Shown here one piece after another: positions 1 through 31,463 of a DNA stretch of 31,463 bases. Made by a program: the position numbers and the translations under genes. The notes under the pieces are model-generated. The model worked only from the letters and a program-made list of their open reading frames with translations. It made no database searches and had not been told where the DNA came from. The DNA comes from a virus. Within the stretch, counting starts at the first letter, position 1, and the number at the start of each line of letters is the position of its first letter. The stretch is taken from positions 1-31,463 of IMG/VR virus record IMGVR_UViG_3300009413_000044. One strand, given 5' to 3'.

Positions 1-134
1 CCATCCCAGTCGATGGGAATCTCTACCGGGATCTCGATGCGGGCCAAGCTGTCGTAGTGTTGGCCCCGCCACGCTGTATCTTCCCTCTTGACGGTGAGAG
101 TGAATCTGAGAGTATCAGTGATGAGGAAGCTCAC
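1..134 (-). CDS. Hypothetical protein, N-terminal fragment (runs off window)
   Basis: An open frame starts at a GTG at 134 and reads off the left end, giving 44 codons that begin MSFLITDTLRFTLTVKRED and continue through an alternating hydrophobic/charged stretch (SLARIEIPVEIPIDW). The GTG overlaps the TGA of the upstream gene as GTGA, and the ribosome-binding site AGGGGGT lies inside the upstream gene's last codons. This is the same junction cassette seen at 1693-1712 and 4243-4262, which supports the start. Function is not recognised. The gene is truncated by the window, not by mutation. Confidence 0.6.
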   Translation of the reverse strand, partial: MSFLITDTLRFTLTVKREDTAWRGQHYDSLARIEIPVEIPIDWD

Positions 135-466
135 TTGGCACCCCCTGCGATGCGCTTGGTGCAGTGTGGACAACACCACTTCTCACCATTGAATGACCAT
201 CCTTCCTTCTCCAGCTTTCGGGCAGCATCATCTGTGTCAAAGGTGTCTACATCGTCAATGTGAGCATCGACTTCCTGGGTACACCAAGGCTCGCCAAAGC
301 GGGAGAAGGAGGTGGGCTCCTTGTTGGGAAGATAGAATGTTTCATTGGCTCGGTTGTAGACGAGGTTCTCCCCGTTTGGGGGCTCGCTCCCTGCCCCACA
401 GAAGACGCTGACTACAATCGGAGACGATTTGAACGCGTCCATCAGTGAATCGTGAATCGTAGGCAT
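131..466 (-). CDS. Hypothetical small protein with C-terminal CPHC motif
   Basis: 111 aa starting MPTIHDSLMDAF. I chose the ATG at 466 over the in-frame ATG at 499 because the CGGAGCAAC leader used by several other left-arm genes lies just upstream (472-480) with proper spacing. The protein is acidic in the middle (DAHIDDVDTFDTDDAARKLEKEGW) and ends WCCPHCTKRIAGGAK. The CxxC could be half of a zinc site, and two other cysteines (FCGAG, WCTQE) could complete it. It is probably the first gene of the unit driven by the promoter module at 500-534. No family is recognised. Confidence 0.7.
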   Translation of the reverse strand: MPTIHDSLMDAFKSSPIVVSVFCGAGSEPPNGENLVYNRANETFYLPNKEPTSFSRFGEPWCTQEVDAHIDDVDTFDTDDAARKLEKEGWSFNGEKWCCPHCTKRIAGGAK

Positions 467-499
467 TGTGTGTTGCTCCGTTCTGGTTGTTGTTCCCAC

Positions 500-534
500 A
501 CCTAACGGCGTGAGGGTGGTTGGTCAAGTTAGGT
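500..534 (-). promoter_or_regulatory. Candidate promoter/operator module
   Basis: On the minus strand this reads ACCTAAC then TTGACC, a ~16-nt spacer, then GTTAGGT. The flanking heptamers are perfect inverted copies (500-506 and 528-534) and TTGACC resembles a -35 box. The same layout occurs at 4020-4057. The module lies between a hairpin terminator and the start of the next gene, so it is well placed as a leftward promoter. The -10 part (TAGGTG) matches sigma-70 poorly, so the heptamers may be a phage operator or a non-standard promoter element. Confidence 0.5.
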
Positions 535-544
535 AGGTAAGAAA

Positions 545-585
545 AGAAAAGGATGGGGAGCGGGGGCCCGAACAGGCAGGCCCCC
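545..585 (-). terminator. Intrinsic terminator (leftward)
   Basis: On the minus strand GGGGGCC (579-585) pairs with GGCCCCC (562-568) in a 7-bp stem. About ten bases later comes a T-rich tract (TTTTCTTTTC). It follows the stop of the gene at 595-957 and precedes the promoter module at 500-534. The distance between stem and T tract is longer than in the best terminators. Confidence 0.45.
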
Positions 586-594
586 ACCCTTGGC

Positions 595-957
595 CTATTG
601 GCCCTTCTGTTGGTGCTTACGAGCGGCCTCGCAAATCTCAAACCATGCGGCTCGGGATGCGTCCTTGATCTCTTCCGGGCTGGGATCAGGGTTGGCCTCA
701 AAGAGTTCATTCAGTAGGCGCACAGTCACCCTTGCGTACACAGGGTTCCTGGGCAAACCAACCGGAAAGAACTTCTCTGGCTCGACTTTAGACAGGTTCG
801 ATGCGGCATCATCAGTCGTCACTGGGGTATACGTCCCATCAGAACGCAACTGGCCAATGGCCCGCATCTCATGGCGATTGCCTTGACTCATGTAATGATT
901 CACTTCGCCGCGAACACTGCGGTAGTCGATGACTTTGAATAGAGGTTGTGGGTCCAT
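595..957 (-). CDS. Hypothetical protein, 120 aa
   Basis: Starts MDPQPLFKVIDYRS at 957, preceded by a purine-rich GAGAGACT leader. It has no signal peptide, membrane segment or Cys cluster. The C-terminal third is a charged, helical-looking stretch (NPDPSPEEIKDASRAAWFEICEAARKHQQKGQ). It is the last gene before the terminator at 545-585. It is not recognised as any known family, but coding character is good and the reading frame fits the gap between neighbours. Confidence 0.65.
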   Translation of the reverse strand: MDPQPLFKVIDYRSVRGEVNHYMSQGNRHEMRAIGQLRSDGTYTPVTTDDAASNLSKVEPEKFFPVGLPRNPVYARVTVRLLNELFEANPDPSPEEIKDASRAAWFEICEAARKHQQKGQ

Positions 958-1033
958 AGTCTCTCAATCAAATGGTTGCGCGGGATGCCCCCCCACGTAG
1001 AGGTGTCTCGGTGACTCGGTATGTCTTTGAGCT

Positions 1034-1300
1034 TCAGTCGTTCAGCTTGTAACGACAGAACTCGATTCCACGGCATGTGCCTGTGTTGAGGACACGTTCC
1101 TCGACCACAAGGGTTTGGGCGTAGTCTTCATACGACCATTTGCGGCCGGCTTCGATGAGCACAAAGCTCTCGCCATCAGCATGACGATGCTCCATGAACT
1201 CATGCGCGGCTTTCACCGCAAGGCCCTCATCGCTGAACACCCCAAGCAGGCCGGTTGGCTCATACTCGGTGTGCAGCCTGAGGACAAAAATGGGGTCCAT
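1034..1300 (-). CDS. Hypothetical protein, 88 aa
   Basis: I start it at the ATG at 1300 (MDPIFVLRLHTEYEPTGLLGVF), which has AGGA upstream. A longer in-frame ATG at 1558 would overlap the neighbouring gene and add an implausible arginine/glutamine-rich extension. The sequence suggests a small alpha/beta fold: hydrophobic strand, helix (DEGLAVKAAHEFMEHRH), two strands (FVLIEAGRKW, QTLVVEERVL). The leader carries CAACCA repeats. Function unknown. Confidence 0.65.
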   Translation of the reverse strand: MDPIFVLRLHTEYEPTGLLGVFSDEGLAVKAAHEFMEHRHADGESFVLIEAGRKWSYEDYAQTLVVEERVLNTGTCRGIEFCRYKLND

Positions 1301-1386
1301 AGGTTCCTGGCTCCTGGTTGTTGGTTGTTGGTTTCTGGTTGATTTCACCAGACAGATCGGGAAAAAGGGCATTTGCCGGACATGGG

Positions 1387-1698
1387 TCACAACTTGCCTC
1401 TGTCCTGGGCATCGCGTTGTTTGCGTGCCAGGTCGTCGGTTGTCCGTGGTCCCATCACCGAGAAGGTTCCGCCACGGTTGCACCTGAGACACTCGTATCG
1501 ACACCACACTACTGAGTAGCCCGACCCCACAGGCTTTTTGATGTGCTCCAACAACCACACATGGGGGCTGTCGGCCTTCCCTTCGTCGTGTAGATCATCG
1601 GCCTCTTCCTGGCGGTACCCGCACTCGGGGCATTCGGTAGAGGAATGCTCGTGCTTGGGTGCCAGGTTGAACTCCGCATGTGTCGGGGCTTTGCTCAC
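1387..1698 (-). CDS. Zinc-ribbon-like hypothetical protein, 103 aa
   Basis: GTG start at 1698 overlaps the TGA of the upstream reading frame as GTGA, with a strong AGGAGGTGCCAA ribosome-binding site inside the upstream gene's end. Two Cys pairs, CPECGY (about residue 23) and CLRCN (about residue 70), are spaced like the two knuckles of a zinc ribbon. The C-terminus is basic and charged (DDLARKQRDAQDRGKL). It is probably a small zinc-binding, possibly nucleic-acid-binding protein. No specific function can be assigned. Confidence 0.65.
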   Translation of the reverse strand: MSKAPTHAEFNLAPKHEHSSTECPECGYRQEEADDLHDEGKADSPHVWLLEHIKKPVGSGYSVVWCRYECLRCNRGGTFSVMGPRTTDDLARKQRDAQDRGKL

Positions 1699-1979
1699 TT
1701 GGCACCTCCTGCCTTGGCGATGAATCGCCGGTATAGATCGTCCAGCCGGTCGCTGAACGTGGTTAGGTTCTCCAGGGTCTGCTCATCCGCAAGCTCGGGG
1801 GCGAAATGCGCCCCGTCGTAGTTCATCGGACAGGCCAGCGTGATGAGCAGCTTGGCCTCCTCTTCGTTGTCGACCGTGAACACCGGCAAACTGCCAGCGG
1901 GGCACGTCCCTTTGGGGCCGTGGCCAACGACAACAGCTCACCATATCTCCCACGGGCGGGTGTATCTCTCGTCGGTCAT
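1695..1979 (-). pseudogene. Small hypothetical gene interrupted by in-frame TGA
   Basis: An ATG at 1979 forms an ATGA overlap with the upstream gene and has a GGAGG ribosome-binding site, but its frame stops after 13 codons (MTDERYTRPWEIW) at a TGA (1938-1940). The same frame then stays open for ~80 codons (AVVVGHGPKGTCPAGSLPVFTVDNEEEAKLL...YRRFIAKAGGAK) to 1695, where it couples to the next gene. The second part has no ATG. Its only possible starts are a TTG at 1889 and a GTG two codons on, without a good ribosome-binding site. The two halves look like one ~94-residue protein. The TGA could be a real nonsense mutation, a sequencing error or a read-through/recoding site. The alternative is an independent 64-aa protein from TTG 1889. 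Confidence 0.55.
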
Positions 1980-2368
1980 CTGGCACCTCCGGCCTTGTTG
2001 ATTGCTTCCCTTGCTTCGCTCTCCAGGCTGGTCAGCAGTTGGACGAGTTCGTGGTTCAGCACTTCCCATTCACAGTCTCGGCACACCGTTGCCGTTTCGA
2101 CCACGCGCAGGGCCAAGGCCAGCAGGTCGGGTGCCGCTGCGATGAGTCGGGCGTTGGCTTCGTTGGCGGCACGCAGCCGCTCCTGTTGCTCAGGGCTCTT
2201 GGCCAGGGTGCTTCGTGGGGTGTGCGTAGTAGCAACAAGGTTGCCGTCTCCGTGACGCTCGAATCCGTCAACAGTGCCGTCTATGTTCGTTGCGCTACGG
2301 ACAGCGCCGCAAGCGCGCACATCCTCTTGCTTGGTCATGGTCCATGGTCCGGGTGTGTGGTTGCTCAT
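1976..2368 (-). CDS. Phage protein of the 'HTPGPW...NARLIAAAPDLL' type
   Basis: 130 aa, starting MSNHTPGPWTMTK at 2368 with AGAGGCG upstream. The N-terminal HTPGPW and the central AANEANARLIAAAPDLLALAL are the hallmarks of a small protein that is very common in phage and prophage genomes but has no established function. A C-terminal helical part with two cysteines (VCRDCEW) follows, ending INKAGGAR. That end carries the same GGAGG-containing junction sequence used to couple the downstream gene. Confidence 0.75.
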   Translation of the reverse strand: MSNHTPGPWTMTKQEDVRACGAVRSATNIDGTVDGFERHGDGNLVATTHTPRSTLAKSPEQQERLRAANEANARLIAAAPDLLALALRVVETATVCRDCEWEVLNHELVQLLTSLESEAREAINKAGGAR

Positions 2369-2452
2369 TGTTCGCCTCTGGTGAGTTGTGGAAAAGTGTG
2401 GGGCTTTGGTTCGCAGGCCCCAGACTGCGGCAGCTATTCGCTGCTCCTGTGG

Positions 2453-3412
2453 TTACTTTGCGGCAACGTCCACCTCTTCGGCGGCCTCGCCAGACGCAGC
2501 CATGATCAGCTTGGCCGCCCTCTCAGCCTGTGACGCAGCGGTCACGATGGCCTTCTTGTCCTTCTTCAAGACCTTGAGCCACGAGGCCAGGTAGGTGGCA
2601 TGGTCCGCTCTCGGCTCCTCCGGCTGGCTGATTCCACAGTCAGCGCACAGGAACGCGGCGGTCAACTCAGCCACCAGTTCTTCCACGGCATAGGCGTTGT
2701 CGCCAAACCGCTTGCCGAACTGCCGGTCCAGCCGGGACTCATGGCCCGTGCTGTGCCCAGCCTCATGAAAGGCTACCGAGAAGTAGCAACCCTCATCCTT
2801 GAACTGCTCGAACTTTGGCAGTCGGATGGAGTCGTCCATCGGAGAGTAGCAGGCGCGGTTCCCGCCATGGTTCACCGTGACCACCTCCGACCATCCACCC
2901 AGCACCTCAGCAGCGCGGTCGTAGGTATCCCCAGCCACTGACCCATCATGGTCCTCGATGGTCGGCTCAGGACCAGGCGCGTACTCGCTGCCCTCTTCCC
3001 AATCGATCTGACATGCGTTGAATACCGCGTAGAGCTTCGGGTACGGGATCATGATCGGCTCGCCGTTGCTCGCTATGCGCGGCTTGCCGTTCCCATCCTT
3101 GGCCGGGAAGAACAGCCACTTGACGATGCGCGTGGACTTCTCGCCCTTGCGAACCTGGCCGCCCCTGCTCTTGGCTCCGCCATAGGTGTGCCAGGTGTTC
3201 GACCAGTAGCCCATGGCCTGACAGGTCGCCCAGCACAGCAGGACGTTGATGCCCTTGTACACCTTGCCGCTGGCACCACTCACGGGGCGCAGGGATGAGC
3301 CACCCACTCCCACCCACTGGGCACGCCAGGGCTGAACCCCAGCCTCCAGAGCCGTGATGATAGAGTCAGTGATGGTTGTGTAGGGGTCGATTCGTTTGTT
3401 GCTCTGGGCCAT
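2453..3412 (-). CDS. ardC: ArdC-type antirestriction protein (ssDNA-binding + zincin-like metallopeptidase)
   Basis: 319 aa, with AAGGAG upstream of the ATG at 3412. The N-terminal half (about 1-140; GVQPWRAQWVG, YKGINVLLC, YWSNTWHTYGGAKSRGGQVRKGEKSTRIVKW) matches the ArdC N-terminal ssDNA-binding domain. The C-terminal half carries the zincin signature HEAGH at residues 216-220, followed by SRLDRQFG and a downstream EELVAEL helix likely to give the third metal ligand. ArdC proteins are known from conjugative plasmids, where they help incoming DNA in restricting hosts. A phage copy fits protection of the genome after entry. The family is confident; the biological role here is inferred. Confidence 0.88.
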   Translation of the reverse strand: MAQSNKRIDPYTTITDSIITALEAGVQPWRAQWVGVGGSSLRPVSGASGKVYKGINVLLCWATCQAMGYWSNTWHTYGGAKSRGGQVRKGEKSTRIVKWLFFPAKDGNGKPRIASNGEPIMIPYPKLYAVFNACQIDWEEGSEYAPGPEPTIEDHDGSVAGDTYDRAAEVLGGWSEVVTVNHGGNRACYSPMDDSIRLPKFEQFKDEGCYFSVAFHEAGHSTGHESRLDRQFGKRFGDNAYAVEELVAELTAAFLCADCGISQPEEPRADHATYLASWLKVLKKDKKAIVTAASQAERAAKLIMAASGEAAEEVDVAAK

Positions 3413-3438
3413 TGGTTTCTCCTTTCTGGTTTCTCTGT

Positions 3439-3663
3439 TTATTCTTCACTCTTGTCGACGGTGATCAGTGTCTTCCTGACGTGTGCGTCGAACTCACTGT
3501 CCAACCGTTTGACGAGGGCAGTGATCTTGTCGGCCACCTGGACACTGACATGATCTTCCGTGAATAGAAGCAGCGCCTCGATTACGAGAATGGTCTCGTC
3601 TTCGTTCAGTTGTGCGGTGAACTCAGCTACTGGTTCGACGGTGATGATTCGGTTCTTGCCCAT
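3439..3663 (-). CDS. Hypothetical protein, 74 aa
   Basis: ATG at 3663 with GGAGAGAG upstream. A beta-like N-terminus (KNRIITVEPVAEFTAQL) is followed by amphipathic helices (DETILVIEALLLFTEDHVSVQVADKITALVKRLDSEFDAHVRK). There are no Cys motifs or membrane span. It lies just upstream of ardC in the leftward unit, so it may be co-expressed with it. Family not recognised. Confidence 0.65.
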   Translation of the reverse strand: MGKNRIITVEPVAEFTAQLNEDETILVIEALLLFTEDHVSVQVADKITALVKRLDSEFDAHVRKTLITVDKSEE

Positions 3664-3711
3664 CTTCTCTCTCCGATACGAAGCGCATGCCTCGCGGTGG
3701 TTGTTGGATTG

Positions 3712-3996
3712 TTAGAGGATTGAGAACGGGTCAAGCTGACCAGTCTCAGTGAGTGGCAGGTCCTGGGTCAGGATCTCCACCTTGATGTCCGGGTTGCTCC
3801 AGCCCGCGTCCACCTCATCGACCACCTCGTTCACATCGGGGGTACTCCACTGGAGGAGTTGGTGGCTGAAGCGTTGCCAGCACCGGCCATCTGGGCCCAT
3901 ACACGGCACGATGATCACGGTCATAAAGGCGGGCTCTTGACGCAAGACGATGCCCGTGAGGTCGATGGCTTTCCAGTTGGCTTGGCTTGGCTTCAT
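3712..3996 (-). CDS. Hypothetical protein, 94 aa
   Basis: ATG at 3996, preceded by the CGGAGCAAC leader motif (4000-4008), making it the first gene after the promoter/operator module at 4020-4057. The sequence mixes strands (FMTVIIVPCMG, DIKVEILTQDLPL) with a Trp-containing middle (NWKAIDL, RCWQRF, QWSTPD, AGWSNPD). No domain is recognised. Downstream genes 3439-3663 and ardC probably belong to the same transcript. Confidence 0.65.
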   Translation of the reverse strand: MKPSQANWKAIDLTGIVLRQEPAFMTVIIVPCMGPDGRCWQRFSHQLLQWSTPDVNEVVDEVDAGWSNPDIKVEILTQDLPLTETGQLDPFSIL

Positions 3997-4019
3997 GTGG
4001 TTGCTCCGGTTGGTGTCCC

Positions 4020-4057
4020 TTACCTAACGGGAAAAACAGGTCCGTCAAGTTAGGTAA
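4020..4057 (-). promoter_or_regulatory. Candidate promoter/operator module with 9-bp inverted repeat
   Basis: TTACCTAAC (4020-4028) and GTTAGGTAA (4049-4057) are perfect inverted 9-mers. Read leftward the module is CCTAAC-TTGACG, a 15-16-nt T-rich spacer, then GTTAGGTAAGGGA. TTGACG is a good -35; TAGGTA is a poor -10. It matches the module at 500-534 and sits just upstream of the gene at 3712-3996, so it probably drives the unit containing ardC. The inverted repeats may be bound by a phage regulator. Confidence 0.55.
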
Positions 4058-4068
4058 CAAGGAAAGGT

Positions 4069-4248
4069 TTAGGGTTGGGGTTCCGTGCAGCGTTTGCGTC
4101 GGGTCAATTCGGCCTGAGCAAAACAGCCCAGCCAGACCTCTCGGTTCGCGCTGCGGTCTTTGTCAAGATGAGGAGCCAGGCGCACAGCCTCCTCAAGCTG
4201 CTGCACGCTCCATGTCGCCATGTCGTGAAGGTTGAATGGTGCGCTCAC
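4069..4248 (-). CDS. Small hypothetical protein, 59 aa
   Basis: A GTG at 4248 overlaps the upstream TGA as GTGA and has the AGGGGGTGCCAA ribosome-binding site inside the upstream gene's last codons. The junction is identical over 20 bp to the one at 129-148. The product MSAPFNLHDMATWSVQQLEEAVRLAPHLD...QPEP-like tail is short, with an amphipathic helix (WSVQQLEEAVRLA) and a basic C-terminus with two cysteines (LGCFAQAELTRRKRCTEPQP). It ends just before the promoter module at 4020-4057. Function unknown. Confidence 0.6.
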   Translation of the reverse strand: MSAPFNLHDMATWSVQQLEEAVRLAPHLDKDRSANREVWLGCFAQAELTRRKRCTEPQP

Positions 4249-4442
4249 TTGGCACCCCCTGCCTTGACCACACGAAGGGCCTCGCCGTCACCCTCGACAG
4301 TCAGCACACCGTTGCGCTGCTCTGCGACCTTGATGGTGAACTTCTCGCCGCGCTTGTCCATCCGAGCATACCGCTTGGCTTCGGTGCGGCTGATGATCTG
4401 GTGGGCCACAAGCCAGTCGAGCCAGGTTTGGATGTTGCTCAT
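4245..4442 (-). CDS. Small hypothetical protein, 65 aa
   Basis: I start it at the ATG at 4442 (MSNIQTWLDWLVAHQIISRTEAKRYARM), which overlaps the upstream TGA as ATGA and has GGGGGTGGG upstream; the longer in-frame ATG at 4514 lies inside the upstream gene. The N-terminus is a helix with a possible helix-turn-helix flavour. The middle is basic (KRGEKFTIKV) and the end is VVKAGGAK, part of the shared junction cassette. Function unknown. Confidence 0.65.
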   Translation of the reverse strand: MSNIQTWLDWLVAHQIISRTEAKRYARMDKRGEKFTIKVAEQRNGVLTVEGDGEALRVVKAGGAK

Positions 4443-4675
4443 CGCCCACCCCCGCCCCATCCAAGTATGGACACAACGTACTCGCGAGTGTAGTGCGTGT
4501 CCCAGCCGCACCATCGACGATCATCGTCGGTGAGGGCTACGCCTGTAGCCAGGCAGAACGTGGGCACGCTGTAGACTGCGCCCGTGTAGGGGTCTGTGAC
4601 CTTCACGGTGGGGTTCTTGGCCCTGCCGGTGTAGGGCATGCGGTTAAGCGGCGGAAAGGAGTGTGTAGCGTTCAT
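4439..4675 (-). CDS. Hypothetical protein, 78 aa
   Basis: Starts MNATHSFPPLNRMPYTGRAKNPTVKVTDPYTG at 4675. Another possible start is the Met at residue 13. It has a strand-rich core (TVKVTDPYTGAVYSVPTFCLATGVAL) followed by DDDRRWCGWDTHYTREYVVSIL and a Gly tail that encodes the next gene's ribosome-binding site. The ribosome-binding site of this gene itself is weak. A GGTGAG...CTCACC inverted repeat lies upstream at about 4700-4727. No family recognised. Confidence 0.6.
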   Translation of the reverse strand: MNATHSFPPLNRMPYTGRAKNPTVKVTDPYTGAVYSVPTFCLATGVALTDDDRRWCGWDTHYTREYVVSILGWGGGGR

Positions 4676-4810
4676 GCTCGACTCGGGTAGTTGAGTTGGT
4701 GAGGGGCGAGAACTTCACCTCTCACCTAAAGGAAGGAGTTGGGGGTTCTGGCCGGACACGAGTCACAGCGGGAGGTGGCCCCCAGGTTTCCCCAGGGGCC
4801 CAGCAAACGC

Positions 4811-6265
4811 TCACTGCGCCGGAGTCAGGACGCAGCGGTTCACCTTGGTTTCACTCACGCCACGGTACTCGCCGTGACCTTTGATCGTGGCGACCAGGCT
4901 GTAGCTCCGGCCAACCGTCACCCTGTCCTTCTCGGTGTCCTTGGCGTGGCCAGTGGCAAACCACTTCAGCACATTGCCCTCACTGTCCACCATCGAGACC
5001 AACTCAGAGGTTCCGTAGTCCCCCTCGATGAGCCGGGTATCGGTCACCGTCACACCCAAAGCAGGATGCGACTCGACTCCCTTGCGCTTGTCAGCAGCCG
5101 AGAGCTTGCGCCCGAACTTGTCCCCAGGGGCCCCGATGTGGGCCGACACCTCAGCAGCAACCGCTCGCTGTTCCTCGCGCTCGGACTGGCGCTGGTCACG
5201 CTGCCACGCTGAGACAGCGGAGCACACGATTCCCATCTCGCGCCAGGTCACGAAGCCCATCGAACACGCCACCCGCAGGTTCCACAGGTAGTCGTTGTCG
5301 GTGTCCTCAGCGATAGCCTCGGTCCACTCGACCACCGCGTCCGCAGTCTGCTCGACCGCGTCAGCGTCCCAGGGTCGGTCACTCGATGAACCCTGAGCAC
5401 CGTCCCACAGCTTGCGAAGCTCAAGCTCTTGTTGGAAGGCACCATCAGTTGAGCCCAACGCCAACAGGGTTTGCAGGACATGGTCAGCAGTAGCCCCACC
5501 ACCCTGGTCCCGCGCTTTGCCTCGCGAGGTCCAGCCATAGGTTTGGATGCTCGCCACCGTCACGCCAAGCACTTGCTCGACGTTCCAACCATCAACACCA
5601 CCGGACTGCCAGCCATCGGCCTCGTCACGTAGGTCACGAAGAGCTTGCTCAAACGATGCATAGCGCAGGATCTGCGAGCCGTCCGCCTCACCCAGGTAGT
5701 CGGCCAAGCACTGCCGCCCAACCTGTAGCCGCCGGCCATCGTCGTGCTCGATGACGAAGGTGTCGTTGCGCTTGCGCGCGGTGTTGCAATGCTCACACAC
5801 CGGGCGCGAGGACCGAACGAGCGGGCTCACGGACGCACCCTCGTACCAAGGCGATGAGCGCACAAGGTTCCGATACTCGCCATCATCGCCAGCGAGGTGC
5901 TGGATAGCGGCCACGAAGCTCCAGCCATTGAAGTGCACAGGTGAGGAGGTCAACAGGTAGACGGCGAACCGATGCCAGCGATGTCCGCCGTACTCGTCGC
6001 GCTTGCTGTGCGCGAACTCACCGACGTGCGCCAGCCGTGGAGCGTTCATCCCCAGCTTCTCGGCCTTGCGTTCAAGCACGCGGAACCGCTTGATGAGGGT
6101 TTTGACGTTGGACTGCGGAACCAGCACACAGCGCTGTCCGTCAGCGTAGACGCCGAAGACACTGCCCTCGCCGGCCCACTCGCCAGCTTTGGCTTCCAGG
6201 GTGCCGGGAAAGCCACGGGATGGGGTGAGGGAAAAGCGGGGGACTTTGAGGGTAGAGGGGGACAT
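4811..6265 (-). CDS. Conserved phage/plasmid zinc-finger protein, 484 aa
   Basis: ATG at 6265 with the CGGAGCAAC leader upstream (6268-6276). A central Cys motif, CEHCNTARKRNDTFVIE (from residue 157), is followed by a GRRLQVGRQCLADYLG segment. This arrangement recurs in large uncharacterised proteins of phages and plasmids and probably forms a zinc finger. The N-terminus is strand-rich. The C-terminus (KDRVTVGRSYSLVATIKGHGEYRGVSETKVNRCVL) resembles the OB-like end of such proteins. It probably acts on DNA or RNA early in infection, but no activity is established. It is the largest gene of the left arm. Confidence 0.75.
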   Translation of the reverse strand: MSPSTLKVPRFSLTPSRGFPGTLEAKAGEWAGEGSVFGVYADGQRCVLVPQSNVKTLIKRFRVLERKAEKLGMNAPRLAHVGEFAHSKRDEYGGHRWHRFAVYLLTSSPVHFNGWSFVAAIQHLAGDDGEYRNLVRSSPWYEGASVSPLVRSSRPVCEHCNTARKRNDTFVIEHDDGRRLQVGRQCLADYLGEADGSQILRYASFEQALRDLRDEADGWQSGGVDGWNVEQVLGVTVASIQTYGWTSRGKARDQGGGATADHVLQTLLALGSTDGAFQQELELRKLWDGAQGSSSDRPWDADAVEQTADAVVEWTEAIAEDTDNDYLWNLRVACSMGFVTWREMGIVCSAVSAWQRDQRQSEREEQRAVAAEVSAHIGAPGDKFGRKLSAADKRKGVESHPALGVTVTDTRLIEGDYGTSELVSMVDSEGNVLKWFATGHAKDTEKDRVTVGRSYSLVATIKGHGEYRGVSETKVNRCVLTPAQ

Positions 6266-6287
6266 GGTTGCTCCGAAGGTCAGTGGT

Positions 6288-6623
6288 TTAGAGGTTCGCT
6301 GCTACCCACCGCAAGGCAGTAGTCGCGTCATCGGTCGGGCTGGGTGCGGCGATCAGCTTCTCGACCTGTAGGGCCATCACCATAGCGGTCGCCTCAACCT
6401 CGGCGGCTTCGGCACCGGACGCTTTGGCAATAGACCGCAAGCGCTTAGTGGCACGGTGGTTCCGGTATCGGGGATCATCGACACCAGCGAGAAGGGTCGC
6501 GATCTGTTCTGTTTTCGGGGTCATGGCTTCGCCTCGTGGCGGCATCACAATCTCCTTCGTTCGCAAGTTCAGGGATTCACCTCCATCGGATAGTCCAAGG
6601 TCGAGATATGTTCGTTTAGTCAT
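6288..6623 (-). CDS. Hypothetical protein, 111 aa
   Basis: ATG at 6623 overlaps the end of the upstream gene by 8 nt and has AAGGAGGGC upstream, so I prefer it to the longer in-frame ATG at 6701. A second plausible start is the internal Met of MTPKTEQIATLLAGV, which has GAGGCGAAG before it. The second half is helical and Ala-rich (RSIAKASGAEAAEVEATAMVMALQVEKLIAAP). A GC hairpin with a GCAA loop precedes it. Function unknown. Confidence 0.65.
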   Translation of the reverse strand: MTKRTYLDLGLSDGGESLNLRTKEIVMPPRGEAMTPKTEQIATLLAGVDDPRYRNHRATKRLRSIAKASGAEAAEVEATAMVMALQVEKLIAAPSPTDDATTALRWVAANL

Positions 6624-7026
6624 CGGTGCCCTCCTTGGGCGTGGTGGGGGCTTGCGCCCCGGTGAGGTGGTTAGGCTGTGGTGTGGGCTTGGCAAAGGCA
6701 CCCACAGCCCGCTTTACGTCGCGTTTGGCGCGGCCACTACAGTTGGCGCGGTAGTCGCGGTCGCGGAAGCCGACAGGGTTAAACCATGCCGTTTCTCGCC
6801 GGTATGTGGGGGCCTCGGCGGTGGCCGCCTGCCAGGCGAGGTCTAATATCCGCGTATGCTGCTTGGCCCACTCAGCATCATATGCAGCGGATATCTCGCC
6901 CATAAGCGCCCGCAGGGCCTTCCGGTCTCCTAATGCCTTGCCGGCCTCAAAGCGTGCGCGCCAGGCATCGATGGCGGGGGCAAGGGCTGCCTCGGTGGCC
7001 TGATTTACTGTCTTGACTGATAGCAT
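6616..7026 (-). CDS. Hypothetical protein, 136 aa
   Basis: I start it at the ATG at 7026 (MLSVKTVNQATEAALAPAIDAW) because AAGGAGGGC and a perfect GGGGGC-GCAA-GCCCCC hairpin sit directly upstream. The longer in-frame version reads through that hairpin and the preceding gene. The protein is mostly helical (FEAGKALGDRKALRALMGEISAAYDAEWAKQHTRILDLAWQAATAEA), then basic (RDRDYRANCSGRAKRDVKRAVGAF), with a Pro-rich tail. It may bind nucleic acid, but no family is recognised. Confidence 0.7.
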   Translation of the reverse strand: MLSVKTVNQATEAALAPAIDAWRARFEAGKALGDRKALRALMGEISAAYDAEWAKQHTRILDLAWQAATAEAPTYRRETAWFNPVGFRDRDYRANCSGRAKRDVKRAVGAFAKPTPQPNHLTGAQAPTTPKEGTDD

Positions 7027-7069
7027 GCTGCCCTCCTTGGGCTGGGGGCTTGCGCCCCCGGTTGGTGGT

Positions 7070-7585
7070 TCAGGCGTCGTCATAGTCGCCGGGTGATGGG
7101 TTGTTTGGGTCAAACGACTCGCCGCATGAGTGGCAGAGGTCGGCGTGCCAATACTTGCATCCGCAGATGCATCGGTCACAGCCGGAGTGGGCGTAGTAGT
7201 TCTCGTTGCTGTCGGGTACGGCACGGCGCGGGCGCAGGCTGGCTTCGATGGTTACGCGCCAGCGGCGGGTGGCCCATCGCTTGATGTGACGCTCGGCGGC
7301 GTCAAAGGTGTCGAAGGTGCGGCGGTGGCTCGAATTGCCGTGGTTGCTGTAGCCCTTGGTCCAGACCACCCACTCGGTCCAACCGACCGCCAGGCTCGCA
7401 CCAACCCACACGTCCTCTAAGGTGGCCCACACCCGGTGGCGGTCGCTGCCTGGGTCCTGGCCCGTGCCGTCATCCAACACCCGCACCGACTCGGGCTCGG
7501 TGATCTGATATACACGCCTGCGGGTTCCGTGTGCGTTGAAGTTGCTGGTCCAGCCGAACAGCGCGGGGCGGGTCTTCGCCTTCAT
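7070..7585 (-). CDS. Hypothetical protein with C-terminal Cys-rich zinc motif, 171 aa
   Basis: ATG at 7585 overlaps the upstream TGA as ATGA. The N-terminal two thirds is rich in Trp and Arg (GWTSNFNAHGTRRRVYQI, VWVGASLAVGWTEWVVWTKGYS, RHIKRWATRRWRVTIEASL). The last 40 residues hold CDRCICGCKYWHADLCHSCGES, a Cys/His cluster likely to bind one or two zinc ions. Together with other small Cys-rich proteins in this arm it suggests zinc-dependent binding proteins of host takeover, but this is inference. Confidence 0.7.
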   Translation of the reverse strand: MKAKTRPALFGWTSNFNAHGTRRRVYQITEPESVRVLDDGTGQDPGSDRHRVWATLEDVWVGASLAVGWTEWVVWTKGYSNHGNSSHRRTFDTFDAAERHIKRWATRRWRVTIEASLRPRRAVPDSNENYYAHSGCDRCICGCKYWHADLCHSCGESFDPNNPSPGDYDDA

Positions 7586-7815
7586 GCTGCCACCTCCCGC
7601 GCAACGGCCACACCGAGGGCCTGGGGGGCAGTCGCGACGATGAGGTCGCGGTCATTGACAAGCACATCGAGGGAGTCCCCGACGTTGACGAGAGCCGCAG
7701 CGGCGACACGCCCGGCGAACCGGAGCGCCGCATCAGCGGAGGATACAGCGTCGATGGACGCAGAGAAGACCCGGGCGGTTCCCGAGACGAGTAGGATGGT
7801 CTGGCAGTTGAACAT
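7582..7815 (-). CDS. Hypothetical protein, 77 aa
   Basis: ATG at 7815 with the CGGAGCAAC leader (7819-7827) and a GGGAG...CTCCC hairpin just upstream. The product MFNCQTILLVSGTARVFSASIDAVSSADAALRFAGRVAAAALVNVGDSLDVLV is Ala/Val-rich with alternating strand and helix but no clear membrane span. It is the first gene after the long non-coding control region, so its promoter should lie within 7816-8560. Function unknown. Confidence 0.65.
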   Translation of the reverse strand: MFNCQTILLVSGTARVFSASIDAVSSADAALRFAGRVAAAALVNVGDSLDVLVNDRDLIVATAPQALGVAVAREVAA

Positions 7816-7901
7816 GGTGTTGCTCCGTGGGAGTCTGGTGCTCCCGGCTGGTTGTTGATTACGAGCCCGTGAAGGGCTGCTGAGGACGTTTCCGGTGTTT
7901 G

Positions 7902-8286
7902 GGGACCGTAGGACCCTGGTCCCTGTCTTGGGACGCGGTGGGGATGGGTTAGCGCGGCCGGAATGGATTATTAGGGGAATCCGTTGACTGCCTGGTCCCC
8001 TTGTGGGACAAGTGTCCCGTACCCTGGGACGGCTGAAAATGCCGGTTGAACCCAGGCTATCGTCTACTGTCCTACTGTCCTAACCTTACTCTAAGGATGG
8101 TATAGTATACAGTACAGAAAGTAGATAATTGAGAGAGAGAATTCAGAGCAGAAATGTCTGGTGAAAGTTTTGAACGCGGTTTTCGGTTTTGAGGTTGGGA
8201 CAGCCACGATTGTGGAGCTTGAACCTGCGCTACCCGCTGTCCCACCGTTCGGGACAAAGGGCCAAAAGATGGGGGACGGTTGGGAC
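7902..8286. repeat. Cluster of 12 GGGAC/GTCCC motifs (iteron-like)
   Basis: GGGAC begins at 7902, 7930, 8005, 8026, 8198, 8251, 8273 and 8282. GTCCC begins at 7919, 7995, 8014 and 8239. Several pair into perfect hairpins: GGGACC...GGTCCC, GGGAC-AAGT-GTCCC (8005-8018) and TGTCCC...GGGACA (8238-8256). Extended copies share GGTTGGGACA (8194-8203, 8278-8287). A handful or fewer would be expected by chance in 385 bp of this composition, so they look like protein-binding sites or structured RNA. Confidence 0.5.
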
Positions 8287-8463
8287 AAAATGAGGGCCGT
8301 TACCTAACCTCTGTTCACATATTCTCCCCCGTCAAACCTGCCCAAGTGCCAATGTGGACCGGTTTTCACGGAAAATGCCTAACCTCGGCCAACCCTCATG
8401 CGATACCTTAGGGCCAACCCTTTACGCGACAACAGAAAGTCGAAAACGATTGTATGGATATGC

Positions 8464-8488
8464 TTTACAATGAACTCAGGATTGTAAA
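8464..8488. repeat. Perfect inverted repeat TTTACAAT-N9-ATTGTAAA
   Basis: Arms at 8464-8471 and 8481-8488 are perfect 8-mers around a 9-nt spacer. A further half-site-like ATTGTA lies ~15 bp to the left at about 8449. It sits in an AT-rich island in otherwise GC-rich sequence. It looks like an operator for a dimeric regulator or an origin element. Confidence 0.45.
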
Positions 8489-8530
8489 CGAATGGCGAAT
8501 TTGGATAGAGTTTTCAGCCCAGCCCCTCTA

Positions 8531-8554
8531 ACAGGCTCCATGTACAGCGTTTAG
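8531..8554. repeat. 24-bp direct repeat, copy 1
   Basis: ACAGGCTC, two variable bases around an A, then GTACAGCGTTTAG. It matches 10606-10629 at 22 of 24 positions in the same orientation, about 2.1 kb away. The two copies bracket the block of four small leftward genes and the hairpin array. It could be a regulatory site, a recombination scar or part of a duplicated coding end. Confidence 0.5.
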
Positions 8555-8697
8555 CCCCTTCGGATTCGGCCCGTGCCGGTCTGTTTTCGGTCCCGGCCCT
8601 GTTTTCAGTCGTTGCGCCGCCTGGGCTTGTCCCGCAATGGCACCCGGTGCCCTGTTGACCGAACTATCATGGTCCGGTTTGTCTGGAGATCTGTACA

Positions 8698-8715
8698 CGT
8701 CAAGCGGTTTTGACG
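8698..8715. promoter_or_regulatory. Inverted repeat CGTCAA-N6-TTGACG
   Basis: A perfect 6-bp inverted repeat whose arms look like a -35 box on each strand. No matching -10 was found at proper spacing on either side, so it is recorded as an operator-like palindrome, not as a promoter. Confidence 0.3.
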
Positions 8716-8773
8716 GTGTTTGAGGGTGCCGGGCTGCGTGTGCTCCCCCGCCTGCGTTTGGCGTGCTGCGAGG

Positions 8774-8789
8774 GTATCAGGTTTGATAC
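8774..8789. promoter_or_regulatory. Inverted repeat GTATCA-N4-TGATAC
   Basis: A perfect 6-bp inverted repeat with a GGTT centre, just downstream of the end of the leftward gene at 8806-9066. Size and symmetry fit an operator. There is no T tract, so it is unlikely to be a terminator. Confidence 0.3.
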
Positions 8790-8805
8790 GGCCCGGTGTT
8801 CATGC

Positions 8806-9066
8806 TCAGCCCTGGTATGGGTGGAGGTTGCGAATGAACGAGTTCATCGACGAGTACGCGTGGTTGAGGTTCGGTGGCAGCCCATGCTTCAGGGCGAAGG
8901 CAGCGAGGAACAGGGCCGCATCGCAGTCCTCTTCGAGGTACGCATTGACCGCGTCCTTGTACGAGTAGGCGCTGATCTTGTTGTGGATGTTCAGGTCGCG
9001 CAGCATGGCGAGTGGCACTTCGAGCCAGCCGTGGCCGGGGTCGGTGTGGAATGTGAAACGTGGCAT
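8806..9066 (-). CDS. Hypothetical protein, 86 aa
   Basis: I start it at the ATG at 9066 (MPRFTFHTDPGHGWLEVPLAMLRDLNI) with AGGA upstream; the longer in-frame ATG at 9150 runs through a strong GC hairpin (about 9120-9163) and is less likely. Its start resembles small phage proteins beginning with a strand, followed by GHGWLEVP. It then has a helical region (SYKDAVNAYLEEDCDAALFLAAFALKHGL) and a YSSMNSFIRNL tail. I recognise no characterised function. Confidence 0.7.
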   Translation of the reverse strand: MPRFTFHTDPGHGWLEVPLAMLRDLNIHNKISAYSYKDAVNAYLEEDCDAALFLAAFALKHGLPPNLNHAYSSMNSFIRNLHPYQG

Positions 9067-9204
9067 TTTATAATCCTGGGTTGATTGTGAAGGGTTGCTA
9101 TACAATGGGGTTCGCCACACGCCTGGGCTCAACCCCCCTCCTCTGTTCACAGGGGGGAGCCCGGCGGCGGCTATGGGTGGCGGGGGATGCGCTCCCCCGT
9201 GGCG

Positions 9205-9288
9205 TTACCGGCGGGCCCGCTTTCGGGGCACGCTGCCGGACTTGATCGAGCCGTCGTAGTCGGTGTAGATGACGAAGGTGTAGGACAT
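9205..9288 (-). CDS. Small basic peptide, 27 aa
   Basis: MSYTFVIYTDYDGSIKSGSVPRKRARR, starting at 9288 with the CGGAGCAAC leader (9290-9298) and a GGGGG-CAG-CCCCC hairpin just upstream, exactly as at neighbouring genes. The expression signals, not the length, support it as a real gene. It has a beta-like N-terminus and a strongly basic tail. It is followed downstream by another hairpin (GGGGGA...TCCCCC, about 9183-9199). Confidence 0.5.
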   Translation of the reverse strand: MSYTFVIYTDYDGSIKSGSVPRKRARR

Positions 9289-9323
9289 GGTTGCTCCGTG
9301 GGGGCTGCCCCCCGGTGGGTGGT

Positions 9324-9506
9324 TCAGGCGGTGGTGCCGCAATCGGTGCAGAACACTTTTGTGGTTGTGACGTACTGGCGCCACGGTTGCGACCATTCTG
9401 AGGTGATGGCTGTGAGCCCGTAGCTACACCCACAGGTGCAGCTTATCTTGACCACGCTGCCGTCGCGCGATGTCGATTTGTTTGGGCTTGGGGCGGTGGT
9501 GGGCAT
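9324..9506 (-). CDS. Small zinc-ribbon-like protein, 60 aa
   Basis: ATG at 9506 with AAGGAGCAAC and a GGGGGG-CTTG-CCCCCC hairpin directly upstream. SCTCGCSYGL (about residue 23) and FCTDCGTTA at the C-terminus supply two CxC/CxxC pairs for one zinc ion. The N-terminus is Ser/Thr/Pro-rich. It is probably a tiny zinc-binding adaptor or inhibitor; the function is not known. Confidence 0.65.
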   Translation of the reverse strand: MPTTAPSPNKSTSRDGSVVKISCTCGCSYGLTAITSEWSQPWRQYVTTTKVFCTDCGTTA

Positions 9507-9548
9507 GTTGCTCCTTGGTGGGGGGCAAGCCCCCCGGTGGGTGGTTGG

Positions 9549-9965
9549 TTAGTTGCGGTCAAGGTCGGCAAGCTCTCCGGCGTACCGCTCACGGATGTCG
9601 TCATACCGGGCGTTGAACTCATCATCAGCCCAGCCACCGCTGTGCTCGCGGTGAGCCTCTGCGTCCATGCGGGCCTCATGCTCACGGGCACGGGTTTCCG
9701 ATTCCTCCTCTCGGGTCGGGCGGCCATCGATCAGCCGCTGGTACTTGTCGATCTCGCGAAGGAATTCGTCGGCCCGCGTTGCCTGTGTTCTCAGCCCATA
9801 GGACTGCTCACCGGCCTTGATTCGGGCGATGCCGGTTTCAAGGTGGTCGATGGCGGTGTCCATATACCCGGCGGCCATGTTGATGCGGTGCTGCCAGCGC
9901 CTCTTGTACCATGCGAGGGAACGCGGGTGTCTGCGTGTCGAGTTGAAGTTGAAGGTGGTGGACAT
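9549..9965 (-). CDS. Hypothetical charged helical protein, 138 aa
   Basis: ATG at 9965 with CGGAGCAAC (9966-9974) upstream. The N-terminus is basic (NSTRRHPRSLAWYKRRWQHRINMA). The rest is a highly charged helix, probably coiled coil (TRADEFLREIDKYQRLIDGRPTREEESETRAREHEARMDAEAHREHSGGWADDEFNARYDDIRERYAGELADLD). It is the first gene after the hairpin array at 9985-10520, so that array may be its 5' leader. Function unknown. Confidence 0.7.
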   Translation of the reverse strand: MSTTFNFNSTRRHPRSLAWYKRRWQHRINMAAGYMDTAIDHLETGIARIKAGEQSYGLRTQATRADEFLREIDKYQRLIDGRPTREEESETRAREHEARMDAEAHREHSGGWADDEFNARYDDIRERYAGELADLDRN

Positions 9966-9984
9966 GTTGCTCCGGGGGTGGTTG

Positions 9985-10520
9985 GTTTCGGCCCTGCTGG
10001 GCCATCATCAGGGGGCGAGCATTACGCCCCGACCTTTCCGTGCTCCCCCCGTGATGGGGGGTGTGCATCCCCCTGACCCATGGTCTTGGGGGGCCGCGAT
10101 TAGGACGCGGTGGCCTGCCTCTCCGTCTTGGCGGGTGCGGAGAACTCACCCGTATAGCATCGCCGGGATAAATCCCGACTCTTCCCCCGCATGCCTTGCG
10201 GCACAGCTATTCGCGGGGGACGATTCACACAGGGGGGCCTCTCACGTTGGTACGGTCTACCCTACTCGCGCTTGCGCCTCGGATGCACGCCCTCCCATGG
10301 GGAGGCCACTCGTGCACCGTGCTGACGGTTGCGGTTGTTGGGCGGCTCGGCTCGTCCCCCGGGGGGGGGTCATCGCTTCGCTGTTGTACCCCGCTTTGCT
10401 AAGGGGTTGCCACCTGTGTCCTATTCCGCCTCGGTCCAGTGGGGGTCCGCCACCCCCTATCGCCGTTCCTGCGTGTCGGCAGACTGCGGGGGGTGTTTCG
10501 GGACCCGGTGGGGTCCGAGG
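9985..10520 (-). ncRNA. Candidate large structured RNA (tandem hairpin array)
   Basis: At least twelve perfect-stem hairpins lie in ~530 bp: 9990-10003, 10012-10030, 10045-10061, 10069-10093 (with an inner GACC/GGTC), 10094-10110, 10132-10152, 10164-10177, 10183-10220 (8-bp stem, inner TGCC-GCAA-GGCA), 10284-10316 (TGCACG stem enclosing CCTCCC/GGGAGG), 10388-10407, 10441-10457 and 10501-10516. No frame here looks coding. I place it on the minus strand because the inner hairpin then has a GCAA (GNRA) loop, the candidate promoter at 10552-10580 points into it, and the gene at 9549-9965 lies downstream. It may be a free ncRNA or a long structured leader. No known RNA class is assigned. Confidence 0.5.
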
Positions 10521-10551
10521 TTTCGTTGATGTGAAAGAGCCTGACCCACTG

Positions 10552-10580
10552 AATAGAACCGGGCGGGAGCCAAACGTCAA
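10552..10580 (-). promoter_or_regulatory. Candidate leftward promoter before hairpin array
   Basis: On the minus strand TTGACG (10580-10575) is followed after 17 nt by TCTATT (10557-10552). The -35 is good and the -10 modest. A CCTAAC hexamer, shared with the other leftward modules, lies a few bases upstream (10587-10592). Transcription would start at the right edge of the hairpin array. Confidence 0.4.
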
Positions 10581-10594
10581 GGGCAGGTTAGGCA

Positions 10595-10696
10595 TTATTT
10601 TTTGGACAGGCTCGACGTACAGCGTTTAGACAGGCAAAAAAACTTTTCCTTGCCCATGCGGTTGACGGTCGGGCAGGTCGGGTTAGTGGTACACAT
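10595..10696 (-). CDS. Possible mini zinc-finger peptide, 33 aa
   Basis: MCTTNPTCPTVNRMGKEKFFCLSKRCTSSLSKK, read from the ATG at 10696. The Cys pattern C-x5-C-x12-C-x4-C with FFCLSKRC resembles small treble-clef zinc fingers, and the sequence looks more protein-like than the GC-rich frame it extends from. The ribosome-binding site is poor, so the start is uncertain and the frame may extend further upstream. Its last codons overlap one copy of the 24-bp direct repeat. Confidence 0.35.
   Translation of the reverse strand: MCTTNPTCPTVNRMGKEKFFCLSKRCTSSLSKK
10606..10629. repeat. 24-bp direct repeat, copy 2
   Basis: Partner of 8531-8554, differing at two positions. Read on the minus strand both copies can encode KRCT-x-SL. 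This may mean the repeat is the end of a once-duplicated gene. A 12-bp inverted pair AGGTTAGGCATT (10585-10596 and 8374-8385) links the same two regions. Confidence 0.45.
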
Positions 10697-11303
10697 GCTC
10701 GCACGGATCGCCTTCTCGAACCTCCCCGCCGCCGACTCAAGGCAGCGTGCCCGGTGCGTCAGCACTGGCAGGTTCGTCGCATGGTCCCGTGCCGCCGCTC
10801 TTCGCTCCCCCGCCGCTCCGGTGGTGGTGCCCCTGCTCCCCGCACAGGCGGTGACGGTGGCCCCCCCGGTGGTGGTGGTCGATGCGATCGATGCCCCCCC
10901 GGTGGTGGTGGTTGATGCCGACAAGGCCGTGACCGCTCCCCTCGTGCGCGCGCTTCTTCTTCTCGTCGCCCTGGTCACCGCCGCTGGTCGCCGGGTCGCC
11001 ACCCTCATCCTCGCCGCCCTGCCCACCATCCGGCGGGCCGCCGCCCTGGTCGCCCTGGCTGCCACGCTCAGCGGGGCCGGATGCCCTGCCGCCGCTGCTG
11101 CTGAGGCCCCCCCCTGGGGTAGTGGTAGTGCGGTGGGTGCGGTGGGTGCTGCTGCCCTGGGCGACGATGCCACCACCCGATCCCCGCGCGGCGCGTGGAC
11201 CCCAAACGCTGGACGCAGAGCCTGCCAGGGGTCAAAAACCCCGAAACCGCCGCCAAGGACCCCACACGCGCGATGCGGGGGGCCCCAGCGCCGCAAAATG
11301 CAG
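10697..11303. other. GC-rich stretch with no convincing gene
   Basis: Very high GC leaves long frames open on both strands, none with a good start, ribosome-binding site or natural composition. Plus-strand 10602-11405 gives Val/Ala-rich runs (APPVVVVDA twice). One minus frame (about 11232-10739) gives an Asp/Gly/His-rich sequence (GGEDEGGDPATSGGDQGDEKKKR, HHHRGG repeats) but has no ATG, GTG or TTG before the repeats. Runs of 7-9 C or G make frameshift errors possible. A 33-bp-period tandem repeat is at 10861-10918. Confidence 0.4.
10861..10918. repeat. Two-copy tandem repeat, 33-bp period
   Basis: Seven C, GGTGGTGGTGGT, one variable base, GATGC occurs at 10861-10885 and again at 10894-10918. 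The period is a multiple of three, which would fit a coding repeat on either strand. Confidence 0.5.
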
Positions 11304-11326
11304 AAAAAAGGCTCCCCCCTGGGGAG
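11304..11326 (-). terminator. Intrinsic terminator (leftward)
   Basis: On the minus strand CTCCCC-AGG-GGGGAG is followed by CC and six T. On the plus strand only three T follow, so it acts best leftward. It lies between the rightward promoter at 11379-11406 and the leftward control region, and would stop antisense transcription entering from the right arm. Confidence 0.6.
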
Positions 11327-11378
11327 TTTGATGATGATAGTGATAGTAAATGAGAGTTATGCAGGTTGTAGCGTGATG

Positions 11379-11406
11379 TTGTTGGAGGTCTGTTCTGTGA
11401 TATAAG
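11379..11406 (+). promoter_or_regulatory. Candidate promoter for the right arm (extended -10)
   Basis: TGATATAAG (11398-11406) is a TGN extended -10 with TATAAG. TTGTTG (11379-11384) sits 16 nt upstream as a weak -35. It lies 21 bp before the first rightward gene and just after the leftward terminator, so placement is good. Confidence 0.5.
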
Positions 11407-11427
11407 GGTTCAGAGAGAGATTACAGC

Positions 11428-12420
11428 ATGGAAGACAAGCAGTTCATTTGCGTTGAAAGCCTGTACCCAAAGGTGGGCATCAGCGGCGTGTTAGGTAAGC
11501 CGGTCAAAGACAGTGACCAGATCAATACCTATAGAGAAGCATTGAGTGTTGGTCCGTCTAAGAGCTTGTCCTTTGTCGAGTTGACGCAGGTTCCGTGGGA
11601 GGCCAGGAAGTGGCTTCGGAGTGGCGACATCGTGTGCAAGCACAATGGGCTACCAGAGACCTTTTTAGACGTGCTGCGCGAGAAGCAGACATCCATGTTT
11701 GCCAGCAAGAGGACGCTTAGGTGGTACTCGGTAGACGAAGAGTTGAATGGTCGGGTTCGACAGAAGGCGATTGAGACCCAAGAGTGGGCTGCTGAAGGCA
11801 GGGGTGGCGCTGATCAGGGTTTTGGTCAAGTGGCCATATCTGACCCGACCGGAAGGCTTGCGGTGATCTTCTGGTATGACCAGGGCATCAGGGAACTGGT
11901 GAAGGGTTTCTACCGTGTGTTTCCCAAAGATGGGAACAAGCGCAAGGCGTACATGGATAGTCGGGCTCAGCGGTACTACGGAAAGGGCGTTCACCAGGCG
12001 ACATATGAGTTGATCTGTCGGTTTATCCACAGGGCGTTTTTCGATATTGGCTCTTCGGTAGATGGCCAACAATGGTGGAAAATCAGAAGAACTCTTCCAA
12101 AGGTCCACAAGATGGGCATGGCGTTTGCGGAGTCCAAAATGGCTCGGGTCATCTTTGGCACAAAGAGGCATCGCTGGAGGAAGGATTTCTGGACACGGAT
12201 TGGTCGGCTGTACCTGAGCGACCCAGACAAGGTTCCTAATGTCATGGTGAAGATGTTGAATCGCACGACAAAGGCTTCAGGGGCTGAGTTTTTCTGCACT
12301 GTGGATGAAGCGGAGCGTTGCTTGCAGTTCATGTTGTGGGACGAGTGGAAGGACGGATACAAGCCGTTTGTGATTGATGACTTGGTTCCATTGAGGATGC
12401 GTGGTGCAAAGAGAAAGTGA
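11428..12420 (+). CDS. Hypothetical protein, 330 aa
   Basis: First gene of the right arm, ATG at 11428 with GAGAGAG upstream. It is a soluble mixed protein with no membrane span or obvious metal motif. Conserved-looking stretches are YWWK-like basic/aromatic segments: RCGQ-type DGQQWWKIRRTLPKVHKMGMAF, FGTKRHRWRKDFWTRIGRLYLSD, and AERCLQFMLWDEWKDGYKPFVIDDL. Position beside rusA suggests an early/middle role in DNA metabolism, but no family is recognised. Confidence 0.75.
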   Translation: MEDKQFICVESLYPKVGISGVLGKPVKDSDQINTYREALSVGPSKSLSFVELTQVPWEARKWLRSGDIVCKHNGLPETFLDVLREKQTSMFASKRTLRWYSVDEELNGRVRQKAIETQEWAAEGRGGADQGFGQVAISDPTGRLAVIFWYDQGIRELVKGFYRVFPKDGNKRKAYMDSRAQRYYGKGVHQATYELICRFIHRAFFDIGSSVDGQQWWKIRRTLPKVHKMGMAFAESKMARVIFGTKRHRWRKDFWTRIGRLYLSDPDKVPNVMVKMLNRTTKASGAEFFCTVDEAERCLQFMLWDEWKDGYKPFVIDDLVPLRMRGAKRK

Positions 12421-12733
12421 ATCGACATCCTTGGAGGTACAGCTTCATTTACGGTCTGCGCTATGCGCCTGGTATTCGTGGTTGTCGTCTCAGTCGATGA
12501 GGACAGAGGATTGGAAGCAGGTACCTACGTGGTGCAAGGGCGTACCTGGGATGCTGGATTTGCGCTGGGCTTTGGAGCGCTTTGGGGACTATCGGGGGCA
12601 CACTCAGATGATTCTGGCGTTTTACAGGCAGGTTGATTGGATTCAGATGTCGCGTGCTGACAATGAGGACATGCCTGACATGTCGCGTTTGGTATTGATG
12701 TTGAAGTCCATATGCGAGGTATCGGATGAGTGA
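12401..12733 (+). CDS. Hypothetical protein, 110 aa
   Basis: GTG at 12401 with TTGAGG upstream overlaps the end of the preceding gene by 20 bp. A GTG one codon later is equally possible. The body (WKQVPTWCKGVPGMLDLRWALERFGDYRGHTQMILAFYRQVDWIQMSRAD) is helical and aromatic. It overlaps the start of rusA by 8 bp, so the three genes are probably translationally coupled. Function unknown. Confidence 0.6.
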   Translation: MVQRESESTSLEVQLHLRSALCAWYSWLSSQSMRTEDWKQVPTWCKGVPGMLDLRWALERFGDYRGHTQMILAFYRQVDWIQMSRADNEDMPDMSRLVLMLKSICEVSDE

Positions 12734-13241
12734 GTGGCTGTACGAGTGCGTGGTTCCAGGTTCACCGATTGGCAAGGGCAGGGCGAAGGGCACGGCTGTT
12801 GGGGGGTATGTGCGCATGTACACACCTAAGAAGACGGCGGATTGGGAGAGGTCTTCGGCGGTAGTGATGTCGTCGTATTGGCAAGATGCGCCAATTGATG
12901 ATCCTGTAGAGGTCGAGATCATTTCATTGGCACCGAGGCCGAAGCGGTTGTTGCGGAAGAAGGATCCTGATGGTGTGTTGTTGAAGCCATCGAAGCCTGA
13001 TTCAGACAATATCTGTAAGAGCGTTCTGGATGCGCTGGTAATGGCTGGTGTGTTGCGGGACGACAGCTTGGTGGTTCATCACGAGGTTTGGGACCTGTAT
13101 TCGGAGCGTGATCGTGGTCCGAAGATAGCGGTACGTTTACGGGTGGCTTCGTCTGTACCTGTGGATGATTGGTGGAATCGGGTTTCTCAGACGTTGGTAT
13201 CGGTCTTTCGCGTAGGCGCTGAGAGTGACTTGCCGTGGTGA
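12726..13241 (+). CDS. rusA: RusA-family Holliday junction resolvase
   Basis: 171 aa. The signature KPDSDNICKSVLDALVMAGVLRDDSLVV (residues 90-117) is the RusA core. D92, D94 and D113 and K98 have exactly the spacing of the catalytic Asp70, Asp72, Asp91 and Lys76 of Escherichia coli RusA. The N-terminus VPGSPIGKGRAKG matches the family's substrate-binding loop (PxPKxRPR-like). It is longer than E. coli RusA (~120 aa) by a C-terminal tail. RusA cleaves branched DNA, and in phages it resolves recombination or replication intermediates before packaging. Confidence 0.93.
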   Translation: MSEWLYECVVPGSPIGKGRAKGTAVGGYVRMYTPKKTADWERSSAVVMSSYWQDAPIDDPVEVEIISLAPRPKRLLRKKDPDGVLLKPSKPDSDNICKSVLDALVMAGVLRDDSLVVHHEVWDLYSERDRGPKIAVRLRVASSVPVDDWWNRVSQTLVSVFRVGAESDLPW

Positions 13242-13299
13242 GCCTGTTTCGTTAAGATATGTACGAGGGTTCTGGTCCTTCATCTGGTTGTTTGTTTGT

Positions 13300-13328
13300 G
13301 GGTTCTGCCGAGTTGCTCCGGTAGGACC
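13300..13328 (+). terminator. Hairpin after rusA, possible terminator
   Basis: GGGTTCTGCCG pairs with CGGTAGGACCC in an 11-bp stem (two G-U pairs) around an 8-nt loop. Only ACTTTCG follows, not a clean T tract, so termination is uncertain. Confidence 0.35.
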
Positions 13329-13342
13329 CACTTTCGTTGGTG

Positions 13343-13371
13343 TTGACGTTATTGTTTGCGTGGAGTAGTGA
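13343..13371 (+). promoter_or_regulatory. Candidate promoter in the rusA/13547 gap
   Basis: TTGACG (13343-13348), a 17-nt spacer and TAGTGA (13366-13371). The -35 is good and the -10 weak. It is followed ~64 bp later by a strong terminator, so the pair could define a small RNA. Alternatively it contributes read-through transcription to the downstream genes. Confidence 0.35.
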
Positions 13372-13434
13372 TGGGTGTCCACCTTGCTATTCCAGGCGGC
13401 GTGGGCGGTGTTGCTTAGTTGCGCACTTCCTTAG

Positions 13435-13470
13435 GGGCCTCATGTTGCTTTGCTTCATGGGGTCCTTTTT
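13435..13470 (+). terminator. Intrinsic terminator (rightward)
   Basis: GGGCCTCATG (13435-13444) pairs with CATGGGGTCC (13456-13465) in a 10-bp stem with two G-U pairs, then five T. It closes the rusA unit or a small RNA started at 13371. Confidence 0.7.
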
Positions 13471-13546
13471 GTGGTTGATTTGCTTCTGTGGCTCGATGCG
13501 GTAAAGTTGTGCTCGGTTAGCGTTGATTGTCTCAATGGAGTGAAGC

Positions 13547-13927
13547 ATGGCGACGACACAGTTTACTGATTCGAACTTCACGTACAAGTTCGCGTATGAG
13601 ACGGCTCTGGCGAGCACCACTGTTCAGAACATCACTTCTGGTGCTGCGACGGTGTACAACATCTTCGTGGACAATCTGACGGCAGGCGGCACTCAGACGG
13701 TGGTGTATCTGAAGTTGTATGACACGTTGCCGAATGGTGGGATTGACCCTGGCTCAACGTCACCTGACTACATTTTCAAGATTCCTACGGACGTTGTGAC
13801 GACGCTGTCTTTTCCTGGTGGTCTTTCGTTTTCGACTGGTTTGTCGATGCGTTGCGTCAAAGAGAAGGGCACTGGTGGCACGACGGCACCTGATACCAGC
13901 GTATTGATTCACATTATGTACAAATAG
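13547..13927 (+). CDS. Probable virion protein, 126 aa (paralogue 1)
   Basis: ATG at 13547 with GGAGTGAAG upstream. Nearly all beta-strand in appearance, Thr/Gly/Ser-rich, with no charged helices (TVYNIFVDNLTAGGTQTVVYLKLYDT, GSTSPDYIFKIPTDVVTTLSFPGGLSFST, TGGTTAPDTSVLIHIMYK). It aligns along its length with the next gene, also 126 aa. Such small beta-sandwich proteins are typical of phage decoration, fibre or tail-associated components. The precise role is not known. Confidence 0.7.
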   Translation: MATTQFTDSNFTYKFAYETALASTTVQNITSGAATVYNIFVDNLTAGGTQTVVYLKLYDTLPNGGIDPGSTSPDYIFKIPTDVVTTLSFPGGLSFSTGLSMRCVKEKGTGGTTAPDTSVLIHIMYK

Positions 13928-13936
13928 GGGTTCGTT

Positions 13937-14317
13937 GTGGCTGATTATCTTCAAACGCTTGTAAGTCCGCGAGGGACGTTGTTTTTCAAGGAGTCTGCTC
14001 AGACTGGGACCTTGAACTCGAACATTTTTGCGAAAAACACACCGACGATCTACGGCGTGATTGCTGATGCGACATCGAACACGGCTGAGGACGTGTACAT
14101 CAAGTTCTACACTGGTTCCAGCGATGCGACGGTAGGGTCAACGGATCCGTGGATGGCGTTGAAGGTTCCTGCTGGCACGTCGGTAGAGTTTTATTTTCCT
14201 GATGGCGCTCCTGGTGAGAACTCTGAGTATGTGAGCATTGCGGTTGTACAGGAGGCTGGTACTGCTGGTTCGACTGCACCTACTGGCACGGTGGCGGTGA
14301 CGGTACTGGGCGCGTGA
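13937..14317 (+). CDS. Probable virion protein, 126 aa (paralogue 2)
   Basis: GTG at 13937 just after the stop of paralogue 1. The shared pattern is clear: PTIYGVIADATSNTAEDVYIKFYTGS, GSTDPWMALKVPAGTSVEFYFPDGAP and AGTAGSTAPTGTVAVTVLGA line up with the matching segments of paralogue 1. The pair probably arose by tandem duplication and has diverged strongly. An all-beta surface or decoration role is inferred from composition and position. Confidence 0.7.
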   Translation: MADYLQTLVSPRGTLFFKESAQTGTLNSNIFAKNTPTIYGVIADATSNTAEDVYIKFYTGSSDATVGSTDPWMALKVPAGTSVEFYFPDGAPGENSEYVSIAVVQEAGTAGSTAPTGTVAVTVLGA

Positions 14318-14320
14318 TCC

Positions 14321-17300
14321 GTGGCAACGGAAGACTTCATATTGTCGGGTTCGATGTTGGGCCCAGCGGATTCGGAGCCTGAGCCTGAGCCTGCTGTAGT
14401 TGTTCCGGCGCGGTCTGAGGTTGTGGAGTCTGGCGACTTTGGTGGTGACGTTGAGTTGTCGCGCAAGGATTCGCTTGAGGGTCAGTTGGAGGGTTTGGAG
14501 TACGAGAACGCCATGTTGTCTGCTGAGTGGGGGACATTTCCCATAGCCGAGCGTGATTTGGGCGAGAGCGAGCGTGTGCGTGCGGTGACGGAGTGGCGAG
14601 AGCACAACGATTCGAAGTCTGACCGATTGCGGGAGGAGTTGTCTGGTGTTCGGGAGTCTTTGTGGCGGGCCGGGTTTAGTACGGCTTTGCCTGATGAGCC
14701 TTCGGTATTTTCGCCCAAGTATTGGGAGCGGGAGTCTGGTCCGTATGCGGGCGGGATTGTTGGTGAGGAGGTTGGGGAGTTGCGGCCTGGGGAGCGTTCG
14801 TGGTGGGAGGAGTATGTTGGGGTGGAGTTGGGCGGTTCTCGGCGGAGGGAGGAGGCACCTGCTGGTCGTGATGTAGAGCGGGTTGAGCTTGATGCTGATG
14901 GTGGGTTTTGGGATCAGTTTCATGGTTCTTTGAGTTCCACGATTTTTCAGGACAATCCGAGGTTGAGCGGTCGAGCGATTGAGGGTTTGGGCCGGGTTTC
15001 TGGTTCTGACGTGATGCGTGGTTTGGGCGAGGCCATAGTTGAGGGTGTTGATTCGGTGCCTGAGGGTGAGCGGTTTATTCCTCGTGTATCGACGTATAGG
15101 GATGTTGAGGGTTTCCGTTCGTTGTTGGATTACGTGGGTTCATCGGTTGGCCAGGGTGTTGGTTCGATAGCGATGACGGTTGGTGGTGCTGGTTTGGGCG
15201 CATTGGGTGGTGCGGCGGTTGGTTCTGCTGTTCCTGGTCCGGGCACAGCGGCGGGTGCTGTCGCTGGTGGTGCGACTGGTGGTGCTGTTGGCGGTTCATT
15301 TTTGTTGAATTACGGCGACACGTATGGGTATTTGGTAGATCAGGAGGGCATGGAGCCTGACGATGCGGCGATGTACGCGTTGGTTCCTGGTGCAGTGATG
15401 GCTGGTTTGGACGCTTTTGCTGTTGGGAAGCTCCTTGGTCCTGCGAAGAGTGGTTTGTCTTCTGACATAGTGAAGCGGACGGCACAGTTGGCTGCTCGTG
15501 GTGGTGGCACTGAGGGTGTGACGGAGGCAGCGCAGCAGGTCATTCAGGAGTTTTCTGGTGAGTTTGCTGAGGCGGCTGGTTTTGCGAGTGAGGACATTGA
15601 GTTTCGCGAGCGTTTCGACAACATAGTGAACTCGATGATTGCGGGTTTTTTGTCTGGTGGCGTGATTGGTGGGGCGGCATCGCCTGTAACGAGGCCGGAT
15701 CCTGAAGTTGACGTAGGTGGTGCGGCGGATTCTGAGGTTGGCGGTGATCGGGAGACTGCGCTGGACATTTTGCGGTGGTCTGCTGGCGAGGGTTCTGGTC
15801 GTGACGCACGTTTGGGTGATTCTCGCGATTCGTTAGCGGGCGCGTTGGAGTCTTCTGGTGTGAGTGCTGAGGAGGCTGGTCGAGCGGCTGACGAGTTGGT
15901 TGGTGAGGTTGTATCGAGGCCTGAGCGGGCGGTTGAGCCTGAGCGGGCGGAGTCTACTGCTGTATCTGGTGGTGGGTTGTGGCGGTCGAAGTTGGTATCT
16001 GAGGCAGAGTTGATGCCTACGAAGCTGGGTGTCGACGGTATTTTGAACTCATTTCGTGGTCGTGGGGTGACGGAGTCGGAGATACGCGAGACTGGTTTAG
16101 GCGAGTTTGTGTCTGCCGCGAAGGGTCGTGGTGAGCGGAGCGTATCGAGGGCTGACGTGTTGGCTCATTTGGGGAAGAATCGTCTGGAAGTTGGCGAGGT
16201 ACGTCTTGGCCATGTTTCCAAGGAGGTGAGCGAGGCTCAGTATGCGGTTGACGAGGCGTTTGGTGCAGTTGAGGGGATGCTGCATGAACTTGGTCAGGAC
16301 CCTGAGTTGATTCATGGGACAAGGGGGAGTCCTCGTGTCTTTACTGATCAGGTTGGTCACCGACGCGATGTTTTGCGTGAGCGCGGTTTGTTGCCTGAAG
16401 AGATGTCTCGTAAACTTGAAAAGGAGTATCTTGCCTTCAAGAGGGTTGTGGAGTCTTCAGAGTTCAAGGAGTTTGAAGCCAAGCACAAGGCGGCGGTGGA
16501 GTTGGCGGAAGAGCAGGGGGGTGCGGCTACGCAGTATGGTGGTCTGACTCTTCCTGGTGGGGAGAATTATCAAGAGACATTGATTACGTTGCCTCAACGG
16601 GACCCGATTGAAGCGGGTTACACGATTGAGGAGACAGCGCCCAGGAATTGGGGAGTTAAAGCGCCCAATGGCCGCACTGTGACTGGATTTGCTCGGAGCA
16701 GGAGCGATGCATTGGACGCGGCGCGTGAGCATTTTTCATTCACCCTTTCCCACCACGACACCCCCAACGTATTGGTTCACTTTCGGCACAAGGATCGGGT
16801 GGACCTGAAGGGCCGCCTTATTTTGTTTATTGAGGAGATCCAGTCGGACTGGCACCAGGAGGGTCGGGAGCGTGGGTACCAGCCGACAGCCCAAGAGGCA
16901 GAAGCACAGGTGGCGCGGTTACAAGAACAGAGGGCACGGGCGGTTGAGCGGTTGGATGCTGCTGTTGACGGCTCGGACGATCAGATCCGGGCGCGGGCAG
17001 GACTCGGAGAAGTGGATCGTATGATCCAAGACCCACAGAGGCGTGGTGGTAGCGGTGCCGTTCCCGACGCCCCCTTCAAGGAGACCCAGGAGTGGGCTGG
17101 CCTTGCAGTGAAGCGGATCATGAGGATGGCTGCGGAAGAGGGATATGCCGGCGTGGCGTTCATTCGCGGTGTAGATGCCCACAGGACATCGCATATGCCT
17201 ATAGGTTCAGCCATAGAGTTCTACGACAAGATTTTGCCGAGTGTTGTGAAGGATGTGACTGGCGTTTCGGTGGACCGGTTGGATCTTTTCGGAGCATTTG

Positions 17301-18118
17301 GCGAAGAGGGTTTGGGGTCTGGATACACCACTGAGTTCAAGGGGGTTGAGATGACCCCTGAGTTGAGGGCTCGCATGTTGGAGCCTCAGCCATTGCTTGG
17401 TGGTCTTGATCAGGTTGTCAAGGCGGTTGCTGCTGCTGGCAAGGGCAAGCGTGCGAAGAAGAAAGCGGCAAAGGCGATGGCGCATGTGTATAAGGCGATA
17501 CGTGCTGCTGAGAAGGCTAAGGCAGCGGCTGCTGCGGCTGCTGAGCCCGCCGCGAAGAGTCTGCCCGAGACCGCTGAGGAGATTGAAGCAGCGTTTACTG
17601 CTCTTGGAGAGGCGCAGCGAGGCGCTCCTGAAAGTGCGATGCTGGATGTCCACACAGTTATGCCGGGTCTTTACGCATACAACTTGGAACATGTTGGAGA
17701 CCTCAACTGGAGAAACACCACGATGTGGGAAGGTCGGTTGGTGGACATAGATGAAGGCAGGGGGAAGATTAAGAACGCCTACAAAGACCTGAACAGGAAG
17801 TATGGGTTTGAAAGGGAGGTCAAGGAGCAGATCGGGTCTCAAGCAAAAGTAACTGGCAGGGCCGCTGGTGAAATAGAGTCAGATCTTCGGGATGCTGGTC
17901 AGAAGTATGCTGACGAACATCGAAAACTCACTGTATACAACGAAATACAGAGCTTATCGAAAGAGGCGGCGATTGCTCTTGGCGAGTGGCGGTTCGATGA
18001 CGCCCGCACCCATCTTGCCAAGTTGCAAGGCTACGTTGATGAAGGCAGGGAGTCGTTTACTGCTCGCGCTTCTCGCGTAGAGCCCGAGTTCGCCCGCGCT
18101 GGCGCGAAAGCGGATTGA
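14321..18118 (+). CDS. Giant polyvalent-type phage protein, 1265 aa
   Basis: GTG at 14321. The N-terminus is acidic. Residues ~275-330 are a Gly/Ala-rich hydrophobic segment (GGAGLGALGGAAVG...), with further hydrophobic patches at ~349-373 and ~434-457, so the protein may enter or cross membranes. Residues ~740-980 hold a block I recognise from phage polyvalent proteins: YGGLTLPGGENYQETLITLP, VLVHFRHKD...LFIEEIQSDWHQEGRERGY, PDAPFKETQEWAGLAVKRIMRMAAEEGYAGVAF, FYDKILPSVVKDV. A Lys/Ala-rich stretch (~1040-1077) and a charged helical C-terminus follow. Polyvalent proteins are thought to be carried in the virion and injected with DNA. That role is inferred here, and the block's biochemical activity is not known to me. 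Confidence 0.7.
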   Translation: MATEDFILSGSMLGPADSEPEPEPAVVVPARSEVVESGDFGGDVELSRKDSLEGQLEGLEYENAMLSAEWGTFPIAERDLGESERVRAVTEWREHNDSKSDRLREELSGVRESLWRAGFSTALPDEPSVFSPKYWERESGPYAGGIVGEEVGELRPGERSWWEEYVGVELGGSRRREEAPAGRDVERVELDADGGFWDQFHGSLSSTIFQDNPRLSGRAIEGLGRVSGSDVMRGLGEAIVEGVDSVPEGERFIPRVSTYRDVEGFRSLLDYVGSSVGQGVGSIAMTVGGAGLGALGGAAVGSAVPGPGTAAGAVAGGATGGAVGGSFLLNYGDTYGYLVDQEGMEPDDAAMYALVPGAVMAGLDAFAVGKLLGPAKSGLSSDIVKRTAQLAARGGGTEGVTEAAQQVIQEFSGEFAEAAGFASEDIEFRERFDNIVNSMIAGFLSGGVIGGAASPVTRPDPEVDVGGAADSEVGGDRETALDILRWSAGEGSGRDARLGDSRDSLAGALESSGVSAEEAGRAADELVGEVVSRPERAVEPERAESTAVSGGGLWRSKLVSEAELMPTKLGVDGILNSFRGRGVTESEIRETGLGEFVSAAKGRGERSVSRADVLAHLGKNRLEVGEVRLGHVSKEVSEAQYAVDEAFGAVEGMLHELGQDPELIHGTRGSPRVFTDQVGHRRDVLRERGLLPEEMSRKLEKEYLAFKRVVESSEFKEFEAKHKAAVELAEEQGGAATQYGGLTLPGGENYQETLITLPQRDPIEAGYTIEETAPRNWGVKAPNGRTVTGFARSRSDALDAAREHFSFTLSHHDTPNVLVHFRHKDRVDLKGRLILFIEEIQSDWHQEGRERGYQPTAQEAEAQVARLQEQRARAVERLDAAVDGSDDQIRARAGLGEVDRMIQDPQRRGGSGAVPDAPFKETQEWAGLAVKRIMRMAAEEGYAGVAFIRGVDAHRTSHMPIGSAIEFYDKILPSVVKDVTGVSVDRLDLFGAFGEEGLGSGYTTEFKGVEMTPELRARMLEPQPLLGGLDQVVKAVAAAGKGKRAKKKAAKAMAHVYKAIRAAEKAKAAAAAAAEPAAKSLPETAEEIEAAFTALGEAQRGAPESAMLDVHTVMPGLYAYNLEHVGDLNWRNTTMWEGRLVDIDEGRGKIKNAYKDLNRKYGFEREVKEQIGSQAKVTGRAAGEIESDLRDAGQKYADEHRKLTVYNEIQSLSKEAAIALGEWRFDDARTHLAKLQGYVDEGRESFTARASRVEPEFARAGAKAD

Positions 18119-18148
18119 CATACGTTATGGTGTATTCAGGAGGCTGAT

Positions 18149-18505
18149 ATGGCGCGTGGTATTAGTGGCGAAGAGGCATTGGCGTTGGCGCGGGAGAAGA
18201 TTCTGGCGGCGAGGGCGGCGAAGGCGGCGAAGTTGCCCCCAAAGCGTGAGTATCGCGGCTTTCGTGCTCCGAGGAATCTGGATGACGATCAGACAGCCGA
18301 TTGGGAGTCATCGATTGACGAGCGGCTGGACAAATTGGGTTCACGGGAAATTGATCGGAAGTTGCGGCTCGACGCGATTGAGTTGTCTGCGTATGCCGAC
18401 GAGGTAGCGGGGCGTGGCCGTGAAGCTGGCACGATGGCGACATTTGATCCGATGGCCTCGATTGAAGAGGGTTATGGGGGATATAGACGTGATGTTGGTG
18501 AGTGA
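18149..18505 (+). CDS. Hypothetical protein, 118 aa
   Basis: ATG at 18149 with AGGAGG upstream. The N-terminus is a long Ala/Lys/Arg helix (GEEALALAREKILAARAAKAAKLPPKREYRG). The middle is acidic (LDDDQTADWESSIDERLDKLGS) and a short Gly/Tyr end follows. It starts a run of four tightly coupled small genes ending in ssb. It may be a DNA-metabolism or virion accessory protein. Family not recognised. Confidence 0.65.
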   Translation: MARGISGEEALALAREKILAARAAKAAKLPPKREYRGFRAPRNLDDDQTADWESSIDERLDKLGSREIDRKLRLDAIELSAYADEVAGRGREAGTMATFDPMASIEEGYGGYRRDVGE

Positions 18506-18508
18506 TTG

Positions 18509-18772
18509 ATGGCGGTAGATAAGGAGACATTGGCCCGCATTGAGAGAGCGCGGGACCAGGCGAAGGAAGTGATTGCCGTGAGGCGGCGCAATCCGCGTCA
18601 GGCGTTGAAGCCGTTGAGCCAGAGCGTGGCGGATGAGTTGCCAAGGCTGAGTGGTCAGTCGTCTGGTGTGGATGTTTCTGGCATGAGTGCCACGAATCCA
18701 TTTACGGGTCAGCGGCTATCTGGTCGCCGTCGTAGCTTGATGGTTGAGACGATGAGCTTGAAGGGTGACTGA
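18509..18772 (+). CDS. Hypothetical protein, 87 aa
   Basis: I use the ATG at 18509 (MAVDKETLARIERARDQAKEVIAVRRRNPRQ). A TTG codon one triplet upstream is in frame but unnecessary. It has a basic helical N-terminal half and a Ser/Gly-rich second half (SGQSSGVDVSGMSATNPFTGQRLSGRRRSL). The stop overlaps the next start as TGATG. Function unknown. Confidence 0.65.
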   Translation: MAVDKETLARIERARDQAKEVIAVRRRNPRQALKPLSQSVADELPRLSGQSSGVDVSGMSATNPFTGQRLSGRRRSLMVETMSLKGD

Positions 18773-18933
18773 TGGCTGGTCGGAAGGTGAAGCTGACGGA
18801 CGATGAGGAGAAGTTTTTGAGTGCGCATATGCGCCGAGAGGGAGGCAAGGTCGGCTCGAAGGAGCAGGCACTTGCGATTGGTTATTCAAAAATCCGTGAG
18901 AGGCGGAAAAAAGGGAGTGAGAAGAAGCGATGA
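18772..18933 (+). CDS. Small basic protein, DUF6496-like, 53 aa
   Basis: ATG at 18772 is coupled on both sides (TGATG before, ATGA into ssb). The sequence MAGRKVKLTDDEEKFLSAHMRREGGKVGSKEQALAIGYSKIRERRKKGSEKKR has a helix, then GGKVGSKEQALAIGYSKIRER. This resembles the '(K/N)xxQAIAIGLSEA' core of small basic DUF6496-type proteins. It is probably nucleic-acid binding, acting with SSB. The family match is from memory of the motif and is tentative. Confidence 0.65.
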   Translation: MAGRKVKLTDDEEKFLSAHMRREGGKVGSKEQALAIGYSKIRERRKKGSEKKR

Positions 18934-19337
18934 GTGTAAACAAGGCTATTTTGGTGGGGCGATTGGGCATGGACCCTGAGTTGCGGAAGACTGCTGGTGG
19001 TACAGCGGTGGTGAACTTGCGGGTGGCTACGAATGACCGGCGCAAGGAGGGTGATGAGTGGGTTGACCATACTGAATGGCATTCAGTCACGGTATGGGGA
19101 CGCATGGCCGAGAATGTGGCGAAGTTTTGCAACAAGGGCAAGCAGTTGTACATCGAGGGCCGTATTCAGACACGAGAGTACAAGGACCGTGATGGTAATG
19201 AGCGGAAGGCCACGGAGGTGGTGGCTGACACGGTGCGGTTTTTGGGTTCACGCTCTGAGGATGCGGGCACAGGTGGTGGGCATGTGGTGCCTGCGTCGAA
19301 TGGTTCTACTGGTGCGGATGAGGCGATTCCGTTTTAG
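18930..19337 (+). CDS. ssb: Single-stranded DNA-binding protein
   Basis: 135 aa, ATGA overlap with the preceding gene. A canonical OB-fold SSB: MSVNKAILVGRLGMDPELRKTAGGTAVVNLRVATND, WHSVTVWGRMAENVAKFCNKGKQLYIEGRIQTREYKDRDG and TEVVADTVRFLG. It has a short Gly/Ser linker and ends DEAIPF, the acidic tip that recruits partner proteins in bacterial SSBs. It protects ssDNA during phage replication and recombination. RusA lies in the same arm. Confidence 0.95.
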   Translation: MSVNKAILVGRLGMDPELRKTAGGTAVVNLRVATNDRRKEGDEWVDHTEWHSVTVWGRMAENVAKFCNKGKQLYIEGRIQTREYKDRDGNERKATEVVADTVRFLGSRSEDAGTGGGHVVPASNGSTGADEAIPF

Positions 19338-19513
19338 GGCTGGCCTTGTGAGAGTGCCCTCCATTCTTTGATGAACAAGTCGGTTAGGTGGGACATGCGC
19401 CGAGCCTGAGCTTTTTTTGTTTTCTTGTTTTGGCGGTTTTTGAGTTTTTGAGTTTTGACCAGCTTCCTCACGATTTTGCTTTCTGGTATCCACTGTGGGT
19501 ATTGTTTGTTCAT
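19334..19513 (-). CDS. Possible small basic protein on the opposite strand, 59 aa
   Basis: MNKQYPQWIPESKIVRKLVKTQKLKNRQNKKTKKAQARRMSHLTDLFIKEWRALSQGQP, from ATG 19513. It occupies almost the whole ssb-terminase gap, touches the ssb stop by 3 bp, and looks like a natural protein: very basic middle, helical C-terminus. It would be the only leftward gene in the right arm. Against it: a weak ribosome-binding site (GGAAC) and T-rich plus-strand sequence that may simply be non-coding. Confidence 0.4.
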   Translation of the reverse strand: MNKQYPQWIPESKIVRKLVKTQKLKNRQNKKTKKAQARRMSHLTDLFIKEWRALSQGQP

Positions 19514-19561
19514 GTGTTGTGTTCCGTAAGTGTGGTATTGGTTTTGAATAGGGGGTGAAGT

Positions 19562-20143
19562 TTGTCCAAGGATGACAAGATTAAGTTTACATCGCCTCAT
19601 ATGCGGATTGGGTATGAAATTCCGAAGCAACTGGGCGACAGCATTAGCGACAGTGGGCACTTGGTTCATCCTGAAGTATCGGATTGGCTGAAGTCAGCAG
19701 CACCTGGATTTAAGCCTACTCGTCAGCAGGAGAAGTTTCGCAAGTTGGCGTACAAGATGGCGCGGCGGAAGAAGTTTTTCCGTGGCGAGTGGTTTCGTGC
19801 GACTGGAGAGAAGTCGTATACGGGCGTAAAGATCAACGAGCGCATTTGGGCGCGTTGGGCCAACGAGAGCGAGTTTTTCAAGGTCTGGTTTTTCGATGAG
19901 TTCCCGAGTGTTGAGGGGATTTCGGACGAAGAGTTTGCGATGATGGACCAGCAGTTCTGGGTTGGTCTTCGTGATGGAATGGATGCTGATGAAGAGTGGG
20001 CATTCCGCCAGTATGCAAAGACTCGTTTTGATGGACCTGGAGCCAAGAAGGCTGGTCAGGAGACTGAGGACTTGAGTGAGCTTCGGGAGTATTTCAAGAG
20101 TAGTGACGGTGGGGCCTGGAGTGCAAAGCCAGGTGAGGCGTAG
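19562..20143 (+). CDS. Putative terminase small subunit
   Basis: 193 aa from a TTG at 19562 with GGGGGTGAAG upstream. It sits directly before and overlaps the large terminase by 1 bp, the standard position of the DNA-recognition subunit. The sequence has a basic helical centre (TRQQEKFRKLAYKMARRKKFFRGEWFRATGEKSYTGVKINERIWARWANESEFFKVWFFDEFP), which could hold a helix-turn-helix, and an acidic C-terminus (AGQETEDLSELREYF). I did not recognise a named TerS family, so the call rests mainly on context. Confidence 0.55.
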   Translation: MSKDDKIKFTSPHMRIGYEIPKQLGDSISDSGHLVHPEVSDWLKSAAPGFKPTRQQEKFRKLAYKMARRKKFFRGEWFRATGEKSYTGVKINERIWARWANESEFFKVWFFDEFPSVEGISDEEFAMMDQQFWVGLRDGMDADEEWAFRQYAKTRFDGPGAKKAGQETEDLSELREYFKSSDGGAWSAKPGEA

Positions 20144-21705
20144 TGGAGAGGGCTGACAAGGCGCGTCTGAAGGCGCTGTCATCACATCCTGGGGAGTTCA
20201 TTAGTCGCCTGAAGATTGTGGACGAGAAGGGTCAGGAGCGGTTGTTTAACGAGCCGTTTTCCGAGCAGGTATTGGCATTGAAGGACTTCATGTCTCCTGC
20301 TGAGACGGTGATTCATTACAAGCCGCGTCAGATCGGAGATACGACGATAGCGACGGCATACAACTTCGATTACTTGTATTGGTGCCCAGACCCGGTACGC
20401 TGTCTTGTGGTTGCTGATTCGTATGAATCGACTGATGCTATTTTTGGCCGGGTTCGGCATTACTACCGGTCATTGCCGAGGGCTTTGCGGCGTCAGGTTG
20501 GGCGGTCGAACAAGCGTGAGTTGTTGTTTGACGACACGCAGGCTCGTTTCCGGTGCATGACGGCTGGTTGGCGGAGTGAGGCGCGTGTTTGGACGTATCA
20601 GCGTCTTCATGCGGACGAGTTGGCATTTTGGCCGAATGCTGAGGAGGTGTGGGCCTCGATCACATCAACAATGCACGAGGGCCCGCACAGGAAGATCATC
20701 ATTGTTTCGACTGCGGATGGTCCTGGGAACTTGTTTCATCAGAAGGTATTGGCGGCGATGGAGGCGCAGCGGAACGGCGATGAGTCGGTTGCGTTTCGAT
20801 TCTTCAAGTGGTCGGACCATGCTGCGTATAGTGCCCAGACGCCAGACGGTTGGGAGCCTGATGGAGAGGAGTGGGAGCTATCGCAGAAGCATGATTTAAG
20901 TCTTGAGCAGTTGTATTGGCGTCATGACAAGATTCATGGGGTGAACGGGATTGGCGCGCGTCGTTTCAGGCGCGAGTATCCGTTGACGATCGAGGACGGT
21001 TTCTCGATGTTTGACGGAAGCTGGTTTGACACCGATTATTTGAATGATGTGGTCTCGTCGTTGACCTTGGTTCAGGGAGATCTGCGTATCTACGAGCGGC
21101 CGTACCCTGGCTTGCAGTATGCGATAGGTGTTGACCCTTCGTGGTGCAACGGTGGGGACTACGCGGTTGCCCAGGTGTTGAGTTCCGATGGCCGTCAGGT
21201 GGCCACGCTATCAATGAATCAGGGTGGCGAGATTTTGTTTGCGACGAAGGTTGCGGAATTGTCTGCGCATTACAATCGCGGTCGTTGTTTGGTTGAGGCG
21301 AACACGGGTGGTGCTGGGACGGTTGTGATTCGGGAGTTGAACAAGGTTGGGATTCCCCTATGGCACAAACCGGCGAAGCCTGGGGTCAATGCGAGCAAGA
21401 CCCCAAAGTATTGGACGACGACACGCGGGAGCAAGGAGGAGGGGTATGCTCACCTTCGCCAGGTAGTAAATGGTGATGGCCTTGCGTTGAATGATCTTTC
21501 GACTGTTCAGGAGCTTATGCATATTCGTGAGATCAGCGGAAAGATCGAAGGCCAGGATGGCTACCATGACGACCACGCGGACGCATTGATGCTGGCTGAG
21601 TGGAATCGCAGGACCCTTCCTGAGGCGAAGACCAGCCCACTACATCATCGCAAGCGTTATTATGCACGCAAGAACCCGTTTAGTGCTTCTGGAACGATTC
21701 GGTAA
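20143..21705 (+). CDS. terL: Terminase large subunit (ATPase-nuclease)
   Basis: 520 aa, GTG at 20143 overlapping the TAG of the previous gene. ATPase domain: Walker A-like YKPRQIGDTT at ~59-68 (the lysine after GxG is replaced by D, as in the K-x-RQ-x-G-x-T variant of some terminases) and Walker B LHADELAFW at ~155-163. Coupling motif: IIIVSTADGPGN. Nuclease domain: IGVDPSWCNGGDYAV at ~328, LVEANTGGAG, and YHDDHADALMLAEW at ~473, giving the acidic metal-binding residues of the RNase H fold. It packages DNA into the procapsid through the portal encoded next. Confidence 0.93.
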   Translation: MERADKARLKALSSHPGEFISRLKIVDEKGQERLFNEPFSEQVLALKDFMSPAETVIHYKPRQIGDTTIATAYNFDYLYWCPDPVRCLVVADSYESTDAIFGRVRHYYRSLPRALRRQVGRSNKRELLFDDTQARFRCMTAGWRSEARVWTYQRLHADELAFWPNAEEVWASITSTMHEGPHRKIIIVSTADGPGNLFHQKVLAAMEAQRNGDESVAFRFFKWSDHAAYSAQTPDGWEPDGEEWELSQKHDLSLEQLYWRHDKIHGVNGIGARRFRREYPLTIEDGFSMFDGSWFDTDYLNDVVSSLTLVQGDLRIYERPYPGLQYAIGVDPSWCNGGDYAVAQVLSSDGRQVATLSMNQGGEILFATKVAELSAHYNRGRCLVEANTGGAGTVVIRELNKVGIPLWHKPAKPGVNASKTPKYWTTTRGSKEEGYAHLRQVVNGDGLALNDLSTVQELMHIREISGKIEGQDGYHDDHADALMLAEWNRRTLPEAKTSPLHHRKRYYARKNPFSASGTIR

Positions 21706-21711
21706 GGGGCT

Positions 21712-24090
21712 ATGTCAGAGAATACTGAAAGCAGAGATCAGCTTACTCCGAAAGATGTTCATGACCAGATCAAGGCTCATGACAAGCGCATGCGCGATGG
21801 TCAAAAAGACTGGACGCTATTCAAGAAGACATACCTGACCCAGTATTGGGAGCATGTAAACGGGAACATCCATCCGAACAATCCCCGTGTGACGGAGTTG
21901 GACGTTGAGGTCAATCGCTTGTGGGGAGTGATGTCCACATATTTGAGCGCGCTGTACCCGAGGGCCAGTCGTGCGGTGTTGACGCCTGATGCGAGCGGTC
22001 AGGGGGACGCCTACAAGTCCGAGATGGCGGTCAATCGTTGGTTGTCGAGTCGCCGGGTTCATCATCGTGTGATGACGGGCTTGAGGCAGGCGCTTCTTTA
22101 TCCGGGCTCTGGGATCAAGTTGGGGTACAACCCTGGTCGTGGGAACCCGCTGGACCGCATTTGGATGCGCGTGATCCCATGGTGGGAGATGGTTCTCGAC
22201 CATGATGTTGGTGACCGCGAGGATGAGCGGTTTCGTGGCCACATTTATTATCGCCCGAAGGTTGAAGTTGAGCAGGAATACGGCCTTGAAGACCTGGCTG
22301 GGACTCAGCGGGTGGATTTCCTGTCGAATCAGAGCACTGTTGCGGAGTCGAAGCGGACTCGTCGCGGGAATGATGTGGCGACTGGGGACGAGAGCGCGTT
22401 TGTGCGTGTCTTGGAGTTGTGCAACTTGACGGACACGATTGCGGACAAGGACGACCCCAGCATCGTGTACCAGGGCCGGCTTGAGATTTATGTCTTGGGT
22501 CAGGGCGGGAAGTCCAAAGAGCCGGTGTACATCGGCCCGCTTCCATTTGCTGAGAATGATGGGACTCCGATGAGCCACATCATGCCGCTCATTTTCAACC
22601 ATGAGCCTGAATTCCCGCTTCGAGGCATAGCCCACACGAAACGGTTGATGCCTCAGATTCGAGAGTTGAATGCGTATCGTTCATATATGGCGATGGCGAC
22701 CCGCAAGGACACGCGGCAATACGTCACCCGGAAGGGAACATTTAGCGCTGAGGAGATGACGAATCTGACCGAGGGCCATGACGGCTTGGTGTTGGAGGTT
22801 GAGTCTGGTTTTGAGCGCCCATTGGGTGATGCGATCATTCCGATTGTGAACGCACCGATTTCATCTGGCATTTCGCAGTATGTAGCGAATGCTGAGATGG
22901 ATTTGGAGCGCGTGATTGGAACGAGCCCACAGGCCCGTGGACAGATCACAAAGGCGACGGCTTTTGAGGTCCAGACGGTGACTCAATACACCGAGTCTGA
23001 GTTTGGGATGCACGCGAGCATCAAGGATCAATGGCTGGCGAACATGGTGGCGCTGTTGCTCCGTGCGCTGATCGCATCGATGCAAGACTCGGGCGATAGC
23101 GCGGGCGCATTTGAAGAGCAGCACGTTGACTTGGCCAAGGTTGGGGCCCGTTCGGATGGTGAAGCAGATACCGAGCGCGAAGAAGAGGCAACAGAGCCAG
23201 AGCCGTGGACTGTTGAGCGCATCAAGGCGCTGGCTAAAGAGGCTGGTGCAGACATCGAGAGCGAAGAGTTCCAAGAGATTTCTGAGCAGGTGACCAAAAA
23301 GCGTCATCTCGATGACATGGATGAGTCTGAGCTTGCGGCCCTGGGTGCTGCCATTAGCGGCACGGAGATGGATAAGAAGAAGGTTGCTGACGAGGAAGAA
23401 GAGGCTCAGGTTGAAGAGGCTTTGGTTCAGGGGATTGCATCGAATCAGGAGCCGTATGTCGATGAGGACGTGGTTCGCCCGCTGGGCATAGAGCGTGGCG
23501 AAGGCTACGCGGAGCTTCATCAGGAAGCCCTGACGCTCAAGGATCGAAGCGAGCACATTGTGGTCACGGCAGAGGACTTGGATGCCAAGTTTGAGATCAC
23601 GTTTGTTGAGGGTGGCCGAACACCCTTGACCGATGCCGCGATGCAGCAAAATCTGGTGGCCTTGATGGAGCCATATTCAGCGCTGTGGCAGCAGGCTCAG
23701 GACCCCAGCCCGATGGGTGCGTTTGCGCGCTCATACATGAAGGTGATGGCTGAGCGGTTTGACCTGCCGAAGGATCTGCATCCTGATGAGTTGGACGCGA
23801 AGTTCACCGAGATGCAGGAGGCTGAGGCCGAAGAGAAGAAGAGTGCCCCGAAAGAGGAGCAGATGGCTCCCGGTGATGAGCCTCCTGTCGATCCAGGTGA
23901 TGAGCAGATGGCGCAAGAGATCGCTCAAGTTGCTCAGCTACCTCCAGACCAGGCGATCATGGCGTTGAAGCAGATGTTTGCGAATGACCCAAACATGCAG
24001 CAGATGTTGGACCAGATTTCTGGTTTGCCTCCTGAGCAGCAGGCTCAGATGTTGCAGCAGATAGTGGGGGCCGCTGGTGCCCCTGTATAG
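21712..24090 (+). CDS. Portal protein
   Basis: 792 aa, ATG at 21712 shortly after terL. The N-terminal half has typical portal features: HDKRMRDGQKDWTLFKKTYLTQYW, LDVEVNRLWGVMSTYLSALYPRASRAVLTP, a central RVIPWWEMVLDHDVGDREDERFRGHIYY and a long helical FNHEPEFPLRGIAHTKRLMPQIRELNAYRSYM. The C-terminal ~300 residues are unusually acidic and Gln/Met-rich (DEEEEAQVEEALV, PPEQQAQMLQQIVG), probably a barrel or coiled-coil extension. It forms the dodecameric DNA channel at the capsid vertex. The call is supported by position between terL and the capsid genes. Confidence 0.88.
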   Translation: MSENTESRDQLTPKDVHDQIKAHDKRMRDGQKDWTLFKKTYLTQYWEHVNGNIHPNNPRVTELDVEVNRLWGVMSTYLSALYPRASRAVLTPDASGQGDAYKSEMAVNRWLSSRRVHHRVMTGLRQALLYPGSGIKLGYNPGRGNPLDRIWMRVIPWWEMVLDHDVGDREDERFRGHIYYRPKVEVEQEYGLEDLAGTQRVDFLSNQSTVAESKRTRRGNDVATGDESAFVRVLELCNLTDTIADKDDPSIVYQGRLEIYVLGQGGKSKEPVYIGPLPFAENDGTPMSHIMPLIFNHEPEFPLRGIAHTKRLMPQIRELNAYRSYMAMATRKDTRQYVTRKGTFSAEEMTNLTEGHDGLVLEVESGFERPLGDAIIPIVNAPISSGISQYVANAEMDLERVIGTSPQARGQITKATAFEVQTVTQYTESEFGMHASIKDQWLANMVALLLRALIASMQDSGDSAGAFEEQHVDLAKVGARSDGEADTEREEEATEPEPWTVERIKALAKEAGADIESEEFQEISEQVTKKRHLDDMDESELAALGAAISGTEMDKKKVADEEEEAQVEEALVQGIASNQEPYVDEDVVRPLGIERGEGYAELHQEALTLKDRSEHIVVTAEDLDAKFEITFVEGGRTPLTDAAMQQNLVALMEPYSALWQQAQDPSPMGAFARSYMKVMAERFDLPKDLHPDELDAKFTEMQEAEAEEKKSAPKEEQMAPGDEPPVDPGDEQMAQEIAQVAQLPPDQAIMALKQMFANDPNMQQMLDQISGLPPEQQAQMLQQIVGAAGAPV

Positions 24091-24673
24091 CTACAGATGC
24101 GCTGAGTGTGATTCGGTCGCAGACCATTTCTTTCGGTTCTCAGATCGTCCGCCTGAATATGAGTGTACCGAGTGTGAGGGTATGGCGCGATATGTGATTG
24201 CGGTCTCCAAGGCCCAATCGAATGATCCGCATGAGCACAAGAAGTTTTCATCTGAACGGACCAGCGGGTTGGCCTTGCACGAGTACATGTGCAATGTGTG
24301 CAAGCATCACTTTGATGAGATTATTGATTTCAGCAAAGGCGAGAAGCATGATGGGCCACAACAATGCCCAAAGTGTGATGTTGTCGATTCTCGATGGATT
24401 CCGTGTGCCCGCATTGACAGATTCAGCGAGACGTTCCCGCACTACGATCGTGGACTTGGTGTAATGTTGACGAGCAAACAACATCGGAGGGACGTGTGTA
24501 AAGCTCGTGGCCTTACCCCCGTTGATGGTGATTGGAACGTAGACAAAGAGTTTGATAAGTTTGATTCTGAAAATCAAAAAGATGAGAAAGAATACGCAGA
24601 TTATTGTGATCGGTTAGACAATCATCCAGCCTTTGCATCATGGCGCAAAGCCAACGACCAAGGGCGAGTTTAA
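24077..24673 (+). CDS. FmdB-like double zinc-ribbon protein, 198 aa
   Basis: GTG at 24077 overlaps the portal end by 14 bp. The N-terminus MPLYSYRCAECDSVADHFF...PEYECTECEGMARYVI is a classical FmdB-type zinc ribbon (CxxC...CxxC). A second, diverged ribbon follows (YMCNVCKHHFDEII...QCPKCDVVDSRWIPC). The C-terminal third is charged (DKEFDKFDSENQKDEKEYADYCDRLDNHPAFASWRKA). Small FmdB-like ribbons occur in many phage head clusters with unknown function. Here it may assist head assembly or act late as a regulator. Confidence 0.8.
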   Translation: MPLYSYRCAECDSVADHFFRFSDRPPEYECTECEGMARYVIAVSKAQSNDPHEHKKFSSERTSGLALHEYMCNVCKHHFDEIIDFSKGEKHDGPQQCPKCDVVDSRWIPCARIDRFSETFPHYDRGLGVMLTSKQHRRDVCKARGLTPVDGDWNVDKEFDKFDSENQKDEKEYADYCDRLDNHPAFASWRKANDQGRV

Positions 24674-24682
24674 GGAGACATC

Positions 24683-25303
24683 ATGCCTGTTGACCCCGCT
24701 ACTGGAGAGAGCCTTCCCTACGCTGGAGAGGCTGGAGCCGCCCCTGATGCACCACCCGTGCCGTCAGCGCCCGCTGTTGAGGGTGCGCCCCCTGAAGGGG
24801 CCCCGGCTGAGGGTGACCCTGAGATGATCCGTCTGGAGCAAATTGCAGCATCTGCGCCGCCCCCAGAGAAGCCATTTAGTGTGAAGACAATTGAAACTGT
24901 TGTTTCAGAGTTCAACGCGGCTATGTCAAAACTCTCGGGTGGCGAGATTCCTGAGATCGAAGTTGACCTGAGCGCGGCAAAGAATGGAAAGTGGGATGCG
25001 CCACTTCCCCCCGAACTGTTTTTGCCTCTGGTTGCTATTTCTGAGGCCCTTGGGATGATCGGCGGTGGAGAGTATGCGGACAAATACGGATTCGACCCGT
25101 TTGATGTCACCACAGACACCGATCTTCGCAAAGTGGCTGCACAGTTCAAGCGCATGGCCAAGGACAAGAAGCTGATCGCTGACCTTCAAGAGGGTGCAGA
25201 GGTGGAAGGTGAGGAGATGCCCGAAGAAGAGGGTGCTGAGATGGCTCCACCCCCTGCTGAAATGGGTGAAGAAGATCAGGTGCTTGCTGCGGGAATGGAA
25301 TAG
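24683..25303 (+). CDS. Acidic Pro/Ala-rich protein, possible assembly factor, 206 aa
   Basis: ATG at 24683 with AAGGAG upstream. It has a Pro/Ala/Gly-rich disordered N-terminus (to ~60), a helical core (PFSVKTIETVVSEFNAAMSKLSGGEIPEIEVDLS...FLPLVAISEALGMIGGGEYADKYGFDPFD...RKVAAQFKRMAKDKKLIADLQ) and a strongly acidic tail (EGEEMPEEEGAEMAPPPAEMGEEDQ). Position between portal and scaffold genes suggests a role in head assembly. No family recognised. Confidence 0.7.
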   Translation: MPVDPATGESLPYAGEAGAAPDAPPVPSAPAVEGAPPEGAPAEGDPEMIRLEQIAASAPPPEKPFSVKTIETVVSEFNAAMSKLSGGEIPEIEVDLSAAKNGKWDAPLPPELFLPLVAISEALGMIGGGEYADKYGFDPFDVTTDTDLRKVAAQFKRMAKDKKLIADLQEGAEVEGEEMPEEEGAEMAPPPAEMGEEDQVLAAGME

Positions 25304-25316
25304 ATCGAATAGTGTT

Positions 25317-25342
25317 ACGGCGTCTTGCGCCGTTTAATCTTT
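25317..25342 (+). terminator. Intrinsic terminator (rightward)
   Basis: ACGGCG-TCTTG-CGCCGT forms a perfect 6-bp stem (25317-25333) followed by TTAATCTTT. It falls between the 206-aa gene and the scaffold-like gene and would lower expression of downstream genes from upstream promoters. Confidence 0.55.
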
Positions 25343-25378
25343 CAGTGGTAGAGTCCTTTCAACTTTTAGGAGTTTTTT

Positions 25379-26371
25379 GTGAGCAACGAAGCAACCGATA
25401 ATACTGAGTCTGTTCAGGTGGTGGCCGAGGAAGCGCCCCCTGTTTCGACCGGTTTGCTGGAGTCGGATGACTCCAATGTGGAAACAGAGGCCGTTGAGGC
25501 TGCTGCGCCTGATGTAGAACAGGCACCTGCTGTTGAGGCAGAGCCCAAGGCTGAGGTCGAGAAACCTGAGCCAGGTGTAGATGAGCGCCGATTTGACCCC
25601 CTCTTCGCTGAGTTTGATGACGAAGAGATGAAGACCGATGACTTCTACGAGAAGATCACGGCTGATGACATCAAGGAACTTCCCACTGTTGCGCGTCGGA
25701 TGCTTCACAACTTCCGCATGGCGTATCGGCTGGAGAAGCAGAAGCTGGAATCGCAGCACGCAAAGCACAACGACAAGTACACAGAGCGCGAATCAGCGAT
25801 TGAGAACTTGGAACGTGACTTTGCGCGCCGACAGGCAGAGTTTGCTGCGGTAATTGATGACCCACGGGTAAAGGAAGCGCTGTCTGTTTCAGATGCTGAG
25901 CTTCCCGACATCATGAGTGAAGAGGGAATTCAGGCGAGGATCAACAAGGGGATTGCTGAGGGGCTGAACCAAGTGTTCAACCCGATGCGTGAGGCGTCTG
26001 CCGAGCGTCAGCAGGAATCTACCTATCTTGAGTTTCTTTCAGCACATCCTGAGATGAAAGAGAAGGCGTTTAAGACCGAGGTGGCAAGCCTTGTGAGTGA
26101 GAGGAAGGGCACCAATGCGCCGCTTTCTACTCAAGACGCCTATGAGATTATTCGGGCCCGACGACTTGTGGCACAGCACCAAAAGCGTGCATCACAAGAG
26201 CGAAAAGCCCGGTCTGAGTCTGCGCGACAGATTAAGCGTAGTTCAGTGAGTGGTTCGCCTGGAGTTGAGGACATTCCGCCTGAAATCAAGAAACAGGGTG
26301 CGGCATCCATTGTTTCTTGGTTGCAATCAAACCCCGAAGCCGCAAAGAGGATAGCATCCTCTCTCCGCTGA
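25379..26371 (+). CDS. Probable scaffolding protein, 330 aa
   Basis: GTG at 25379 with TAGGAG upstream. The N-terminal ~80 residues are acidic and disordered (VQVVAEEAPP, EAVEAAAPDVEQAPAVEAEPKAEVEKPEPG). A charged helical/coiled-coil middle follows (ARRMLHNFRMAYRLEKQKLESQHAKHNDKYTERESAIENLERDFARRQAEF), then a basic C-terminus (KRASQERKARSESARQIKRSSV). Acidic N-terminus, long helices, basic C-terminus and location directly before the capsid gene are the usual pattern of phage scaffolding proteins. The function is inferred from that pattern. Confidence 0.75.
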   Translation: MSNEATDNTESVQVVAEEAPPVSTGLLESDDSNVETEAVEAAAPDVEQAPAVEAEPKAEVEKPEPGVDERRFDPLFAEFDDEEMKTDDFYEKITADDIKELPTVARRMLHNFRMAYRLEKQKLESQHAKHNDKYTERESAIENLERDFARRQAEFAAVIDDPRVKEALSVSDAELPDIMSEEGIQARINKGIAEGLNQVFNPMREASAERQQESTYLEFLSAHPEMKEKAFKTEVASLVSERKGTNAPLSTQDAYEIIRARRLVAQHQKRASQERKARSESARQIKRSSVSGSPGVEDIPPEIKKQGAASIVSWLQSNPEAAKRIASSLR

Positions 26372-26392
26372 GAATCAACTTAGGAGCCTAAA

Positions 26393-27442
26393 ATGGCAAC
26401 CACGTCCCTTACTGTTGGCAATGAACTGTTGTCTACCACCATGCACATTCTTATGAAGGAATGGCGTGACAATGTTCATGAGTCCGTTGCGTTTCTGGAC
26501 GCCAGTGAGCGTGTCCACGGAGCCGGAAAGCCTGTCCAGGGCGGCGGCACCAAGATTGTGGTTCCACTCGGCTTTGGTGAGCACTCCTCGACCACCCGTC
26601 TTCAGACTGGTTTCGAGCGGATCAACCTCTCTGTGTCGGATGTGTTCCACCCTGCACAGTACGATTGGGGCCATGTGGTTCGTCCGGTCGCCATCTCCTC
26701 GGAAGAAGAGATGACCAACCAGGGTGACGCTGCGATTCTCTCCATTCTTGAGAGCCGCACCAAGATGACCGCCAACGCGCTCAAGCGTGAGTTCGTTCGT
26801 CAAATGGTGAAGGGCGCTGAGCCTGGCTGGGAAGACTGGGGCACCCTGAATGGTGTTGATGTCACTGGTGCAAGCGGCGGCCTTCTCGAACAAGACGCTG
26901 TTGGGGCCCAGGGCAACACCGTTGGTGGCGTGAATAAGGCCAGCTTTACAACCAAGACCGGTTGGCAGAACCAGATCTTTGATGGTGCTGGCTCTTTCAA
27001 CGCGAACGGCCTTGCTGGGCTGTACGACCTGAAGGTCGAGATCGATTCTGTCTCGCCCTCTGGCCCCCCGAACGTGATCCTTGCCTCTCGCGCCGGGTTC
27101 AAGAACCTGAAGCGTTCGTTGCAGGCCCATGAGCGGTACGTCGATCAAAGCAAGATCGATGGTGGTCGTTTGGTCGAGTATTGGGACGGTGTCCAGATCA
27201 ATGTCGAGCGGAACATGCCGACTACTGGAACCAACACCACCGCCGATCCGATCAGCTTCTACATGCTGAACCTGGACGACATCCACGTCCTTTGGGACCC
27301 GAAGGGATACTTCGACCTGAGCGACTTCGAGACTGTCTCGGGTGAGTACGACGTTCGTTCCGCCAAGCTGCGGTGCCGTGGTCAGTTGATCGCGAAGCAC
27401 CTCGGTTCCAGCGGTATCGCATTCGACTTGGAAACCTTCTAA
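26393..27442 (+). CDS. Major capsid protein
   Basis: 349 aa, ATG at 26393 with TAGGAGCC upstream. The N-terminus is MATTSLTVGNELLSTTMHILMKEWRDNVHESVAFLDASERV, followed by GGGTKIVVPLGFGEHSSTTRLQTGFERINLSVSDVFHPAQYDWGHVVRPVAISSEEEMTNQGDAAILSILESRTKMTANALKREFV, a glycine-rich central region and a PNVILASRAGFKNLKRSLQ...GGRLVEYWDGVQINVERNMP segment. This is the layout of an HK97-fold phage coat protein. Codon choice here is clearly richer in C-ending codons than in the upstream right-arm genes, as expected for the most highly expressed gene. A terminator follows directly. Confidence 0.85.
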   Translation: MATTSLTVGNELLSTTMHILMKEWRDNVHESVAFLDASERVHGAGKPVQGGGTKIVVPLGFGEHSSTTRLQTGFERINLSVSDVFHPAQYDWGHVVRPVAISSEEEMTNQGDAAILSILESRTKMTANALKREFVRQMVKGAEPGWEDWGTLNGVDVTGASGGLLEQDAVGAQGNTVGGVNKASFTTKTGWQNQIFDGAGSFNANGLAGLYDLKVEIDSVSPSGPPNVILASRAGFKNLKRSLQAHERYVDQSKIDGGRLVEYWDGVQINVERNMPTTGTNTTADPISFYMLNLDDIHVLWDPKGYFDLSDFETVSGEYDVRSAKLRCRGQLIAKHLGSSGIAFDLETF

Positions 27443-27454
27443 GTCACCTTGATT

Positions 27455-27486
27455 GGGTGGGGGCCATGGTGGTCCCTGCCCATTTT
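27455..27486 (+). terminator. Intrinsic terminator after capsid gene
   Basis: GGGTGGGGGCC (27455-27465) pairs with GGTCCCTGCCC (27471-27481) over 11 bp including three G-U pairs, with a 5-nt loop, followed by ATTTTC. It probably ends or attenuates the capsid transcript. Confidence 0.6.
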
Positions 27487-27518
27487 CATAGCCATATAGT
27501 CAAAAGTGGGAGGACAAC

Positions 27519-27998
27519 ATGGCAGTTCATAAGATAGACGGCGTCGATGGCGTTGATCATTTTCCAAAGAAGTTCGTGACGCTGTACGGCACGGCGGCAA
27601 TCACCAAGGGTGCCTGGGTCGCGCTCAACCTGTCTGATACGACAAATGGTCTTGGCGGCTCCGTTGTTACGGGTCCATCCACCACTGGGGCTGGCGATCC
27701 CCTGGTTTTTGGTGTGGCCACAGAAACCACAACGGCTGCTGGTAACATTGTGATCCAGACCGCAGGCCTGTATGGCGATAGCTCCATCGCTGGTAGTGGC
27801 GCTATGACCGATGGTAATATCACAGCAGGTCTTCCACTTGCTGCCGGAGACGATGGCTCTGCGGGTCAAATCGACCAGTATGAGGCTGGTACACACACCA
27901 ACTCTGGTATCGTCGGCATTGCACTTACTGCTGATGCTGCCGGATCCTACGGTGCTAACGAAGCAACCGTTATGATTATCGATCAGGGCCTCTTCTAA
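27519..27998 (+). CDS. Head decoration-like protein, 159 aa
   Basis: ATG at 27519 with GGGAGGA upstream. It is a beta-rich Gly/Thr/Ala protein (VTLYGTAAITKGAWVALNLSDTTNGLGGSVV, GDPLVFGVATETTTAAGNIVIQTAGLY, AGTHTNSGIVGIALTADAAG, NEATVMIIDQGLF). Composition and the motif of a 'capped' beta-barrel with GVA...AG repeats resemble the DUF2190/decoration proteins found next to capsid genes. It lies between two terminators, so it is expressed together with or after the capsid protein. The role is inferred. Confidence 0.7.
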   Translation: MAVHKIDGVDGVDHFPKKFVTLYGTAAITKGAWVALNLSDTTNGLGGSVVTGPSTTGAGDPLVFGVATETTTAAGNIVIQTAGLYGDSSIAGSGAMTDGNITAGLPLAAGDDGSAGQIDQYEAGTHTNSGIVGIALTADAAGSYGANEATVMIIDQGLF

Positions 27999-28030
27999 GC
28001 CATTTTCGCTACCGGGCTCCGCGCCCACTA

Positions 28031-28073
28031 CCGGCTGCTGGGGTACAATGCTTCAGCAGCCGGTTTTCTTTTG
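28031..28073 (+). terminator. Strong intrinsic terminator
   Basis: ACCGGCTGCTG (28031-28041) and CAGCAGCCGGT (28055-28065) form a perfect 11-bp stem with a 13-nt loop, followed by TTTCTTTT. It is the clearest terminator in the window and separates head genes from tail genes. Confidence 0.88.
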
Positions 28074-28084
28074 GGGGGTACACA

Positions 28085-29533
28085 GTGAATCTGAAGGAAA
28101 TCAGAGAAGAAATCAACGCCGCTCTGGACTACAACCCGGATTTGCAGCAGTACAAGGACATGACCTCGCGGATTGTCAATCGGCATTATCAGCAGGTTTC
28201 GAGTCAGTACCATTGGCTGTTCATGCAGAAGCGATTTGAACTGACGCTTCGCGCCGATATTGATGGATCGTCTACGGACACGATGACATTTAGTAACAGC
28301 AGAAAGGGCGACCTTCCGACAGGCGCTGGAACCTCTGCTGTAAAGCTGCTGCCGGTCGATGTTGAGGGCGCGTTCTTTGTGGTGAACAACCGCGAGTATG
28401 AGATTACTCGACGGCCGGATGAGCGCAGCATTGTGATTAACGAGTCTCTAAATGGGACGTTCACCGACTGGAAAATCAAGTTTAAGCGATACGCGCTGCC
28501 CCGTGAATGTGTTGAGGTCTTGGGGCTTGTAGATCGTGGAATCACGATGACTGAGACGTTGTCGTATACAGATGCCGCTTTCCCCAATGACCCCTACACC
28601 AGCACCCAGACAACCACCGCGCCAGACCGTGGCCGGTTCACGTTCTTGGATGCCCGAAAAGAAGAGTTCTTGTACCTGGACCGGGACGATACGGGCGACC
28701 CGTTTGTGAGCATCGAAGAGATGCACGCGGATGTGTTTCCGCCTGACTTGGCTATAGTCTTGGATCCGATGGATTCAAGTGGCTCCTCTTCAAACCTGGC
28801 GCTTGGAGACACATATCAGTATTGCTACACATACTTGTATGCTGGAAGAGAGAGCGCCCCGTCTCCTGTGTCTGAGATTACCCTGTCAACTACCGGGCAT
28901 CTCCACATAGCGCTTAATGGATTCATAAATACATCAGCCAAAAGAGTTTCCGGTTCAGACAAAGACACCGGCAGGTTGAAGAAGATTTACAGGAGACTGG
29001 ATTCTCTTGGTTCCAGCAGGCTTGGTAGAAGCAGAACGCTCGGGCTTGGTGTGTGGCGACATATCGCAACCATCTCTGAGTCGGTTACCTCATACACGGA
29101 TGAAGGGGAAGAACTCACTACCAACACGGTTCTTGGGACAACCTCTCCTGTGGATATAGACGGTGTTCTGTATGACTTGAATCAACTCAATGAAATAGGC
29201 CCACGCCAGTACATCCGGCTTTGGTATACCCCAGCCAGTGACTACAAGATCGAGGGCCGGTATCTGATGAGGCCGTTCCGTCTTGTGAACGAGGCAGATA
29301 CTCCAAACTGGCCTGTGCAGTATCATCACCTGTTGGTGTTCTTGGCACTTCGAGACATATGCATGCAGCACGGGATGCTGAGTCATTCTCAGATTTACGA
29401 AGGCCGGGCGAGCATCATCCTGAATCAGATGAAGGCCAAGTACCTTTCTCGTTCTGACCGGATGTATGTACGTCGCGGATTTGACCGTGCGTTCACCGAC
29501 AAAGAGCGTTGGGGCGTGCCGAGCAAGTCATGA
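28085..29533 (+). CDS. Putative head-tail adaptor / tail protein, 482 aa
   Basis: GTG at 28085 with GGGGGGT upstream. The N-terminus (NLKEIREEINAALDYNPDLQQYKDMTSRIVNRHYQQVSSQYHWLFMQKRFELTLRADID) is helical and resembles phage adaptor/connector proteins that bind under the portal. The middle (SSNLALGDTYQYCYTYLYAGRESAPSPVSEITLSTTG) is beta-rich and fibronectin-like. The C-terminus returns to helices with RYLMRPFRLVNEADTPNWPVQYHHLLVFLALRDICMQHG. It overlaps the next gene as ATGA. Position after capsid and decoration genes supports a neck or adaptor role, not proven. Confidence 0.65.
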   Translation: MNLKEIREEINAALDYNPDLQQYKDMTSRIVNRHYQQVSSQYHWLFMQKRFELTLRADIDGSSTDTMTFSNSRKGDLPTGAGTSAVKLLPVDVEGAFFVVNNREYEITRRPDERSIVINESLNGTFTDWKIKFKRYALPRECVEVLGLVDRGITMTETLSYTDAAFPNDPYTSTQTTTAPDRGRFTFLDARKEEFLYLDRDDTGDPFVSIEEMHADVFPPDLAIVLDPMDSSGSSSNLALGDTYQYCYTYLYAGRESAPSPVSEITLSTTGHLHIALNGFINTSAKRVSGSDKDTGRLKKIYRRLDSLGSSRLGRSRTLGLGVWRHIATISESVTSYTDEGEELTTNTVLGTTSPVDIDGVLYDLNQLNEIGPRQYIRLWYTPASDYKIEGRYLMRPFRLVNEADTPNWPVQYHHLLVFLALRDICMQHGMLSHSQIYEGRASIILNQMKAKYLSRSDRMYVRRGFDRAFTDKERWGVPSKS

Positions 29534-31463
29534 AAACTCAGACTTTTCAAGTGTTCCGCCTTCGCGGCATGGACGACCGCTGGCGGGTCACTGCCGACCA
29601 AGCCTCTGAGATCAAGGAAATGTCGTGGGACATCAATGATGGGTGGAGAACGGCTGGTGCGTTTGACTCTGTTACGGACGACCGATTCGATTGGTCTGCG
29701 AATGGGGACATTACTTCGATCCACTACTATGGGCGACATAACGGCGCGAAGCGACACATCCTGTTTGAGGACTCGACAGGAAAGCTGGCTCAACTGAGGC
29801 CCGACTGGTTTGCCATCGCCGGCTCTGACCCATTTTCATCGTTGAGGGATTCAGAGGGCCTTGCTTGGAACGGAACTTCAAGAACCAGATTCATCCCGAG
29901 GACATCTTTCGCTGGCACACAGAGCGTGACATTCGGCGGCCGAGTCTACTTGGTGAATGGATCCGATGAGCCAATCGTTTTTGATGGGCGAACCACGAGC
30001 CGGGCTGGGTTTTCTGGCCCACCGGCCGCGCCAAATGGGTCAGTGATTTACCGTGCTGGCTTGTTCGTTGAAACGCTTGATGACGACAACCAAGAGGCCG
30101 ACACAGGGCTTTTCCTTGGTACACGGGTGCGAGGTCAAGGATTGGGAAGCACGCGCCCGCGTGGAGCATTCAACAAGTTCAACCGCAAGTGGGTAGATGG
30201 GAAACTGTGTGCGTATCAGTACCGGGTTTCATTTGTGAACAAGCGTGGCCAAGAAGGCCCGATGTCTGAGCCCAGCAATCTGGTTGAGTTCGAGTGCTGT
30301 GATGGGAAACGAAGATTTACCCAGGTCACGATTTCTGTTGGTGGGCCAGACGTAGTCGCCAGACGAATCTACAGGACACGTGACATATACGATGACAATG
30401 GGGACTCCATTTCCCCACAGGAAGGTCGAAACTTCTACTTCATCAAAGAGCTTCAAGAGAACGAATCAACCGTTTTCGAGGACGGGATCTCGGACGCGAA
30501 TGTGGGTGGAATCCGAGACCCGGAAGACTTTGGCCCGTGGCCTGCGCAGGCAAAGTACCTGGCCGCATTCAAGAACACGATGTTCATTGCTGGGATGACC
30601 GACAATCGCATTCGGTACAGTGCTCCTGGGATGCCAGAGGTGTTTCCAGATGCCAATGTGTTCGAGATCGGAGAGACCGACTCTGGAGAGATTACCGGGC
30701 TTTACGCTACCAACAATGCCTTGGTGGCCTTCAAGTCCCGTGGGGTCTACCTAATCAAAGGTGACCCTGTGAACGGGTTTCACGCCCAGACGCTCAACAA
30801 GGACATTGGCTGTATCGCACCGAACAGCATCGCCAACGTGCCGTCAATTGGGCTGCTGTTTTTGGGCCGTGAAGGGGTGTTCACGCTTCAGGGAGCCCTG
30901 GAGAACACCGGGACCCCGACAACGATAGTTGACCTGTCAACCCCGATCAAGAAGCTGATCGACCGGATTGATGACTCATCAACCAATGCTGCCGTGAGTG
31001 TCATCAATCGGAGAGACAAAGAGTATTGGTTGTGCGTTCCCACGATTGGGAAGAAGAACAATCTGTTGCTGGTGTTTCACTATGATGTGGGCGCTTGGAG
31101 CTATCGGGAGAACTACCCGATGCAGTGTGCGGCCGAGACCAGGGACCACAGAGGGTATGTTTACTTTGGCAGTAATGACCCAAAAATGGCTGGGATCAAT
31201 GTCTTTGCTGACGGCTTTCGGGCCAAGTACGGGCATGGCGCGGACTCATACTCGGCCGGCACGTCGATTCAGGACTACCCGCTGTACGAGACCGCCCCAC
31301 TTGACTTTGGAAGCGTCTACAGCGGTGTTAGCCTCGGCTATGTGAACTGCTACGCCGTGGCCTACGGAAACGAGCCGATCAAGGTGAATTTCAAGATCAA
31401 TCGCTCAATCACAGAGGCGTTGCCTGTGGACCGTGACCGAAAGCAGCAAGAGCTTTTGGAGCC
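29530..31463 (+). CDS. Large beta-propeller-like tail protein, partial (C-terminus outside window)
   Basis: ATG at 29530 overlaps the upstream TGA. The frame stays open for 644 codons to the right edge. The sequence is beta-rich with repeated short blades: RFIPRTSFAGTQSVTFGGRVYLVNGSDEPIVFDG, KYLAAFKNTMFIAGMTDNRIRYSAPGMPEVFP, EITGLYATNNALVAFKSRGVYLIKGDP, NSIANVPSIGLLFLGREGVFTL and YWLCVPTIGKKNNLLLVFHYDVGAWSYREN. These are like tail-nozzle/stabilisation proteins of podoviruses. A fibronectin-like RVSFVNKRGQEGPMSEPSNLVEF segment sits at ~235. It probably forms part of the tail tube or nozzle. The final length cannot be seen. Confidence 0.75.
   Translation, partial: MKTQTFQVFRLRGMDDRWRVTADQASEIKEMSWDINDGWRTAGAFDSVTDDRFDWSANGDITSIHYYGRHNGAKRHILFEDSTGKLAQLRPDWFAIAGSDPFSSLRDSEGLAWNGTSRTRFIPRTSFAGTQSVTFGGRVYLVNGSDEPIVFDGRTTSRAGFSGPPAAPNGSVIYRAGLFVETLDDDNQEADTGLFLGTRVRGQGLGSTRPRGAFNKFNRKWVDGKLCAYQYRVSFVNKRGQEGPMSEPSNLVEFECCDGKRRFTQVTISVGGPDVVARRIYRTRDIYDDNGDSISPQEGRNFYFIKELQENESTVFEDGISDANVGGIRDPEDFGPWPAQAKYLAAFKNTMFIAGMTDNRIRYSAPGMPEVFPDANVFEIGETDSGEITGLYATNNALVAFKSRGVYLIKGDPVNGFHAQTLNKDIGCIAPNSIANVPSIGLLFLGREGVFTLQGALENTGTPTTIVDLSTPIKKLIDRIDDSSTNAAVSVINRRDKEYWLCVPTIGKKNNLLLVFHYDVGAWSYRENYPMQCAAETRDHRGYVYFGSNDPKMAGINVFADGFRAKYGHGADSYSAGTSIQDYPLYETAPLDFGSVYSGVSLGYVNCYAVAYGNEPIKVNFKINRSITEALPVDRDRKQQELLE

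Follow-up and report, generated by a model that had tools for sequence, protein, structure and literature searches.

A conserved structured leader RNA in a phage operon, probably released by a type III hammerhead ribozyme

In a 31,463-base stretch of an IMG/VR virus record (the whole stretch is referred to here as the window), which belongs to an uncultivated phage family, the leader of the leftward operon is probably a highly structured ncRNA (~515 nt), which is freed by self-cleavage and acts as a discrete phage RNA. Comparison with relatives revealed, at the level of sequence, a ribozyme supported by covariation, a conserved non-coding body, a shared start motif and, in the relative G036, a corresponding 3' domain. 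A broader proposal, that these leaders form a new family of large phage RNAs (~515-780 nt) which carry an antitermination signal like that of host rRNA, have a hammerhead replacing the terminator in some lineages, act in trans and are unrelated to GOLLD and ROOL, is quite possible but is offered only tentatively.

Genes run leftward to the left of position 9965 and rightward to the right of 10695, so that 9966-10694 forms a divergent intergenic stretch. A preliminary description of this DNA had reported a dense array of perfect hairpins at 9985-10520, with nested stems at 10069-10093, 10183-10220 and 10284-10316. All three nested stems are present, and the density holds up against 200 dinucleotide-preserving shuffles: the region contains 25 perfect stems with 5 bp or more and loops of 3-20, compared with 11.8 ± 3.6 in the shuffles, of which 2/200 reach 25. 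Stems of at least 6 bp number seven (3.5 ± 1.9 in shuffles; 13/200 reach 7), the top count among 116 window tiles. Perfect stems of 7 bp or more are absent at these loop sizes, and thus it is the density of the hairpins and not their length that is striking. The folding energy of the minus strand was modestly better than that of shuffles (z -1.9, and -2.7 in a second run) and that of the plus strand was weaker (z -0.7 and -1.4); these energies are not convincing on their own.

It was in the comparison with relatives that the stretch immediately preceding the leftward gene stood out, and its sequence places it in a known ribozyme class, the type III hammerhead (9982-10037, minus strand), with self-cleavage inferred. 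From 10037 to 9982 the minus strand reads AAAGGUC/GGGGCG-UAAUGCU-CGCCCC-CUGAUGA-U-GGCCC-AGCA-GGGCC-GAAA-CCAA, where the slash marks the predicted cut, between 10031 and 10030, behind the cleavage site GUC (10033-10031). Stem I (10030-10025/10017-10012) is followed by the core CUGAUGA (10011-10005), stem II (10003-9999/9994-9990) and the core GAAA (9989-9986), and stem III (GGU/ACC) is open, with only three clean pairs in the window. All positions of the core CUGANGA...GAAA and of the NUH cleavage site are present in the window and invariant in the relatives. Against Rfam RF00008 the window hammerhead scored 27.1 bits (E 0.004), two close relatives 31-33 bits and G036 23 bits; since the curated cut-off of the family is 48.5 bits, a default Rfam search is silent on it, and at the gathering cut-off Rfam returned nothing in the window. 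The preliminary description, which took the hairpins for a large structured RNA of no described class, read from the minus strand, was right about the RNA as far as comparative evidence, covariation and the lack of an Rfam family go, but it missed the best-defined part, the left end, which is not undescribed.

The ribozyme assignment rests further on covariation, on a model of our own and on folding, the hammerhead being the minimum-energy fold of its stretch. Among six aligned sequences, 8 of the 16 pairs carry changes in both partners, and 95.8% of cells are paired, compared with 74.9% in shuffles. When 23 distinct sequences were considered, in an alignment that was fitted to the model, double changes were seen in 12/16 pairs (0/500 shuffles); pairing holds in 95-96% of the cells of stems I-III, and each of these stems shows compensatory changes. 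The model built from the six sequences matched at ten places in nine records, of which the window is one; the matches include a second copy inside the leftward operon of G005 and one behind a leftward gene in G024, and a pattern scan of viral contigs gave twelve further hammerhead loci. Loops I and II are complementary (UGCU/AGCA in the window, with the variants GCC/GGC and UCC/GGA elsewhere), and 12/1000 re-pairings reach the observed total, so that a tertiary contact between them is only weakly supported by the present sequences. A pseudoknot between these loops has been described for many hammerheads, and the window loops resemble it (PMC3088659). A circular RNA would require another ribozyme at its 5' end, and searches with Rfam and with our own model found none there.

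The body of the RNA (10031-10545, minus strand, ~515 nt), which has the hammerhead cleavage site as its 3' end, is conserved, non-coding and structured in relatives. Its best conserved internal block, defined by blastn and by alignment with G017, G035 and G036, lies at 10344-10433 and holds hairpins of the forms CCCC..GGGG, GCGAAGC and ACCC..GGGT. The nested hairpins at 10284-10316 (inner CCUCCC/GGGAGG) and 10183-10220 (inner UGCC-GCAA-GGCA) both have counterparts in G036 with different stem sequences; the GCAA tetraloop of the latter, emphasized in the preliminary description, is not a diagnostic feature. The 3'-domain hairpin at 10069-10093, with a CCAUGG-type apex (GACC/GGUC), has changed-stem counterparts in all lineages, and a G/C hairpin immediately 5' of the hammerhead (10042-10066) stands where hammerhead-less relatives have a terminator-like hairpin. 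Behind the leader, the first gene (9549-9965, minus strand) encodes a protein of 138 aa of unknown function with a relative in L003, and its start codon lies ~65 nt downstream of the cleavage site.

Conservation of the body was evident between G005 and G008, which differ at 39 of about 585 positions and by three 1-nt indels, while the repeats 5' of it have strongly diverged. Mismatches in the body fall evenly across codon positions in three pairs of relatives (149/119/230 in a control gene). Consensus folding of the body without the ribozyme was better than that of column-shuffled alignments in six of seven alignments (z -3.0 to -6.5); the pair of window and G017 alone was not significant (z -1.4), and this test did not tell the strands apart. 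In single-sequence folding, z was lower on the minus strand in 7/7 homologs (-1.9 to -4.5). We were unable to establish a single consensus structure of the entire body that holds in every lineage.

At the 5' end, a promoter-like sequence on the minus strand (10552-10580) consists of TTGACG (10575-10580), a 17-bp spacer and TCTATT (10552-10557), and transcription is expected to start near 10545. The promoter proposed earlier at this place thus exists on the proper strand and with a 17-bp spacer, but it is only a weak match to the consensus and is absent from the list of a strict promoter scan; similar promoter-like sequences lie upstream of the RNA in relatives. An RNA that starts near here and leads into the leftward gene at 9965, as the preliminary description had it, fits the comparative evidence. 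Just inside the RNA is a boxA-like motif, GCUCUUUCACAUC (10528-10540, minus strand). The form GYUCUUUNANAUC occurs near the 5' end in 13/13 leaders, in ten of them exactly and in three with two mismatches (these three are not individually significant), and the motif in the window was matched in 0/60 shuffles. It resembles boxA of rrn operons, according to what we take to be the consensus of the latter. A role has been described for boxA just downstream of the rrn promoter (PMC10250234). As in the rrn leader (boxB-boxA-boxC), a boxA or boxA-like element soon follows the promoter of a long, untranslated, structured RNA (PMC10250234), and in several relatives a hairpin lies 5' of the boxA-like motif; unlike the rrn leader, the phage RNA is not rRNA, no boxC was identified in it and there are no data on Nus factor binding.

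Relatives located through terminase keep the leader layout and differ in how the RNA ends. The body ends in a hammerhead in three lineages (the window with G017 and G036, G005 with G008, and G014 with G012), whereas the lineages G004/G015/G016 and G007/G009/G011 lack a hammerhead; at the corresponding position and in the same direction they carry a large non-coding stretch with a boxA-like start, whose 3' end consists of a hairpin with a CCGUGG apex, a G/C hairpin and a U-run. Within the former of these, G015 is 83% identical to each of G004 and G016 over 563-694 nt. A covariance model of the 3' domain, built solely from G007/G009/G011, recovered no records other than G004/G015/G016 (E 2e-10 to 4e-12); when the hammerhead lineages were searched directly, it matched G036 at E 8e-4. 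The G036 match ends at the 5' edge of the hammerhead, and so, as far as these alignments go, the hammerhead seems to occupy the site of the terminator-like end of other lineages. Double changes occur in 12 of the 27 pairs of the 3' domain (0/500 shuffles) in an alignment that was fitted to the model, and five pairs covary within the three founding sequences. Because this model did not match the window itself, the link of the window to the hammerhead-less RNAs rests on position, on the boxA-like start and on its body alignment with G036 (51% identical columns).

An unfiltered search of the hammerhead-less relatives with model R1 found no hammerhead; the best match (E 0.64), in L118, is possibly a decayed copy. 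Megablast and an exact pattern for the body returned no close record, and a terminase search of genome contigs returned no relative. The 3'-domain pattern hit 86 stretches in genome contigs, none of which was supported by model R2, and L128, L170 and L171 were set aside as chance matches, L171 matching weakly on both strands.

We propose that transcription would begin near 10545 from the promoter at 10580-10552, and that the boxA-like site at the 5' end would make the elongating polymerase resistant to Rho during synthesis and folding of the untranslated RNA. The 3'-terminal type III hammerhead would then self-cleave at 10031/10030, freeing the folded ~515-nt RNA with a 2',3'-cyclic phosphate end and leaving the operon mRNA with a 5'-OH end some 65 nt upstream of the first start codon. 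The freed RNA would act as a discrete phage ncRNA, and in the sister lineages an RNA of the same kind would end in a terminator-like structure. That the RNA is cut and released is deduced from what is known of hammerhead chemistry, and promoter use, antitermination, cleavage in cells and function as a free RNA are inferred as well. Points against a released ncRNA are the sub-cut-off hammerhead score with its short stem III, the 3'-domain model that misses the window, the lack of one fold for all lineages, the strand-blind folding test with its non-significant pair of window and G017, the weak promoter and the absence of expression data.

The main rival of a released ncRNA is a leader that acts only in cis and is trimmed away, the nascent RNA working in antitermination or attenuation of the leftward operon, the hammerhead trimming the transcript to a short translatable 5' UTR, and the released piece having no function. 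The boxA-like start would suit such a leader, as would the position of hammerheads just before start codons in this phage and in others, among them a halovirus hammerhead 13 nt before a start codon (PMC3088659). However, an elaborate body of 500-700 nt that is conserved along its length exceeds the needs of an antitermination site, and the terminator-like hairpin that ends the RNA in hammerhead-less relatives argues for a unit RNA, and we consider a purely cis-acting leader unlikely, if far from negligible. That an ordinary phage hammerhead merely lies beside a GC-rich divergent intergenic stretch, with hairpins that are conserved as DNA (a replication origin or protein sites) or arose by chance and with no functional RNA body, appears improbable. 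The high GC content, the modest folding z-scores, the repeats and palindromes near by in G005/G008 and a covariation test that is equal on both strands would all be in keeping with it, but the body is far better conserved than the repeat region, compensatory changes in the 3' domain go beyond shuffles, the boxA-like start and the hammerhead are strand-specific, and the minus strand has the lower z in all seven homologs.

We found almost nothing to recommend a protein-coding gene, be it the plus-strand ORF 9817-10629 or the minus-strand ORF 10257-10595. These are long open frames, and tblastn shows partial similarity in relatives; the similarity, however, jumps frames, mismatches are even over codon positions, indels of 1, 2 and 5 nt occur, and there is no PHROG match, so that coding across the hairpin region was excluded and the earlier statement that it holds no credible gene was borne out. 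The preliminary description had named a lack of covariation or a conserved reading frame as findings that would refute a structured RNA, and on checking neither did so. Size and phage setting, together with a report of VIPR arrays that contain hammerheads (PMC13142463), could suggest that the RNA diverged from a known large family such as GOLLD or ROOL, or that the locus encodes VIPR guide RNAs with hammerheads scattered among them. We regard either as hardly tenable, since no large-RNA match to Rfam was obtained in the window or the relatives searched, permissive thresholds included, and the window holds no tRNA and no YNNGG run of at least 5 units; a VIPR vrRNA array (9-16 tandem YNNGG repeats) was excluded in the window and in the relatives tested by the absence of such a run.

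No Rfam family accounts for the body of the RNA, in line with the earlier failure to assign the region to a GOLLD- or ROOL-type class, and no publication describing it was found in the literature searched, which left out most subscription journals. GOLLD and ROOL are likewise phage-encoded, untranslated and several hundred nt long with elaborate structure (PMC12286853); the RNA described here differs from them in matching no Rfam model, in its ribozyme 3' end and boxA-like start, and in having no tRNA near by. GOLLD and ROOL usually lie near tRNA islands and no tRNA was found in the 31-kb window, but the record is a fragment. With the phage and prophage hammerheads of Perreault et al. 2011 (RF00008; PMC3088659), the window ribozyme shares the core CUGAUGA/GAAA, the NUH site, three stems of which stem III is open, and complementary loops I and II. 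Like the published ardA case, it lies between genes of a leftward phage operon with an anti-restriction gene (PMC3088659), here phrog_7245 at 2453-3412. It is unlike that set in closing a large conserved non-coding RNA, in its 3-bp stem III and in a score below the Rfam cut-off.

We class the RNA among the large structured RNAs of phages, where the combination of its two ends is unusual. To our knowledge, such RNAs number no more than a handful so far, and what they do remains open. If our reading is correct, it would add a large-RNA family with two handles, a boxA-like start and a ribozyme-made 3' end, and with both ends so defined the RNA could be synthesized, mapped and put to direct test. 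The same reading would assign to some phage hammerheads, so far without a clear purpose, the task of freeing a non-coding leader from an operon mRNA, and the ribozyme and terminator-like 3' ends of sister lineages would constitute a natural experiment on 3'-end formation.

Hammerheads were also seen in other settings. In unrelated phages with other genes (L145-L149, L151, L153, L156 and L157), a promoter is followed by a non-coding leader of 150-330 nt, a hammerhead and then the start codon of a gene for ~170-225 aa of unknown function. These leaders share short motifs and may represent another RNA family, and their layout fits the released-RNA and cis-leader views alike. One stretch of a 45-kb phage contig (L159) carries three type III hammerheads on the plus strand (1742-1796, 2155-2210 and 2967-3022), in which the contact between loops I and II changes to UCC/GGA and GCC/GGC.

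Several other elements were noted around the leader. Another conserved element (~75 nt), ACAUAGCCSSCGCCG-hairpin-GGCGNGCGGYGGACC, lies in the 5' part of the leftward operon (window 9108-9180, minus strand) and in G004, G005, G007, G009, G011, G016 and G036 (loci L113, L108, L109, L115, L116, L114 and L105); it is directly behind the hammerhead in G005 and G008, and its stems look compensatory. Short hairpins of G5-6/C5-6 occur between leftward genes (window 9300-9320 and 9520-9545; L003 210-235 and 1400-1420), a few bases before ribosome sites of the type GGAGC(A/C)AC. On the opposite strand beside the RNA, 10695-11405 (plus) is a 236-aa Ala/Val/Pro-rich ORF with no PHROG match and with similar ORFs in at least ten relatives. 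GC content drops near 11300, from ~62-65% in the leftward genes to ~53%, and GC skew climbs sharply where the rightward genes begin, a shift that does not reflect an assembly chimera because the gene layout is common to relatives. The motif ACGTACAGCGTTTA, at window 10615-10628 and 8540-8553 and also in L107 and L108, is repeated in intergenic stretches (5 matches with at most 3 mismatches, compared with 1.25 expected). In G005 and G008 several copies of it are mixed with palindromes like ACCGCGACANNNATGTCGTGGT beside the 5' end of the RNA, and these repeats and palindromes are candidate promoter, regulator or origin sites.
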